This document shows, in pieces, positions 1 through 64,000 of a stretch of DNA of 64,000 nt (the first letter of the stretch is position 1; each line of letters begins with the position of its first letter). The position numbers and the translations under genes are program-made. The notes beneath the pieces were generated by a model. It ran no database searches. It saw only the letters and a list, made by a program, of their open reading frames with translations, and was not told where the DNA came from. This DNA is from Pyruvatibacter sp. HU-CL02332 (GTDB lineage: Bacteria; Pseudomonadota; Alphaproteobacteria; CGMCC-115125). The stretch lies in the NCBI RefSeq assembly GCF_040362765.1, contig NZ_BAABWK010000001.1, forward strand, positions 1,527,501 to 1,591,500, given 5' to 3'.

Positions 1-987
1 CACCAGCGCCGCCACATCGCGCACACCCAGATTGTATCCCTGACCGGCAAGTGGATGAATGCCATGGGCCGCGTCCCCAACAAGGGCGAGGCGCGGTTTC
101 ACATAGTCACGCGCCAGCTGCAAAGAGAGTGGGTAGGACCAGCGCGGCCCCTCTGGCCGACAGTCACCCAGATACGTGCCGAACCTGTCGCGTGCTTCAG
201 CCGCAAAAGCCTCGTCATCCAGCGCCATAAGATCAGCGGCAACGGTTTTGGTTTCCGTCCAGACAAGCGATGAGCGATTGCCCGTCATCGGCAGAACCGC
301 GAAGGGGCCGCCGGGCAAAAAGTACTCCTGCGCCACACCTTCATGGGGCTTGTCGTGCACCATGGTGGTGACGATGCCCGCCTGCTCGTAGCCCCAGCCG
401 ATGGTCTTGATACCGGCTTTCTCCCGAACCGGGCTGCCGCGGCCGTCTGCGGCGATACACAGATCAGCCTTGATCGTGCGACCATCCTCCAGCGTCATCA
501 AAGCGTAGCCGGGCTCATAGGCCACGTCCGCCACCTTGGCCGGTGCAATCAACTCAATGCCGTCACACTGGGCCACCGCTTCAAGCAGGGCCGCGCGCAG
601 ATGCCGGTTCTCAACAAAATGCCCAAGCGGCGCGTCGCCGGTTTCGTCCGCGATTTCAGCGGCGGCAAAATGCAGGAACATTGGCGACGCGCCTTCGCGC
701 ACCTTGCCATCTGTCACCAGAATGTCGTTGATCGGCTGCTCCCGGCCCTGCAGACGGTCTGCGACGCCCAGCGCCTCAAACAGCCGCCATGACGAATAGG
801 CAATGGAGGAGTTGCGCCCGTCATAGGCCGCATCCACCACGGACTTGGGGTCCAGCGCATCCACCACCACCACGCGGAAAGGCGCACCCGCCGCGCCACT
901 GGCCAGCGCCAATGCCGCCGTGAGGCCAACAAGGCCACCACCGGCAATGACGATGTCTGTTTCGTGAGGTGTCTGGTTCTCGCTCAT
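1..987 (-). CDS. UbiH/UbiF/COQ6-family FAD monooxygenase (3' part outside window)
   Basis: Reading from 987 down to the window edge gives 329 codons without a stop, so the C-terminus is missing. The N-terminus has the Rossmann FAD motif GGGLVGLTAALAL (about residues 16-28). The second FAD motif GDAAHGIHPLAGQGYNLG lies near the visible end and is the hallmark of ubiquinone-biosynthesis hydroxylases, which hydroxylate the aromatic ring of ubiquinone precursors at the membrane. Which ring position (UbiH, UbiF, UbiI or UbiL type) cannot be read from sequence. It is transcribed away from the amidase at 1097. The family call is firm; the subtype is open. Confidence 0.9.
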   Translation of the reverse strand, partial: MSENQTPHETDIVIAGGGLVGLTAALALASGAAGAPFRVVVVDALDPKSVVDAAYDGRNSSIAYSSWRLFEALGVADRLQGREQPINDILVTDGKVREGASPMFLHFAAAEIADETGDAPLGHFVENRHLRAALLEAVAQCDGIELIAPAKVADVAYEPGYALMTLEDGRTIKADLCIAADGRGSPVREKAGIKTIGWGYEQAGIVTTMVHDKPHEGVAQEYFLPGGPFAVLPMTGNRSSLVWTETKTVAADLMALDDEAFAAEARDRFGTYLGDCRPEGPRWSYPLSLQLARDYVKPRLALVGDAAHGIHPLAGQGYNLGVRDVAALV

Positions 988-1096
988 AGCAGAAAGGTGG
1001 CTGACCGGCCTTCGTTCAGCAAGCCCCGGATCCACACAGACGCTAAAACGTGTCGAAATGTCCCGCATCCCATGGGGATTGAGCTAGATTTACACC

Positions 1097-2455
1097 ATGA
1101 CCAGCGAAATACCCCCCTCCGCTCTCGCCCTGGGCCGCGCCATTGCCGACGGCACAAAGGACCCACGCGATCTGGTGGAAGACTACGCAGACCGGATTTC
1201 ACAAGCAGACCCCGACGCCCGCATCTTCTACCGGCGCACCTTTGATCGCGCGCGCAGCGAAGCCGCCGCATCCTATGAACGCGCCAGAGCAGGCCTGCGC
1301 CGCTCACCAGTGGATGGCGTCCCCCTGTCGTGGAAGGACCTCTATGACAGTGCCGGTGACGAGACCCCTGCCGGATCAATGATGCTCGCAGGACGCACGC
1401 CTCGACATGACGCGACAGCCCTGGCCCGACTGACGGCCGCCGGCACGGTCTGTCTTGGAAAAACCGCCATGACCGAGCTGGCCTTTTCCGGGCTGGGCAT
1501 CAACCCAGTGATGGGCACGCCGGCCAATGCCCATGACAGCGACGTTGCGCGTGTGCCCGGTGGGTCCTCCTCCGGCGCAGGTGTCAGTCTGGCGCACGAT
1601 CTGTGTGCCGCCTCTATTGGCACGGACACCGGCGGTTCTGTGCGCATACCCGCCGCATGGAACGGTGTTGTCGGGTTCAAGCCACGCCACGGCATTATTC
1701 CGTCTGACGGTGTGGTGCCCCTGTGTCCGACGCTGGACACCATCGGGCCCCTGACGCGGGACGTGGCCGATGCGGCCTGCCTCTATTCGCTGCTCTCCGG
1801 CAGCGCGCCCATCTCGCTGGACGACGAGACCCTGAAGGGACGCACACTTCTTGTCCCCAAGGAAATTGTGTTTGATGACGCTGACCCGGGCGTGGCGCAG
1901 ACCATAGAGGCCGCTCTTGATGTGCTCGCCACAGCGGGAGCCACAATCCGTCATGAGACCATTGAGCCTCTAACGCAGATGAATGCGCTGACATGGGACA
2001 GCGGTATCTCACTCGCAGCAGTAGAAGCCTGGGCCGTATGGGGAGAGACCATCCGCGAACATGGCGACCTCATGTATCCGCCTGTGCGCACCCGTTTTGA
2101 AGGGGGCGCCAAACCAAATGCGGGTGATGTTTGGAAGCTGATGAGAGTGCGTGACCAGCTTCGCGCAACGCTTATCGATCAGCTGGCAAGCATTGACGCC
2201 ATTGCCATGCCCACCATCCCCATCGACCCACCGCCGATCGCTCACCTTGAGGATGGCGGCCCGGCATATGATCGCGCCAACAAGCTCGCATTGCGCAACA
2301 CGACGCTGGGCAATCAGCTGGACATGTGCGCCATCACCCTGCCCGCAGGCACAAGCACAGCAGGGCTGCCTGTTGGCTTGATGCTGATGGCACCGAAGGG
2401 GCGGGACGCCCGGTTGTTACGTCTGGCCAGCGCCGTCGAAAAAGCGCTTTCCTAA
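1097..2455 (+). CDS. Amidase signature family hydrolase
   Basis: A 452-residue protein of the amidase signature (AS) family, which hydrolyses carboxamide bonds with a Ser-cisSer-Lys triad. Visible triad: Lys80 (SWKD), cis-Ser157 in GGSSSG, and nucleophile Ser181 in DTGGSVRIP. The 24-residue spacing between the two serines matches the family. It could be mistaken for GatA, but it is monocistronic with no gatB or gatC neighbour, so a stand-alone amidase of unknown substrate is more likely. The gene lies divergent to the UbiH-like gene with about 109 bp between them, presumably holding both promoters. Confidence 0.88.
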   Translation: MTSEIPPSALALGRAIADGTKDPRDLVEDYADRISQADPDARIFYRRTFDRARSEAAASYERARAGLRRSPVDGVPLSWKDLYDSAGDETPAGSMMLAGRTPRHDATALARLTAAGTVCLGKTAMTELAFSGLGINPVMGTPANAHDSDVARVPGGSSSGAGVSLAHDLCAASIGTDTGGSVRIPAAWNGVVGFKPRHGIIPSDGVVPLCPTLDTIGPLTRDVADAACLYSLLSGSAPISLDDETLKGRTLLVPKEIVFDDADPGVAQTIEAALDVLATAGATIRHETIEPLTQMNALTWDSGISLAAVEAWAVWGETIREHGDLMYPPVRTRFEGGAKPNAGDVWKLMRVRDQLRATLIDQLASIDAIAMPTIPIDPPPIAHLEDGGPAYDRANKLALRNTTLGNQLDMCAITLPAGTSTAGLPVGLMLMAPKGRDARLLRLASAVEKALS

Positions 2456-2534
2456 AGCCCGTTCCGTTTTGGTGAAGTCGGTCAGGAGTTCAAATGCGTT
2501 TCGCTGGGCGAGACGGTGTCAAACATGTCCGTAT

Positions 2535-2613
2535 CTCCGGACTTGATCCGGAGCCTACTCGCAAACGATCAACTGCTTGGCATCTGAGAGTGGACCCCGG
2601 ATCACGTCCGGGG
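2535..2613. repeat. REP/REPIN-like pair of short palindromes
   Basis: Two imperfect palindromes lie 41 bp apart in the gap between the amidase and the PQQ dehydrogenase: CTCCGGACTTGATCCGGAG (2535-2553) and CCCCGGATCACGTCCGGGG (2595-2613). The first, with its flank (2541-2562), matches the reverse complement of 59138-59159 at 21 of 22 bases, so it is a dispersed element. The rest of 2456-2695 shows no coding signal. Confidence 0.6.
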
Positions 2614-2695
2614 ACACGGGGATGGGTGGGAATAACCGAAACCGGGCCTCCAACTGAAAGTGAGGGGCTGTGTGCAGGCGAGAGCGCACAAACGA

Positions 2696-2735
2696 AAACG
2701 GGCGCTGGATGTCTCCAGCGCCCGTTTCCTGTCAT
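2696..2735 (-). terminator. Intrinsic terminator of the PQQ dehydrogenase gene
   Basis: A perfect 14-bp stem (2696-2709 with 2714-2727) encloses a 4-nt loop. On the minus strand the 3' arm runs into a T-rich tail (TTTTCGTTT). It lies 27 bp beyond the stop of the minus-strand gene ending at 2754, so it should end that transcript. Confidence 0.85.
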
Positions 2736-2753
2736 CCGTAGACGGATGAGTGT

Positions 2754-5039
2754 CTAGCCATCCTGCGAACCGTCCGCGAGCGCCGCTTTGCGGTCTTCGC
2801 GGGCGCGCGACACGATGTAGCCGTAGATCAGATCCAGATCTTCGTCAGAGTGAAGATCAGAGAACTTGGCCATGCCTTGGTGCGCCAGCATGCCGTCCGC
2901 AACAATGGATTTGAAGTTCTCATGGATGACCGGAGACATACGCCGCAGGTCGGGGATCACACCCGGTGAGATGGCCAGAGCACCATGACACAGGGCACAG
3001 GTCCCCATGAACATCTGACCACCCTTGCGGATCTCAGCTGCCGTCAGCTGCACGTCCGTTGGAGGCTCTGGAATATCGAGGTTCTTCTCAACCACTTCCG
3101 GATACTCCGCCGTGCCGCCAACCTTGAAGACCAGCAACCGGCCTTCATTGCCATATTTGGCAGCCGCAGCCGTACGCGCGTCACCAGCTGTAATGGCGGC
3201 GCCACCCCAGCCAAGAAGCACGGACACATACTGCTCGCCATCAACTGAATAGGTGATGGGCGGTGCCATGATGCCGGTCTTTGTTTCGATCTCCAGCAGC
3301 TGTTCGCCATTGTCCGCACGATACGCACGGAACTTGCCGTCGCCGGTTCCCTGGAAAACAAGATTGCCGCCGGTCGTTAGCACACCGCCATTCCAGTGAT
3401 CTGCATGAATGACCGTCCACGCTTCCTGCTTCTTCACCGGGTCCCATGCTTTGAGAACGCCGCGGTTGTAGGGGAGGTCTTCCCCTGCATCCAGGATCTT
3501 CAGGACTTCGTCGTAGTAGTCGCCCCAGCCCATACCGGTGTTCCACCAGTTCTTGCGGATCTGGTGGTTCTCGTTGGCATTGGCATAGATGGAGAAAGTT
3601 TCCATCGCCGGGATGTAGACAAGACCGGTGTTCGGGTTGAACGCCATTGGGTGCCAGTTATGGCCACCAATCGGACCGGGCAAAATGACCGGAGACGCAT
3701 CCTTGTAGGACAGGCCTTCGGCTTCCACCGGACGACCGGTTTCCATGTCCACATGGGTGGCCCATGTGATCGGTGTGTAGGCGTCAGCTGAAATCAGCTC
3801 ACCTGTTTCACGATCAAGAACATAGAAGAAGCCGTTCTTGGGAGCCTGCATGGCTACCTTGCGTACTTTCCCGTCGATCTCGAGATCAGCAAGAATGATG
3901 TGCTGGGTCGCTGTGTAGTCCCAGTTGTCGCCAGGCGTTGTCTGGTAATGCCACTTCAGATCACCCGTATCCGGATCAATTGCCAGAATGGATGAAATGT
4001 AGAGGTTGTCACCACCGCCTGGTGAGCGGATGTAGCGCGCCCAGGGAGAGCCGTTGCCGGTGCCCACGTAAAGCGTGTTCAACTCGGGATCGAAAACCAT
4101 CGAGTCCCAGGTCGTGCCGCCACCGCCGACTTCCCACCATGTGGGGCCTTCGTGGTCCTCACCCATGGACCATGTTTCCATGGCCGCTTCGAGTGCGGGG
4201 TGTTCAATGGGATCGTCCGGGTTCCCCGGAACTGTGTAGAAGCGCCACAGCTGTTCGCCTGTGTTGGCGTCATAGGCTGTGAAGTAACCGCGCACACCAA
4301 GCTCTGCACCACCATTGCCGATGATGACCTTGCCATTGATGACACGTGGTGCACCGGTGATGGTGTAAGGCGGTGTGTTGTTGATCGTATCAACCTGCCA
4401 GACCGGCGTGCCGGTCTTGGCGTCCAGCGCATGCAGACGGCCGTCGAAGGACGCGACATAGACCTTGCCGTCCCACACAGCCACGCCGCGGTTCACGACA
4501 TCACAGCAGCCATAGCGGCCCCACTCGCCGGGAACTTCTGGATCAAACGTCCAGAGCTCTTCACCCGTGCGCGCATCAAGGGCGTGCGTAATGCCCCAGT
4601 TGCCTGTGAGGAACATGTAGCCGTCCACCACGATGGGCGACGCTTCAAGACCACGGTTAGTGTACATCTCATAGGACCAGGCCAGGCCAAGGTCTGAAAC
4701 GTTGTCCGTATTGATCTGGTCAAGCGGCGAGAAGCGCTGCTCAGAGTATGTCCGGCCATGGGCCAGCCAGTTATGTGGCTCATCGTCGGCTGCAATGATG
4801 CGGGCCTTGGTGATCTTGGTGGCCGATTCAACCGACGGCTTGGCCGCATCAGCTTCAACAACCGGTGTTGGCGGCACAGCTTCAACGTCAGCTGCCGGTG
4901 CTTCTGCAACCGCAGGCGCTGGTGCCGGCGCATCGCCACGGTCCGGTGACAGCACAAGGGCTGACACAACAAAGACAGCACCAATCGCCAGGCCAGCAAT
5001 AACTGGGGTCACTGACCCCGGGCCCTTCCAGTAACTCAT
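2754..5039 (-). CDS. PQQ-dependent quinohemoprotein alcohol dehydrogenase, membrane-anchored
   Basis: A 761-residue type II-like quinoprotein dehydrogenase that oxidises alcohols in the periplasm and passes electrons to its own cytochrome c domain. Residues 12-30 form a hydrophobic anchor or uncleaved signal, followed by an Ala/Pro-rich linker (about 37-67). The eight-bladed propeller has the adjacent Cys178-Cys179 pair (disulfide ring over PQQ) and catalytic Asp374 in NWDYT. Residue 376 is Thr rather than the extra Asp of lanthanide enzymes, suggesting a calcium enzyme. The C-terminal haem site is CALCH (Cys681, Cys684, His685), with Met723 a likely axial ligand. A strong GGAGGGGG ribosome site sits before the ATG. 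Substrate unknown. Confidence 0.92.
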   Translation of the reverse strand: MSYWKGPGSVTPVIAGLAIGAVFVVSALVLSPDRGDAPAPAPAVAEAPAADVEAVPPTPVVEADAAKPSVESATKITKARIIAADDEPHNWLAHGRTYSEQRFSPLDQINTDNVSDLGLAWSYEMYTNRGLEASPIVVDGYMFLTGNWGITHALDARTGEELWTFDPEVPGEWGRYGCCDVVNRGVAVWDGKVYVASFDGRLHALDAKTGTPVWQVDTINNTPPYTITGAPRVINGKVIIGNGGAELGVRGYFTAYDANTGEQLWRFYTVPGNPDDPIEHPALEAAMETWSMGEDHEGPTWWEVGGGGTTWDSMVFDPELNTLYVGTGNGSPWARYIRSPGGGDNLYISSILAIDPDTGDLKWHYQTTPGDNWDYTATQHIILADLEIDGKVRKVAMQAPKNGFFYVLDRETGELISADAYTPITWATHVDMETGRPVEAEGLSYKDASPVILPGPIGGHNWHPMAFNPNTGLVYIPAMETFSIYANANENHQIRKNWWNTGMGWGDYYDEVLKILDAGEDLPYNRGVLKAWDPVKKQEAWTVIHADHWNGGVLTTGGNLVFQGTGDGKFRAYRADNGEQLLEIETKTGIMAPPITYSVDGEQYVSVLLGWGGAAITAGDARTAAAAKYGNEGRLLVFKVGGTAEYPEVVEKNLDIPEPPTDVQLTAAEIRKGGQMFMGTCALCHGALAISPGVIPDLRRMSPVIHENFKSIVADGMLAHQGMAKFSDLHSDEDLDLIYGYIVSRAREDRKAALADGSQDG

Positions 5040-5121
5040 ACGTTCCCCCTCCAGAGGTATTTGGGGAGCTGGGTGTGTATTGGCTTTGTTGCCATCCCTA
5101 ACCAGCGCCCGATCAGGCAGA

Positions 5122-5150
5122 GCTCCTGTGGATTCAGGAGCGTTGTTTTT
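5122..5150 (+). terminator. Possible intrinsic terminator upstream of glnK
   Basis: A perfect 7-bp stem GCTCCTG/CAGGAGC (5122-5128, 5135-5141) is followed by GTTGTTTTTG. It would stop rightward transcripts entering the glnK promoter region. The gap 5040-5508 otherwise holds the divergent promoters of the PQQ gene and glnK. Confidence 0.45.
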
Positions 5151-5250
5151 GTTCGTTCAGCTAGGAAACTAGCGCGGGAGCGCCGGTTGGGAAAGCGGGA
5201 GCAGAAATACGAATCCCTCGTACGCATAAATATTAGGCATAGTGATCTAT

Positions 5251-5278
5251 GTGCACACTATTTATGCACATTTGGTGC
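5251..5278 (+). promoter_or_regulatory. GCAC/GTGC motifs, possible NtrC upstream site
   Basis: Three motifs cluster here: GTGCAC, then TGCAC-ATTTG-GTGCC. They lie about 80-100 bp before the sigma54-like element, where NtrC enhancer sites usually sit. The spacing between GCAC and GTGC is 5 rather than the 7 of the classical NtrC palindrome, so the match is only partial. Confidence 0.3.
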
Positions 5279-5289
5279 CCATCTGCTGA

Positions 5290-5847
<558 letters not shown>

Positions 5848-5876
5848 GAGATTTCGTGTGAGAGGAGAAATCTACT

Positions 5877-7211
5877 ATGGATAACCTGAAGAAACTCTGG
5901 GGCCTCGCCATTGCGGCAGCGCTCACAAGCGTGATGCTGGTAGACCCAGCACTCGCACAGGAAGAGGCACCGCCCTCGACCTCGCCTGAAGAAGCCTATT
6001 TCGTATTCAACACTTTGCTCTTCCTCATCGGCGGCTTCCTCGTCATGTGGATGGCAGCTGGCTTTGCCATGCTGGAAGCAGGCCTTGTGCGTTCCAAGAA
6101 CGTGGCCATGCAGTGCACCAAGAACATCGCGTTGTTCTCAATCGCCGGTCTCATGTACTGGCTGGTTGGCTACAACCTGATGTATGACGGCGTCGATGGT
6201 GGGTACCTCGGCTCCTTCACCTGGTTCGCTCACCCTGAGCACGGTGCTGAAGATCTGACCTATGCCGCTGGCACATCTGACTGGTTCTTCCAGATGGTGT
6301 TCTGCGCAACCACCGCGTCCATCGTGTCCGGCACGGTTGCTGAGCGCATCAAGCTGTGGCCGTTCCTGATCTTCGTTGCCATCCTGACCGGCTTCATCTA
6401 CCCGATCCAGGCTTCCTGGCAGTGGGGCGGCGGCTGGCTCTCAGAAGCTGGCTTCTCCGACTTTGCTGGTTCTACCCTCGTGCACTCCACGGGTGGCTGG
6501 GCAGCTCTTGTTGGTGCCATCATCCTTGGTGCCCGCTCAGGCAAGTACGGTCCTGATGGCCAGATCAATGCGATCCCCGGCTCATCACTGCCACTCGCCA
6601 CGCTGGGTACGTTCATCCTGTGGCTCGGCTGGTTCGGCTTCAACGGTGGTTCACAGCTTGCCCTTGGTACGCTGGGTGACGCCTCTGACGTGAGCCGCAT
6701 CTTTGCCAACACCAACATTGCCGCTGCTGCTGGCTGTGTTGTGGCAATGGTCCTGACCCAGGTCATCTACAAGAAGGTCGACCTGACCATGGCACTGAAC
6801 GGCGCACTTGCCGGTCTCGTGTCCATCACCGCAGAACCGCTGACGCCAACCTTCGCGTCTGCTTCTCTGATCGGTGGCGCAGGTGGCATCATCGTGGTTC
6901 TCACGGTGCCACTTCTTGACCGTCTTCACATCGACGATGTTGTCGGTGCCATCCCGGTTCACCTGTTCGCAGGCATCTGGGGCACCATGGCAGTTCCGCT
7001 CACCAACGGTGACACGAACTTCGCTGCACAGTTCATCGGTGTGGCATCCATCGGCGCCTTCGTGGTGGTGGCCAGCCTGCTGTTCTGGCTGATCCTCCGC
7101 TTCACGATCGGCATCCGGGCATCTGCTGAGGAAGAGATGGAGGGTCTCGACCGCTCCGAACTCGGCCTCGAAGCCTACCCGGAATTTGGTCGCGGTTCGC
7201 AGACCATCTAA
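5877..7211 (+). CDS. amtB: Ammonium transporter AmtB
   Basis: A 444-residue Amt/MEP/Rh channel with a cleavable signal peptide (about residues 1-27, ending ALA-QE) and 11 expected membrane spans. The pore twin histidines are His203 (TLVHSTGGW) and His362 (IPVHLFAG). The conserved Asp195 lies before the first. The C-terminal cytosolic tail (about residues 405-444), including EEEMEGLDRSELGLEAYPEF, matches the PII-interacting tail of AmtB proteins. It is co-transcribed with glnK. It transports ammonium/ammonia across the inner membrane under nitrogen limitation. Confidence 0.96.
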   Translation: MDNLKKLWGLAIAAALTSVMLVDPALAQEEAPPSTSPEEAYFVFNTLLFLIGGFLVMWMAAGFAMLEAGLVRSKNVAMQCTKNIALFSIAGLMYWLVGYNLMYDGVDGGYLGSFTWFAHPEHGAEDLTYAAGTSDWFFQMVFCATTASIVSGTVAERIKLWPFLIFVAILTGFIYPIQASWQWGGGWLSEAGFSDFAGSTLVHSTGGWAALVGAIILGARSGKYGPDGQINAIPGSSLPLATLGTFILWLGWFGFNGGSQLALGTLGDASDVSRIFANTNIAAAAGCVVAMVLTQVIYKKVDLTMALNGALAGLVSITAEPLTPTFASASLIGGAGGIIVVLTVPLLDRLHIDDVVGAIPVHLFAGIWGTMAVPLTNGDTNFAAQFIGVASIGAFVVVASLLFWLILRFTIGIRASAEEEMEGLDRSELGLEAYPEFGRGSQTI

Positions 7212-7217
7212 CGACTT

Positions 7218-7353
7218 CGCCACCGGGTGGGACCTCCCTCCCGGTGGCGCCCTTGTTCCCTCGCCCTGATTGGTTCTCACCCTTGGGGACCGCGTGAAGG
7301 GCAACCTCCCAACTTCCAAAGGCCCGGTGGCATGTCCTCCGGGCCTTTTTCTT
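7218..7353 (+). terminator. Two tandem terminator hairpins after amtB
   Basis: The first hairpin has a 10-bp stem CGCCACCGGG/CCCGGTGGCG (7218-7227, 7240-7249) but only a weak T tail. The second has a 10-bp stem AAAGGCCCGG/CCGGGCCTTT (7318-7327, 7339-7348) running into TTTTTCTTT and is a canonical intrinsic terminator. Together they separate glnK-amtB from the second transporter. Confidence 0.8.
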
Positions 7354-7376
7354 TGCCCGATCAAAGACCCGTGACT

Positions 7377-7439
7377 GCACAAACTTTCATCTGACTGCCT
7401 AGTTTTTCTGCCCACAAATTGGGCGGTCAATGTTTGTGC
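7377..7439. promoter_or_regulatory. 8-bp inverted repeat GCACAAAC...GTTTGTGC upstream of second amt
   Basis: Perfect arms at 7377-7384 and 7432-7439, about 75-135 bp before the sigma54-like element at 7514. The GCAC/GTGC ends resemble NtrC half-sites, but the 47-bp separation is unusual. It could be a looped operator or chance. Confidence 0.3.
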
Positions 7440-7513
7440 AACATGACTGGGCAACAGGCACGAAGGCGTTAGTCTTCTGTTAACATTAGGGTTTCAATGC
7501 CTCATTGTTGAGC

Positions 7514-7529
7514 TGGCACGCCGCTTGAG
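7514..7529 (+). promoter_or_regulatory. Sigma54-like -24/-12 promoter of the second amt gene
   Basis: TGGCACG (7514-7520), CCGC, then TTGAG differs from the TGGCACG-N4-TTGCW consensus at one conserved base. It lies 99 bp before the start codon. It recalls the element before glnK and supports joint RpoN-dependent nitrogen control. Confidence 0.55.
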
Positions 7530-7627
7530 TACCTCAAGCAGTTCTGACCACAACAACATAGCTGCCGCCCCACCCAACATCTGGGTGTGCAGGCAAGGCA
7601 GCACACTCGCCTGGAGGGGGAACACCC

Positions 7628-8896
7628 ATGGGAGATCTGGACCCGGCCACCGTTTCAACGGTGCTGACCGGTGCTGACGTATTCTTTGTACTGATCGGCG
7701 CTATTCTGGTTTTTGCAATGCACGGGGGCTTCGCATTTCTTGAAGTCGGTACCGTTCGCCGCAAAAACCAGGTGAATGCACTTGTGAAGATCCTCGTGGA
7801 CTTCTCAATTTCCACCATCGTCTACTTCTTCATCGGCTACATGGTCGCCTACGGCACGACATTCTTCATGTCAGCAGCCATTCTGTCGGGCAGTGCGCCT
7901 GGACCAGATGGCGTGGCCTTTGCCGGTTCCGGCCTCGACCTGGTGAAGTTCTTCTTCCTCGCAACATTTGCGGCGGCCATTCCGGCCATCATTTCAGGCG
8001 GTATTGCCGAGCGCGCAAAGTTCTGGCCACAGGCCATGGCCACCGCGGTCATCGTCGGTCTGATCTATCCCTTCTTTGAAGGCATGGTCTGGGGCGGCAA
8101 TTACGGCCTGCAGGATTTCATGGAAGCCAACTTCGGCGCACAGTTCCATGACTTTGCAGGCTCTGTCGTTGTCCACGCCGTTGGCGGTTGGCTGGCTCTG
8201 GGCGCAGTGCTTGTGCTCGGCCCCCGCCTTGGCCGCTACAAGCCGAGTCAATCATCAGCACAGGGCATTCCGCCTTCCAACATCCCCTGGCTCGCCATGG
8301 GCTCATGGATGCTCTGCATCGGTTGGTTCGGCTTCAACGTCATGACGGCAGGTTCCCTTGAAGGTGTGTCCGGCCTCGTTGCCCTCAACTCCCTCATGGC
8401 AATGGTCGGTGGCGTTATGGCAGCTCTCATTGCTGGCCGAAACGACCCGGGCTTTGTTCACAACGGTGCGCTTGCAGGCCTTGTTGCCGTGTGTGCCGGC
8501 TCAGATGTGATGCACCCGATCGGCTCACTCATCACCGGCGGTGTTGCCGGTGCGCTGTTCGTTATCACGTTCCAGCTGGCTCAGAACCGCTGGAAGATTG
8601 ATGACGTACTGGGTGTATGGCCGCTGCACGGTCTGTGCGGCGCCTGGGGCGGTATCGCCTGTGGCATCTTCGGCCTTGAAGCTTTGGGCGGACTTGGCGG
8701 CGTAACCCTGGCCGCACAATTTGTCGGAACGGTCATCGGCGCAGGCTATGCACTGGTCCTTGGCTACGCTCTTTACGGTGCACTCAATGCCACTGTCGGC
8801 ATCCGCATGTCACCGGAAGACGAAGAGCGTGGCGCGGATCTGTCGATCCACTCCATCTCTGCCTATCCAGAAGAGGACCTGACTTCCCGCTCCTAA
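7628..8896 (+). CDS. Second ammonium transporter, divergent Amt family member
   Basis: A 422-residue Amt-family channel without the N-terminal signal peptide of the first copy. Pore histidines are His183 (VVHAVGGW) and His334 (WPLHGLCG), with Asp175 before the first. The start follows GGAGGGGG by 8 nt. The sequence departs from AmtB (for example FAFLEVGTVRRKNQVN near residue 36). It may belong to the marine-type ammonium transporter subfamily, which I infer from general resemblance only. It has no PII gene of its own; its C-terminal tail is short, but its SAYPEE motif recalls the PII-binding end of AmtB. Confidence 0.9.
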   Translation: MGDLDPATVSTVLTGADVFFVLIGAILVFAMHGGFAFLEVGTVRRKNQVNALVKILVDFSISTIVYFFIGYMVAYGTTFFMSAAILSGSAPGPDGVAFAGSGLDLVKFFFLATFAAAIPAIISGGIAERAKFWPQAMATAVIVGLIYPFFEGMVWGGNYGLQDFMEANFGAQFHDFAGSVVVHAVGGWLALGAVLVLGPRLGRYKPSQSSAQGIPPSNIPWLAMGSWMLCIGWFGFNVMTAGSLEGVSGLVALNSLMAMVGGVMAALIAGRNDPGFVHNGALAGLVAVCAGSDVMHPIGSLITGGVAGALFVITFQLAQNRWKIDDVLGVWPLHGLCGAWGGIACGIFGLEALGGLGGVTLAAQFVGTVIGAGYALVLGYALYGALNATVGIRMSPEDEERGADLSIHSISAYPEEDLTSRS

Positions 8897-9264
8897 GCAG
8901 GAACAGGCATACCAACATCGGTAAGTGGATGGCCCGGTCGCGTCAGCGGTCGGGCCATTTGCGTTTCAGCACCAGACATGTGGTCTGTCATCGAAGCAAT
9001 GTCCTTGCGGGCAAAGGTTGCGCCGACAGATGAATGGTGTGACAGCACGAGCTGCTGAAGGACCAATCGGCGCAATTTCGTGCCGCCCCACACAACCAGC
9101 CCAACACACAGGATACCCAAATCAATCAACAGCGCCTGCAGAGCATCAAATCCGGATGCCACCGCGCCGCAAAGGATGTAGATCGACGCAAACCCGGCTG
9201 CAAAAGCAAGCATGCCGCCCAGATGAGTCGCCCATTCGTCAGCTTTCGTCGTTTCTGCACTCAT
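8893..9264 (-). CDS. Small two-span membrane protein, unknown function
   Basis: A 123-residue protein of unknown function. The ATG at 9264 has an excellent GGGAGGT ribosome site 8 nt before it, so the longer in-frame start at 9324 is less likely. Two hydrophobic segments (about residues 14-34 and 42-60) are followed by a basic stretch and a soluble tail. Its stop codon overlaps that of the convergent ammonium transporter (CTAA, 8893-8896). I know no family for it. A membrane-associated role is all that can be inferred. Confidence 0.6.
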   Translation of the reverse strand: MSAETTKADEWATHLGGMLAFAAGFASIYILCGAVASGFDALQALLIDLGILCVGLVVWGGTKLRRLVLQQLVLSHHSSVGATFARKDIASMTDHMSGAETQMARPLTRPGHPLTDVGMPVPA

Positions 9265-9453
9265 CGCACCTGACCTCCCGTCTTGATGACAGTTCGCCTC
9301 AACGTCGATGTGACCTTGAGACAAAGGCTACGGGAGCCAGCTTGCACATTCGCTGAAGGGTGCAGTTGCAATTCGTTCAACTTCTAACCATTCCACACAC
9401 CACACGATTGAAATTGTGGTTTCAGCCGCCCTGACGCGGCCGTGTGGCCAGCG

Positions 9454-9469
9454 TTAACAATGCGTTAAC
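9454..9469 (+). promoter_or_regulatory. CtrA-type motif upstream of dapC-ftsK
   Basis: TTAACAATGCGTTAAC is a perfect TTAA-N7-TTAAC match to the CtrA full site. It lies about 100 bp before the chosen start of the dapC-like gene, which forms an operon with ftsK. CtrA controls cell-division genes in several alphaproteobacteria. The remainder of 9265-9566 shows no other feature. Confidence 0.6.
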
Positions 9470-9566
9470 GCTAAAGACGCAGGCTGCAAAAGCTGGCCGT
9501 TTTCCGTCGAAAACAGGCCTCGAAGCCTATGCCTTTTTCCATCAGGTCCTGGCCCCTGCCCCGACC

Positions 9567-10820
9567 ATGAAAACGCTTAACACCCAGACGCGGGAAGCCC
9601 CGGATTTGTCAGATACGCCCACCTATCTCACCCGTTTTGACGGCATGCCGGAATCGCCCTTTGCGCGGTTGCGGGCCCTTCTGGACGGCGTTGAGGCCGG
9701 TGGCCCGACCATAAATCTGTCCCTCGGCGAACCCCGTCACCCCCAGCCTGATTTTGTGATGCCGGCTTTGACCGCAGCATCCGCAGGGTTTGGAAAATAC
9801 CCCCCTGCCCTTGGCACGCCTGAATTTAGGGCAGCCTGTGCGGGCTGGCTTGAACGCCGCTACGGCCTTGAAGGCGTCATTGAGGCGAACGCCATGGTGC
9901 TGCCCGCAAACGGCACCCGCGAGGCCCTGTTCAATATCGGGCAGGTGATTGCGCCGGCACACAAGACCAGCGGCCAGACATCTGGGCGGCCGGCATTCCT
10001 CCTGCCCAACCCGTTTTATCAATGCTATGCAGCCGCCGCGCTGGGCGCAGGCGCTGAGCCGGTCTATCTCAACACCACCATCGAGACCGGTCACCTGCCT
10101 GACCTCGACGCCCTGTCAGATGAAGAGCTGGACCGCGCAGCAGCGCTTTACATCTGCTCCCCTGCCAATCCGCAGGGAGCTGCCGCCGACACAGCCTATT
10201 GGGTCAAGCTCATCACCCTGGCGCGCGCGCACAACATCACGATTGTTGCGGACGAGTGCTACGCGGACATCTACACGGGCACGCCACCAACAGGCATTCT
10301 CGAAGCAGCTCACAAATCCGGGCTTGGTTTCGCCAACATCATCACCTTCCACTCCCTGTCCAAGCGCAACAATCTGCCCGGTCTACGCTCGGGGTTCTCG
10401 GCAGGTGATCCTGACCTGACATCCGCCTTTGCCAAATTCCGAAATCTTGCAGCGCCGCAAGTGCCGCTCCCGGTTATGGCAGTGAGCATTGCCGCGTGGA
10501 ACGATGACGCAGACGCTGCAGCCAACCGCGCGCTGTATGACGCCAAGTTTTCAACCGCAGAACGTATCATCGGCAATCGCTTCGGCTTCAAACGGCCAGA
10601 TGGCGGCTTCTTCCTGTGGCTAGATATGGCCGAAGTGGGTGGCGGCGAGAAGGCTGCCCTGGCCCTGTGGCAGGAAGCAGGTATTCGCGTGCTGCCCGGC
10701 GGCTATCTGTCTCGTGACACCAAAGATGGTAATCCGGGTACGAACTATATTCGCATCGCCCTCGTCGGCGATGAAGACGAGACGGCCCGCGCCCTAACCC
10801 GAATGACGGAGATCTTTTAG
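9567..10820 (+). CDS. dapC: Class I/II aminotransferase, probable succinyldiaminopimelate transaminase
   Basis: A 417-residue fold-type I PLP enzyme. The N-terminal block ([18 protein letters not shown], then [14 protein letters not shown]) and the PLP-lysine block [17 protein letters not shown] (Lys266) closely match the DapC type of succinyldiaminopimelate aminotransferases, which act in lysine and meso-diaminopimelate synthesis. An in-frame GTG at 9444 would lengthen the protein, but it lies upstream of a CtrA-type motif and the extra residues match nothing known. The ATG at 9567 lacks a clear ribosome site, so the start is uncertain. The ftsK start follows the stop by 2 bp, indicating one operon. 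An aspartate aminotransferase of other specificity is the alternative. Confidence 0.8.
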
Positions 10821-10822
10821 CC

Positions 10823-13255
10823 ATGCGTCTTGCAGTCTCCCTCTCCTCAACACTGTCTGCCGCCATAAACGTGGTGCCCCTGTCGGTGCGCGAATTCCTG
10901 CGGGACCGGACAAACGAACTGATGGGCATCGCGGCGCTCTTCGCGGCAGCCTGGACGGCGATTGCCCTCGCCACCTGGAGCCCGCGTGATCCAAGCCTCA
11001 ATCACGCCACCGCAGCCGAGCCTCAAAACTGGCTGGGTGCAGATGGCGCTATCGCCGCTGACCTGATCATTCAATCGGTCGGTGTGGCTGCAGCGCTTCC
11101 GGTTCTTATCCTCGCCGTGTGGGGAACGCGGCTTCTCATTCACCTTGAAATCGAGCACGTCGGCCTTCGCCTGCTGGCAGTGCTGGGCGCAACTGTCGGC
11201 TTTGCCTTTGCCGCAGCCCTGTTCAGCCTGTCAGTCCTGCCCGGTGCCGGCGGGTCGGTTGGTGCCATCCTTCTCAACGCGACAATCGCCATCACCGGTG
11301 ACATTGTCGCCCCCGTCATTGCACTGCTCGCTGGCGGGGTAGCCGTCATGCTGGCCGGCTGGGCCATGCCGGTGTCGGTTGATCAGGTCGCCCGCTCCGC
11401 GCCGTGGCTCGTAGATTTTGTCCGCGAATGCGCATGGCGCGCCCGCCCGGTGACACAGGCACTCTCACGCATGTCTGTCGCTGCCGCAGGACTCCTCATT
11501 GCACCCTTCAGACGCCGCGAGGCTGATGAAGACGATGCTTCCAGCACCCGACGCGAGCCGGTCTTTGGACAGCGCCACCGTGATGAGGTCATGGCCGCCC
11601 GCGCCCCCGTCGGCATCGCAGGCCCGGAGGAAAACCCGGCTCCTGCCAAGCGTGTTACCCGTATCTCCAAGCCGGTGCGCGAAAGCAAACGCTCTGCGGC
11701 CGAGCGCCAGCCAACCCTCAATCTCATTCCCAATGAGGACTATGAGCTTCCACCCCTCTCTTTGCTCACGCCCCCCAAGGCACGACAGGGAGAAGTGATT
11801 TCCGACGAAGCCCTGCAGCAAAACGCCCGCATCCTTGAAGGCGTGCTGGAAGATTTTGGCATTCGCGGTGAGATCATCGAAGTGCGCCCCGGCCCGGTTG
11901 TCACCATGTATGAGCTGCAGCCTGCACCGGGCATCAAATCCAGCCGCGTCATCGGCCTGGCAGATGACATTGCGCGCTCCATGAGTGCCGTCTCTGCCCG
12001 TGTTGCCGTTGTGCCCGGACGCAACGTCATCGGCATTGAGCTGCCGAACGCCAAACGTGAAACGGTCTATCTGCGCGAACTGCTGGCATCTGCGGACTAT
12101 GAAGCCACCGCGACCCATCTGGGGCTGGCGCTTGGCAAGGATATATCCGGCGAGCCCGTAATCCGGGACCTGGCCCGCATGCCGCATCTGTTGATCGCAG
12201 GCACCACCGGCTCGGGTAAGTCGGTGGGCATCAACACCATGATCCTGTCGCTGCTCTATCGGTTGCCGCCGGACCAGTGCAAGCTCATTCTCATTGACCC
12301 CAAGATGCTGGAATTGTCCGTATACGATGGAATTCCACACCTGCTGTCACCGGTTGTGACTGACCCCAAGAAGGCTGTCGTCGCGCTCAAATGGGTCGTG
12401 CGGGAAATGGAAGACCGCTACAAGACCATGGCCAAGCTCGGTGTGCGCAACATTGAGGGTTACAACACACGCGTGGCCGAAGCCCTCGACAACGAAGAGA
12501 TGCTCTCGCGCACGGTGCAAACAGGCTTTGACCCGGAAACCGGATCGCCCGTCTATGAGGACGAGGAGATGGAGCCAACGCCCATGCCGTTCATCGTCGT
12601 CGTGGTCGATGAAATGGCCGACCTGATGATGGTCGCCGGCAAGGAAATCGAAGGCGCGGTGCAACGGCTTGCGCAGATGGCGCGTGCGGCCGGCATCCAC
12701 ATGATCACGGCCACGCAGCGTCCGTCTGTTGATGTCATCACTGGCACCATCAAGGCCAACTTCCCGACCCGCATTTCGTTCCAGGTCACATCCAAGATCG
12801 ATAGCCGGACAATTCTCGGCGAGCAGGGTGCCGAACAACTGCTGGGTCAGGGCGACATGCTCTACATGGCAGGTGGTGGTCGCATCCGGCGCGTGCACGG
12901 TCCGTTTGTGTCGGACGAAGAAGTCGAACAGGTCGTGCGTCACCTCAAGCAGCAGGGCGCGCCACAATATCTCGAGCAGATCACTGCGGAACCCGAAGAC
13001 GGCGGCGAAAGCCTGTTCGGCACCGGGGTGGAAGATGGCTCCGGTGACGAGCTGTACGACAAGGCCATCGCCATCGTGGCGCAGGACAAGCGCGCGTCCA
13101 CCAGCTACATCCAGCGCAAGCTGCAGATCGGCTACAACCGGGCCGCCCGCCTGATTGAGCGCATGGAAGAAGAAGGCATCGTCTCCGCTGCCAATCACGC
13201 CGGCAAACGCGAAGTGCTGATCGGCGAAATCGGGTCTGGCGACCACGCATACTAG
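10823..13255 (+). CDS. ftsK: DNA translocase FtsK
   Basis: An 810-residue FtsK/SpoIIIE translocase that clears and resolves chromosome termini at the septum. It has N-terminal membrane spans (hydrophobic blocks at about 33-50, 80-103, 115-138 and 150-180), a charged linker of about 120 residues, and the RecA-like motor with Walker A GTTGSGKS (Lys466) and Walker [10 protein letters not shown]. The C-terminal gamma winged helix follows (about 735-800: [31 protein letters not shown]), which reads KOPS sites. The linker is short compared with E. coli FtsK, as is common in alphaproteobacteria. lolA follows, a conserved neighbour. Confidence 0.97.
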
Positions 13256-13343
13256 GCCCGTGCCCGGCCCCTCCACGCGAACCATCACAAAACCTCGGTT
13301 TTGCCTGAATTGCTGTTCAGAGTAGGTTCACGACCTGATTGCG

Positions 13344-14030
13344 ATGCTCGCACCCATGTTGAGTGTCCTGAAACTGAAAGTCTGGCTCATGCCGCGTATT
13401 CTGTCCCTTGCCCTGTGCGCCACCATGGCAGCATTTCTGGCCATGGTGCCCGCCAAAGCCCAGCTGGCCGCCCCGGCTCCCCTCAATTCCGAGGAACTGG
13501 CTGATGTTGCGCGCATAAACGGCTTTCTCAACAGTCTTAAAAACATGTCCGGCCGGTTTTTGCAGATCAATCCGGACGGCGTGCTGAGCGAAGGCGCGTT
13601 CTATATCGCCCGCCCCGGCCGCGCCCGCTTCGACTATGACCAGGAAGACCTGATTGTCGTGGCCCGTGGCCAGCAACTGCTGATCAAAGAAGGCACATTC
13701 GTCACCAACGAATTGCCCCTGGACGGCACGCCTTTGAAAATTCTGCTCGGCCGCGACATCGACCTGGCCACGGATGCCCGGATCATCGCCGTGGACAGCC
13801 GTGCAGGCACCCTCGCCACCACCATTCAGGACCCCGATGCTCCGGAACTGGGCCAGGTCACCCTGATTTTCACCGGCCCCACCCTCCAGCTGCAGCGCTG
13901 GATCGTCACTGACGCCCAGGGCCTGCGCACCACCATCTCCCTCACCGAGATCAACTACCCCGAGCGCATTGACCCGGACCTGTTCCGCCTGGAATCCGGC
14001 AACTCCACCTTCCGCGGGCGGCAGGATTAG
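13344..14030 (+). CDS. lolA: Outer-membrane lipoprotein carrier protein LolA
   Basis: A 228-residue periplasmic chaperone that ferries lipoproteins from LolCDE to the outer membrane. The body shows the LolA fold signature: GRFLQINPDGVLSEGAFYIARPGRARFDYD, the paired beta strands, and the late LTEINYPERIDPDLFRL block. A signal peptide ending AKA is best read from Met16 (13389), so the true start may be 13389 rather than 13344; neither has a clear ribosome site. It lies directly after ftsK. Its stop overlaps the stop of the convergent gene (TTAG, 14027-14030). Confidence 0.9.
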   Translation: MLAPMLSVLKLKVWLMPRILSLALCATMAAFLAMVPAKAQLAAPAPLNSEELADVARINGFLNSLKNMSGRFLQINPDGVLSEGAFYIARPGRARFDYDQEDLIVVARGQQLLIKEGTFVTNELPLDGTPLKILLGRDIDLATDARIIAVDSRAGTLATTIQDPDAPELGQVTLIFTGPTLQLQRWIVTDAQGLRTTISLTEINYPERIDPDLFRLESGNSTFRGRQD

Positions 14031-14455
14031 GATTGCTGGGCTTGTTGCCGCTTGAATTGGGCGTAGTCACCCGACTGGATCAATGTCTTGCCTTCAACCG
14101 GCCAGTTATAGACATAGACCCAGACTTCAATCTGATTTCCATTCTCCTGCCGAGCAGTGACTTTCTTTCTCACATACTGACGCGGCTCCGGAAACTCGCT
14201 TGACGCCTCCTCATAGACATCAAGATGAGCGAGAGTTTCATCAGCGTTGGCTAGCTTGAATATTTGGCCATGGGTCAAGTGGTGGCCTGATCCATCAAGA
14301 ATCATCCCGGGATACTCACCAATGTCAAAAAGCCGACCAAGGACAAAGGCTGGCCCCACCACGCTGGCCGCGCTGGAAAGCAGCCGCGCCATTTTATGCT
14401 GACTGTCCTCACGCAACGTGCCGTACACAAAAAGTAGGGACGTTTGATCTTCCAT
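14027..14455 (-). CDS. Gamma-glutamylcyclotransferase-like (AIG2/GGCT fold) protein
   Basis: A 142-residue protein with the GGCT signature YGTLR (residues 11-15) and a candidate catalytic acid, Glu82 or Glu83, in HLDVYEE. Family members release 5-oxoproline from gamma-glutamyl amines or act as small cyclotransferases; the substrate here is unknown. It begins 5 nt after the stop of the gene ending at 14461, so the two are probably translated together. Both stand between conserved core genes and look like accessory insertions. Confidence 0.8.
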   Translation of the reverse strand: MEDQTSLLFVYGTLREDSQHKMARLLSSAASVVGPAFVLGRLFDIGEYPGMILDGSGHHLTHGQIFKLANADETLAHLDVYEEASSEFPEPRQYVRKKVTARQENGNQIEVWVYVYNWPVEGKTLIQSGDYAQFKRQQAQQS

Positions 14456-14460
14456 TATAG

Positions 14461-14919
14461 CTATACAGAAATCCTGTGCTTTTCCATGTAGGCGTGCAGG
14501 TTCTCATATCCCTCGCGCGCCGCGTACGTCAGAATGAATTCGTAGTCACAAAGACGCTTGAGGTAGTACTCAAAAAGCATGTGGACCTCGTCTCGGTGAA
14601 GACGACCCGTCTTCTCCATCGCCAGAATGAACTCAAAGAAGTTGAGATAGTCAGAGAAACTCTCATGTAGGTCGCTCGCGGCGTTGTCGGCAATATCCCG
14701 CTTAAGGGCTGCGTGCTCCGGGGTGACCGGGAAATCGATGATCCGCCGCATAGTCTTGTAGGTATCTGCCTCGTAAAACTTCTCAAAGAGTTGATAGAGC
14801 CAGTCCGCTCGTTTGAGCTTCAAATCCCGGACATAGGTCGATAGGCCGATTGCTGCAGCGGCAAATAGCAGTGCGAGTTCCGTGACCGCCAAATAGTCAA
14901 TGTTCATTTGAGTGCCCAT
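14461..14919 (-). CDS. Hypothetical protein with N-terminal membrane span (DUF4760-like)
   Basis: A 152-residue protein. Residues 8-27 form a hydrophobic segment, followed by a charged, largely helical domain (YQLFEKFYEADTYKTMRRIID; DYLNFFEFILAMEKTGRLHRDEV; FEYYLKRLCDYEF). The layout recalls single-span DUF4760-type proteins often found in accessory regions, but that is an impression without a search. The ATG at 14919 is preceded by AGGA and was preferred over the Met5 codon. It is the first gene of a tight pair with the GGCT-like gene. Confidence 0.6.
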   Translation of the reverse strand: MGTQMNIDYLAVTELALLFAAAAIGLSTYVRDLKLKRADWLYQLFEKFYEADTYKTMRRIIDFPVTPEHAALKRDIADNAASDLHESFSDYLNFFEFILAMEKTGRLHRDEVHMLFEYYLKRLCDYEFILTYAAREGYENLHAYMEKHRISV

Positions 14920-15185
14920 GTTCCTGACATTGTGACGAGCATAGCAGGTGCGAAATGTATCAACCTGCAGATGTATTAGCTAAATGAGGCCACCAAACGC
15001 GCAGATCCATGGGTTTTTGGACAATCCTTTCGCATCGGACGGCAAGCATTTCTGCAAAGGATATGCCCCCGGCCAGCCGCAGACAGCGCTGAAACGACAC
15101 TGAACGATCATTCATCCACACTTATCCGCGTGCGGAATCGATGAGCGAACGGCCCAAAATCTGACAGAACCTTAACCTTTGCTTC

Positions 15186-15401
15186 ATGAACCTGAAGGAA
15201 TTGCGTTGAAGGGCGCCCGGACAGGGCCTACGTCTTACACATCAACGGGCGCAGACCTCTATGCCCGGCTGAGCGTTGCCCCCCCGCTCGTTCACCGGTT
15301 GGTCTGCAATAGCCCGCCGTGCCGACGATCCCCCTCTCGGTACGAAAAGAGCGCACCATGCGCGGCCCCTGGCTGTCCCCGCAGCCGGGGGCTTCTCTTT
15401 T
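15186..15401 (+). ncRNA. Candidate structured RNA ending in an intrinsic terminator
   Basis: The gap 14920-15493 has no convincing gene, but 15186-15401 is rich in stems: GCGCCCG/CGGGCGC (15213-15219, 15246-15252), CGTGCCGA/TCGGTACG (15318-15325, 15337-15344), and an 11-bp terminator stem with one G-U pair (15365-15375, 15382-15392) followed by TTCTCTTTT. It starts near a 7-codon ORF (ATG 15186, peptide MNLKELR). It may be a free small RNA or a leader that attenuates the gene at 15494. I cannot assign a known RNA family. Confidence 0.45.
15365..15401 (+). terminator. Intrinsic terminator of the candidate RNA
   Basis: An 11-bp GC-rich stem GCCCCTGGCTG/CAGCCGGGGGC with a 6-nt loop runs into TTCTCTTTT. 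There is no coding region just upstream, so it implies an untranslated transcript or attenuator. Confidence 0.7.
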
Positions 15402-15493
15402 CCGGGGTCCAGTCCCGCTCCTGTCAGGCGTCAGTTTCCATCAGCACGATCCTCGTTCTGGTTTTTACCCGGGGACCGCGCTATGGAGACGCC

Positions 15494-16144
15494 ATGACCT
15501 CAAACCAGACGAATTCAGGCCAGTTCCCGCCGGATACCCCAGATTTGGAAGATGACGACATTCCCTCCGGACCGGAGATGGAAGCGCTGGAGGCTGAACT
15601 GCCAAGCCTCGCCCGCATCCGGCGGTTCGCGGTGGCAGCGGAACGCGTGGACTGGTTTGCCCATGTGGGCGAACACCCCGGCCCGCGCACCATGGACATG
15701 GCCGAACACTATGTGGATGCTCTGGGGTTCCCGGACGCCCGCGTCGCCCTGGTAACCGACTGGGCCGAAGCGGCAGCCGCTGCAGAAACGCTGGACTTCG
15801 ATTCATCCGCCTGGGAGGCCGAAGAGCAGCTGCGCTCCGCCCTCACCATGGATGCGCTGGAGCTGATGAGCGAGGATGCCCTGCAGGTGGCCCTGACCCA
15901 TGTGGCCGCCACCATTACCGACCCCATCAAGACAAGCGCCGAAGAAGCACTCGCCATCTGGGATGAGCCCACTGACGAGATGCTGGATCTGGCCGTCGGC
16001 AGCGCGGTACAGGCCTGCCACCAAGCTGTGCTGGTTCTGGCGGCAGGCGCTGAAGAAGATCACCCCTTTGCCCTCCGGTTTCGTCTGTTTGAGGGCGGCC
16101 GCTGGCCGATTGGCGTCGCAGGCCTGAGTTTCAATCTGTTTTAG
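15494..16144 (+). CDS. Acidic hypothetical protein, unknown function
   Basis: A 216-residue, strongly acidic, mostly alpha-helical protein. I do not recognise a family, and no membrane span or signal peptide is visible. The ATG at 15494 has GGAG 7 nt before it, so the longer in-frame reading from 15179 is rejected because it would run through the structured RNA. Notable features are a Pro/Asp/Glu-rich N-terminal 35 residues and alternating Ala/Glu helices. xth starts 13 bp after the stop, so the two are probably one operon. Confidence 0.7.
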   Translation: MTSNQTNSGQFPPDTPDLEDDDIPSGPEMEALEAELPSLARIRRFAVAAERVDWFAHVGEHPGPRTMDMAEHYVDALGFPDARVALVTDWAEAAAAAETLDFDSSAWEAEEQLRSALTMDALELMSEDALQVALTHVAATITDPIKTSAEEALAIWDEPTDEMLDLAVGSAVQACHQAVLVLAAGAEEDHPFALRFRLFEGGRWPIGVAGLSFNLF

Positions 16145-16157
16145 GAAAGTCGCCCCC

Positions 16158-16955
16158 TTGTCCCTGAAAATCGCCACATGGAACATCAACTCCGTCCGTC
16201 TACGGATTGATTCCGTTGTCCGCCTGCTCGACGACCACAAGCCAGACGTTTTGTGCCTGCAGGAAACCAAATGCCCCGATGACCTGTTTCCCGAAAAGGC
16301 CATCAAGGCGGCGGGATATGAGTACATCGAGAAGAGTGGCCAGAAAGGCTATCACGGCGTGGCCATCGTGGCGCGCGTGCCGTTAGAAAAGTCATCCGTC
16401 AAACGGTTCTGCGGCAAAGAAGACTGCCGCCACATTCAGGCGACCGCAAAGGGCGTTGAGATTCACAACTTCTATGTGCCCGCCGGCGGTGACGAACCAG
16501 ACCCCGAGATCAACGAGAAATTTGCCCACAAGATCCAGTTTCTTGAAGAGATGGCCAGCTGGTTCAAAAACGCCAAGCAGAAGACAACCGCCAAGCGCGT
16601 TGTTGTCGGTGACCTGAACGTGGCCCCGCTTGAGCATGACGTGTGGTCGCACAAGCAGTTGCTGAAAGTGGTGAGCCACACGCCGCAGGAAGTCGAGCTG
16701 TTTGAAAAGGTGCTGGCGTCCCACAAGTGGATCGACGTGCCACGGCTCTTCACGCCTGAAGAAGAAAAACTCTTCTCGTGGTGGAGCTACCGGTCAAAGG
16801 ACTGGCAGGCGTCCAATCGCGGACGACGGCTGGATCACATCTGGGCAAGCCCCGCCATGGACGGCATGGCTAAATCAGTGACCACATTCACCGACGCACG
16901 CAGCTGGGAAAAACCCTCAGACCACGCGCCGGTGATTGCGGAATTCAAGCTTTAA
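16158..16955 (+). CDS. xth: Exodeoxyribonuclease III
   Basis: A 265-residue AP endonuclease/3'-exonuclease of the EEP superfamily, acting in base-excision repair. Motifs: WNINSVR (residues 8-14), catalytic LQETKC, GVAIVAR, VVVGDLNVAP, RRLDHIW and the final SDHAPVIAEF. The start is a TTG with AGGAAAG 8 nt upstream; no ATG lies in a better place, and the reading fits the family N-terminus (KIATWNINS). It is probably co-transcribed with the acidic protein before it. Confidence 0.95.
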   Translation: MSLKIATWNINSVRLRIDSVVRLLDDHKPDVLCLQETKCPDDLFPEKAIKAAGYEYIEKSGQKGYHGVAIVARVPLEKSSVKRFCGKEDCRHIQATAKGVEIHNFYVPAGGDEPDPEINEKFAHKIQFLEEMASWFKNAKQKTTAKRVVVGDLNVAPLEHDVWSHKQLLKVVSHTPQEVELFEKVLASHKWIDVPRLFTPEEEKLFSWWSYRSKDWQASNRGRRLDHIWASPAMDGMAKSVTTFTDARSWEKPSDHAPVIAEFKL

Positions 16956-17010
16956 GGTCCACCGCCTCCCTCGGCCTCTCAGTTCCCTCAATGCCGTCCC
17001 CTCTCCGCTG

Positions 17011-17075
17011 TCCCTCCGGCTTGACCGGAGGGCCTATGGGCGGCTCGGATAGACCCTCCGGTCAAGCCGGAGGGA
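17011..17075. repeat. REPIN-like inverted pair of palindromic repeats
   Basis: Two 22-bp arms (17011-17032 and 17054-17075) are perfect reverse complements. Each contains the smaller palindrome CCTCCGGCTTGACCGGAGG, and they are separated by 21 bp. A single copy recurs exactly at 59051-59072. The element lies between xth and the enoyl-CoA hydratase gene, where it could also act as a transcript-end hairpin for both. Confidence 0.75.
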
Positions 17076-17115
17076 AGTCGGGAGAAGGAAGGGAACCATC
17101 CATATTGACCAGGGC

Positions 17116-17895
17116 CTAAGACGCGCCGCTTTTGACGAAGCTGGCTGACGCCGCTTTGGCATCTCGGCTTGCACTGCTCAGCGCGCTTTGGTCCGCATCC
17201 GCATAGGCACTGACCTTGTGCAGAGCGCCGGATATGGCGTTGACCCCTTCCTTGATCATGCGCGTAGCAACCGGCGGCATGGACGCAGCCTTCTGGGCAA
17301 GATCCGTAGCGACATCGACCGCATGGCCTGCATCAGCCAGTTCATCCACCAGCCCCCAGTCCAAAGCATGCTCAGGCGACATGCGCTCACACAGAATGCA
17401 GATGCGCTTGGCCCGCGCCGACCCGACCATGGAGACCAGCCGTGGCAGCGCACCCCATTGCAGGTTGATGCCGATTTTCACCTCAGGAACGTAGAGGAAG
17501 GCGTCGCGAGACATGACCCGCCAATCAAGTGCCAGCGGCAACGCCACGCCCGCGCCGACCGCCATGCCTTCAATGGCGGCCACTGTGATCTGAGGCATGT
17601 CTTCCCACGCCTGGCACAGCTTCACGCCGCGATAGTAAACCTCGCGCAGTTCAAGGTCGCTCGACGCGTCGTCGTCGCGGGTCGACCGTTCCTTGAGATC
17701 AATCCCGGCAGAGAATGCATCCGCCCGCCCGGTGAGAACCACCGCACGGGTCTCAAGATCATCATGAAAGCTGCGCGCGACTTTGGTGAGCTCGATGATC
17801 AGCGCCTGATTGAACGCGTTGAGACTGCCACCACGGTCAAACGTGACCACGGCGACATCACCGCGCTTTTCGACCTTCACCAGATTGTCCGACAT
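17116..17895 (-). CDS. Enoyl-CoA hydratase/isomerase (crotonase family)
   Basis: A 259-residue crotonase-fold protein acting on acyl-CoA thioesters. The oxyanion-hole regions FSAGIDLKE and IEGMAVGAG are present. Of the two hydratase glutamates, only the second is kept (VPEVKIGI); the first position is Leu/Pro (GVALPLALDW). This points to an isomerase-like or otherwise altered activity rather than classical hydration. Next on the same strand upstream is a PaaI-type thioesterase, consistent with a role in acyl-CoA metabolism. Exact substrate unknown. Confidence 0.85.
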   Translation of the reverse strand: MSDNLVKVEKRGDVAVVTFDRGGSLNAFNQALIIELTKVARSFHDDLETRAVVLTGRADAFSAGIDLKERSTRDDDASSDLELREVYYRGVKLCQAWEDMPQITVAAIEGMAVGAGVALPLALDWRVMSRDAFLYVPEVKIGINLQWGALPRLVSMVGSARAKRICILCERMSPEHALDWGLVDELADAGHAVDVATDLAQKAASMPPVATRMIKEGVNAISGALHKVSAYADADQSALSSASRDAKAASASFVKSGAS

Positions 17896-17970
17896 TTCCT
17901 GCGCCTCCCATTTTGTTGTTGGGAGAAGCTTAGCAAAATGCCGCCGAAGGCCGAGCGCTAATCCAAAAGT

Positions 17971-18435
17971 CTATTTGTCTGCAGGTTTGTCTTCGCGCTT
18001 CTTGAGGGTCACAAGCGTGCAGGTGCTCGATCCCTTGGCAAGCAAAGTGCCTTCAGCATCCAGCAACTCACCTTCAACAAACACGACAGATTTGCCGCGC
18101 CGCAGGACACGGCCACGACCAATCAACCGGCCGGGTTTGGCGACGGACAACATGGAGACTTTCATCTCGAGCGTTGGGGAAATCTGTCCCCATTCAAGCT
18201 TCAGGCCGACTGCAATCGCCAGAATATCGTCCATCATGGCCGCCACCATGCCGCCATGGATACCGCCCCACAGATTGCACAGATTGTCGGTTGCCTCGAA
18301 CGCCAATTCGACGGTTCCCGCATCCACATCGCAATCAATCACCTCAAGGCCAAGATAGGCACTTGCCGGGGATTTGCGTTTGAAGATGGCTTTTATGTTC
18401 GGTGGCCAGTCTTCTGTTTCACGGGCACTTGCCAT
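17971..18435 (-). CDS. PaaI-family hotdog thioesterase
   Basis: A 154-residue single-hotdog thioesterase of the PaaI/YdiI group, which hydrolyses acyl-CoA esters. The motif NLWGGIHGGMVAAMMDDI (about residues 52-69) matches the active-site helix entry of the family (HGG, then Asp). Later strands carry LEMKVSMLSVAKPG and GRVLRRGKSVVFVEGEL. It lies upstream of the crotonase-like gene on the same strand. A second hotdog protein is encoded nearby at 19083 on the other strand. Confidence 0.88.
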   Translation of the reverse strand: MASARETEDWPPNIKAIFKRKSPASAYLGLEVIDCDVDAGTVELAFEATDNLCNLWGGIHGGMVAAMMDDILAIAVGLKLEWGQISPTLEMKVSMLSVAKPGRLIGRGRVLRRGKSVVFVEGELLDAEGTLLAKGSSTCTLVTLKKREDKPADK

Positions 18436-18482
18436 CGGTCTCTCCTGATGTGTCGATTTGGATGTGAATTGAATGAGGGTTT

Positions 18483-18983
18483 TCAGGCGCGTGGGCCCGG
18501 GGTGCGGGCTGCTTCACGCGCTTGCGCTCGGATGCCGCGGGCAAGGCCGCGCAAGTCCATGCCCAGGGAGCGCATCATGGCGCGCCCCATGGTTGGGTAT
18601 TCGCCAATGAGCCGGGCAACGAGCGGGCGATCAATCACCAGCAGCCGTGTGTTTGTTTTTGCCGCCAGCCGGACAGCGAGAACCGTTTCGGCCATGGCGC
18701 CCTGTGCATTGATGAGGGCGCCGGGTCCCGCAACGTCATCACCAACAAGCAGCCGTCCCCCGCTCACCAGGTAAGCCGGTGCGCCGCGCACATCAGCTTC
18801 CTGCAGAACCGTACCGGCGGGCACTTCTTTCACGTCGGCGGAGAAAGCAAGCAACCGCAACTGCGCGGGCTCGACATCGCGAAACAGCGATGATCGCGCA
18901 AGAGCAGAAACCAGCTCTTCAAGCGGCAGGGCCGGATATATGCTATCTGACGCCGGGCGCGGCTTAGGGGTGTCATCTGTCAT
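18483..18983 (-). CDS. Cyclic nucleotide-binding (CNB) domain protein
   Basis: A 166-residue protein in which residues 16-125 follow the CNB/Crp beta-roll pattern: LVSALARSSLFRDVEPAQLRLLAFSADVKEVPAGTVL, then AYLVSGG and an AETV segment. There is no DNA-binding helix-turn-helix after it, so it is probably not a Crp regulator but a stand-alone sensor or partner protein. The phosphate-binding cassette is degenerate. The start at 18983 was chosen so that it begins MTDDTPKP; a GTG at 19061 would extend it, but no ribosome site marks either. Confidence 0.65.
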   Translation of the reverse strand: MTDDTPKPRPASDSIYPALPLEELVSALARSSLFRDVEPAQLRLLAFSADVKEVPAGTVLQEADVRGAPAYLVSGGRLLVGDDVAGPGALINAQGAMAETVLAVRLAAKTNTRLLVIDRPLVARLIGEYPTMGRAMMRSLGMDLRGLARGIRAQAREAARTPGPRA

Positions 18984-19082
18984 GACATAGTTTGTGACAA
19001 AGCATCCCTTGCCTTGCAAGCCCGCCACGCCTTCCCGCCACGACCACCCCGACTGGGCCACTTAAGACAGGAACGCCGAACC

Positions 19083-19526
19083 ATGACTGCCCCTGCCTGG
19101 GACCATGAGAACCCCTACGTCGCATCGTTCAAAGTTCAGGACGCCGACATCGATGCCTTTGGGCACGTCAACAACGCCGTCTATGTCCGCTGGATCAATG
19201 ACGGCGCATGGGAACACTCCAAATCACTTGGCCTCGACTTTGAGAAGTATCGCGAGCTGGATTCTGGCGTCATCGTTGTGCGCCATGAGATTGACTACAA
19301 GAGTTCTGCCATGCCCGGCGAGACGGCACTGGTCGCCACATGGATCAGCGCCAATGACGGCCGCGTACGCCTCAGCCGCCGCTTCCAGATTTGCGATGAG
19401 GCCACGGGACGAACACTGGTGCGGGCGCATACCAACTTCGCTGTCATCGCCCTGACCTCAGGCCGCCCTCGCCGCATGCCGCAGGAATTTATCGATGGCT
19501 ATCCGGTGATGTGGCCGGCCGACTAA
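19083..19526 (+). CDS. Acyl-CoA thioesterase, 4HBT/YbgC-FadM type
   Basis: A 147-residue hotdog thioesterase. The N-terminal motif DADIDAFGHVNNAVYVRWIND contains the catalytic Asp and the GHVNN turn typical of the 4-hydroxybenzoyl-CoA/YbgC class. The later strand HEIDYKSSAMPGE fits as well. The start is the ATG at 19083, with AGGAA upstream. It is divergent from the CNB gene, with only 99 bp between them. Confidence 0.88.
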   Translation: MTAPAWDHENPYVASFKVQDADIDAFGHVNNAVYVRWINDGAWEHSKSLGLDFEKYRELDSGVIVVRHEIDYKSSAMPGETALVATWISANDGRVRLSRRFQICDEATGRTLVRAHTNFAVIALTSGRPRRMPQEFIDGYPVMWPAD

Positions 19527-19529
19527 CGT

Positions 19530-19922
19530 CTATACACCACCATCAAGCGGCTGACCCATCTGCACTTTGACCGACAGATCCGCAAGTGACGCGCACCCGA
19601 GCATCGCTGCAAGGGCATGGAGTGGTGCGTCCAGAGATTTGAAATAGGCAAGCTCCACAGGGTCCGCCGCATCAAGCCCCTGCTCATCGCACCAATCAGG
19701 AAAGTCGTCACTCACCTCATAGGCCACCGCTATATCCAGCGCGCGCACAAGCAGGCGCGCGGTGTCATCATGCGGCGGAGGCGTGCCCGTGCCCGGCAAG
19801 CAGACAGGCGGGCACTCGGGAGCCTCGAACCACAGATTAAAGCCCGAGTCTGTCAGTTCCGTTCGCCCATGCAGCTGACGCGATGCCACCAGACGTTCCA
19901 GTCCTGCAAAGACATTTGGCAC
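19530..19922 (-). CDS. Hypothetical protein, 130 residues
   Basis: Family not recognised. A GTG at 19922 with GGGAG 5 nt upstream decides the start; the reading frame continues upstream without a stop, but that part is antisense or overlaps the neighbouring gene. The protein is acidic and soluble, with Cys/Pro-rich stretches (PECPPVCLPGTGTPPP) and a helical C-terminus. It begins 20 bp after the stop of the small membrane-protein gene at 19943 and is probably in its operon. It is convergent with the thioesterase gene, with 3 bp between stops. Confidence 0.6.
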   Translation of the reverse strand: MPNVFAGLERLVASRQLHGRTELTDSGFNLWFEAPECPPVCLPGTGTPPPHDDTARLLVRALDIAVAYEVSDDFPDWCDEQGLDAADPVELAYFKSLDAPLHALAAMLGCASLADLSVKVQMGQPLDGGV

Positions 19923-19942
19923 ACTAGACTCCCAGAATGCAG

Positions 19943-20191
19943 CTAGTCCCGTTTGCCAGACAGCATGATCGCCACACCCATGGCAAGGCTTCCGAAAGTG
20001 ACGCACAGCCCCATGAAAAACAGGATGGCGAACAGCCACCCATCTGGTGATGCAAACAACAGCGTGCGCAGATTGGCGATGTTGGTCGCAATCAGCGCAC
20101 CGCCGAACACCAGGCCCGCAACAAGACCAGCCAGCATGTGACCGAGCATGAAGCGGACGAGCTTTCGAGCATCGCTTGGGTCTTGGGTCAT
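19943..20191 (-). CDS. Small two-span membrane protein
   Basis: An 82-residue protein of unknown function with two hydrophobic segments (about residues 18-37 and 52-77) separated by a short loop, ending SGKRD. The protein MTQDPSDARKLVRFMLGHM... begins after GGGAA. It lies head of a pair with the hypothetical gene at 19530 and diverges from the small membrane-protein gene at 20349. No family is known to me. Confidence 0.6.
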   Translation of the reverse strand: MTQDPSDARKLVRFMLGHMLAGLVAGLVFGGALIATNIANLRTLLFASPDGWLFAILFFMGLCVTFGSLAMGVAIMLSGKRD

Positions 20192-20348
20192 TCAGGTTCC
20201 CGGTTGGCAGCAAGTGCCCGAGCCTCGCACAGGTGCGGCGAAACCGCAGATGCGGCGCCGTGTCACTGGTGAAAGCACGCCGGTTTGGGCACATATCCCC
20301 CACGCATCCGGGGGGAGGCGAAATGCCAATTTGCTAGGGCTCTAACAG

Positions 20349-20549
20349 ATGACAAACCCCAATTCCCTTTTGCTGCTCATGGTCAACACGTTGATGGTTC
20401 TCGTGCTGAGCGCGATCCTGGTCACACCGATGGTTTTCTTCTACGCGGCCCTCATCGGCGCGCCGGTGATGTTGTGCCTTCTGGTCATCATCACCCTGAC
20501 CACGCGGGCAAAGGCCCCCATGGACACAAAAAAGGCTGCTGCCGCATAA
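20349..20549 (+). CDS. Small membrane protein, 66 residues
   Basis: A short protein with two adjacent hydrophobic stretches (about residues 6-28 and 30-51) and a positively charged tail (TTRAKAPMDTKK). Function unknown. AGGG lies 9 nt before the ATG. Its 3' end overlaps the terminator hairpin that serves the convergent response-regulator gene, which constrains its last codons. Confidence 0.5.
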   Translation: MTNPNSLLLLMVNTLMVLVLSAILVTPMVFFYAALIGAPVMLCLLVIITLTTRAKAPMDTKKAAAA

Positions 20550-20563
20550 GCGACAACAGCCTT
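20526..20563 (-). terminator. Terminator of the response regulator, embedded in the convergent gene
   Basis: On the minus strand the stem AAGGCTG/CAGCCTT (20557-20563 with 20532-20538) is followed by a run of T (A run at 20528-20533 on the plus strand). It lies 22 bp past the regulator stop and overlaps the last codons of the small membrane-protein gene. Confidence 0.6.
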
Positions 20564-20584
20564 CAAGTGCGTGTGTGATGGCGC

Positions 20585-21274
20585 CTATGGCACCAGGCGA
20601 TAGCCGCCTGTTTCCGTCACCAGTATCTCCGCATTTGACGGATCGGATTCGATCTTCTGGCGCAGACGATAGATGTGCGTTTCAAGCGTGTGCGTGGTGA
20701 CGCCCGCGTTGTATCCCCACACTTCGTGCAGCAGCACGTCACGACCAACGACCCGATCGCCGGAGCGATACAGATATTTGAGGATGGCGGTTTCCTTTTC
20801 CGTCAGCCGCACTTTCTTGTTGGCTTCTTCCTCAAGCAGCAGCTTGGCCGCCGGCTTGAACGTGTACGGTCCAATCTTGAAAACGGCATCTTCGCTCTGC
20901 TCATGCTGGCGCAGCTGGGCACGAATGCGCGCGAGTAGCACACCAAAGCGGAACGGCTTGGTGACGTAATCATTGGCTCCTGAATCAAGGCCCAGAATGG
21001 TGTCCGCGTCAGAGTCGTGTCCCGTCAGCATAACGATCGGGCATTTGACACCCTGACCACGCAGAAGACGGCAGACCTCGCGGCCATCCATGTCAGGAAG
21101 ACCCACGTCGAGGAGGACGAGGTCCACATGGGCGTCTTTCGCCAGCTTGACGGCATCGGTGCCTTTGTCTGCGGTCGTGACTTCAAATTCCTGATGCAGG
21201 TCGAGCTGCTCGGCGAGGGATTCGCGCAGGGCGTCATCGTCGTCAACAAGAAGGATTTTCCGGATATTGCTCAT
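20585..21274 (-). CDS. OmpR/PhoB-family response regulator
   Basis: A 229-residue two-domain regulator. The receiver domain has the acidic pocket DDDD (11-14), phospho-acceptor Asp56 (LVLLDVGLPDMDG), Thr84 and Lys106 (TKPF). The C-terminal winged helix has LTEKETAILKYLYRSGDRVVGRDVL and the recognition helix THTLETHIYRLRQKIE. No sensor kinase gene adjoins it, so it is an orphan regulator here. It resembles the alphaproteobacterial OmpR-type regulators, but it is not CtrA by sequence. The gap 21275-21598 upstream shows only small hairpins. Confidence 0.92.
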   Translation of the reverse strand: MSNIRKILLVDDDDALRESLAEQLDLHQEFEVTTADKGTDAVKLAKDAHVDLVLLDVGLPDMDGREVCRLLRGQGVKCPIVMLTGHDSDADTILGLDSGANDYVTKPFRFGVLLARIRAQLRQHEQSEDAVFKIGPYTFKPAAKLLLEEEANKKVRLTEKETAILKYLYRSGDRVVGRDVLLHEVWGYNAGVTTHTLETHIYRLRQKIESDPSNAEILVTETGGYRLVP

Positions 21275-21598
21275 AAGGGCCCCCGCCGCTTAATTGGCCG
21301 AACGCGGAGCACTCTCCGCTGGCTTGTTTCTACACTGTTACGCCATTTCAAGGCCCTCTTACAAAGGGTACCCCGCATCATCGGCGTGGGGCTTATGTAG
21401 GGGGCCGACCCGCACACGTGCCACACACACTCTTTCACCTACGCGTCAACCGCCCGTGAGCGGGACAAGCCGCACAGCTTGCCGACCACCCGGCAAATTG
21501 TGCCCGTAAGGGGATCTGATAGCGCAACTAAGTCATTGAAATGAATGGTGTTTTGTCTGGTTCGCCTCTTGCAAGGACAACCGCAAGGGAGCCTTATC

Positions 21599-22393
21599 AT
21601 GCAGACCACAGTCATCACAGCGCCGTTACCAACGGTACCCAATCAGGAGCCAACCCACCGGTTTGGCCGCGCATTGGACGACCGTCTGCCTGCCACAGGC
21701 ATGCACCCTGCGGGAGTTCAGGTCGCGGAAACCACCCCTGACGGGTCCCCAATCACCACAGCCTCGACCACACCCGCTGCGACAGCGGCAACCGATGAAG
21801 ATGGCTTTTCGTTTGATGACCTGCTGGACATCGTCAATCCGCTGCAACACCTCCCCGTCGTTTCCACTGTCTATCGTGAGATCACCGGCGACGAGATCCG
21901 TGCGGAGTCCCGTGTCCTGGGAGGCGGCCTGTTTGGCGGAGTACTCGGTGCAGCAGCTTCTCTGGTTGATGTGGCTGTCGAATCTTTTTCCGGGGACAGC
22001 ATGGGGGGTCACGTGATGACCGCCCTGTTCGGGGAAGATGAGGCCGCACCTGTGTCAGACGAAGACGCAGTGCAGGTAGCGGCTCGAGAAGCCGCCACAA
22101 CACCGCCACCCGTTTCACCGGCTTTGCCCAGCACACCATCGGTCACTCCGGCAGCAACACGCCCCGCAGCAAGGACCCCAATATCTCATGTGGGGCCGCA
22201 AGCAGGAGCGGCCGCATCGGACATATCGACTGCACCGGCGCTTCAGTCTTTATCGCCCTCAGCATTTGACGCATTGCTTGAATCGTTCGGCGCATCCGCA
22301 ACGCCAGCAAACAACAATGCCAAGCCTGAGTCCGGCCTGGCATATGCGCCGACCGCTGCCTCGTCAGGTCGCCTGGTCAACAAGGCTCTTTAG
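21599..22393 (+). CDS. Hypothetical protein with disordered flanks and a conserved core
   Basis: A 264-residue protein of unknown function. The ATG at 21599 has GGGAG 8 nt upstream. The N-terminal 65 and C-terminal 125 residues are Ala/Pro/Thr/Ser-rich and probably disordered. Between them lies a compact core (about 66-137): FSFDDLLDIVNPLQHLPVV, then STVYREITGDEIRAESRVL and a Gly-rich helix GGGLFGGVLGAAASLVDVAVE. I recall similar NPLQHLPVV cores in other alphaproteobacterial hypothetical proteins, without a known role. It is followed 54 bp later by the L,D-transpeptidase gene. Confidence 0.7.
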   Translation: MQTTVITAPLPTVPNQEPTHRFGRALDDRLPATGMHPAGVQVAETTPDGSPITTASTTPAATAATDEDGFSFDDLLDIVNPLQHLPVVSTVYREITGDEIRAESRVLGGGLFGGVLGAAASLVDVAVESFSGDSMGGHVMTALFGEDEAAPVSDEDAVQVAAREAATTPPPVSPALPSTPSVTPAATRPAARTPISHVGPQAGAAASDISTAPALQSLSPSAFDALLESFGASATPANNNAKPESGLAYAPTAASSGRLVNKAL

Positions 22394-22447
22394 CCCGTTG
22401 GCACCAAGGGGACTGTGTGAATCCCTTCATACTGATAGACTTCCACC

Positions 22448-22984
22448 ATGGATATTGATGTTTGGCAGCATGGCCCCAAGGCACATGGCGGCAGGCTGCG
22501 TATTGGCAATAGGGTCATACGCTGCGCCATCGGCAAGAACGGCATTACCTCGCCCGGATGCGAAGGCGATGGGGCAACACCCGCAGGAACATTCCCGCTT
22601 CGCCGCATTCTGTATCGAAGCGACCGGGGCCAACGACCATCAACGGCTCTCTGCGCCAAGCCGATTGGTCCGCGAGATGGCTGGTGCGATGAGAGCTCTG
22701 ACCCCGCCTATAACCAGCCGGTCCGACTGCCCTACCCCGCAAGTGCTGAAAAACTTGCCCGGCGCGACCGACTCTATGATGTGATTGTGATCCTCGGGCA
22801 CAACGACACGCCGGTGATACCTGGACTTGGCAGCGCAATTTTCATGCACGTGGCCCGGCGAGACTTTGGTCCGACGCTGGGTTGCGTTGCCCTAAGCCCC
22901 GATGATCTGGCCTACGTGCTGCGTCGTGTTACCAAAGACAGCACCATCACCATTCATGAAACACCCTTTGGAAAGTCCGCCTAG
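22448..22984 (+). CDS. L,D-transpeptidase (YkuD) family protein
   Basis: A 178-residue YkuD-fold protein. The active-site block GSAIFMHVAR...GPTLGCVALS supplies His134 and nucleophile Cys146, the conserved H-x(11)-C arrangement of L,D-transpeptidases that cross-link peptidoglycan or attach proteins to it. GDGATPAGTFPL (about 41-52) is the other family signature. No signal peptide is visible, which is common in annotations of this short alphaproteobacterial subgroup but leaves export unexplained. The stop overlaps that of convergent yggS (CTAG). Confidence 0.87.
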   Translation: MDIDVWQHGPKAHGGRLRIGNRVIRCAIGKNGITSPGCEGDGATPAGTFPLRRILYRSDRGQRPSTALCAKPIGPRDGWCDESSDPAYNQPVRLPYPASAEKLARRDRLYDVIVILGHNDTPVIPGLGSAIFMHVARRDFGPTLGCVALSPDDLAYVLRRVTKDSTITIHETPFGKSA

Positions 22985-23670
22985 GGATGCTGGGTCCGGA
23001 TGCCAAAGATGGCGCTGCCGACCCGAACATGGGTCGCACCATGGGCAATCGCTGTGTGGTAGTCAGCACTCATGCCCATACTCAACCCCTCAATAGCATT
23101 GCGCTGTGCAATGTCCGCAAGAAGGTCAAAGTGCGGCGCGGGATCTTCATTTGCAGGCGGGATGCACATCAGCCCGGCGATGTGCAGACCAATCTCATCA
23201 CGACACGTGGCAATGAACCCGTCAGCATCTTCTGGCAATGCTCCGGACTTTTGGGGTTCCCTGCCGGTGTTGATCTGCAGAAACAAATCCGGGTGCCGGC
23301 CCTGAGCCTCGATTTCACGCGCAAGCACGCGCGCAAGTTTGATCCGATCGACGGAATGTATGGCGTCGAACAAGGCCACTGCGTCCTTGGCCTTGTTGGT
23401 TTGCAGGGGACCAATCAGATGTACATGGGCATCCGGAAAGGTTTCGCGAAGCGTTGGCCATTTCTCATGTGCTTCCTGAACTCTGTTTTCACCAAAGATC
23501 CGCTGGCCCGCCTCAAGAACGGGAACAATCGCCTCGACCGGAAACGTCTTGCTGACCGCGACAAGCGTAACGGCGTCGGGGGCGCGTCCCGCATCAACGG
23601 CGACGGATTTAATCCGGGTACGGATGGCCTCAAGTGGGCCATGGGTGCTGGGGTCTGGAGTGGTGCTCAT
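22981..23670 (-). CDS. yggS: YggS-family pyridoxal phosphate homeostasis protein
   Basis: A 229-residue PLP-binding protein of the YggS/PROSC family, which buffers pyridoxal 5'-phosphate. Lys41 in VAVSKTFP is the PLP lysine. Further signatures: GENRVQEA, HLIGPLQTNKAK, SGALPEDADG, LSMGMSADY and GATHVRVGSAIFG. The ATG at 23670-23668 overlaps the ATG of the opposite gene (CATG), and no ribosome site is evident before it. The stop overlaps that of the L,D-transpeptidase. Compact on both ends, so regulation probably occurs from within the neighbours. Confidence 0.92.
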   Translation of the reverse strand: MSTTPDPSTHGPLEAIRTRIKSVAVDAGRAPDAVTLVAVSKTFPVEAIVPVLEAGQRIFGENRVQEAHEKWPTLRETFPDAHVHLIGPLQTNKAKDAVALFDAIHSVDRIKLARVLAREIEAQGRHPDLFLQINTGREPQKSGALPEDADGFIATCRDEIGLHIAGLMCIPPANEDPAPHFDLLADIAQRNAIEGLSMGMSADYHTAIAHGATHVRVGSAIFGIRTQHP

Positions 23671-24301
23671 GGGAGCTGACCATAAGGCCGCGCTGCGTAC
23701 AATCGCAAGGCTTGCGGACCTGCGGTTTGCGCCGCGGCCGCGGGACGCGTGGCCGAACCTTGTCATCATGACGGATCGTGCGGTGCAGGGAGATGCCTGG
23801 GATCTGGCAGACGCTGTTGCGGCAGGTACAATCATCTGCCTGCGGGACTATGACCTGAAAGATCGCGCGAACTACACCGCAAGGTTGGCGTCCGCCTGCC
23901 GCCACAAAAATGTGCGTCTTGTGGTGGGTGGAGATGTCTCGCTCGCTTTGCGAGTCGGAGCCTGGGGAGTGCACATCCCTGAAGGTCTGTGGAAGCGGAG
24001 CATTCAAGACGTCGTGCAAGCGCGAGATCATGGTCTCCGGGTTTCGACCGCGATCCATAGCCGTCAGGCGGCAAGGTCTGTTGTCATCGGGGGCAAAGTT
24101 CTGTGCGACGTGGCCATGGTATCGCCGGTCTTTCCGACGCTAAGCCATCCAGGACAACCGGTTTTAGGTCCCTTGGGTCTCGCCGGAATTCTCGACGCGC
24201 TGCCAACACCCGCTTATGCACTGGGCGGCGTGACGCCAAGGACCATAGGTCGATTGGCGGGTCTACCCTTATGCGGCGTTGCAGGCATTCGCTTTACCTG
24301 A
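23669..24301 (+). CDS. Thiamine phosphate synthase-like (ThiE/TenI family) protein
   Basis: A 210-residue TIM-barrel protein. Recognisable family parts: LRDYDLKDR, VVGGDVSLALRVGAWGVHIPE, MVSPVFPTLSHPGQPVLG and ALGGVTPRTI. The lysine that usually follows PVFPT in ThiE is absent, so it may be a TenI-like or repurposed member rather than the thiamine enzyme. The ATG at 23669 has GGAG 8 nt before it. Start codons of this gene and yggS interlock as CATG, a head-to-head overlap that leaves no intergenic promoter. Confidence 0.75.
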   Translation: MGADHKAALRTIARLADLRFAPRPRDAWPNLVIMTDRAVQGDAWDLADAVAAGTIICLRDYDLKDRANYTARLASACRHKNVRLVVGGDVSLALRVGAWGVHIPEGLWKRSIQDVVQARDHGLRVSTAIHSRQAARSVVIGGKVLCDVAMVSPVFPTLSHPGQPVLGPLGLAGILDALPTPAYALGGVTPRTIGRLAGLPLCGVAGIRFT

Positions 24302-24361
24302 CACCAGATCCCGGTCCATGGGCGGCCGTGGTTTAGACCAGCGACCAGGCCTCAGACAAAA

Positions 24362-24391
24362 GAAAAGGGCGGCTCCGGAGAGCCGCCCTTC
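24362..24391 (-). terminator. Intrinsic terminator of the porin gene
   Basis: A 10-bp stem AAGGGCGGCT/AGCCGCCCTT (24365-24374, 24381-24390) with a 6-nt loop is followed on the minus strand by TTCTTTTG. It lies 25 bp beyond the porin stop. Confidence 0.88.
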
Positions 24392-24415
24392 CCAAAGTAC
24401 CGAGTGGTATGAAGC

Positions 24416-25690
24416 TTAGAACTTCACGCCGAATTCGGTGAAGAGAGCAGAACCTTCGCGGTCCACAGCTTCGTCTTCAGCGTACTTGTAACCGAGAGTG
24501 ACGTTAGCGCCACCGCCCAGTGAGTAAGCAACACCAGTCACGATTGCAGACAGGTCAACTTCGTCGAAGTTGCGAGCTACTGCACCCGGGTTGATTGATG
24601 CGTCACGGTTAGCTTCAGCGTATTCAACACCGAAAGTCCAAGGACCTGTGCCGTATGTTACGCCGATGTCCCATGCCTTGTAATCTTCAAGAACACGAGG
24701 CTGAGCCGTACCAACACCGAACTGTGAAGCGTCTGTTTCCTTGACGGCATATGCGCCACCAAGTGTGAAGCCAGCGAAACCAACGCTTGCGCCAGCTGCC
24801 CAGTCTTCAAGATCAGGTGCGCTGTTGCCGATGACCTGAGGTGTGCCAGTTGCGTTGGTGTTAACCACGCCACCGTCAGCTGTCAGGTAAACGAAGGATG
24901 CGCCAAGGTCTACGCCGTTGAATGCGTATTCCCAAGTGATACCAGCTTCGAAGATGTTCTCGATCGTGTTGTTGCCCGAGAATGAGTCACCGAATGACTC
25001 GTCACCTGAAAGCTCTTCAAGTTCTGGTGTGAACGAAAGACCAATCTGGAAGCCAGCAAGACGTGGCGTGAAGTAGATGATCTTGTCGCTGTCGCCAGAG
25101 AAGTCGACAACAGTGTTGATGATGCCATCGTTACCGGACTGAACCAGTGCACCAGCACCACCAGCGCCAACAGCCGCTGTTGTGTTGGAGAACAGGCCTG
25201 CGCCACGGTTGTCACCGGCACCCAGTGGGTCGAGGTCGGTGTCGTTAGCAAACGTTTCCAGGAAAGGAGACGGAGCAACGATTGGCATCTGATCGCCAAC
25301 GCCGTCCTGTGCACCGAACTGGAATTCACCGAAAGCGCCGCTTACCCAGAGGTATGCTTCGTCAACGGTGTCTGATGCGCCACGCTCACCAGATTCAAGC
25401 TCAAACTTGACGCCGACTTCAACGCCGTTGTCGAGAGTTGTTGAACCCTTGAAGTGGATTTCAGCTTCACGACCGAAACGGATAGTCCGCTGGTCCTGAC
25501 CCTGAAGGAGCGGAATGGCAGCCGGTGCAGCAGCGCGGGTACGACCCTCGCCTGCATCGTTGTCAAAAACCGCAGCGATAGAGCCGACGAAATAACCGCC
25601 GACCTTAATGTTGATCTTATCAGCAGCCATGGCAGGCGCGGTCGCAAAAGCGGCGGCCACCAGGGCAGTAGTTCCAAGAAGCTTCTTCAT
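24416..25690 (-). CDS. Outer-membrane porin
   Basis: A 424-residue protein with a signal peptide (MKKLLGTTALVAAAFATAPAMA, cut after residue 22) and alternating polar/aromatic beta strands through the length, ending in GVKF with the C-terminal Phe used by the Bam complex. It fits the gram-negative porin superfamily of alphaproteobacteria. Codon choice is more regular than in its neighbours, consistent with high expression. Several acidic, Gly/Asn-rich loops suggest a large extracellular face. Pore specificity is not predictable. Confidence 0.9.
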   Translation of the reverse strand: MKKLLGTTALVAAAFATAPAMAADKINIKVGGYFVGSIAAVFDNDAGEGRTRAAAPAAIPLLQGQDQRTIRFGREAEIHFKGSTTLDNGVEVGVKFELESGERGASDTVDEAYLWVSGAFGEFQFGAQDGVGDQMPIVAPSPFLETFANDTDLDPLGAGDNRGAGLFSNTTAAVGAGGAGALVQSGNDGIINTVVDFSGDSDKIIYFTPRLAGFQIGLSFTPELEELSGDESFGDSFSGNNTIENIFEAGITWEYAFNGVDLGASFVYLTADGGVVNTNATGTPQVIGNSAPDLEDWAAGASVGFAGFTLGGAYAVKETDASQFGVGTAQPRVLEDYKAWDIGVTYGTGPWTFGVEYAEANRDASINPGAVARNFDEVDLSAIVTGVAYSLGGGANVTLGYKYAEDEAVDREGSALFTEFGVKF

Positions 25691-25788
25691 CTGTCCCTCA
25701 CATTCGAAAAGAGGTGTGCACTAGAGCACGAGAACATGCCCAAACGGGACGAGGTTCGCCCCCCATGCTCGACACGCAAACTCTGACA

Positions 25789-25806
25789 TTGACGGCCAAT
25801 CGTCAA
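25789..25806. promoter_or_regulatory. Inverted repeat TTGACG-N6-CGTCAA upstream of the porin
   Basis: A perfect 6-bp inverted repeat about 100 bp before the porin ATG. On either strand it contains TTGAC, which could be a -35 box overlapped by an operator. The gap 25691-26198 otherwise holds the structured repeat at 26008-26081 and no gene. Confidence 0.35.
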
Positions 25807-26007
25807 GCAGTGCGGGCCCGATCCGGGTTCGGACGCATGCAGATGTGGCTTGGGGGACACAATTCCCTAACGAGGGATTACCAAAACCACCCTTTCAGGG
25901 CTGAAATGGCCGGATATCTTGGGGAAACAGTGCCCCATACTAGAACGGGCATATAGGGACATATAGAGGTGCACCGCCCAATGTGGGGCCTTGCAGTCAT
26001 ATCGAGT

Positions 26008-26081
26008 GTTGCATCAATGTCTCACCTTGCGAACCTGCGCAGCACCAGTTTGTGGTGAAGTGTAAGGGGTCGTGATGCAAC
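26008..26081. repeat. Nested inverted repeat in the porin-DUF3576 gap
   Basis: Outer arms GTTGCATCA (26008-26016) and TGATGCAAC (26073-26081) are perfect complements. Inside them is a smaller stem CACCA/TGGTG. It could be an operator for a looped regulator or a small folded RNA of about 74 nt. There is no T run after it. Confidence 0.35.
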
Positions 26082-26198
26082 GTCAGTTTGTTGTGGCTTG
26101 CTAAGGGCCGCAACGGCTCGTTATAAGCAAATATCAAGGGCTTAAAGCGTTTTGGCGGTTGCCCTGCCGCCTTCCCAGACCGGATTGCGGGTCGGCCT

Positions 26199-26768
26199 GT
26201 GCAAGTTGGACATACATTGAATTACCTCAAGATTTTCGCTGTCTCTATAGCTATCGCCATGGGTGTTGCCGGGTGCGGTACCGGTATTGAGACTGAGAAC
26301 CGCTTTCCCACAGAGAAGCCCGGCGGCAAGAGCGACCCTTTCGGCAGAGCCGGCAATGAACCAGGTGTTTTCGGTGAAGGCGGTCTGTTTGGTCTGGGTG
26401 GCGGAAGCTCTGGCGGCGGCGACAATGCCAACGGCATCGGCGTCAACAGCTTCCTGTGGCGGGCATCTCTCGACACAACGTCCTTTATGCCTCTGTCTTC
26501 AGCTGATCCGTTCGGTGGTGTCATCATCACTGACTGGTTTACAGCACCGGAAGCACCCTCAGAGCGCTTCAAGATGACGATCTACATTCTCGACACCAGC
26601 CTGCGGGCTGACGGGGTGAAGGTATCAGTCTTCAAGCAGGCACAGGCACCAGACGGCACAGGCTGGGTCGATGCGGCGGTGGCACCAGGCACAGCAGCGC
26701 AACTTGAGAATGCAATTCTCATCCGTGCACGCCAGTTGCGCATTGATACGCTAGCGGCGGAAGAGTAA
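26199..26768 (+). CDS. DUF3576 domain lipoprotein
   Basis: A 189-residue lipoprotein. The signal sequence ends in the lipobox VAGC (Cys26), followed by a Gly-rich linker and the DUF3576 core (about 84-185): NSFLWRASLDTTSFMPLSSADPFGGVIITDW, then PSERFKMTIYILDTSLRADGVKVSVFKQ. DUF3576 proteins are conserved in alphaproteobacteria beside leuS and lptE and are of unknown role, probably in the envelope. The start is GTG at 26199; a TTG at 26217 with GGA upstream would give a neater signal peptide. Confidence 0.85.
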   Translation: MQVGHTLNYLKIFAVSIAIAMGVAGCGTGIETENRFPTEKPGGKSDPFGRAGNEPGVFGEGGLFGLGGGSSGGGDNANGIGVNSFLWRASLDTTSFMPLSSADPFGGVIITDWFTAPEAPSERFKMTIYILDTSLRADGVKVSVFKQAQAPDGTGWVDAAVAPGTAAQLENAILIRARQLRIDTLAAEE

Positions 26769-26818
26769 GCCTCACCCCGCCCAAATCGATCACTTCAAGA
26801 TCACCACATACATTTTAT

Positions 26819-26857
26819 GGGCACGGGTGTTTTGAACCCCGTGCCCAATTTGTTTGA
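26819..26857 (+). terminator. Terminator or attenuator 10 bp before leuS
   Basis: A perfect 10-bp stem TGGGCACGGG/CCCGTGCCCA (26819-26828, 26839-26848) with a 10-nt loop is followed by ATTTGTTTG. It could end the DUF3576 transcript. Because it ends so close to leuS, leuS must be reached by read-through, so it may attenuate leuS. Confidence 0.7.
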
Positions 26858-26866
26858 GCAATCCAG

Positions 26867-29488
26867 ATGACCACGTCAGTTCCAGACCGCTACAACCCAA
26901 AGACATCAGAACCCAAATGGCAGCAGGCCTGGGACGAGCGGAATGTCTTCCAGACCCCGCCGACCGATGACGACCGCCCGAAATATTATGTGCTGGAGAT
27001 GTTCCCCTACCCGTCGGGCCGCATCCATATGGGGCACGTGCGCAACTACGCCATGGGAGATGTGGTGGCCCGCTACAAACGGGCGCGCGGTCATGCCGTG
27101 CTCCACCCCATGGGCTGGGACGCCTTTGGCATGCCGGCTGAAAATGCCGCCATGGAAAAAGGTGTCCACCCCAAAGGCTGGACCTACGACAACATCGCCG
27201 CCATGCGCGAGCAGCTCAAAGTCATCGGCCTCGCCATTGACTGGGAGCGCGAGTTCGCCACCTGCGACCCGGACTATTATCAGCACGAGCAGGCCCTTTT
27301 CCTGGACTTCCTGGATGCCGGCATTGTCGAGCGCCGCAAGTCCACCGTGAACTGGGACCCGGTCGACAACACGGTGCTGGCCAACGAACAGGTCATTGAC
27401 GGCAAAGGCTGGCGCTCAGGCGCACCGGTTGAGCGCCGCGAACTGACGCAGTGGTTCTTGAAGATCTCGGACTATTCCGACGAGTTGCTGGAAGGCCTCG
27501 ACACCCTGGGCAGGTGGCCGGAAAAAGTCCGGCTGATGCAGAAGAACTGGATCGGCAAGTCACAAGGTGCCCGCGTGTTCTTCCCGTTGTCGGGAAGTGG
27601 CGTGGACGCGGATGAAAAACTTGAAGTTTTCACAACCCGGCCGGACACCCTTTTTGGTGCTTCCTTCTGCGCCATTTCTCCGCAGCATCCACTTGCTGCA
27701 CGGCTGGCCGACGGCAACGCGCCGATAGCAGACTTCATTGCTGACTGCGCCAAGGTCGGCACCAGCGAAGAAGCCATTGAAAAGGCCGAGAAGCGCGGCA
27801 TCGATACTGGCCTTACAGCGCAGCATCCGTTTATCGACGGCAAGCAGCTGCCGGTCTACATCGCCAACTTCGTGCTGATGGAATATGGCACAGGCGCAAT
27901 CTTTGCCTGCCCTGCCCACGACCAGCGCGACCTGGACTTTGCCCGCAAATATGATTTGCCGGTGACAGCCGTCGTGGCGCCCAAGGATGCCGATGCGTCT
28001 GAGTTCGCCTCCACATTGGAAGCCGGCACCGAGGCCTATACGGGCGATGGCGTTGCCATCAACTCTGACTTTCTCGACGGGTTGGCTGTTGGCGAGGCAA
28101 AGGCCAAGGCAATTTCCGCCCTCGAAGACAAAGCACTGGGCGAAGGGACAACAAACTATCGCCTGCGCGACTGGGGCATTTCGCGGCAACGCTACTGGGG
28201 TTGCCCCATCCCGATCATCCATTGCGATGACTGCGGTGTGGTAGCTGTGCCCAAGGCAGACCTGCCGGTGACATTGCCCGAGGACGTGACCTTTGACGCC
28301 CCCGGCAATCCGCTGGACCGTCACGCCACCTGGAAAGACGTGGACTGCCCCACATGCGGCAAGGCCGCCCGTCGCGAGACGGACACGTTTGATACCTTCG
28401 TGGATTCATCCTGGTACTTTGCGCGCTTTACAGCACCCGACGCAGCCACACCGACAGATCGCGAAGCGGCCAACAAATGGCTGCCTGTTGATCAATACAT
28501 CGGTGGCATCGAGCACGCGATCTTGCACCTGCTCTATTCGCGCTTCTTTACCCGCGCGATGCAGAAGACCGGGCATGTGGATCTGGCTGAACCCTTCGCC
28601 GGGCTGTTCACCCAGGGCATGGTGAACCACGAGACCTACAAGTCCGCCGATGGCGCGTGGCTGTCACCTGCTGAAATCGATTTCAAGACAATTGATGGCG
28701 CCCGCACAGCAACCGCGCGCGAAACCGGCGACCCGGTCTCGATCGGCAGCGTTGAGAAAATGTCGAAGTCGAAGAAGAACACCATCGACCCGACCGACAT
28801 CATCAATGAATACGGTGCAGACACCGCCCGCTTCTTCATGCTGTCCGACAGCCCGCCCGAACGCGACGTTGAATGGACCGAAGCCGGTGTTGAAGGTGCG
28901 TGGCGTTTCACACAACGTCTCTGGCGCGCGGTAACGGGCAATGCCGCCGCGATGCCTGCACCTGAAACGCCCGCACCATCTGATTTTTCAGATGCAGCGC
29001 TGGTTCTGCGCAAGGAAACACACAAGGCCATTCAGGGCGTGACAGACGGGATCGACTCCTTCCGCTTCAACAGTGCGGTTGCCCGGCTCTATGAGTTGGT
29101 GAATGCGCTGTCGGGTTTCAAAATCGACGCGGACAATGCGGGTGACGGCTTTGCGGTGCGCGAAGCAAGTGAGACACTCGTCCAGCTCGCAGCTCCCATG
29201 ATCCCGCATCTTGCGGAAGAAGCGTGGGCGACCCTGGGCCATGAAACCCTGGTGGTCGATCTGCCCTGGCCGCAAGCAGACGACGCTTTGCTGGTGGAAG
29301 ACAGTGTGACCCTGGCTGTGCAGGTAAACGGCAAGCGCCGAGATGAACTGACAGTTGCGCGCGATGCTGATCAGCCTACTATCGAGAAGGCTGCGCTGGC
29401 GCTGGACAAGGTGCAAAAGGCGCTGGACGGCAAGCAGGTGCGCAAGGTCATTGTGGTGCCCGGGCGCATCGTCAACATCGTTGGATAA
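26867..29488 (+). CDS. leuS: Leucyl-tRNA synthetase
   Basis: An 873-residue class I synthetase charging tRNA-Leu. The HIGH motif is HMGH (54-57) in [20 protein letters not shown]. The KMSKS motif is at 631-635. A CP1 editing domain lies between ([22 protein letters not shown]), and zinc-like Cys pairs occur in HCDDCG and CPTCGK. Full length for the family. It begins a run leuS-lptE-holA with short gaps, the conserved alphaproteobacterial order. The weak ribosome site overlaps the tail of the terminator just upstream. Confidence 0.97.
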
Positions 29489-29492
29489 TCAA

Positions 29493-30200
29493 ATGCAGGT
29501 AGCAGGGGTCGGCATGGGCGTGAAGGCGGTAGCAGTTGGACTGGGTCTGGCGCTGGTTTTGGCGGCCTGCAGTTTCCGGCCTCTCTATGGCACCAGCAAT
29601 GAAGGCAACGCGGCACGCATTGGCAGTGAAACCATCGCGATTGGGCCGATTGGAGATGATCGCGTCGGTCAGCAGTTGCGCAACGGCCTCATCAACCGCC
29701 TGACGCCGCGCGGCCAGCCCGCCTTTCCCGCCTATCAGCTTGATGTGACCATCACCGATTCACTGGGGGACTTGCTGGTACAGGAAGATTCAACCGTTCT
29801 GCGCCGCAACTACAAACTGACGGCGTCCTACCGCCTTGTTGAACTGGCGACCGGTGATCCGCTGCACAGTTCCACGGTAAGCCGTACGGCATCGCTGAAT
29901 CGGTCAGATTCCGAATACGCCAACGTCATTGCGCAACGCGATGCAGAAGAACGCGCGGCGGAGGCGGTCGCGGACGTTCTGGCACAGCGTCTTGGCATTG
30001 AGCTCGCGCGCCTGGCCTCGCCAAAGGAGCGCCGTCGGGCAGCCATCGCGGAAGCCGCGAAAATTGCAGCCGCCAAGGTAGACCGGACCTATCCGCCCGA
30101 ACCTTTGGACTCTCCCCTCTCACCGCCGCCAGCGGATGACGACGAAGATGAAGCCGAAGCGCGCTTCCCGGCACCCGTTGCTGTGCAGCCGGGCGAGTAG
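29493..30200 (+). CDS. lptE: LPS-assembly lipoprotein LptE
   Basis: A 235-residue outer-membrane lipoprotein that plugs LptD in lipopolysaccharide export. The lipobox is LAAC, followed by FRPLYG, the typical start of mature LptE. The middle matches the family (LRRNYKLTASYRLVELATGDPL; SEYANVIAQRDAEERAAEAVADVLAQRL). The C-terminal 60 residues are an Ala/Pro/Asp extension beyond the fold. Met8 (29514, preceded by AGGGG) gives a shorter, more typical signal peptide and is a possible alternative start. It begins 4 bp after the leuS stop. Confidence 0.88.
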   Translation: MQVAGVGMGVKAVAVGLGLALVLAACSFRPLYGTSNEGNAARIGSETIAIGPIGDDRVGQQLRNGLINRLTPRGQPAFPAYQLDVTITDSLGDLLVQEDSTVLRRNYKLTASYRLVELATGDPLHSSTVSRTASLNRSDSEYANVIAQRDAEERAAEAVADVLAQRLGIELARLASPKERRRAAIAEAAKIAAAKVDRTYPPEPLDSPLSPPPADDDEDEAEARFPAPVAVQPGE

Positions 30201-30251
30201 CCCCGCACCCTTGGTTGCCCCCACGCCCCTAGGTAGAAGGTGCACTAGCAG

Positions 30252-31280
30252 GTGAAGCTCAAAGCCTCCGAGATAGAGCGTTTCATCAAGACGCCACCGG
30301 ACAATGTGCGCGCCGCCCTTATCTATGGACCAGATCTGGGCCTGGTGCGCGAGCGCGCAAAAACCCTTCTCAATGCCCTGACCGACACACCGGATGATCC
30401 CTTCAGTGTCGCTGACCTTGAAGAGCAGGCCCTCAAGGGGGACCCCGCGCGACTGGCCGATGAGGCGGGTGCTGTTGCGATGTTCGGCGGACGCCGTGTG
30501 GTGCGTGTGCGCGATGCGGGCGAAGCCGCCGCCAAGTCGCTGGCCGGATATCTCGACCAGCCCGGCGATGGGTTTGTCATTCTGGAAGCCGGCGAACTGA
30601 CACCGCGGTCAGCGCTGCGCAAACTGGCTGAGTCCTCCAAGGAAGCAGCCGCCCTGCCCTGCTACGCCGACACGGCAGAAAATCTCGAGCGTCTGGCCCA
30701 GGGCATGTTTCGTGAAGCCGGTCTCGACGCCGACCATGCCGTCCTCACCACATTGGTGGAACAGCTGGGGGCAGACCGGCAGCTGTCGCGCAACGAGATT
30801 GAAAAACTCATTCTCTACAAGGGCGGCGAAAGCCCGGTCACGCTGGAGGATATCGAAGCCAGTGTCGGGGGGGCCGACGCCCGCGGCCTTGATGATGCGG
30901 TGGATGCGGCCGCCAGCGGCGACATGCAGGCTTTCGATACAAGTTTCGCCAAGCTGATTGAAAGTGGCGTGGCACCGGAGCGAATGATCCGTACACTGAC
31001 GATGCATCTGCAGCGCCTGCATCTGGTGCTCGGCCGTGTTGAACGCGGTGGACGACTGGACGAAATTTTGCGGTCCTTGCGCCCGCCCCTGCATTTCTCC
31101 CGGCAACCGGCCATGCGACGCCAATGTGCAGTCTGGTCCCGTCGTCGCCTCGATGGCGCGCTGGCCATGCTGGCGGATGCCGAAGCAAATTGCCGGGGCG
31201 CCGGCGCGCTGACAGAGCCGGTCGTCGCCCGCGCCATGATGAGCATCGCCCGCGCGGCAGCAGCAGGCCGACGAGGCTGA
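30252..31280 (+). CDS. holA: DNA polymerase III delta subunit HolA
   Basis: A 342-residue clamp-loader delta subunit, which opens the beta sliding clamp. The N-terminal AAA+-like part has AALIYGPDLGLVRERA; later come DAVLTTLVEQLGADRQLSRNEIEKLILYKG and the C-terminal collar helices. The start codon is GTG at 30252. The gene follows leuS-lptE. Its last 40 bp are repeated imperfectly directly after the stop (see the repeat at 31241-31320). Conserved linkage with lptE and leuS supports the call. Confidence 0.9.
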   Translation: MKLKASEIERFIKTPPDNVRAALIYGPDLGLVRERAKTLLNALTDTPDDPFSVADLEEQALKGDPARLADEAGAVAMFGGRRVVRVRDAGEAAAKSLAGYLDQPGDGFVILEAGELTPRSALRKLAESSKEAAALPCYADTAENLERLAQGMFREAGLDADHAVLTTLVEQLGADRQLSRNEIEKLILYKGGESPVTLEDIEASVGGADARGLDDAVDAAASGDMQAFDTSFAKLIESGVAPERMIRTLTMHLQRLHLVLGRVERGGRLDEILRSLRPPLHFSRQPAMRRQCAVWSRRRLDGALAMLADAEANCRGAGALTEPVVARAMMSIARAAAAGRRG

Positions 31281-31320
31281 GTGCATCGCCCGCACGGCAG
31301 CAACAAGCCGCCGACGCTTA
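31241..31320 (+). repeat. 40-bp imperfect tandem duplication across the holA stop
   Basis: 31241-31280 and 31281-31320 match at 33 of 40 positions, and a third partial copy (TGCATCG) begins at 31322. The first copy encodes the last residues of HolA; the second lies past the stop. Confidence 0.75.
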
Positions 31321-31333
31321 ATGCATCGGCGGC
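31307..31333. terminator. GC-rich hairpin between convergent holA and parB
   Basis: An 8-bp stem GCCGCCGA/TCGGCGGC with an 11-nt loop and no strong T run. It may serve as a weak transcript end for holA or parB. Confidence 0.35.
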
Positions 31334-31384
31334 CCTGAAAGCAGCAATTAAATTGTCAGTTGGACAGCCGCAGAAAGAAGACGG

Positions 31385-32281
31385 CTAGATCTTGCCATTT
31401 GCCAGACGACGGCAGATCTCATCGAGCTGCTCCAGCGTCTTGTAATTGATCAGCACCTTGCCGCCCGCATCGCCCTTGTGGTCAATCGAGACGGTGAGCC
31501 CCAGAGATTCTGCAATATTGCGCTCAAGGGATTTCGTGTCAGCGTCTTTCTCGGCAGAAACACTGGCTTTCTTGGCTTTGGCGGCCTTGAACGGCTTCTT
31601 GCCCAGCGCTTCAGCTTCACGCACCGACAGACCATCAGCAATGATCTGCTTGGCCAGCGCCACCGCATCATCGTGACCCATGATCGCGCGGGCATGGCCC
31701 GCACTCAGATCACCGGCTGCAAGAAAGCCTCGCACCTTTTTGGGCAGCGAACGCAGACGCAATGTATTGGCAACATGGCTGCGGCTCTTGCCGATGAGTT
31801 TGGAGACGTCCGCCTGCGTGTAGCTGAACTCCTCCATCAGCCGGTCATAGCCGTCGGCTTCTTCAATCGGATTGAGGTCGGCACGCTGGACGTTTTCGAT
31901 GATCGCAATTTCGAGGGTCTCGGCATCGCTGAGATCACGAACCACCACCGGTACGCGATCAAGCTTCGCAGCCTGGGCAGCACGCCAGCGACGTTCACCG
32001 GCAACAATCTCGAATGAGTTCGTCGCGCCTGAAACCGGCCGCACCACGATGGGCTGAATGACACCCTTCTCGGCAACGGATGCCGTCAGGTCAGCCAGAT
32101 CTTCCTTCGTGAAATCTCGGCGCGGCTGATACGGATTGGCCTTCAAAAATTCGATCGGCACCGTGTTGGGGCTGATGGTCGCTGCGGGCTGACCGGCACG
32201 CTTGGCCGCAGGCGCATCGTCTCCGATCAGAGCCGCAAGCCCACGTCCCAGTCCGCGTCGTTTTCCCTCGTCTGCCGCCAT
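31385..32281 (-). CDS. parB: Chromosome partitioning protein ParB
   Basis: A 298-residue ParB CTPase that binds parS and spreads to form the partition complex. The N-terminal CTP-binding domain has ANPYQPRRDF, GVIQPIVVRPV and the signature GERRWRAAQ and ENVQRADLNPIEEA. The helix-turn-helix is about residues 160-190 (TQADVSKLIGKSRSHVANTLRL), and the C-terminal dimerisation domain begins near 240. Two perfect parS sites lie upstream (33891, 35976). parA precedes it on the same strand. Confidence 0.97.
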   Translation of the reverse strand: MAADEGKRRGLGRGLAALIGDDAPAAKRAGQPAATISPNTVPIEFLKANPYQPRRDFTKEDLADLTASVAEKGVIQPIVVRPVSGATNSFEIVAGERRWRAAQAAKLDRVPVVVRDLSDAETLEIAIIENVQRADLNPIEEADGYDRLMEEFSYTQADVSKLIGKSRSHVANTLRLRSLPKKVRGFLAAGDLSAGHARAIMGHDDAVALAKQIIADGLSVREAEALGKKPFKAAKAKKASVSAEKDADTKSLERNIAESLGLTVSIDHKGDAGGKVLINYKTLEQLDEICRRLANGKI

Positions 32282-32395
32282 TTTTTCGTATCCTTAAGTC
32301 GCTGCGATCTTGGCCTGAGCACAGGTATGGCCTGGCCCTACTTTGCTGTCGCCTGCTTATGTTTCGGTCTCAGGTTCCGGTGCCGGGTCGCCCTT

Positions 32396-33304
32396 TCAGG
32401 CGGCGGCGTGCTTGATGTCACGCTCACGCTGAATGAGCTCGGAAGCCAGTTTCATGTAGGCTTTGGAGCCAGCACATTTGTAGTCATAGACAAGTGCCGG
32501 TTTGCCAAAACTCGGCGCCTCGGAGATGCGCACATTGCGCGGGATCACCGTGCGGTAAACTTTGTCGCCCATATATTCGCGCACATCGGCGGCCACCTGA
32601 TCAGACAGATTGTTCCGCTTGTCGAACATGGTGAGGACGATGCCCTGAATCTCAAGATCAGGATTGAGACTTGTGCGCACCCGCTCGACCGTGTGGAGCA
32701 GCTGGCTCAGACCTTCGAGGGCAAAGAACTCACATTGCAGCGGAACCAGAATGGCGTCGGCTGCGACCATGGCATTGATGGTCAGCAGATTGAGCGACGG
32801 CGGACAATCCACCAATACATAAGAGTAAGCGCGGCCTGCTTCAGATGACGTGAAAGCATCAAGCGCGTTGTCGAGGCGATGTGAGCGCTGCTCGAAATCA
32901 GCCAGCTCAAGTTCTGCACCCAGCAGATCCATGGAGGAGGCAACGAGTGACAGACCCGGAACGGTTGTCTCGATCGTGGCGTCTTTGATTTCAGCCTCGC
33001 CGATCAACACCTCATAGGCCGTCACCGGGCGGCTGTTGCGATCAACGCCAAGACCGGTTGATGCATTGCCCTGGGGATCAAGATCGACAACCAGCACCCG
33101 TTCGCCGACAGCGGCCAGCGCGGTGCCCAGATTGATGGCTGTCGTGGTCTTGCCGACGCCGCCTTTCTGGTTGGCCAGAACAAGCACACGGGGCTGCCCT
33201 GGCTGGACCGCAGCGCGGATCGCGGACAGGTCAATTGGGGTATTGTCAGACTGGCCTGCAGCAGGTGCTGAAATCTGATCAGTTGGCTCTTTCGGCGCGG
33301 ACAC
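32396..33304 (-). CDS. parA: Chromosome partitioning ATPase ParA
   Basis: A 302-residue ParA/Soj-type ATPase with the deviant Walker A KGGVGKTTTAINLG (about residues 48-61) and the Walker B region VLVVDLDPQGN. It drives origin segregation with ParB. GTG at 33304 is chosen as start because GGAGGAG stands 6 nt before it; the longer ATG-started reading from 33337 adds residues encoded antisense to nothing useful. The gene starts inside the 3' end of rsmG (26 bp overlap), so translation is probably coupled. Confidence 0.95.
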   Translation of the reverse strand: MSAPKEPTDQISAPAAGQSDNTPIDLSAIRAAVQPGQPRVLVLANQKGGVGKTTTAINLGTALAAVGERVLVVDLDPQGNASTGLGVDRNSRPVTAYEVLIGEAEIKDATIETTVPGLSLVASSMDLLGAELELADFEQRSHRLDNALDAFTSSEAGRAYSYVLVDCPPSLNLLTINAMVAADAILVPLQCEFFALEGLSQLLHTVERVRTSLNPDLEIQGIVLTMFDKRNNLSDQVAADVREYMGDKVYRTVIPRNVRISEAPSFGKPALVYDYKCAGSKAYMKLASELIQRERDIKHAAA

Positions 33305-33941
33305 GGGCAAGCTCCTCCAGCTTGAGTATGACCCCATCCCCGGCAGTAATACTTGGGGCTTGAGAGGCCTTGATCGTCCAACATTTTGCGGCTTCGGTCA
33401 ATTCCAACACTACATCTCGTCCCTTCATAAAGAGACCAGTGGAATCCTGTGACCAAAAGGGCGCAATCATTTCGAGCAGTTTTGGCAGTGGCGCTACCGC
33501 CCTGGCCGAGATCACGTCCGGGTAGCGGCCCACCTTTTCGACCACACTTTCAGCCGCCTTTTCAACCCGCATTGGCAGCACCCGAACAGGTGCTTTCGTC
33601 TGTGCAATGACGGTCTGCAGGAAGGCACATTTGCGGGTGTCGCTTTCGATCAGAACAACTTCCGCACCCGGATGAGTTTCCATCATCATGATGCCCATCA
33701 CGAGACCCGGAAAGCCGGCCCCGCTGCCAACGTCGAGCCACAGCTTGATGTCGTCAGGGGCGTGGGCGAGCAGCTGGGCTGAATCCGCGAAGTGCCGCTC
33801 CCATGCCGTGTCCACTGTGGAGGGTGCCACGAGGTTGATGGACGCCTGCCATTTGACGAGCAGTGCCTGATAGGTCTCAAGCCTCTCCCGTGTTTCACGT
33901 GAAACAGCGGCCAGGCCGGAAAGGGATTCTACGTCAGTCAC
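33279..33941 (-). CDS. rsmG: 16S rRNA (guanine527-N7)-methyltransferase RsmG
   Basis: A 220-residue SAM-dependent methyltransferase (GidB) that modifies G527 of 16S rRNA. Motifs: KWQASINLVAPST, the SAM motif LDVGSGAGFPGLV and ESDTRKCAFLQTV. GTG at 33941 is preferred because AAGG lies 7 nt upstream; an in-frame GTG at 33959 has none. The VSRET residues near the start are encoded by a perfect parS site (33891-33906). It follows mnmG and overlaps parA, all on the minus strand. Confidence 0.93.
   Translation of the reverse strand: MTDVESLSGLAAVSRETRERLETYQALLVKWQASINLVAPSTVDTAWERHFADSAQLLAHAPDDIKLWLDVGSGAGFPGLVMGIMMMETHPGAEVVLIESDTRKCAFLQTVIAQTKAPVRVLPMRVEKAAESVVEKVGRYPDVISARAVAPLPKLLEMIAPFWSQDSTGLFMKGRDVVLELTEAAKCWTIKASQAPSITAGDGVILKLEELARVRAERAN
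33891..33906. promoter_or_regulatory. parS site inside rsmG
   Basis: TGTTTCACGTGAAACA is a perfect 16-bp parS palindrome, the ParB binding sequence. It encodes Val-Ser-Arg-Glu-Thr in rsmG, a motif known to carry parS in other bacteria. Confidence 0.93.
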
Positions 33942-33951
33942 TTGCAGACCT

Positions 33952-33960
33952 TTATCCACA
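33952..33960 (+). promoter_or_regulatory. Perfect DnaA box between mnmG and rsmG
   Basis: TTATCCACA matches the R-type DnaA box exactly. It lies 45 bp from the parS site in rsmG and just upstream of the rsmG start. Confidence 0.6.
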
Positions 33961-33980
33961 GGAAATGCCCCGGCGGGGGA

Positions 33981-35888
33981 TTATTCCGCTGCAACGCCCG
34001 AGCCAGCCGGCCGGGACCGCAGATGCATCAGCAATGCTGTGATGCCCGCCGCCGTAACACCCTCAACCCGGGCAGCCTGCCCAAGGGTTGCCGGCTGCAC
34101 CCGTGTCAGCCTCTGCTGGCACTCAATCGAAAGGCCGGGAACCGTGGTGTAATCAAGGCCTGCGGGCAATCGCACATTCTCGTCGCGTTCAAAGGCTTTG
34201 ATGTCTGAGGCCTGCCGCTCGAGATAGACCGCATAGCCGCCCTCAATTTCCATCTGCGATGCCACAGCCGGATCTATCCCCTGCAGCTCAGGCCAGACAC
34301 GGCCAAGCCAGGCCATATCCACTTCCTTGTACCGCAGCATCTCAAAGGCAGTGCGTCGGACACCATCCTGATTGATCTTCAGCCCATGCTCCGCTGCTTC
34401 CCGCGGGATCATTGTCAGGGCTTCCAGACGGGCACGCGTGGCATCAAGGGCGGCACGCTTATGGGCAAAGTGATGCGCCCGCTCAGACCCGACGCAGCCA
34501 AGGGCGACGCCCTGCTCCGTCAGGCGTTGATCTGCGTTATCCGCCCGCAGGCTCAGCCGATATTCGGCCCGGCTGGTAAACATCCGATAGGGCTCGCTGA
34601 CACCCCGCGTCACCAGATCATCAATCATGACGCCGATATAGGAATTGGAGCGCTCAAAGCTGATGGCCTCACCACCACTGGCAAGACGCGCCGCATTGAG
34701 ACCCGCAACCAGCCCCTGCGCGGCTGCTTCCTCATACCCGGTGGTGCCGTTGATCTGGCCTGCCAGAAACAGTCCCGGTACCGATTTGACGGCCAATCCG
34801 GCTGACAGTTCACGGGGGTCCACATAGTCATATTCAATGGCATAGCCCGGCTGGATCATCCGGGCTTCTTCAAGCCCGGGAATGGTGGTCAGCATCGCAA
34901 GCTGCACGTCTTCCGGCAGCGATGTCGAAATGCCATTGGGATAGACCGTATGGTCATCCAGACCTTCAGGCTCCAGGAAGATCTGGTGTCGGTCTTTCTC
35001 GGCAAAGCGGACCACCTTGTCCTCTACTGACGGGCAGTATCGCGGGCCGGTGCCCTCAATCTGGCCGGAGTAAAGCGGCGCACGATCCAGATTGGCGCGA
35101 ATGATCTCGTGGGTGGCTTCCGTGGTGCCGGTGACATAGCAGCTGATCTGCTGCTGGGTGATTTCCGTCGTCAGCGACGAAAACGGCTCTGGCGGCACAT
35201 CACCCTTTTGTTCCGGAAGCGATTCCCACCTTATGGTCCGCCCGTCCAACCGGGGTGGGGTGCCAGTCTTGAGTCGGCCCAGATTGAGTTCAAAACGGTC
35301 AAGCGTTTCCGCCAGACCAATGGCAGGCGCGTCACCGATGCGCCCCCCGGACGATTTGACCTGACCCATATGAATGATGCCGCGCAGGAAGGTCCCGGTG
35401 GTCAGAACCACCCCTGCCCCGTGCAAGCGGCGGCCATCATCCAGAACAACGCCGGACACCGTCCGGTCCGTCACAATGAGGTCTTCCACCGGCGCTTCTA
35501 CAACGCTGAGATTATCGGTCTCACCGATGGCCTGCTGCATGGCGTTTCGATACAGCGCCCGATCCGCCTGGGCACGCGGCCCCCGCACCGCTGGACCCTT
35601 GCGCCGGTTCAGCATCCGGAACTGAATGCCGCCCTTGTCAGCCACCTGCCCCATCAGACCATCCAGAGCATCGATCTCCCGGACCAGATGCCCCTTGCCG
35701 ATACCGCCAATGGCCGGATTGCAGGACATCTCACCGATGCGGTCCGCCCGATGGGTCACCAGCACCGTCTGCGCGCCCATGCGGGCAGCGGCAGCGGCAG
35801 CTTCACAGCCCGCATGACCGCCCCCAATGACGATCACGTCAAAGCGGGCGCCGTCAGCAGGCGCGATGATATTGGGCATCAGGGTCAT
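33981..35888 (-). CDS. mnmG: tRNA uridine 5-carboxymethylaminomethyl modification enzyme MnmG
   Basis: A 635-residue FAD protein (GidA) that with MnmE modifies U34 of several tRNAs. The FAD-binding motif [21 protein letters not shown] is at about 18-38. Other family blocks: [23 protein letters not shown] (Cys-containing) and [15 protein letters not shown]. Its partner mnmE lies upstream on the same strand, separated by the parS/DnaA/TTAA region. Full length for the family. No strong ribosome site is visible before Met1; Met4 is an alternative. Confidence 0.96.
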
Positions 35889-35951
35889 GGGAGCGGTGCA
35901 TAGCGCAATAGGGCGGCAAACTAAAGGACGCAGACAGGGGAAAAGCCATCT

Positions 35952-35960
35952 TTATCCACA
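35952..35960 (+). promoter_or_regulatory. Perfect DnaA box upstream of mnmG
   Basis: TTATCCACA, 15 bp from the parS site at 35976, in the mnmE-mnmG gap. Confidence 0.6.
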
Positions 35961-35975
35961 GCTTTGGACTCCATT

Positions 35976-35991
35976 TGTTTCACGTGAAACA
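35976..35991. promoter_or_regulatory. parS site in the mnmE-mnmG gap
   Basis: TGTTTCACGTGAAACA, a second perfect ParB-binding palindrome, in non-coding DNA about 2.1 kb from the first. Confidence 0.95.
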
Positions 35992-36047
35992 TTGAGGCCC
36001 TGTTGCTGTGAATCATCGGCGGTTCCCCATGAAACACCTGTGGGGGG

Positions 36048-36083
36048 TTAATGCCGCGTTAACACCGGTTAACAGGTCTTAAC
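36048..36083 (+). promoter_or_regulatory. Four phased TTAA blocks including a CtrA-type full site
   Basis: TTAA occurs at 36048, 36059, 36069 and 36079. The first pair is TTAA-N7-TTAAC, the CtrA consensus; the next pairs have 6-bp spacers. Three blocks read TTAAC. They lie at the 3' end of mnmE, in the leader of mnmG. Confidence 0.5.
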
Positions 36084-36084
36084 G

Positions 36085-37422
36085 CTATTTCCCGATACAG
36101 AAGTCGCGGAAGATCACGTCGAGCACGTCTTCAACATCCACCGTGCCCACCAGACGACCGAGCGCTCGCAGGGCCATCCGCAGTTCCTCGCTCACCAGCG
36201 CCGCCTCGCTGCCCGCTTCCTGGCGAGCCTCATCAAGGCCCCGCTGCAATGCGTCCGCAGCCTCCCCCAGAGCCGCCGCCTGCCGGGCACGCCCTACAAC
36301 GGCGGATCCCCCGGAGCCCCCGGCCAGATCCCGCGCGGCATCCGCCAGCCAGGCCTCGAGGGCATCAAGCCCCTCTCCCGTGGTCGCAGACAGGCGCAGG
36401 TCGCAGGGCTGCCCGTCTCGCTCACCCGCAATGTCAGCCTTGTTGCCAATCACCAGCCGGCGGGCCGTTTCAAGACCCTCCGGCCACACGGGATCCTGAG
36501 CGTTGCTGAGATCACAGACCCACAAAGCAATATCAGCGGCGGCGGCTTTCGACTTTGCGCGCGCAATGCCTTCGCGCTCCACCGGATCGTCAGTGTCCCG
36601 CAACCCGGCTGTATCCGCCAGAACCACAGGGATTCCGGCCAGATCAAGCCGCACTTCAATTATGTCGCGCGTGGTGCCGGAAATATCTGAGACGATTGCA
36701 GCCTCCCGGCGCGCCAGCCGGTTCATCAGACTGGACTTGCCCACATTCGGTGGCCCGAGAATGGCAACTTGCACGCCATCGCGCATCACTTCGCCCGCAC
36801 TTGCGGACGCCAGGATCTGCATCATCTCACCATGTACGCGGGAAATCATGGACACCGCCTGATCTGACAGGCCTTCCGGCAGTTCCTCGTCGCTAAAATC
36901 AATCTCCGCCTCAATCAGCGCCAGTGCCTTCACCAACTGCGCCTTCCAGTCAGCACAGCGCGCCGTCAGCCCACCTTCAGCCTGCGCCAGAGCCAGACGC
37001 CGCTGCCCGGCCGTTTCCGCATCAATGAGATCAGCCAGACCTTCCACCTGTGTGAGGTCCATACGGCCATTGGCAAAGGCGCGGCGGGTAAATTCGCCTG
37101 ATTCCGCCAGCCTGAACCGGGCAAGGGTCGAAAGTGCATCCAGAACACCCGCGACCACCGCCGTGCTGCCGTGGACATGCAGCTCCGCCATATCCTCGCC
37201 GGTGACAGTGCCGGGCCCGGGCAGCCAGAGCACCAGCGCGTGATCAAGCTGTTCGGATGTATGGGGGTCCGTGAGCCGCCGCACGACGGCCTTGCGCGAC
37301 GGTGGAAGGCCAGCGCTGCCCAGCGCCGTCAGCGCATCCGCAGCACGCGGCCCGCTGATGCGAATGACCGCAATGCCTGCCCGCCCCGGACCACTGGACA
37401 GGGCAAAAACGGTGTCGTCCAT
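36085..37422 (-). CDS. mnmE: tRNA modification GTPase MnmE
   Basis: A 445-residue GTPase (TrmE). It has the N-terminal formyl-THF-binding domain (RISGPRAADAL; ESGEFTRRAFANGRMDLTQVEGLADLI), the inserted G domain with P-loop GPPNVGKS (223-230) and DTAGLRDT, and the C-terminal CIGK motif with its essential Cys. It works with MnmG on tRNA wobble uridines. In alphaproteobacteria it commonly precedes mnmG-rsmG-parAB, as here. A DUF6489 gene lies just upstream on the same strand. Confidence 0.96.
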   Translation of the reverse strand: MDDTVFALSSGPGRAGIAVIRISGPRAADALTALGSAGLPPSRKAVVRRLTDPHTSEQLDHALVLWLPGPGTVTGEDMAELHVHGSTAVVAGVLDALSTLARFRLAESGEFTRRAFANGRMDLTQVEGLADLIDAETAGQRRLALAQAEGGLTARCADWKAQLVKALALIEAEIDFSDEELPEGLSDQAVSMISRVHGEMMQILASASAGEVMRDGVQVAILGPPNVGKSSLMNRLARREAAIVSDISGTTRDIIEVRLDLAGIPVVLADTAGLRDTDDPVEREGIARAKSKAAAADIALWVCDLSNAQDPVWPEGLETARRLVIGNKADIAGERDGQPCDLRLSATTGEGLDALEAWLADAARDLAGGSGGSAVVGRARQAAALGEAADALQRGLDEARQEAGSEAALVSEELRMALRALGRLVGTVDVEDVLDVIFRDFCIGK

Positions 37423-37440
37423 GGGGGTCGTAATCCGGAA

Positions 37441-37761
37441 TTAGCTACGCTTGCGTCGAGTCTTAGGGGTCTTCTTTGGTGCGGGTGAATCGCTCTCTAC
37501 CTCGTCATCCATCGGTGCACCACCGCCGCCAACGGCAGACTTCGCCACACCCCAGAAAAGCTTCTGCAGCTTGTCGATACCTTCAACGCCCACCGGCAGC
37601 GCCAGCTTCACCAGCAGCTCCGGGTCCACATAGGCAACATTGCGTTTGATCTGATCGCTGATCTGCGCCACCAGCTCTTCCTGCATGGGAGCGAGGTCCG
37701 GCAGGCCGATGACCTTGCGGGCTTCCTCAGGGGTCATCTCGATGTCGATGTTGATCTTCAT
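37441..37761 (-). CDS. DUF6489-like small protein
   Basis: A 106-residue protein. AGGAG 6 nt before the ATG at 37761 decides the start. The N-terminus KINIDIEMTPEEARKVIGLPDLAPMQ resembles the DUF6489 group of alphaproteobacterial proteins of unknown function (recalled, not searched). The C-terminus is a basic tail (PKKTPKTRRKRS), which could bind nucleic acid or acidic partners. It ends 18 bp before the mnmE start and is probably in its operon. Confidence 0.75.
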   Translation of the reverse strand: MKINIDIEMTPEEARKVIGLPDLAPMQEELVAQISDQIKRNVAYVDPELLVKLALPVGVEGIDKLQKLFWGVAKSAVGGGGAPMDDEVESDSPAPKKTPKTRRKRS

Positions 37762-37839
37762 GCGTTGCTCCTGCATTCCTGATGGCGTCGGGTCACCATT
37801 GTGACCCCTTATGCACCGCCCTACGTCGTGAAAGCCACC

Positions 37840-39864
<2,025 letters not shown>

Positions 39865-40008
39865 GAGTGCGTGCCCGAAAGTGCTGATCTAACCAGCCAC
39901 TTCACATCCTCAGCACACAGGCCACATTTGCTTGCGTGACGGTCCCTGCACGCTAAGGTGCGCGGCAATAGTCAGGATATTCCTCACCCAAGCTATGGAG
40001 CGCGACAC

Positions 40009-40707
40009 GTGAGCGGACAGGACATCGAGATCAAAGGCCCCGACGGCACATTTGGCGGCTACCTCGCCACCCCGGACAATGGCAAAGGCCCCGGCATCGT
40101 CGTCATCCAGGAAATTTTCGGCGTCAATCAGGTCATGCGCGATGTTTGTGACCAGCTCGCGCGGGAAGGGTTTGTCGCCCTGTGCCCGGACCTGTTCTGG
40201 CGGCTGGAGCCCGGCATTCAGATTACCGACAAAACCGAAGAAGAATGGGCCAAGGCGTTTGAGCTATTTGGCAAGTTTGATGTAGATGCCGGCATCATTG
40301 ACGTAGACGCCACCATCGAGCATCTGCGCCAGATGGAAGTCTGCAACAACAAGGTCGGCGCTGTGGGCTATTGCCTCGGCGGCCTCCTCGCTTACCTGAC
40401 ATCTGCCCGCACAGACGCGGATGCCAGCGTCGGCTTTTACGGCGTCAACATTCAGGAAAAGCTGGATGAAGCCGAGCAGATCAAAAAACCACTGATGCTG
40501 CATATCGCCGAAAAGGACGAGTTTGTTCCTGCCGAAGCACAGGCAGCGATCAAGGAAGGCCTCTCCGGCAAAGACCACATCACGGTTCATTCCTATGCAG
40601 GCCGCGACCATGCCTTTGCGCGCGAAGGCGGAGCCCATTTCCATCAGGACGATGCTGATCTCGCCAATGGACGCACCCTGGCATTCTTCCGCCAGCACCT
40701 CGCCTAG
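40009..40707 (+). CDS. Dienelactone hydrolase family protein
   Basis: A 232-residue alpha/beta hydrolase with the DLH triad: nucleophile Cys122 (GYCLGG), Asp170 (EKDEFVP) and His201 (GRDHAF). Family members hydrolyse dienelactone in chlorocatechol breakdown or act as carboxymethylenebutenolidases; here there are no aromatic-degradation neighbours, so the substrate is open. The start is GTG at 40009, with GGAG 8 nt upstream. Next gene on the same strand is a quinone reductase, 90 bp on. Confidence 0.9.
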   Translation: MSGQDIEIKGPDGTFGGYLATPDNGKGPGIVVIQEIFGVNQVMRDVCDQLAREGFVALCPDLFWRLEPGIQITDKTEEEWAKAFELFGKFDVDAGIIDVDATIEHLRQMEVCNNKVGAVGYCLGGLLAYLTSARTDADASVGFYGVNIQEKLDEAEQIKKPLMLHIAEKDEFVPAEAQAAIKEGLSGKDHITVHSYAGRDHAFAREGGAHFHQDDADLANGRTLAFFRQHLA

Positions 40708-40797
40708 CCTCGGGCGGTTTAAACCTGAATCAATCCGGGCATCGTTCCGTACACGAATCAAAACAACACGCACTTAGTGACAGGCAGGAACGTCTCC

Positions 40798-41772
40798 ATG
40801 GTCAAAGCCATTCGTATTACTGAAACCGGTGGCCCGGAGGTTCTCAAGCTTGTGGACGTGGATCTGGCTGATCCAGGCGCTGGCGAAGTCCAGGTTCAGC
40901 ACACCGCGATTGGGCTCAACTACATCGACACTTACTTTCGGTCAGGCCTCTACCCGGCGCCCATTCCATGCGGCCTGGGTCTTGAAGCAGCAGGCGTCGT
41001 CACGAAAGTCGGCGAAGGCGTCACTGCACTGAAAACCGGTGACCGTGTTGCCTATGGCTCAGGACCACTCGGCGCCTACTCAGAAGCCCAGAACGCACCG
41101 GCCAATCGCCTGGTTAAAGTGCCCGATGGCGTGAGCGACAAAGATGCCGCCGCCATGATGCTCAAGGGCATGACCGCGCATTACCTTCTGCGCCGTACAT
41201 ATGAAGTGAAGGCCGGCGACACGATCCTGTTTCATGCAGCCGCTGGCGGCGTTGGCCTTATTGCCTGCCAATGGGCAAAGCATCTGGGCGCAACGGTCAT
41301 CGGGACTGTTGGCAGCGAAGAAAAGGCTGCACTCGCCAAACAGGCCGGAGCGGACCACACAATTCTCTACCGTGATGAAGACGTGCCTGCACGGGTCCGT
41401 GAGATCACCGGCGGCAAGATGGTGCCGGTTGTCTATGACGGCGTCGGCAAGGATACGTTTGAAATGTCGCTGGACTGCCTTGCCCCGCTGGGCCTGCTCG
41501 CCAGCTTCGGCAATGCGTCAGGACCGGTTCCGCCTTTCGACCTGAGTATTCTGAATCTCAAGGGGTCGCTGTTTGTGACCCGGCCATCACTGGCGGCATA
41601 CACCGCAAGCGATGAAGATCTCGCGATGACGGCCGCAGACCTGTTCGAGGTCATGGCAAAGGGTGCTGTGAAAGCAGATGTACGCCAGGAATATGCTCTG
41701 GCAGACGCGGCCCAGGCCCACAAAGATCTTGAGGGTCGCAAAACGACCGGTGCAACCGTCCTGATCCCTTAG
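40798..41772 (+). CDS. NADPH:quinone oxidoreductase (zeta-crystallin type)
   Basis: A 324-residue zinc-free medium-chain dehydrogenase/reductase. Signatures: GLNYIDTYFRSGLYP near residue 38, the QOR motif AAGVVTKVGEG, and NADPH-binding HAAAGGVGLIACQWAKHLGATVIGTV. It reduces quinones by one or two electrons in the cytosol. The ATG at 40798 has AGGA 8 nt upstream. It ends 22 bp before the convergent first PAS gene. Confidence 0.92.
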   Translation: MVKAIRITETGGPEVLKLVDVDLADPGAGEVQVQHTAIGLNYIDTYFRSGLYPAPIPCGLGLEAAGVVTKVGEGVTALKTGDRVAYGSGPLGAYSEAQNAPANRLVKVPDGVSDKDAAAMMLKGMTAHYLLRRTYEVKAGDTILFHAAAGGVGLIACQWAKHLGATVIGTVGSEEKAALAKQAGADHTILYRDEDVPARVREITGGKMVPVVYDGVGKDTFEMSLDCLAPLGLLASFGNASGPVPPFDLSILNLKGSLFVTRPSLAAYTASDEDLAMTAADLFEVMAKGAVKADVRQEYALADAAQAHKDLEGRKTTGATVLIP

Positions 41773-41794
41773 AAAGCAGCGCCGACGCTAAGCC

Positions 41795-42472
41795 CTATTG
41801 GCCGTCCAGCAAACTCTTGTCTGGCGTCCCGGCACCCACGTCGATGAACGCTGTGTTCTCGACCGCCAACAGATGCTGCTTCTCCGGCTGATATGACATC
41901 GGGTCCAGAACGTCGCGCGCCTTGCACCATTGCAGTGTGCCAATCAGGCGCGGCGGACCGTCACCAACAGCAACCGGCAAAAACGTCATTTCAAATGCAT
42001 GACCGGATGCAGGCTCACTGTCACTGTCAGTGCGAACCACCATCACACACCCACAGGGATGGTCACCAACGCCCTGAAAAAGGTTGCGTCGAAAATCACG
42101 CCGCTCCGGCGCCACATAGGCAAGCATGTCCTGGCCGGTCAGATCGACGCCCGAGCTTTCGGTAAGAGCACTGCCCCACAACCGATGCACCAGATCGGGC
42201 CCCTGCCATTCGAGATATCGAACATAGGGTGCAAGAGTCCGCATTTGGGGCGGCGAAATATCTTCTTTGTCGGGAACCGTTTTGTCGCCGCGTATGTACC
42301 ACCAGTGGGCAAGAAACGCGTGAGCCACCGGCGTCAGCCGCACATCCCCGTGGTGACGGGGAACTTCTGACAGGGGAGCGGCGACTTTGGCAGCTGCCGA
42401 GTTGGCAACCTCTGGGCGCAATGCAGAATAGGCCCATCCAGACACGAGAGGCGGGTTGTCTTTTTCACTCAC
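41795..42472 (-). CDS. PAS_5-type (PF07310-like) PAS domain protein 1
   Basis: A 225-residue protein; third in the order of transcription of three tandem paralogs. The PAS core (about 45-190) has MRTLAPYVRYLEWQGPDLV, then WGSALTESSGVDLTGQDML, matching the alphaproteobacterial PAS_5 group, and a C-terminal FIDVGAGTPD tail shared with the others. The start is GTG at 42472, with GAGG 5 nt upstream. There is no kinase, GGDEF or helix-turn-helix domain, so it is a stand-alone sensor of unknown ligand and partner. Confidence 0.8.
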   Translation of the reverse strand: MSEKDNPPLVSGWAYSALRPEVANSAAAKVAAPLSEVPRHHGDVRLTPVAHAFLAHWWYIRGDKTVPDKEDISPPQMRTLAPYVRYLEWQGPDLVHRLWGSALTESSGVDLTGQDMLAYVAPERRDFRRNLFQGVGDHPCGCVMVVRTDSDSEPASGHAFEMTFLPVAVGDGPPRLIGTLQWCKARDVLDPMSYQPEKQHLLAVENTAFIDVGAGTPDKSLLDGQ

Positions 42473-42586
42473 GTGAACCTCTTCCTGAAAGGGGGCCAAA
42501 ACGTCGGTCGAAGCAGCAATTCTGCCCACTTAAGGCACAAATCGTGGAAAGAAACCGTTACTTCGTTGGATGACAGTTGATCGGAC

Positions 42587-43156
42587 TTAGTCCGGAATGC
42601 CATACCCAAGATCAAGGTACCGGAACGAATGGATGACCGTTTTAGGATCGTCCGCCAGCTCAACGCGCTCGCCGGGCACCGAATCCACAAAAGACCCGGG
42701 GCCAATCATACGAGGCTCCCCGTCTTCTCCCGCTGCAACCGGCAATGTCAGAAACTCGAACAATCGCGTCATGCCGGATATGTCGGTGACCCGGCGCTGC
42801 TGAACAAAGCCGCAGGGAACGCGATGCAGGTTCTTCAGGCGTTGGATTTCCACCGGGCGCTCGGCTTCAGGTAAAAAATCGAAGACATTACGGCCAGTCA
42901 GATCCACATTCATCCACTCGGATAGTGCTGTGCCCCAAACTGTGAAGACCACAGCATCCGGCCCGCGCCATCGCATATATCTGACATATGGGAGCAGGCT
43001 GACGAAGTCCGACGGCCGAACGTCTTCCGCAGCCGGGACCGGTGATGATCCACGGACGTCTTTCCAATACGCCAGAAAAGCCTGCGAGCGAAACGAGAGT
43101 GTCGCCTCACCGTTCACGTGGCCGACAAATTCCGGTAGATGATCCGTATGCGCCAT
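42587..43156 (-). CDS. PAS_5-type PAS domain protein 2
   Basis: A 189-residue paralog of its two neighbours and the shortest of the three. Conserved segments: SLLPYVRYMRWRGPDAV, WGTALSEWMNVDLTGRNVF, then PVEIQRLKNLHRVPCGFV, and a C-terminal RYLDLGYGIPD. No output domain is visible. It is 71 bp from PAS protein 3 upstream and about 114 bp before PAS protein 1, all on the minus strand. Function unknown; a common regulon is likely. Confidence 0.8.
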   Translation of the reverse strand: MAHTDHLPEFVGHVNGEATLSFRSQAFLAYWKDVRGSSPVPAAEDVRPSDFVSLLPYVRYMRWRGPDAVVFTVWGTALSEWMNVDLTGRNVFDFLPEAERPVEIQRLKNLHRVPCGFVQQRRVTDISGMTRLFEFLTLPVAAGEDGEPRMIGPGSFVDSVPGERVELADDPKTVIHSFRYLDLGYGIPD

Positions 43157-43227
43157 AGGACGAACCTAGGCCGCAAAGGTCTGCAATCAGTTAATGATCA
43201 AACTAATTTGCACAGGACCTGGAAGTC

Positions 43228-43932
43228 CTAGACCGGAACACCAAAGCCAATATCAATGAAGGCGTGCTCGAGCAGATCCATGGGCTTCCTTGAATCAGCC
43301 ATCCCGTCCCAACGGTCCGGCAACTCACGCATCATCACCGAGCCCAGAATGCGGTCATATCCGACGTTTGCGTCACTGCCATTCGAGACCGCCGCAACGG
43401 GCAGATGAAGCACTTCCAATTCCCGGACGCCGCCGCCTGCAATGTACGACCTCTTGACCGCGACACTTCCACACGGCTGCGCATGCAATTCCCGAAAAGT
43501 GGAAAGCTCACGATCACGCTCTTCCGGCACCATGAGATCAAGCAGGTTCATGCCAGTGAGATCATGGCCGAGCGCCGCGCTCAATGCGCTGCCAAAGACA
43601 CGAATACGCAGGTCTTCTGCGCCTTCCCAGCTCAGATAGCGGGCGTAGGGAAGCAATTCACGGAAGCCTGACGGGCTGATCTGGGAACTGTCGGGCATGG
43701 CGCGTGAGCCGCGGACACCATGCCAGTAGGTCAACATCTCGTTGCCAACATGGGTCAGGGAGATGTCGCCCTGCACCATCGGTAGACCTTCGGTCTGTCC
43801 GGAAAACTCGGTTTTGGTCGCACGCACATAGGATGGATCAAAGGCCGGCGCAGACCAACCAGGCACAACCAACTCATCTCCACCCAAAGGGGTGTTCGCT
43901 CGGATACCGCTCGGCCCGTTGTCCTGAGTCAC
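43228..43932 (-). CDS. PAS_5-type PAS domain protein 3
   Basis: A 234-residue paralog, first in order of transcription. Core: ELLPYARYLSWEGAEDLRI, FGSALSAALGHDLTGMNLL, a Cys-Gly pair (LHAQPCGSV) that recurs in the other two (HPCGCV, RVPCGFV), and the tail FIDIGFGVP. The start is GTG at 43932 without a clear ribosome site. Like its neighbours it lacks an effector domain. Rho lies next downstream in the window orientation but on the same strand, upstream in transcription. Confidence 0.8.
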   Translation of the reverse strand: MTQDNGPSGIRANTPLGGDELVVPGWSAPAFDPSYVRATKTEFSGQTEGLPMVQGDISLTHVGNEMLTYWHGVRGSRAMPDSSQISPSGFRELLPYARYLSWEGAEDLRIRVFGSALSAALGHDLTGMNLLDLMVPEERDRELSTFRELHAQPCGSVAVKRSYIAGGGVRELEVLHLPVAAVSNGSDANVGYDRILGSVMMRELPDRWDGMADSRKPMDLLEHAFIDIGFGVPV

Positions 43933-43997
43933 TACGCATCACCCATGGTTGAGCCTCGATACGTGAAGCTGTCACCATGGATGTTAGCAGCAGAAAG

Positions 43998-45263
43998 TTA
44001 CGTGTTCATTGAATCGAAGAATTCATCGTTCGATTTCGTCTGCTTGAGCTTATCGAGCAGGAACTCAATCGCGTCCGTGGTGCCCATCGGGTTCAAAATA
44101 CGGCGCAACACATACATTTTCTGCAGCACCTTCTTGTCGACCAGCAGTTCTTCCTTACGCGTGCCGGACTTGAGAATGTCCATGGACGGGAAAGTCCGCT
44201 TGTCCGCGACCTTGCGGTCAAGAACGATTTCAGAGTTACCGGTGCCTTTGAATTCTTCAAAGATCACTTCGTCCATCCGGCTGCCGGTATCGATCAGCGC
44301 CGTTGAGATGATGGTCAGTGAACCGCCTTCTTCAATGTTACGGGCCGCACCAAAGAAACGCTTGGGCCGCTGCAACGCGTTGGCATCCACACCACCGGTC
44401 AGCACCTTTCCCGAGGACGGCACAACTGTGTTATAGGCGCGGCCAAGGCGGGTGATGGAGTCGAGCAGGATCACAACATCGCGGCCATGTTCCACCAGGC
44501 GTTTGGCTTTTTCGATGACCATTTCAGCCACCTGCACATGACGCTGGGCGGGCTCATCAAAGGTCGACGACACGACTTCGCCCTTCACCGAGCGCTGCAT
44601 GTCCGTCACTTCTTCAGGACGCTCATCAATCAGCAGCACGATCAGATAACACTCGGGATGATTGGCAGCGATCGAGTGCGCGATGTTTTGCAGCAGAACC
44701 GTCTTACCGGTACGCGGTGGCGCAACGATCAGCGCGCGCTGGCCCTTGCCCAGCGGCGACACGATATCGATGACGCGTGAGGACTTGTCCTTGATGGTCG
44801 GGTCTTCGACTTCCATCTTCAGACGCTCGTCAGGATAAAGCGGCGTCAGATTGTCAAAGTGGACTTTGTGCTTGGCAGCATCCGGGTCTTCAAAATTGAT
44901 CGTGTTGACCTTGAGCAGCGCAAAGTAGCGCTCGCCGTCTTTCGGACTGCGAATGTCACCTTCCACCGTATCGCCGGTGCGTAGGGAGAAGCGGCGGATC
45001 TGCGATGGCGAGACATAGATGTCATCGGGGCCTGGCAGATAATTGGCATCCGGTGAGCGCAGAAAGCCGAAGCCGTCCTGCAGCACTTCGAGAACGCCTT
45101 CACCGATAATATCGACCTCTTTTTCCGCCATGTTCTTGAGGATCGAGAACATCAGCTCCTGCTTGCGCAGGGCACTGGCGTTTTCCACTTCATACTCTTC
45201 GGCAATGGAGAGCAGCTCAGTGGGGCTTTTGGCTTTGAGGTCGGCGAGTTTTACAGGATCCAT
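43998..45263 (-). CDS. rho: Transcription termination factor Rho
   Basis: A 421-residue hexameric RNA helicase ending transcription. The N-terminal Rho-N helix bundle ([24 protein letters not shown]), the OSB RNA-binding fold ([29 protein letters not shown]) and the ATPase P-loop APPRTGKT (181-188) are all in place, as is RLGRAYN with the Q-loop region after it. A 484-bp leader upstream (45264-45747) contains a terminator-like hairpin, consistent with Rho autoregulation. It lies between the PAS trio and hemJ-hemH-hemE. Confidence 0.97.
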
Positions 45264-45416
45264 CGGGTCTTCTTTGAAACTTTGGCTGGTGCCTCATGAC
45301 CACTTTGGCGGATGAGGCAAAACGGGGATGGGCTACGACCTGCCGTCCGGCAAGTAGCGCCCTGAATGGGAAAAATCCTAATGGCCGCTAGGAACGGCAA
45401 TCCGGCAACGTCTTTG

Positions 45417-45447
45417 TTTTTAAAACTGACCGCTTGTGGCGCGGTCA
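45417..45447 (-). terminator. Attenuator-like hairpin in the rho leader
   Basis: On the minus strand the 7-bp stem TGACCGC/GCGGTCA (45427-45433, 45441-45447) is followed by GTTTTAAAAAC, 165 bp before rho. The rest of 45264-45747 shows no gene. Confidence 0.45.
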
Positions 45448-45747
45448 TGACATCAGCTTCGGTATGGATTTGTGAGGAGGCGGGTCATTCTCAGGACACG
45501 AGATTGGGAGGAACCCCAACAACAGCAACCAGAAAATGGTGAAAGCGAATTTGTCTAACGGTCGGAATTAGTCAGATTTGCCGGTGAGCCAAGTTGACCA
45601 GAAGTGCGGCCAGACACAGTGACAACGGCAAAACGTCCGGATGACGTTGGGGACAATATCTCTATCGACGGCTGAAAGCTTACCGGAATCCGCAGCCAAG
45701 CGCAAAGCCATAAAGAAGGCCGCATTCTACCTAGGGGTGGAAGCGTC

Positions 45748-46194
45748 CTAGAACGGCTTCACGATCACCAGAATGACGATGAAAATCGTCGCCACCGGCC
45801 CGATCTCATTGATCATCCGGAAGAACTTCTCGGTCTTCGGCCGCTCATCGCGCTCAAACTTCTTGCGCCAGGCTGACAACATGCCGTGCAGGGCACTGAG
45901 CCCCACAACGAGGGTGAGCTTGCCGTGCAGCCAGCCGGCCTGGCCAAAGCCCTCAAGGCCCGGATAGAGCGTAAAGACAAGCAAGATGCCCAATAGCCAG
46001 GTAGCGATCATGGCGGGGTTGATGATGATGCGCATCAGCCGCCGCTCGGCCAGCTTCATGGTCTCCGACATCTCGGAACCAACGGCAGACGGGTAGTGGT
46101 AGATGAAAAGCCGCGGCAGCATATACATGCCGGCCATCCAGAAGATCACCGAAATGACGTGGAGCGCCTTGATCCACAAATAATAATCCGCCAC
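45748..46194 (-). CDS. hemJ: Protoporphyrinogen IX oxidase HemJ
   Basis: A 148-residue four-span membrane protein (HemJ/UPF0093) that oxidises protoporphyrinogen IX to protoporphyrin IX. The conserved N-terminal motif WIKALHVISVIFWMAGMYMLPRLF contains the essential His. LHGKLTLVVGLSALHGMLSAWRKKF supplies the second conserved block. It is followed in the operon order by hemH and hemE, giving the last haem steps together. Spacing to hemH is 24 bp. Confidence 0.93.
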   Translation of the reverse strand: MADYYLWIKALHVISVIFWMAGMYMLPRLFIYHYPSAVGSEMSETMKLAERRLMRIIINPAMIATWLLGILLVFTLYPGLEGFGQAGWLHGKLTLVVGLSALHGMLSAWRKKFERDERPKTEKFFRMINEIGPVATIFIVILVIVKPF

Positions 46195-46218
46195 CGGTTT
46201 TCTCCCCGATTTATTGGT

Positions 46219-47241
46219 CTAGGCCGCCAGATCAGCGGGACATTTGCCACAGGTTCCCGGGCAGATACGCTTGCCGCCCACTGGCGCCACGCCATCCCCG
46301 GCCCCCAGAACCGCTGCTTTCAGCGCCTCGATATAATGCGGGTTTGTGCCCAGCGCAGGCACCCGCTTGTAGGACACAACGCCCGCTTTTTCTGCCAGTT
46401 CGGCATATTCGATATCAAGCTCTACCAGCGTCTCGGAATGCTCGGACACAAAGGCGATCGGCACAACGACAAGTGACTTGCCCTCTTTGCCCGCCCGCTC
46501 GATTTCATCATCTGTGGATGGTCCGATCCACTCCAGCGGACCGACGCGGCTTTGGTAGCAGGTGACATAATCAAGGTCCGGTTGACCAAGGGCTGAAACC
46601 GTCGCCGCCACCGTCTGCTCGACCTGCCATTGATAGGGATCTCCGCCGTCGACAACCTTCTTCGGCAGCCCATGGGCGGAGAACAAAACCCGGGTGTTGG
46701 GCTCTGACACATAGGACCGGAGCAAATCCGTGTGCGCCGCGACATATATGCTGTCCGTCGGGTAGCAACACACAGTTTTCGTGTGCACCGCAAAATCATG
46801 CGCCCGCGCCTGCTTCTCCCAATCCAGAACCGACGATCCCGTGGTCGTGGTCGAGAACTGCGGATAAAGCGGCAGCAGCGTCACTTCATCCGGCCCAAAT
46901 GCTTTCAGTTCCGCAATCACCTCAGCCGCAAACGGATGCCAGTAGCGCATGGCAATCACGACCTTGAAGTCATCCGCGGGATTTTCAGCTTTCAGGGCCG
47001 TTTCCAGCGCAGTTGCCTGAGCCTGGGTCAGCTCCAAAAGCGGCGACTTTCCGCCGATATGACCGTAGATTTCCTGGGCAACCGGCGCCCGGCGCGTGGA
47101 AATCAGCTTGGCCACCAGCCACCGCAAAGGCTGCGGCAGACCAATAATGGCCTTGTCGCTGAACAGGTTGAACAAGAACGGCTGCACGGACGCCAGCTGG
47201 TCCGGTCCACCCAGATTGAAGAGAACAACAGCCCGTTTCAT
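46219..47241 (-). CDS. hemH: Ferrochelatase
   Basis: A 340-residue enzyme inserting iron into protoporphyrin IX. Catalytic block: VLFSAHGLPKKVVDGGDPY (active-site His), with AFVSEHSETLVELDIEY later. The C-terminal CPGTCGKC motif resembles the cysteines that bind a [2Fe-2S] cluster in ferrochelatases of some bacteria such as Caulobacter; cluster presence here is inferred. Its ATG overlaps the hemE stop by 4 bp (ATGA), so the two are translationally coupled. Confidence 0.95.
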   Translation of the reverse strand: MKRAVVLFNLGGPDQLASVQPFLFNLFSDKAIIGLPQPLRWLVAKLISTRRAPVAQEIYGHIGGKSPLLELTQAQATALETALKAENPADDFKVVIAMRYWHPFAAEVIAELKAFGPDEVTLLPLYPQFSTTTTGSSVLDWEKQARAHDFAVHTKTVCCYPTDSIYVAAHTDLLRSYVSEPNTRVLFSAHGLPKKVVDGGDPYQWQVEQTVAATVSALGQPDLDYVTCYQSRVGPLEWIGPSTDDEIERAGKEGKSLVVVPIAFVSEHSETLVELDIEYAELAEKAGVVSYKRVPALGTNPHYIEALKAAVLGAGDGVAPVGGKRICPGTCGKCPADLAA

Positions 47242-48299
47242 CGATTGCGCACCCTTTCAACGACCTGACCCACATGTTCCGGCGGTGTCTGCGGCACAAT
47301 CCCGTGGCCGAGATTGAACACAAACGGCTTGCCGTCAAACGCCTCAATAATTGTATCCACCGCCTTCAGCATCTTGTCGCCACCGGCCACCAAAAGCAGC
47401 GGATCAAGATTGCCCTGGCAGACTGTCTTGTCGCCAAGTTCTGATACCGCCCATGACAAGGGAACCGATGGATCAAGCCCCACCGCATCAACCCCGGTCT
47501 CCGCCACATAGCGCGGCAGCAAGGGTCCTGCCCCTTTCGGGAAGCCGATGATGGGCACCGTCACGCCAAGCGCTCTGAGCCGCTCAACCAGTGCCTTGGT
47601 GGGGGCAATGGACCAGCGGGCGAACTCCTCCTCCGGCAAGACACCCGACCAGGTATCAAACAGCTGCAAGATGTCAGCCCCCGCCTGCACCTGCCGCAGC
47701 AAATATTGCGCGGTAGATTCAACGAGCACATCCATCAGCGCCTCAAACGCCTCGCGCTGCTGATAGGCAAACAACCGCGCCGGCGCTTGATCGGGGGTGC
47801 CGCGCCCGGCAATCATGTAGGTCGCAACCGTCCAGGGCGATCCGGCAAAGCCGATGAGATCTGTTTCAATCGGCAGGGACGACCGCAGAATGGATACCGT
47901 CTCATAGATGGACGAGAGCGCGTCCGCTGCGCTGTCCACATCAAGCGCCGCGATCGCTTTGCCGTCTTCGAGAGGCTCAAGACGCGGACCTTCACCAGTT
48001 TCAAACCAGAGCTTTTGGCCAAGCGCCTGGGGGATAAGCAGAATGTCCGCAAACAGGATCGACGCATCAAAGCCATAGCGGCGGATCGGCTGAAGTGTCA
48101 CTTCGCTGGCAAGCTTTGGATCAAAGCACAGGTCAAGAAACCCACCCGCCTTCTCGCGTGTTTCCCGATACTCAGGAAGGTACCGCCCGGCCTGACGCAT
48201 GAGCCATACGGGAGGAGGTGACATCACCTCTCCCTTGATAGCCCTTAGAAGCCTGCCGTCTGGTCGAGACGCTTGAGAAGTCTTTATGTCGCTCGGCAC
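47238..48299 (-). CDS. hemE: Uroporphyrinogen decarboxylase
   Basis: A 353-residue enzyme that decarboxylates uroporphyrinogen III to coproporphyrinogen III. Signatures: PPVWLMRQAGRYLPEYRE at the N-terminus, GFAGSPWTVATYMIAG and NLGHGIVPQTPPEHV. The start codon is GTG at 48299, with GGAAGAG 4 nt before it. In Caulobacter the origin of replication adjoins hemE, and the same gene pair (hemE and ppsR) borders the gap here. First gene of hemE-hemH-hemJ. Confidence 0.96.
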   Translation of the reverse strand: MPSDIKTSQASRPDGRLLRAIKGEVMSPPPVWLMRQAGRYLPEYRETREKAGGFLDLCFDPKLASEVTLQPIRRYGFDASILFADILLIPQALGQKLWFETGEGPRLEPLEDGKAIAALDVDSAADALSSIYETVSILRSSLPIETDLIGFAGSPWTVATYMIAGRGTPDQAPARLFAYQQREAFEALMDVLVESTAQYLLRQVQAGADILQLFDTWSGVLPEEEFARWSIAPTKALVERLRALGVTVPIIGFPKGAGPLLPRYVAETGVDAVGLDPSVPLSWAVSELGDKTVCQGNLDPLLLVAGGDKMLKAVDTIIEAFDGKPFVFNLGHGIVPQTPPEHVGQVVERVRNR

Positions 48300-48567
48300 G
48301 TCACTCTTCCAAACTATGATTCTTATCTAAATAGATGAGGATAGTAGGGGGCAGGGAAAGCGGGGATTGTGGCGCTGTCCCAGTCTCACCCAGAGATATA
48401 CTCCGGTTCGCACGTCGACCCATAGGCTTTGCAGAAAAGACCTGTGGGCAAATGCACCAATGCCAGTGACAGTAGGCGAAAGGATAACGGGGAAAACAGG
48501 ATCAAGTGACGCAGGCGCTCCGACTTACCCCCATAATCCCCGTGTTCAGATCAAACTCTGGCCGGGC

Positions 48568-48576
48568 TCATCCACA
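48568..48576 (+). promoter_or_regulatory. One-mismatch DnaA box in the origin region
   Basis: TCATCCACA, differing from TTATCCACA at one base, 18 bp from the CtrA-type site. Confidence 0.5.
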
Positions 48577-48593
48577 GACTCATGGATTTGCCG

Positions 48594-48609
48594 TTAACAC
48601 TTCATTAAC
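48594..48609 (+). promoter_or_regulatory. CtrA-type full site in the origin region
   Basis: TTAA-CACTTCA-TTAAC fits the CtrA consensus exactly. In Caulobacter CtrA binds origin sites of this form and silences replication in swarmer cells. Confidence 0.65.
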
Positions 48610-48672
48610 CCTTGTGATTCACAGGCCCCCCTGTCGAAAGGCGAATCTATCCCCATAAACAGGACATCACAC

Positions 48673-48828
48673 ATGGCTTATCCCGGAGCCCGATTGGACC
48701 TGTATGAGCCTGCTGACGGCCAGGTCATGGCTGTCGCAACCGCGCCAAAAAATGCCGCGCCATTGCCAGCCAAGCGAGAGAGCGGTAACCACGACTGTCT
48801 CTTGTCCTCCAAAGGCTCACCCGCGTGA
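48673..48828 (+). CDS. Small ORF overlapping ppsR (51 residues)
   Basis: An ATG at 48673 with AGGA 8 nt upstream opens a 51-codon frame that ends at 48828, overlapping the GTG start of ppsR as GTGA. The peptide begins MAYPGARLDLYEPADG and has no known domain. The ribosome site and the 4-bp overlap suggest translation coupled to ppsR, but the length leaves chance possible. It lies in the origin gap. Confidence 0.45.
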   Translation: MAYPGARLDLYEPADGQVMAVATAPKNAAPLPAKRESGNHDCLLSSKGSPA

Positions 48829-49673
48829 CTGCACCCACTGCCCCTAGCGACAGCAAGTCGTTCTTTCATCTGCATCTCGTGTCTGATTCAACAGGCGAGA
48901 CGTTGAATGCTGTGGCGAAGGCAGCCGTTGCCCAGTTCGAGATGGTGCATCCGGTGGAGCACATCTATGCGCTTGTCCGCGGGCCGCGCCAGCTGGACCG
49001 GGTTCTGCGCCAGATTGAATCCTCTCCCGGCATCGTCATGTTCACCATGGTCAACGACAAGCTGCGTCGGGAACTGGAGACCCGATGCCGCGAGCTGCAG
49101 ATCCCCTGCATTGCCGTTCTTGATCCGGTTATGCAGGTGTTGGGTGCCTATCTTGGAACCGAGCGCACGGAAAAGCCGGGGTCGCAGCACACCCTTGATG
49201 CTGAATATTTCAGCCGCATCGAAGCCCTGAACTACACCATGGCCCATGATGACGGCCAGAACCTGGACAACCTCGAAGAAGCCGACATCGTATTGGTAGG
49301 TGTCAGCCGCACATCGAAAACACCAACCTGCATGTATCTGGCAAACCGAGGCATCAAGGCTGCCAACTACCCGCTGGTGCCAGAGGTCCCTGTCCCACCG
49401 CAGATTGAAGCACTGGAGTCGCCTTTGGTCGTCGGCCTGGTCGCCTCACCGGAACGGCTGATGCAGATCCGCCGCCAGCGTCTTTTGTCTCTCAAGGAAG
49501 ATTCGCAGACGGACTATGTCGACCTTGATCTCATCCGCAGCGAAGTAACCGCCGCACGCAGGCTCTATGCCCGCCACAGCTGGCCCATCATCGATGTCAG
49601 CCGCCGCTCCATCGAAGAAACAGCCGCCGCCATTCTCAATCTACACACCGAACGCCTGGCCCCATCTGACTAG
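48825..49673 (+). CDS. ppsR: Kinase/pyrophosphorylase PpsR (DUF299 family)
   Basis: A 282-residue PEP synthase/PPDK regulatory protein with both kinase and pyrophosphorylase activity. Signature GVSRTSKTPTCMYLANRG (P-loop-like, about 157-174) and the N-terminal HLHLVSDSTGETLNAVAKAA. It starts at GTG 48825. It is the origin-side neighbour in alphaproteobacteria. It precedes maf-aroE-coaE-dnaQ on the same strand, 49 bp from maf. Confidence 0.93.
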   Translation: MTAPTAPSDSKSFFHLHLVSDSTGETLNAVAKAAVAQFEMVHPVEHIYALVRGPRQLDRVLRQIESSPGIVMFTMVNDKLRRELETRCRELQIPCIAVLDPVMQVLGAYLGTERTEKPGSQHTLDAEYFSRIEALNYTMAHDDGQNLDNLEEADIVLVGVSRTSKTPTCMYLANRGIKAANYPLVPEVPVPPQIEALESPLVVGLVASPERLMQIRRQRLLSLKEDSQTDYVDLDLIRSEVTAARRLYARHSWPIIDVSRRSIEETAAAILNLHTERLAPSD

Positions 49674-49722
49674 AATGCCCGACTAGAATGTCTGATTAGG
49701 CCGCCTGATTTGCGAGTACCGA

Positions 49723-50349
49723 ATGTCTTCAATACCCCCAACCATTATTCTTGCTTCCGGGTCAGCCGTGCGCGCCAACCTCATGCGCGGTGCCCACATC
49801 CCGTTTGAAATCGTGCCCGCCGACATCGACGAAAGCATTCTGAAATCGGAACTTGAGAACAGCCCGGCCGCAAACGGCGAACATGGCGCCGGTCCCGACA
49901 TTGCCACAGCCCTTGCAAAGGCCAAGGCAGAGATTGTGTCGAAGACGCATCCAGATGCATTGGTGATTGGCGCCGACCAGGTCATGACCCTGGGCAAGAC
50001 CTGCTACGACAAGCCGCGCGACATGGCCGAAGCTCGAAGCCGTCTATGGGAGTTTCGCGGCAAGCCACACCTGCTGCACGGCGGCGTCGCTCTGGCCAAA
50101 GGCGGCAAAACGATCTGGGACTATTACCAGCCGTCTCACCTCACTATGCGCAATTTCTCTGAGGCGTTTCTCGATCACTATCTGGAGACAGCGGGCGATG
50201 CGATCCTGAAAAGCGTAGGCGCGTATCAGCTTGAAAGCATCGGTGCACAATTGTTTGAAAGCATCGACAGCGACTATTTCTCCATTCTTGGTCTGCCGCT
50301 GCTGCCTTTGATGGCCGAGCTGCGCCGCCTTGGAGCACTGCCGGAATGA
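49723..50349 (+). CDS. Maf family nucleotide pyrophosphatase
   Basis: A 208-residue Maf-like protein, hydrolysing non-canonical or UTP/dTTP nucleotides. Motifs: IILASGSAVRANLMRGA (residues 8-24), the conserved LAKAKAE, VIGADQVM and KSVGAYQLESIGAQLFESIDSDYFSILGLPLLPL. It overlaps aroE by 4 bp (ATGA), so the operon is ppsR, maf, aroE, coaE. Confidence 0.92.
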   Translation: MSSIPPTIILASGSAVRANLMRGAHIPFEIVPADIDESILKSELENSPAANGEHGAGPDIATALAKAKAEIVSKTHPDALVIGADQVMTLGKTCYDKPRDMAEARSRLWEFRGKPHLLHGGVALAKGGKTIWDYYQPSHLTMRNFSEAFLDHYLETAGDAILKSVGAYQLESIGAQLFESIDSDYFSILGLPLLPLMAELRRLGALPE

Positions 50350-51239
50350 GCGAGACAGACATTCCCAATACGGGCCCGCGAAAAGTCTGTGTCATTGGGT
50401 GGCCGGTAGAGCATTCGCGCTCGCCGACCATTCACAACACCTGGCTCAAGCGCCACGGCATTGAAGGCGAATATACCAAACTGGCCGTGAAGCCCGAAGA
50501 GCTTCTGGACACATTGCGCTATCTGCCAAATCTCGGTTTCCGCGGGGCCAATGTCACCGTCCCGCACAAGGAAGCCGCTTTTGAAGCGTTGCAGCCTTTT
50601 GTCGATGCGCCGGCAGAGCGATTGCAGGCTGTAAACACGATGTATCGTGACCCCGACACCGGTGACATTCGCGGTACCAACACCGACGGCGCAGGTTTCT
50701 GGACCCACCTAAAACAATCCGTACCCGGATTTAATGGCAAAACTGCTGTTGTGCTCGGCGCCGGTGGCGCAGCCCGCGCCATTGTTGACGTGCTGGAAAC
50801 CGAAGGGCGCATGAAAGTGCGCCTCGTCAACCGCACCGTCGCCCGCGCAGCCAGCATGGTGGCAGACATTGAGGCCAAGGCGACGGTCTATGGCTGGGAG
50901 CAATTGCCTGCAGCCCTGGAGGGAGCTGACCTTCTGGTCAACACAACGACGCTTGGTATGGAAGGCCAGGCGCCTCTGGAAATCGACCTTGCCCCATTGC
51001 CGGACCATGCGGTGGTCTATGACATTGTCTATGTGCCGCTCGAAACGCCCCTGCTCGCGCAGGCGCGCGCCCGTGGCCTTGCGGTGGTTGACGGTCTGGG
51101 CATGTTGCTGTGGCAGGCAGCACCCGGCTTTGCAAAATGGTTTGGTGTGGAGGTCGATGCAGAAGATGTGGCCGCCGCGCGCGCGCTCATCGAAGCGGAC
51201 CTCAAGAACACAGGTCTCAAGAACAGGGAAAACAATTGA
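50346..51239 (+). CDS. aroE: Shikimate dehydrogenase
   Basis: A 297-residue NADP-dependent enzyme of the shikimate pathway. The substrate region has [17 protein letters not shown] (about 18-34) and [12 protein letters not shown] (catalytic Lys). The cofactor motif is [16 protein letters not shown], then NRT after it. The stop overlaps the coaE start (TGATG). Full length for the family. Confidence 0.95.
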
Positions 51240-51859
51240 TGCTGCTTGTTGGTCTCACCGGTTCCATCGGCATGGGCAAATCCGAAACCGCAAAGATGTT
51301 CGCGAAACTCGGTATCCCTGTCTATGACGCGGACGCCGCCGTGCACGCGATCTATGAAAAAGGCGGTGCCGCTGTTGAACCACTGCGCGCTGAATTTCCA
51401 GACGCCATCGTTGATGATGCCGTGGACCGGGTGAAACTGTCCAAGCTTGTCCTGAACAACAAGGACGAGTTGAAAAAACTCGAAGCCATCGTCCACCCGC
51501 TTGTGGGCGCCACGCAGCTTCAGTTCCTCAAGGACGCCAGCGACGCAAAGGCACCAATGGCCGTATTGGACATCCCGTTGCTTTATGAAACAGGCGGTGA
51601 GGCCCGCGTCGATGCGGTGGTCGTTGTGTCCGCCCCGGCAGATGTGCAGCGTGCGCGTGTTCTCGAACGTCCGGGCATGACCATTGAAAAATTCGAACAG
51701 ATCCTCGCCAAACAGGTGCCTGATGCAGACAAGCGCGCAAAGGCTGATTTTGTTGTCGAGACGGACAAGGGCCTCGACCATGCATTTGAACAGGTGCAGC
51801 GAATCACCGAGGATTTGAAATCCTGGGAAGCCAAAGTGCTCAAGGAACGTTTGGGCTAA
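51239..51859 (+). CDS. coaE: Dephospho-CoA kinase
   Basis: A 206-residue P-loop kinase completing CoA synthesis. Walker A is GSIGMGKS (8-15), with the DADAAVH lid motif at about 31-37. [12 protein letters not shown] motif follows (about 116-126). The ATG at 51239 overlaps the aroE stop by one base (TGATG). The aroE-coaE-dnaQ order is a conserved alphaproteobacterial arrangement. Confidence 0.95.
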
Positions 51860-51932
51860 CGCCCACAGGCTGCGTTCGGGAACGCACGCCACAATTTGAT
51901 TGGGACCGCTGACAAAGCGGAGCGTCACGCAT

Positions 51933-52634
51933 ATGCGCGAAATCGTATTCGATACGGAAACAACCGGCTTCAAGCCATCCGAAGGCCACCGCCTGGTGGA
52001 AATCGGCTGCGTTGAACTGGTCAACCATGTGCCGACCGGCGCGGTGTATCACACCTACATCAACCCCCAGCGCGACATGCCCGAGGGCGCGTTTGAAGTG
52101 CATGGTCTGTCTGAACAGTTCCTGTCCGACAAGCCGCTGTTTGAACATGTGGCGGATGACTTTCTTGAGTTTGTCGGTGACGCACCCTTAGTGGCGCACA
52201 ACGCCAACTTCGACATGACGTTCATCAATGCCGAACTCAAAGCCGCCAACAAGCCCACCCTGCCCGACGGTCAATCCATCGACACACTGGCCATTGCCCG
52301 CAAGCGCTTTCCCGGTGCGCAGGCATCGCTCGATGCCCTGTGCCGTCGCTTCAATGTGGATAATTCATCCCGCGAAAAGCACGGTGCGCTTTTGGATGCG
52401 GAGCTGCTGGCGGAAGTTTACCTCGAGCTCATCGGCGGCCGTGAACCTGGCCTGGTGCTCGAAGAAAAAAAGGCCGCCGCAGACGCGGCCCGAAACGGCG
52501 GCCCGGTCACGCCTCGCCGCGCACGGCCAACGCCCCTGCCCTCGCTAATTACCGATGACGAGCGCACAGCCCATCGTGCCTTCGTTGCCGAGTTCGGCGA
52601 CAAAGCGGTGTGGCTGAAAGAAGCCTCTAACTAG
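51933..52634 (+). CDS. dnaQ: DNA polymerase III epsilon subunit (proofreading exonuclease)
   Basis: A 233-residue DEDDh exonuclease. Exo I: FDTETTG (Asp7, Glu9). Exo II: AHNANFDMTFINAEL. Exo III: HGALLDAELLAEVYLEL, with the DEDDh His. A C-terminal tail likely contacts the alpha subunit. The ATG at 51933 has GGAG 10 nt upstream. It lies 73 bp after coaE and is convergent with secB, with 5 bp between the stops. Confidence 0.95.
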   Translation: MREIVFDTETTGFKPSEGHRLVEIGCVELVNHVPTGAVYHTYINPQRDMPEGAFEVHGLSEQFLSDKPLFEHVADDFLEFVGDAPLVAHNANFDMTFINAELKAANKPTLPDGQSIDTLAIARKRFPGAQASLDALCRRFNVDNSSREKHGALLDAELLAEVYLELIGGREPGLVLEEKKAAADAARNGGPVTPRRARPTPLPSLITDDERTAHRAFVAEFGDKAVWLKEASN

Positions 52635-52639
52635 ATAAA

Positions 52640-53170
52640 TCAGGCGTCGCTGGCTGGAGCGCCGGACTCTTCGGCAGCCTGCTTTTCAGCCTGGGCCTGC
52701 TCAAGCCGCTGACGGTAGAGCGCTGCAAAATCGATCGGGTCGATCATCAGCGGTGGGAAGCCACCGTCGCGGGTCATGTCCGCAATCACCCGACGGGCAA
52801 ACGGGAACAGAATGCGCGGGCATTCAATCAGCAAAACCGGCTGCAGGCCCTGCTCGGGAATGTTTTCCAGCCGGAACACCGCGCCATAGACGAGCTCAAC
52901 GAGGAAGACCTGATTGCCATCAACTTTGGCGTCCGCCGTCAGTCGCAGCTCAACTTCATAGTCACTGTCCTTCTGGCCCGGCACGCGCACATCAACGGCA
53001 ACGTTGATCTGCGGTGACTGGTTGCTGAAGCCGCCCGGCGCATTCGGGTTTTCGAAGGACAAATCCTTGATGTATTGGCCAAGAACGCGGATCTGCGGCG
53101 CCTGGGGCTGTGCCCCGTCGCCTGCACCATTCGCAGCACCATTTGTGTCAGCAGCGGATGTATCGGACAT
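52640..53170 (-). CDS. secB: Protein-export chaperone SecB
   Basis: A 176-residue tetrameric chaperone keeping preproteins unfolded for SecA. Matches the family at IRVLGQYIKDLSFENPNAP, then INVAVDVRVP, ILFPFARRVIADMTRDGGFPPLMIDPIDFAALY. The N-terminus is an Asn/Gly/Ala-rich leader of about 25 residues, and the C-terminal tail is rich in Glu/Ala. Gene neighbours dnaQ and fxsA fit the usual alphaproteobacterial order. Confidence 0.96.
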   Translation of the reverse strand: MSDTSAADTNGAANGAGDGAQPQAPQIRVLGQYIKDLSFENPNAPGGFSNQSPQINVAVDVRVPGQKDSDYEVELRLTADAKVDGNQVFLVELVYGAVFRLENIPEQGLQPVLLIECPRILFPFARRVIADMTRDGGFPPLMIDPIDFAALYRQRLEQAQAEKQAAEESGAPASDA

Positions 53171-53280
53171 GTGTTGTTGGCCTTGAAAAGAGAGTGATCA
53201 GGGTGAGCTGAGATATCGAACGCGGTGGCTAACACGCTCCCCGCCCCATCGCAAGCAACCGGCAACTCACGCCGGTAGGA

Positions 53281-53862
53281 CTACTTGTCCCGCCATGGGC
53301 TGTCTTTGGCACCGGGTGCGCCGCCCGATATATCGGTTTCGATGGCCGACCCGTCGATTGTTTTCGGTGACGATGTGCCCGATGCAGCGCCCGTCGTCGT
53401 ACTTGCGGTGTCATTGGCTGGCGGGCGCTGTTCCTTCCACATTTCAGCTTCATCTGCGTAGTGCATGCCCGAACCGGACATGCTGCCAGACATATAAAAG
53501 GACCCGCTCCGCTTGGCGCGCTCCACAATGCGGCTGCGCAGGGCGGCCCGGATCTGCGGGATGAACAGCGAGAAGCCGATGGCGTCCGTCAAGAAGCCCG
53601 GTGTGAGAAGCAGGCCGCCGGCGAACACCAAAAACATGCCGTCAAAGGCCTGTTCGACAGGCATTTCTCCGCGCTGGATCTTCGCCTGTGCGGTTTGTGC
53701 GGTGGAAAGACCCTGCCGCCGCAGCATCCACGCGCCCAGAAAGGCCGTGCCGATCACCACTGCAATGGTCGCGGGCGTCCCGATGGCTCCCCCCACTTCA
53801 ATGAACAGGGCGATTTCAATAAGCGGGATGCCGATAAAAGCCAGCAACAGATAGAAGAACAT
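53281..53862 (-). CDS. fxsA: FxsA family membrane protein
   Basis: A 193-residue protein of the FxsA family, which in E. coli suppresses F-exclusion of phage T7. Hydrophobic spans at about 3-24, 27-46 and 78-103, with the family motif FLLTPGFLTDAIGF near 86 (LLLTPGFLTDAIGFSLFIP). The C-terminal 75 residues are hydrophilic and divergent. It is divergent from the Tim44-like gene with a 232-bp gap. Confidence 0.88.
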   Translation of the reverse strand: MFFYLLLAFIGIPLIEIALFIEVGGAIGTPATIAVVIGTAFLGAWMLRRQGLSTAQTAQAKIQRGEMPVEQAFDGMFLVFAGGLLLTPGFLTDAIGFSLFIPQIRAALRSRIVERAKRSGSFYMSGSMSGSGMHYADEAEMWKEQRPPANDTASTTTGAASGTSSPKTIDGSAIETDISGGAPGAKDSPWRDK

Positions 53863-54094
53863 TCACTCACCAGATTTGTGGGTTTTGGGCGCGGTTTTGG
53901 GCGTCAATGACGTCTGACAAAACATCGGGCTGGCGCTCGAGTTCTGCTACCCTAGCTTCAATGACATCTATATCTAAGTAGGCATGCCCGCGTCGCTGGA
54001 CCAGAGCAAGCCGCAAAAGCTATGCTGCGTCTTATTAGGCGCGTTCAACCCGTTCTGAATGTCTGCCTCAATCCATGGAAGCCGCAAACCGCAC

Positions 54095-54814
54095 ATGACC
54101 GCCGATACCCTGATCAATCTTCTGTTTCTCGCCATCGCGGTGGTTGTGTTCTTCCGGCTGCGCGCCGCATTGGGCAAGCGCACGGGCAATGAGCGCCCAC
54201 CGCATGACCCTTACGCGTCAGGACCATTTGAGCGCCGCAAACAGGACGACGACAACTCAGCTGACACACTGGCCAACGACGACAATGTCATTCCCCTGCC
54301 CGGCCACGAGCCGACACGGGAAACAGAAACAGCGCCACGCCCGGCTTATGCGCCTGAAGGCTCTGCTCTGGCCAACGGTCTGGCGCAGATCGAGCTGGCG
54401 GACCGCAACTTCACCCCGGAAGGTTTCCTGGACGGTGCCGGCAAAGCCCACGAAATGATCGTGAATGCCTTTTCAGCGGCTGACCGCGACATGCTACGCC
54501 AGCTTCTGGACGACGATGTCTATCGCAACTTTGAAGCCGCCATCGAAGACCGCGAAGTTGAAGGCCGCAAACTCGAGCAGAGCTATGTGGGCCTCTCATC
54601 TGCTGACATTACTGAAGCCGAACTCGACAATGGCCGCGCCCGGGTGACCGTGCGATTTGCCAGCGAGATCATTTCGGCCCTGCGTGCCGCCAATGGCGAC
54701 ATCGTGGAAGGCAGCCCGGAAGCGGTGCGCCAGGTCGTCGATGTCTGGACCTTCGAACGCGACACCAAGGCCCGCGACCCCAACTGGAAGGTCGTCGCCA
54801 CAGGTGGCAATTAG
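54095..54814 (+). CDS. Tim44/TimA-like protein
   Basis: A 239-residue protein with an N-terminal membrane span (about 4-22), an acidic disordered linker, and a C-terminal Tim44-like domain (about 95-235: FLDGAGKAHEMIVNAFSAADRDMLRQLLDDDVYRNFEAAI). Bacterial Tim44 homologues of alphaproteobacteria bind the inner membrane; their role is not settled. It sits next to fxsA and mltA, as in related genomes. The ATG at 54095 was chosen over one at 54059 because the span then starts at the N-terminus. Confidence 0.85.
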   Translation: MTADTLINLLFLAIAVVVFFRLRAALGKRTGNERPPHDPYASGPFERRKQDDDNSADTLANDDNVIPLPGHEPTRETETAPRPAYAPEGSALANGLAQIELADRNFTPEGFLDGAGKAHEMIVNAFSAADRDMLRQLLDDDVYRNFEAAIEDREVEGRKLEQSYVGLSSADITEAELDNGRARVTVRFASEIISALRAANGDIVEGSPEAVRQVVDVWTFERDTKARDPNWKVVATGGN

Positions 54815-54840
54815 GCCGACATCAACCCGGGGGAACGGCC

Positions 54841-56103
54841 ATGCCCAAGCCACGCGCAGGCCTATTGGCGGGCAGCCGCGCAGCCATCGCCGCAGCTGTT
54901 GTGGCCGGTATGGCCCTACTTGCCGGACTCGTATGGCTCATGACTGAAGAAGGGCCTACCCCGCCTGACACCGCAAGAATGATCCTGTCCGAGACAGACT
55001 TCGCAAATCTGGACGGCTGGGAGGTGGATGACCACGCTCAGGCCCTGGCTGCCCTGCGCCAAACCTGCAAAATTCTAAAGCGCGTGCCCGCTGACCGGGC
55101 GCTACGCGGCGACCCGCAGCTTGGCATTACCGCCGGAGACCTGCATCCGGTGTGTGATCTGGCGGAAAAAACCGCCGATCAGGACGCCAAAACCTTCTTC
55201 GAGACCGCCTTTGTTCCGTTCCATATCCGGAATGGCGAAGAGACGGCCGGCCTCATGACAGGTTATTACGAGCCCGAAATGAAAGGCTCCCGCATCAGGA
55301 GCGATGCCTTTCCCACGTCGGTTCTGGCCCGCCCGGACAGTCTGGTGATGGTAGAACTAGGCGATTTTCGCGACAGCCTGCGCGGTCAGCGCATTGCGGG
55401 CCATGTGGAAAACGGGCGTTTGCGGCCATTTGCGGACCGCACCCAGATTGTAGAGGGCGCCTTGGATGAGGAGGGCCTGGAGCTTATCTGGCTGCCCTCC
55501 GCCATTGATGCTTTCTTCCTCGAGATCCAGGGGTCGGGTCGGGTAGTCCTGCAGGATGGCCCGGATGCCGGTCAGGTTATACGCCTGTCCTACGCCGGGC
55601 AGAACGGACACCCCTACACGGCCATCGGTAGGCCCTTGATCGACCGCGGCCACATCCCCCGTGAGGAGATGTCCATGGCCGCGATCCGCTCGTGGCTCGA
55701 GGCCAACCCGGACGAGGCCCAGGAGGTGATGAACCTCAATGCATCCTTCGTCTTCTTCACCGAGTTGGAGGTCGAGCACCCCGAGCTTGGACCGCCCGGT
55801 GCCCAGTCAGCGCTTCTCACCCCCCATCGCAGCATCGCGGTCGACCGAAAGCACCATGCGCTCGGCTTGCCCTTCTGGTTTGAACTGCCAAACCCCTCAG
55901 GCGCGAGTCCGGACGGCCCAATGCATCGGTTGATGATGGCGCAGGACACCGGCGGCGCCATCAGAGGCCCTGTACGTGCCGATTACTTTGCAGGTGTCGG
56001 CGACGCAGCGGGTGAGATCGCCGGCCAGATGCAGGACAGGGGCAGTCTCTCCATGTTGTTGCCCCACGCGGTGGCCGAGCGTGCCCGGAAGATCACATGG
56101 TAA
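54841..56103 (+). CDS. mltA: Membrane-bound lytic murein transglycosylase A
   Basis: A 420-residue MltA/3D-domain protein cutting peptidoglycan to 1,6-anhydromuropeptides. An N-terminal span (about 15-35) anchors it; there is no lipobox as in E. coli. Family blocks: LMTGYYEPEMKGS, IQGSGRVVLQDG and the catalytic region QDTGGAIRGPVRADYF, with Asp369 and the likely catalytic Asp381. It follows the Tim44-like gene by 26 bp and precedes smr. Confidence 0.93.
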   Translation: MPKPRAGLLAGSRAAIAAAVVAGMALLAGLVWLMTEEGPTPPDTARMILSETDFANLDGWEVDDHAQALAALRQTCKILKRVPADRALRGDPQLGITAGDLHPVCDLAEKTADQDAKTFFETAFVPFHIRNGEETAGLMTGYYEPEMKGSRIRSDAFPTSVLARPDSLVMVELGDFRDSLRGQRIAGHVENGRLRPFADRTQIVEGALDEEGLELIWLPSAIDAFFLEIQGSGRVVLQDGPDAGQVIRLSYAGQNGHPYTAIGRPLIDRGHIPREEMSMAAIRSWLEANPDEAQEVMNLNASFVFFTELEVEHPELGPPGAQSALLTPHRSIAVDRKHHALGLPFWFELPNPSGASPDGPMHRLMMAQDTGGAIRGPVRADYFAGVGDAAGEIAGQMQDRGSLSMLLPHAVAERARKITW

Positions 56104-56220
56104 ACCCAAAAGACTCAAAGATTCGCCCGCTGCCGGAATGGCTTGCAGGCCAAAGATTCGCGGGCCGCGAAGATGGGTCCGAAACTCGGGATTCATCTGG
56201 CCGACGGGTGGCCGGCTGAC

Positions 56221-56844
56221 ATGGCGAAACGACGCCCGCCCAGAGGCCTGGACACCACCGAACAGCAGCTTTGGCAGAAGGTAACGCAGGCCGTGACGCC
56301 GCTTTCCAGCCGCCCGGACATGTCCGAGCTGCTGAAACTCGACAAACCAAAACAACGCATTCCGGGTGCGAAACAAAAAAAGACGAGCAGCTCACCTGCA
56401 GCGCAGCGGACTTTCGTGCCGCCCATGCAGCCTAAAAAGCACGCAAAACTGCCAGATCCCCACGATGCTGGGACTCTCGATGGCGGATTGCAACGCAAAC
56501 TCCGGCGCGGCCGTATTGATCCCGACGCCAAGATCGACCTGCATGGCCTCACCCAGGCGCAGGCGCACCAAAGACTGCGGGCCGATCTGCCCCGCCACCG
56601 CGACAATGGCGTGAGATGCCTGTTGGTGGTGACCGGCAAAGGCTCGGCGTCGGCGCTTGCTCGCCACACGCTCCATGGCAGTGCGATTTCAGAAACACCC
56701 GAGCGGCGTGGCGTGCTTCGAGACAGCCTGCCGCGCTGGTTGGCGGACGCTGAATTCCGTCCCCACGTCGCCGCGGTCCGTCCCGCCCACCCGCGCCATG
56801 GCGGTGGTGGCGCGTTTTACGTGTGGCTGCGTCGGCATCGGTGA
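56221..56844 (+). CDS. Smr domain protein
   Basis: A 207-residue protein with a C-terminal Smr domain (about 115-205): IDLHGLTQAQAHQRLRADL, VVTGKGS and PRHGGGGAFYVWLRR. Smr domains nick or cleave nucleic acids (DNA in MutS2, RNA in others). The N-terminal 100 residues are Lys/Pro-rich. Candidate starts are 56221 (MAKRRPPRGL) and 56170; neither has a good ribosome site. It follows mltA by 117 bp of GATTCGC-rich DNA and is convergent with hslU. Confidence 0.85.
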   Translation: MAKRRPPRGLDTTEQQLWQKVTQAVTPLSSRPDMSELLKLDKPKQRIPGAKQKKTSSSPAAQRTFVPPMQPKKHAKLPDPHDAGTLDGGLQRKLRRGRIDPDAKIDLHGLTQAQAHQRLRADLPRHRDNGVRCLLVVTGKGSASALARHTLHGSAISETPERRGVLRDSLPRWLADAEFRPHVAAVRPAHPRHGGGGAFYVWLRRHR

Positions 56845-56852
56845 CCTGAAAA

Positions 56853-56945
56853 GATTCGCAATAGGCGAAATTCAGTCCGGCCCCGAATCAAGCCAGTTTT
56901 TGCAAGAGATTCGCGGACTCGTAACGCAGACCGACTGCGGGATTC
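56853..56945. repeat. Cluster of five GANTC sites after smr
   Basis: GANTC occurs at 56853, 56885, 56908, 56916 and 56941 in 93 bp; three of these read GATTCGC. Similar GATTCGC copies flank smr on the other side at 56118 and 56154. Confidence 0.5.
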
Positions 56946-56982
56946 GCCCTGAGCGATCAATCCTTAGCGAAACCGCTCAAAT

Positions 56983-58290
56983 CTAAAGGATGAATTTCTG
57001 AAGATCAGTGTCTTTGGCAAGGTCGCCGATGCGACTTTCCACATAGGCCCGGTCCACACTGATGACAGCGCCCGACGCATCCGTGGCCTCAAAGCTTACC
57101 TCATCCAGCACCCGCTCCATCACCGTGTGCAGACGCCGCGCGCCGATATTCTCGACACTGCCATTCACCTCAGTGGCGATGTCCGCGATCGCATCAATGC
57201 CCTCTTCCGTGAAGTCCAGGGTCACGTCTTCCGTGCCCATCAGCGCCACATATTGCTTCACAAGGCTCGCTTCGGGCTCTGTGAGGATGCGTTTGAGGTC
57301 GTCGCGCGTCAGCGCAGTCATCTCAACACGGATCGGCAGGCGACCCTGCAACTCGGGCAGCAGGTCCGACGGCTTGGAGACGTGAAACGCGCCGGACGCA
57401 ATAAACAGCACATGGTCGGTCTTGATCGGCCCGTGTTTGGTCGAAACCGTCGTGCCCTCGATGAGCGGCAGAAGATCCCGCTGCACGCCTTCGCGGCTGA
57501 CGTCCGCCCCCTGCCGCTCGGACTTGGCGCATACCTTGTCAATTTCGTCGAGAAAGACGATGCCGTTGTTCTCAACCAGGCTGATGGCTTCGCGGGTCAC
57601 TTGCTCGTCGTCAAGTAACTTGTCACTTTCGTCCTGAATGAGCACCTCGTAGCTATCGCGCACTTTCAGCCGCTTAGGCTTGGTGCGCCCACCAAAGGCT
57701 TTGCCCAGCATATCGTTGAGATTGATCATGCCCACATTGCCGCCTTCCGGCATGCCGGGAATGTCCATCATGGGCATGCCGCCCGTATCACGGATTTCCA
57801 GGTCTATTTCCTTGTCGTCCAGCAAACCGTCCCGCAGCTTCTTGCGGAAACTGTCGCGGGTGCCCTCGCTTGCGCCTGCGCCAACCAGCGCCTCCAGCAC
57901 CCTGTTTTCCGCTGCCGCATGGGCGGAGGCCTTCACTTCCTCGCGCTTGGTTTCGCGCACCATGCCAATGGCAGCCTCCACCAGATCGCGGACAATCTGC
58001 TCTACGTCGCGGCCCACATAGCCCACTTCGGTGAACTTTGTGGCTTCAACCTTGATGAAAGGCGCCTGCGCCAGCTTGGCCAGGCGACGTGAGATCTCGG
58101 TCTTGCCGACACCCGTTGGCCCGATCATGAGAATGTTCTTGGGCATCACTTCGTCCCGCAGCGCCGGATCAAGCTGCTGACGCCGCCAGCGGTTGCGCAG
58201 GGCAATGGCCACGGCGCGCTTGGCGTCCTTCTGGCCGACGATATGTCGGTCTAGTTCAGCAACAATCTGGCGGGGAGAAAGCGCGGTCAT
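56983..58290 (-). CDS. hslU: ATP-dependent protease ATPase subunit HslU
   Basis: A 435-residue AAA+ unfoldase of the HslUV (ClpYQ) complex. Walker A is GPTGVGKT (57-64), with [14 protein letters not shown] (pore loop) and the I domain (about 110-240) between. Walker B is [14 protein letters not shown]. The C-terminal QKFIL end docks into HslV. The hslV gene lies upstream on the same strand, 63 bp away. Confidence 0.96.
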
Positions 58291-58353
58291 GGGGTTAGTC
58301 CTTGGGAAGTCTGAATAAGGGAAGAACCGGCAGTCGTAGCCGGCAGGGGCGGA

Positions 58354-58911
58354 TCAGGCCTCGTCGAGTGTTTCGACAACCAGATTGCCATTCGTGTAGA
58401 CGCAGATATCAGCCGCAATGCCCATGGCTTTGCGCGCGATGGTTTCGGCGTCCTGATCTGTGTCGGCCAGCGCACGGGCGGCAGCGAGGGCGTAATTGCC
58501 GCCGGACCCGATGCCGGCAATGCCGTTCTCCGGCTCCAGCACGTCGCCCGTACCGGTGAGAATGAAGCTTTCGGTTTTGTCTGCCACCAGCATCATCGCT
58601 TCCAGCTTGCGCAGGTAGCGGTCCGTCCGCCAGTCCTTTGCCAGTTCCACGCAGGCGCGGGCCAATTGACCGGGATATTGCTCAAGGCGGCTTTCCAGCC
58701 GCTCAAACAGCGTAAAGGCGTCAGCTGTTGCACCGGCAAAGCCGCCAATCACAGTCCCGCCGCCCAGAACCCGCACCTTGCGGGCGGTGGATTTCATGAC
58801 CGTATCGCCCATGGAGACCTGACCATCCCCGGCGATCACCACCTTGCCGCCTTTGCGAACGGTCAAAATGGTCGTGGCGTGCCAGTTGGGAAAATTGTCG
58901 GATGAGGCCAT
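58354..58911 (-). CDS. hslV: ATP-dependent protease proteolytic subunit HslV
   Basis: A 185-residue threonine protease of the HslUV complex. After a 12-residue propeptide the mature nucleophile should be Thr13 in [24 protein letters not shown]. coli HslV begins TTIV after Met. Other family blocks: [25 protein letters not shown] and [32 protein letters not shown] 58911 is taken over an upstream ATG at 59001, which would add a non-conserved leader. Part of hslVU. Confidence 0.95.
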
Positions 58912-59050
58912 GGGGTCGGAAGTCCTGATGAGAAAAGGCTGATATCTGGCGCAACAGGTGGCCCGCCGCGCCCGCCGGGTCAAGCCATGCCCCGAAATCA
59001 CCTAAATTCAAAGCGGTCGACACACCCATTCGATGTTCAGACGACCCGCA

Positions 59051-59164
59051 TCCCTCCGGCTTGACCGGAGGGCCCACTCGCCTTGCTGCCTTGTACGGAG
59101 CTCCAAGGAGACGCGGAAACTGCGGCAAGTGGAAGTGCGAGTAGGCCCCGGATCAAGTCCGGGG
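59051..59164. repeat. REP-like palindromes upstream of hslV
   Basis: TCCCTCCGGCTTGACCGGAGGG (59051-59072) is identical to one arm of the element at 17011. CCCCGGATCAAGTCCGGGG (59146-59164) resembles the palindrome at 2595. The two are 73 bp apart in the gap 58912-59199. Confidence 0.65.
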
Positions 59165-59199
59165 ACGCGGCTGTTTGAGGTGGCTGGGCCCCTTAAAAC

Positions 59200-59703
59200 T
59201 CAGTCGATCGGCAGGCCAGCTTCCTTGAGCCGCGCCTCGAGGCGAGCCATGCGGGCCATCACCGGGGCAACAGCGGCATCCACGGCCTCCTGCGTAAACC
59301 GCTGGGTGATATGGGCGTTGCAGTTGGTTTCCCAGTACTCGATCTCGATGACGATGGCGCGCTCCACCTGGGCATCGTAATTGGGGTCGCGCAGTGAGCG
59401 GATAATGTCCGGATCCGTCACAATCCCGGCCTTACCGCGGATTTTGACGCGCCGCTGAGCGGGATAATCCATGAAAAACAGGAACACATTCTCGTTTTCG
59501 CCGAGATTTCCAACCGTGACGTAGCGCCGGTTGCCCGCGTAATCCGCAAAGCCCAGCGTCGTTGGCGACATGACCTTCAAAAAGCCTTCCGGTCCGCCAC
59601 GGTGCTGCACATAGGGGCGGCCTTTTGCATCAGCAGACGCCATATAGAAATGGTTCTGATGGGCAATGAACTTGGCAACGGCGTCGTTGATCTCGGAGGG
59701 CAT
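59200..59703 (-). CDS. Pyridoxamine 5'-phosphate oxidase-like FMN-binding protein
   Basis: A 167-residue split-barrel flavoprotein of the PNPOx-like superfamily. Strand pattern: NHFYMASADAKGRPYVQHRGGPEGFLKV, then FFMDYPAQRRVKIRGKAGIV, ending with a helical tail. These proteins bind FMN or F420; the substrate is not evident. The start at 59703 is an ATG; no clear ribosome site is apparent. It faces hisB across 165 bp. Confidence 0.82.
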   Translation of the reverse strand: MPSEINDAVAKFIAHQNHFYMASADAKGRPYVQHRGGPEGFLKVMSPTTLGFADYAGNRRYVTVGNLGENENVFLFFMDYPAQRRVKIRGKAGIVTDPDIIRSLRDPNYDAQVERAIVIEIEYWETNCNAHITQRFTQEAVDAAVAPVMARMARLEARLKEAGLPID

Positions 59704-59868
59704 GAGGGTGTCCGGGGTCTTAGGGGTTCCGTGGGAGAAATGCTGTCATGTAACCCCGCATATGGCACCTTGTGCGCGAAGCTGCTAGACCGCGCTTCAC
59801 ACGAGTTTTTGAAGTCCCGCCCGAGGCCCCGATTCTGGGGGCGAACCGGGCCCTGAAGGCAGACGGAC

Positions 59869-60480
59869 ATGGACAGCGAACGCGACGGCCGCATCGCCAC
59901 TGTTGAGCGCAAGACCAAAGAGACGGAAGTCTTCGTTTCGCTCAATCTGGATGGCACCGGAGAGTATGACGTGGATACCGGCATCGGTTTCCTCGACCAC
60001 ATGCTTGAGCAATTGTCCCGCCACTCGCTGATTGATCTCAAAGTGCGCGCCGAGGGCGACCTGCACATTGATTTCCACCACACCACTGAAGATTCCGGCA
60101 TCGTGATCGGCGAAGCCGTGCTGCAGGCCTTGGGCGATCTCAAAGGCATTACCCGCTACGGCAATGCCATCATCCCCATGGATGAAACCTGCACGCGGGT
60201 GACCCTTGATGTGTCGCAGCGCCCGTACCTGATCTGGAAGGTCGATTTCACCAAGCCCAAGCTTGGCGACATGGACACGGAATTGTTCAAGGAATGGTTC
60301 CAGGCCTTTGCCCAGGCGGCTGGCATCACGCTGCACATCGAAAACATGTATGGCGAGAACAACCACCACATCGTGGAAAGCTGCTTCAAGGGTCTGGCCC
60401 GTGCTCTGCGTCAGGCCATCGAGATTGACCCGCGCAAGGCTGACGCCATTCCCTCCACCAAGGGCGTGCTTGGTAGCTAA
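59869..60480 (+). CDS. hisB: Imidazoleglycerol-phosphate dehydratase
   Basis: A 203-residue stand-alone IGPD (not the E. coli bifunctional form). Metal-binding histidines in [20 protein letters not shown] (about 65-70) and ENNHHIVES. First gene of the his operon here: hisB, the membrane protein, hisH, hisA and hisF. It carries out step 6 of histidine synthesis. Confidence 0.96.
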
Positions 60481-60495
60481 CCGGCAGATTCGGCC

Positions 60496-61305
60496 ATGAT
60501 AAGTGCCGCATTCGAAATCATTGTGGTCTTCCTGTTTCTAGCGGTCTTTGCCGTTAGCGTCAGCGCGTCCGCGTTTCAGGTCTGGCGGTCGGTGGCAGGC
60601 CGCTTCCGCGGTGATGCGTGGCGCATAGACTTCTACTTTGTCGCCATCGTTGCCTGCGTGCTGCAATTCATACCGGTTGTTATCTGGCTGGATCCGGCCC
60701 TGGTTGGCCAGGTCCGCGAGCTGGGGGCTGATGAACTGACCAGCGAACTCGCGGGTTTCATTCCAGCGGTCATCTCCGCGGTGATAGCAACAGTCGGTCC
60801 CATTGCTCTGCCCGTGGCCCGTGCCTTTGCCACTGCCCGCATCGACAGGCTGACCTACATCTTCAGCGCCGCATCGATCATCGCACTCCCCTTTGCGCTC
60901 GTTCTGGTGACGCTCTACCTGTCCTACCTTGCCGCCACCATCACCCAAACGCCGGCGGACTACCTCTTCATGTTCAGTCTGCAGACGGATTTTCCTGCGT
61001 GTCGGCAAACTTTGATTGATTTTATAGGCCTACCGGTGCCACAGACACTGGCAGCTGTTCCCTCCGAAGCAGCGGCTCTTCTGTGGTTCTGGGTGGATAT
61101 GTCCCTCGCAGCCATACTCTTGGACTTTATGGAAATTTACGGCTGCGGCGTGTCCTACCTTTCCCACGACAGTGACAGCTTTTTGGTCTCCACCCTGGTG
61201 TTTGCCTATCGCAGTTTTGCGTCGGTGATGTTCGCCGCCGTGTTGCTCATGCCCGTGCGTCAGATGCTGGCGGCCCGTGCGGATACGGGAGAAAGCCTGT
61301 CATGA
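60496..61305 (+). CDS. Membrane protein of unknown function inside the his operon
   Basis: A 269-residue integral membrane protein with about six hydrophobic segments (about 6-26, 48-65, 86-108, 121-150, 190-215, 235-255). I recognise no family. It starts 15 bp after hisB and overlaps hisH by 4 bp (ATGA), so it is surely in the operon. In some alphaproteobacteria a DUF2628-type membrane gene is found at this position, but this protein does not obviously match it. Function unknown. Confidence 0.75.
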
Positions 61306-61967
61306 CCGGCCAAAGCACCGTCGCCATCATCGATTACGGGTCCGGCAATCTGCGGTCCGCGGAAAAGTCGTTTGAACGGGCCGCCCGGGAAATCGGCGCG
61401 GACGCGGACATCTGCGTCACCAGCTCTCCGGATGTGGTGGCGAAGGCGGACCGTATCGTACTTCCCGGCGTGGGCGCCTTCGCTGACTGTCGCCAGGGCC
61501 TCTATGCGGTGGATGGCATGGTCGAGGCGCTGCGTGAGGCGGTCGAAAATCGCGCCGCGCCCTTTCTGGGCATCTGCGTCGGCATGCAGCTGATGGCCAC
61601 GCGCGGCCTTGAACACGGCACCCATGAGGGCCTGGGCTGGATTCCCGGCGATGTCACCGAAATCACGCCGGACGACGCATCCCTCAAGATCCCCCATATG
61701 GGTTGGAACGCGCTGGAACCTGTCGATGTGGCTGGCCAGCCGCATCCGGTTTTTGAGGGTCTTGAGCATGGCGAGCACGCCTACTTCGTGCATTCCTACG
61801 CCATCAAGCCCGAGCAGCCTGCCCATGTGCTCGCCCGCGTCCACTATGGCGGTGAAATCACAGCCGCCGTTGGACGTGACAACATGGTTGGCACTCAGTT
61901 CCACCCGGAAAAGAGCCAGCTCGTCGGCCTGCGCCTGATCGCCAATTTCCTGCAATGGACGCCATAA
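61302..61967 (+). CDS. hisH: Imidazole glycerol phosphate synthase subunit HisH
   Basis: A 221-residue glutamine amidotransferase delivering ammonia to HisF. Catalytic Cys is in [10 protein letters not shown], and the His/Glu pair in GTQFHPEKS. The N-terminal [20 protein letters not shown] is typical. It overlaps the upstream membrane gene by 4 bp and is followed by hisA after 4 bp. Confidence 0.96.
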
Positions 61968-61971
61968 GAAT

Positions 61972-62703
61972 ATGATCTTGTTTCCTGCCATCGACTTGAA
62001 AGACGGCCAATGCGTGCGCCTCGTACAGGGCGACATGGACCGCGCCACGGTATTCTCTGACACGCCCGCCGAGCAGGCCAAAGTCTTTGAGTCACAAGGC
62101 TTTGAATGGCTGCATCTGGTCGATTTGAACGGTGCCTTTGAAGGCAAGCCGGTGAATGGGGCTGCGGTCGAGGACATTCTCAAAACCGTGTCCCTGCCGG
62201 CTCAACTGGGCGGCGGCATCCGCTCGCTCGCACAGATCGAAGCCTGGCTCGACAAGGGCATTGCCCGCGTCATTCTCGGCACCGCAGCCCTGCGCGACCC
62301 TGATCTGGTCAAGGAAGCCTGCAAGACATGGCCGGGCAAGATCGCCGTGGGCATTGATGCCAGGGACGGCTTTGTGGCCGTCGAAGGCTGGGCGGAGGTC
62401 TCTGACATTCAAGCGCTTGATCTGGCAAAGCAGTTTGAGGACGCAGGCGTCGCCGCCATCATCTACACGGACATCGCCCGCGACGGCGCCATGCAAGGCA
62501 TGAATGTCGAGGGCACAGCCCACCTCGCCAACTCAGTTGGCATACCCATCATCGCGTCGGGCGGCGTCACCAATCTGGATGATCTGCATGCCCTCAAGGC
62601 CGCCAGGGCGCCGGGCATCGTCGGCGTGATTTCCGGCCGGGCAATCTATGATGGCCGTCTTGACCCGGCCCAGGCGCTTGCCTTGCTGAAGGATGCCGCA
62701 TGA
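61972..62703 (+). CDS. hisA: ProFAR isomerase HisA
   Basis: A 243-residue TIM-barrel isomerase. The catalytic Asp is in [17 protein letters not shown] (about residue 8), a second Asp in VGIDARDG, and a phosphate site in IIASGGV. Paralogous to HisF. It ends overlapping hisF by 4 bp (ATGA). Confidence 0.96.
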
Positions 62704-63473
62704 GCCTCAAAGCCCGCGTCATTCCCTGTCTGGACGTGAAAGACGGCCGCGTCGTCAAAGGCGTGAACTTTGTCGATCTGCGTGATGCCGGCGACCCGGT
62801 AGAGGCGGCAACGGCCTATGACGCCGCCGGTGCGGACGAGCTGTGCTTCCTCGATATCACCGCCAGCCATGAAAAACGCGGCACGCTGATTGACGTGGTG
62901 CGTCGGACTGCCGAGCGCTGCTTCATGCCCCTGACCGTCGGCGGTGGTGTGCGAACGGTGGAAGATGTGCGCCAGTTGCTGCTGGCCGGCGCTGACAAGG
63001 TGGCGGTCAACACGGCGGCGGTGACAAATCCCGATTTTATCAAGGAAGCGGCCGAAAAATTCGGCTCCCAGTGCATTGTCGTGGCCATTGATGCCCGGCG
63101 GGTGTCAAAGGAGGGCGAGGCCGACAAATGGGAAATCTTCACCCATGGCGGTCGCACGGAAACCGGCATTGATGCAGTCGAATTTGCGCAGAAAATGGTC
63201 GAGCTGGGGGCAGGGGAGCTGCTCATCACCTCCATGGATCGCGACGGCACGCGCTCAGGCTTCGATGTGGCCCTGACCAGCGCCATTGCGGACAGGGTCC
63301 GCGTACCGGTGATTGCGTCCGGCGGTGTCGGAAATCTGGATCATCTGGTCGAAGGCGTCCGCGATGGACATGCCACAGGCGTGCTGGCGGCGTCGATTTT
63401 TCACTTCGGCGATCACACCGTCAGTGAAGCCAAGGCGCATATGGCGGAGCAAGGCGTCGCAGTACGACCCTGA
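62700..63473 (+). CDS. hisF: Imidazole glycerol phosphate synthase subunit HisF
   Basis: A 257-residue cyclase TIM barrel joining PRFAR and ammonia. Catalytic Asp in [17 protein letters not shown] (about 11) and in [13 protein letters not shown]. Phosphate-binding [10 protein letters not shown] and [10 protein letters not shown]. The usual next gene hisE (PRA-PP pyrophosphatase) is not here; a CYTH-domain gene follows instead. Confidence 0.97.
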
Positions 63474-63515
63474 GCCTGCCCTTGCGTGACCAGAGCCGGC
63501 GCGCCATCTTTGGGC

Positions 63516-64000
63516 ATGTCTTCGGCCCGCAAAAATCCGACAAGTAAAACGTCAAAATCCAGCGCGCGCCAGGAAGCGCCCCGCGAAGCCCCCCGCGAGA
63601 TTGAGCTCGAGCTTGTGGTGGATCCACCAACACTGGCCCGCATTCGCAAGGCCGGGGCACTGTCGCGCCTGCCGATGGTCTTGGGATCAGCGCGCAGCAC
63701 GGTCCACAACCTCACCTCGTTGTACTGGGACACTCAAAATCATGCGCTGGCCCGCACCGGCATGGCGCTGCGCGTGCGGCGCGACGGGGGGCGGGTGGTG
63801 CAGGCCCTCAAGGCGGCGGACAGTCTGGGTCGATCGGGCGGTCTTGTTGCCAATCGGGCAGAAGATGAAGCCATGCGTCCAGCGGCGGATGCGTTTGCCC
63901 CGCCCGATCTGTCCTTGGTGGCGGATGAGCAGCTGCGGGCGCGCGCTGCTGCGGCCATAGGCAATGACGACCTGGTCCCGATTTTCGAAAGCGCCATCTC
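63516..64000 (+). CDS. CYTH-domain protein, N-terminal part (3' end outside window)
   Basis: The frame starts at ATG 63516 and runs to the window end without a stop. After a 27-residue basic leader the CYTH fold begins REIELELVVDP, with YWDTQNHALARTGMALRVRRDGGRVVQALK following. CYTH proteins bind triphosphates; the family motif is ExExK, but here the lysine is replaced (E-L-E-L). Many such proteins have a C-terminal CHAD domain, which would lie beyond the window. It follows hisF by 42 bp, in place of hisE. Confidence 0.85.
   Translation, partial: MSSARKNPTSKTSKSSARQEAPREAPREIELELVVDPPTLARIRKAGALSRLPMVLGSARSTVHNLTSLYWDTQNHALARTGMALRVRRDGGRVVQALKAADSLGRSGGLVANRAEDEAMRPAADAFAPPDLSLVADEQLRARAAAAIGNDDLVPIFESAI

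Follow-up and report, generated by a model that had tools for sequence, protein, structure and literature searches.

A very probable chromosomal replication origin with a predicted CtrA/DnaA site pair between hemE and ppsR in Pyruvatibacter sp. HU-CL02332

Our results place the chromosomal replication origin of Pyruvatibacter sp. HU-CL02332 very probably in the intergenic segment between hemE and ppsR. An origin that DnaA opens and CtrA holds back is very likely the best explanation of the locus as a whole, a reading that combines the computed gene setting, strand switch, conserved elements and regulator genes with DnaA and CtrA binding, unwinding and repression that we infer from them. The window, that is, the whole stretch of 64,000 nucleotides that was analysed, is C1:1527501-1591500 of a genome in three contigs (3.445 Mb). 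Most scans used the contiguous 424 kb around the window as background, and conservation within the genus was read from an alignment of four genomes, namely this genome and the congeners G001, G002 and G003. Published work is cited from excerpts of the papers named.

48300-48824, no strand assigned: candidate oriC, the intergenic hemE/ppsR segment, from flanks, synteny, k-mer switch and unwinding matrix
47238-48299, minus strand: hemE, left boundary gene (TIGR01464, 402 bits, over cut-off)
48825-49673, plus strand: ppsR (COG1806/DUF299 type), right boundary gene (NF003742, 349 bits, over cut-off)

The initial annotation of this DNA had proposed an origin here from the Caulobacter-like setting between hemE and ppsR. 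The setting is borne out by profile matches over the cut-off for both genes, and the origin identity by the strand-switch analysis, the hemE-ppsR synteny and a blind motif scan. hemE lies beside ppsR in 19 of 22 loci, in 61 of 80 named loci and in 90 of 105 loci (the 105 include the 22), some of the misses being contig ends. The genome encodes DnaA, CtrA (427.6 bits, over the cut-off), GcrA (186.8 bits) and a CcrM candidate with a RAMA domain of the CcrM type. The nearest named relatives by PpsR belong to Parvibaculum, in a comparison from which records very near this genome may be missing. A small open reading frame at 48673-48828 was rejected as a gene, having no Pfam match and a start that is not kept in the aligned G002 and G001. 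Elsewhere in the window, three similar minus-strand proteins that share a PYxRYLxWxG-like stretch, and may be PAS_5-type paralogues, lie in a row at 41795-43932.

Strand composition places the switch between the replication arms at this locus when it is read with scores trained far from it. Because raw GC skew and a first antisymmetric k-mer score had their minima elsewhere (for the latter a raw minimum at window 226-228 kb, with a slope break near 50 kb), strand-specific k-mer scores were learned from two distant regions, C1 0-1.31 Mb versus 1.8-2.21 Mb, and used to scan the contiguous 424 kb lying between them. All three word lengths (k=4, 5 and 6) give a change point at window 50001; its bootstrap quartiles are 48-52 kb, and the bootstrap 95% ranges are 30-60, 28-68 and 20-72 kb, respectively. 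The change point is at window 58001 for GC skew and at window -31999, 80 kb off, for TA skew. The octamer GGGCAGGG, which presumably resembles FtsK-orienting sequences, is mostly reverse on the left, mostly forward on the right and mixed at window 39.7-63.2 kb. Its cumulative minimum lies at window 54.3-63.2 kb, with reverse copies up to 54.3 kb and one forward copy at 48.3 kb among them, and its exceptions in the 424 kb are three forward copies on the left (1446635, 1481521 and 1493628) and three reverse copies on the right. The congener G003, a single contig of 3.416 Mb with ppsR at 3.295 Mb, has 114 forward copies; of the first 100 listed, 95 fall within 0-1.37 Mb.

The test by GC-skew minimum that had been suggested for this locus fails in its plain form, the raw cumulative minimum over the 424 kb lying near C1:1.757 Mb, about 180 kb to the right. 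We attribute this displacement to a difference between the arms, one of which has a strong skew and the other a skew close to zero; used by itself, the plain test would have pointed to the wrong place. Sampled GC skew runs at about -0.07 over C1 0-1.3 Mb and mostly at about -0.03 over 1.4-1.7 Mb, and scatters around zero beyond. The one-sided skew (left arm about -0.07, right arm near zero) is seen on C1 and C2, and samples of G003 look alike. A GC-skew minimum is described as a supporting criterion, and not all criteria are expected in every genome (excerpt of PMC1914354). One place outside the window was considered as an origin and rejected. The stretch C1:1964471-1964591 (L073 7471-7591), where two exact DnaA boxes of opposite orientation accompany a symmetric CtrA site, seemed a rival because the skew nears zero on that side, but it lies immediately before gcrA and some 390 kb away from the k-mer switch. 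What looked like a low-GC stretch at C1:900001 was masked sequence read as N.

The hemE-side end of the segment holds the candidate unwinding region.

48307-48336, no strand assigned: AT-rich candidate unwinding element, 7 G+C in 30 by base count
48324-48367, plus strand: BUS-like unwinding module, 16.1 bits with a matrix trained on other origin segments
48342-48347: TAGTAG inside the unwinding module, two trios read 3'-GAT-5'
48352-48360: place of the proximal DnaA box in the unwinding module, CAGGGAAAG, degenerate here

An AT-rich stretch adjoining hemE had been noted before and is confirmed by the 30-mer at 48307 (7 G+C), which only 0.03% of the 30-mers in the 424 kb equal or beat. The module was found with a 44-bp matrix obtained by expectation maximisation on 72 non-congener origin segments; its seed was picked after inspecting relatives' sequences, and of 12 random seeds the best reached a likelihood nearly as high (553.8 vs 558.7). 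On both strands of the 424 kb, the match at window 48324 ranks second with 16.1 bits; the top match, C1:1652371 (17.6 bits), lies within long open frames and is probably coding. Within the window, 48324 is the best of 121 tiles, the next scoring 11.5, and in the congener G001 the matrix prefers a different place. For 67 test segments that are neither training segments nor near-copies of them, the median score is 18.3 forward, 1.6 reverse and 3.8 shuffled; 48 of the 67 beat all 20 of their own shuffles, in 58 the module site is no more than 130 bp from hemE, and 31 contain trinucleotide runs, versus 6.0. In many relatives the order from the hemE end is AT-rich DNA, then TAG, TTG or TGG repeats, then a CCTGTGGATAACGGGGAT-like sequence.

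This end of the segment appears to resemble a class-wide unwinding module, as judged from sequence. Like the basal unwinding system (excerpt of PMC8287927), it has, in this order, a box place, a GC-rich spacer, TAG repeats (3'-GAT-5') and AT-rich DNA. It differs from that system in this genus by a degenerate proximal box and mostly degenerate trios, and several relatives carry TTG or TGG repeats without the middle adenine. Strict membership would call for a recognisable DnaA box and three or more trios with a middle A. The proximal box of the genus reads CAGGGAAAG in this genome and CAGGGATAA in G001 and G002, with two adjacent TAG trios; CGGGGAT also lies within the module at 48324-48367. In our model, DnaA would bind a set of weak, degenerate boxes and open the AT-rich element at the hemE end, and the trinucleotide repeats adjoining that element may aid the opening.

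Two of the predicted DnaA boxes of the segment are the following.

48568-48576, plus strand: near-consensus DnaA box of the initial annotation, TCATCCACA, one mismatch, 3 of 9 columns invariant in the genus
48443-48451, minus strand: DnaA-like box TTGCCCACA, two mismatches, 8 of 9 columns invariant in the genus

No exact DnaA box occurs in segment 48300-48824. The expectation of a single near-consensus box among degenerate ones was right, in that one box has at most one mismatch and seven have at most two. The former, TCATCCACA, is not significant alone (shuffle mean 0.10, reached by 9.7%). The seven exceed a shuffle mean of 1.22, are reached by 0 of 1,000 shuffles and make the segment the joint densest 525-bp stretch of the 424 kb, tied with C1:1661018 (7). 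A DnaA-box cluster is therefore found here in degenerate form only. Conservation in the genus falls on another site than TCATCCACA, of whose 9 columns 3 are invariant versus 9 of 9 for TGATTCACA.

48593-48609, no strand assigned: symmetric CtrA site GTTAACACTTCATTAAC (GTTAAN7TTAAC), present in 4 of 4 genus genomes
48615-48623, plus strand: TGATTCACA, DnaA-like, resembling the Caulobacter G-box, invariant in 4 of 4 genus genomes

The perfect TTAA-N7-TTAAC reported earlier is found as matches at 48594-48609 (plus strand) and 48593-48608 (minus strand), which form one symmetric site; such a pair of strand matches in the segment is reached by 0 of 1,000 dinucleotide shuffles. Its neighbouring near-consensus DnaA box is likewise there, 17 bp from the CtrA site (18 bp in the initial annotation). 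TGATTCACA, which contains GATTC at 48616-48620, lies 5 bp from the CtrA site on its other side. The most conserved 31 bp of the genus alignment start at 48590 (28 invariant columns versus a mean of 11.8) and hold the CtrA site, with 16 of 17 columns invariant, and most of TGATTCACA, with 9 of 9. The origin segment of an uncultured Caulobacter (L185) has the same order, a CtrA site followed 3 bp later by TGATCCACA, the Caulobacter G-box sequence. A T-to-G change is the mark of Caulobacter G-boxes, which are located by or over CtrA sites (excerpt of PMC4468827), and TGATTCACA carries the change typical of them.

Because a G-box-like TGATTCACA lies beside the CtrA site, as in L185, we read this core as a place where CtrA would compete with DnaA, as proposed for the C. 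crescentus origin Cori, and on the motifs and their conservation such competition at the origin seems likely. Phosphorylated CtrA would occupy the single symmetric site at 48593-48609, keep DnaA off the adjacent TGATTCACA by steric overlap, as proposed for the Caulobacter origin, and hold initiation back in non-replicating cells or under stress. The joint control by CtrA and DnaA that had been predicted thus stands as architecture, in the conserved pair of CtrA site and TGATTCACA and in the genes for CtrA, GcrA, DnaA and a CcrM candidate, and the control itself is our interpretation of that architecture. In C. crescentus, the replication programme was only slightly disturbed in the laboratory when CtrA could no longer bind any of the five Cori sites, but the loss mattered under nutrient and antibiotic stress (excerpt of PMC4468827), and for this reason the effect of CtrA here may be conditional. 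CtrA-like sites also occur in the predicted origin of a bacterium without CtrA (excerpt of PMC10225481), so that motif matches alone can mislead.

An alternative that we consider unlikely accepts the segment as the origin and takes the CtrA site mainly as a promoter element for ppsR-maf-aroE-coaE-dnaQ or for a short transcript. CtrA works at many Caulobacter promoters (excerpt of PMC7200025), promoter activation has also been discussed for Cori, and the mild laboratory effect of losing CtrA binding there fits such a role (excerpt of PMC4468827). Against it, the site ends 216 bp before the ppsR start and abuts the invariant TGATTCACA, and a consensus scan for sites of the sigma-70 type found a single one, at 48293-48320, upstream of the CtrA site, and none downstream.

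A further proposal concerns methylation of the GANTC sites, of which the segment has four, including the GATTC within TGATTCACA.

48318-48322, no strand assigned: GATTC, candidate CcrM site in the AT-rich element, invariant in 4 of 4 genus genomes
48577-48581, no strand assigned: GACTC, candidate CcrM site, invariant in 4 of 4 genus genomes
48643-48647, no strand assigned: GAATC, the fourth GANTC, not conserved in the genus

Four sites are not above the segment's own shuffles (mean 2.30, reached by 20%). GANTC is depleted in the 424 kb, with 519 seen versus 1541 expected from base composition, seven control patterns ranging from 715 to 2445. The initial annotation had predicted CcrM control from these sites; the sites are present, and the case for control by CcrM is weak, in view of the Caulobacter reports and of GANTC sites that do not track ccrM. 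Gating of initiation or unwinding by CcrM methylation of GANTC would account for the invariance of three of the four sites in the genus and for the excess of GANTC in the unwinding element of relatives (42 of 70 versus 14.0 in shuffles, maximum 25, in a set that includes congeners; 18 of 58 versus 7.0, maximum 14, with near-copies cleared), and over-expression of CcrM leads to extra chromosome copies in C. crescentus (cited in PMC3973325, excerpt). We nevertheless regard it as improbable. GANTC lies at the unwinding element in 28 of 77 genomes with ccrM and in 3 of 11 without (p=0.74), or, with the element defined by lowest GC, in 32 of 77 and 2 of 11 (p=0.19), both comparisons having low power with 11 negatives. 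In addition, excerpts of the respective papers report that CcrM is not required for initiation control in C. crescentus (PMC3973325) and that the DnaA-dependent ori1 of A. tumefaciens was not obviously affected when CcrM was depleted (PMC11514494). A dependence of the GANTC in the unwinding element on ccrM is hence unsupported, with no link to ccrM presence among 77 genomes with the gene and 11 without. The count left out 15 of the 105 loci, which have no hemE in the examined stretch (some through contig-end cuts), together with G001 and G002, which were outside the RAMA search, and G054, where a contig end coincides with the start of the ppsR match; the genomes counted as ccrM-negative, 11 in all, come from those absent among 110 RAMA matches. 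GANTC sites in the C. crescentus origin were already known (excerpt of PMC3973325). The over-represented GANTC often stands in a AAGANTCTT-like sequence, and AAGANTCTT-like palindromes with a variable N recur in the AT-rich origin end of relatives' hemE-ppsR segments, again without tracking ccrM.

A second intergenic region in the window, between mnmG and mnmE, has a similar set of sites.

35889-36084, no strand assigned: sister cassette in the mnmG-mnmE gap, from motif scans and genus comparison
35952-35960: exact DnaA box TTATCCACA
35977-35990: parS GTTTCACGTGAAAC
36007-36015, minus strand: TGATTCACA
36047-36063: symmetric CtrA site

That this gap is the real origin and the hemE-ppsR segment a relic or regulatory region is very improbable: TTATCCACA, parS and the CtrA site do occur together in 3 of 3 genus genomes with data, and the gap lies inside the bootstrap 95% ranges of the k-mer switch, but it lies outside the 48-52 kb quartiles, scores 7.7 with the unwinding-module matrix versus 16.1 at the hemE-ppsR segment, where the module recurs across the class, and among 16 non-congener gaps parS is kept in 12, the DnaA box in one and the CtrA site in none. 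The gap was accordingly rejected as an origin and is better read as the centromere and promoter region of mnmG-rsmG-parA-parB. A second perfect parS (GTTTCACGTGAAAC) lies inside rsmG at 33892-33905, with an exact DnaA box about 46 bp away, at 33952.

With the origin placed at hemE-ppsR, the distribution of symmetric CtrA sites over the genome can be considered. There are four in 3.445 Mb: at the origin, in the parS gap, at 9453 before a dapC-like and an ftsK-like gene, and before gcrA. Because the reversed pattern occurs twice in the same genome, their number is unremarkable; what stands out is their placement, three of the four lying within the 64-kb window (P=2.5e-5 for at least three under uniform placement, computed after seeing them). 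All three genus genomes with data retain the CtrA half-sites of the mnmG-mnmE gap around a changed spacer, and two of the three have TGATTCACA there, G001 having TGATTCACG. In the 424 kb, TGATTCACA occurs three times, two of them at the origin and the mnmG-mnmE gap, 12 kb apart. The site at 9453-9469 lies at the start of the dapC-like gene, which is followed by the ftsK-like gene (best family matches both below curated cut-offs); it has the same spacer in G003 and is absent among the three sites of G001. The site before gcrA is also found in G001 and G002, and none of the four sites of G003 is at gcrA. One symmetric CtrA site of G002 is near a contig end.

Since both origin and centromere carry a symmetric CtrA site and TGATTCACA, we speculate, from the motifs and with considerable doubt, that one CtrA/DnaA switch might operate at both in this genus. 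If this is true, initiation and segregation (parS, mnmG-rsmG-parA-parB) would be licensed jointly once CtrA is released, and the affinity of DnaA for the GANTC-bearing TGATTCACA could be tuned by methylation after replication. DnaA action at parS has already been reported in Caulobacter (excerpt of PMC6399470), and relative to this the new step would be the CtrA part and the GANTC-bearing box.

The segment looks like an origin of a known kind, hemE-ppsR with CtrA, and what is new is its occurrence in a lineage near Parvibaculum. With Cori of C. crescentus (hemE-CC0001), which was mapped in the same hemE/ppsR-type setting (excerpt of PMC1914354), it shares the flanking genes, the AT-rich end, weak DnaA boxes, GANTC sites, a CtrA site adjoining a G-box-like predicted DnaA site, and a parS at some distance, about 12 kb here and 8 kb in C. 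crescentus (excerpt of PMC6399470). It differs in having one TTAAN7TTAAC site where Cori has five CtrA sites, TGATTCACA in place of the G-box, and, unlike Cori, no match to the IHF consensus, either WATCAANNNNTTR or WATCAN5WTR, in segment 48300-48824. The origins of Rickettsia and Wolbachia, identified by boundary genes and by CtrA, DnaA and IHF sites and partly confirmed by experiment in R. prowazekii (excerpt of PMC1914354), share the hemE boundary and the kind of evidence used; the strand-switch test and the within-genus comparison are added here, and the IHF consensus was not found here. In Hyphomonas neptunium, too, CtrA is at or next to the origin outside Caulobacter (excerpt of PMC7200025), in a different lineage and by a ChIP-seq peak, whereas the site here is predicted from sequence. 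Among the titles and abstract starts listed by searches of open-licence literature, none names a CtrA-bound origin in Parvibaculum or its kin or the GANTC context of the unwinding element, which is no proof of absence.

According to the excerpt of a 2015 review, CtrA sites are found at Caulobacter origins and possibly those of Rickettsia and not at other origins (PMC4468827), and a 2020 ChIP study adds Hyphomonas to the CtrA-marked origins (excerpt of PMC7200025). Perfect CtrA sites occur in 22 of 144 distinct hemE-ppsR segments versus 0.92 by dinucleotide shuffles; three of the 22 are from this genus, and several others are from Caulobacterales, where they are expected. Segments of Alsobacter, Methylobacterium and Enterovirga (L180, L190, L209, L219 and L227) are among those with such sites. 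Judged by the 22 of 144, CtrA at origins would seem more frequent than the 2015 review has it, and control of initiation by CtrA may have a broader distribution, or have been regained more often, than that review supposes. Finally, for alphaproteobacterial genomes with a misleading GC skew and DnaA boxes too degenerate to guide the search, the class-wide unwinding module provides a means of finding the origin.
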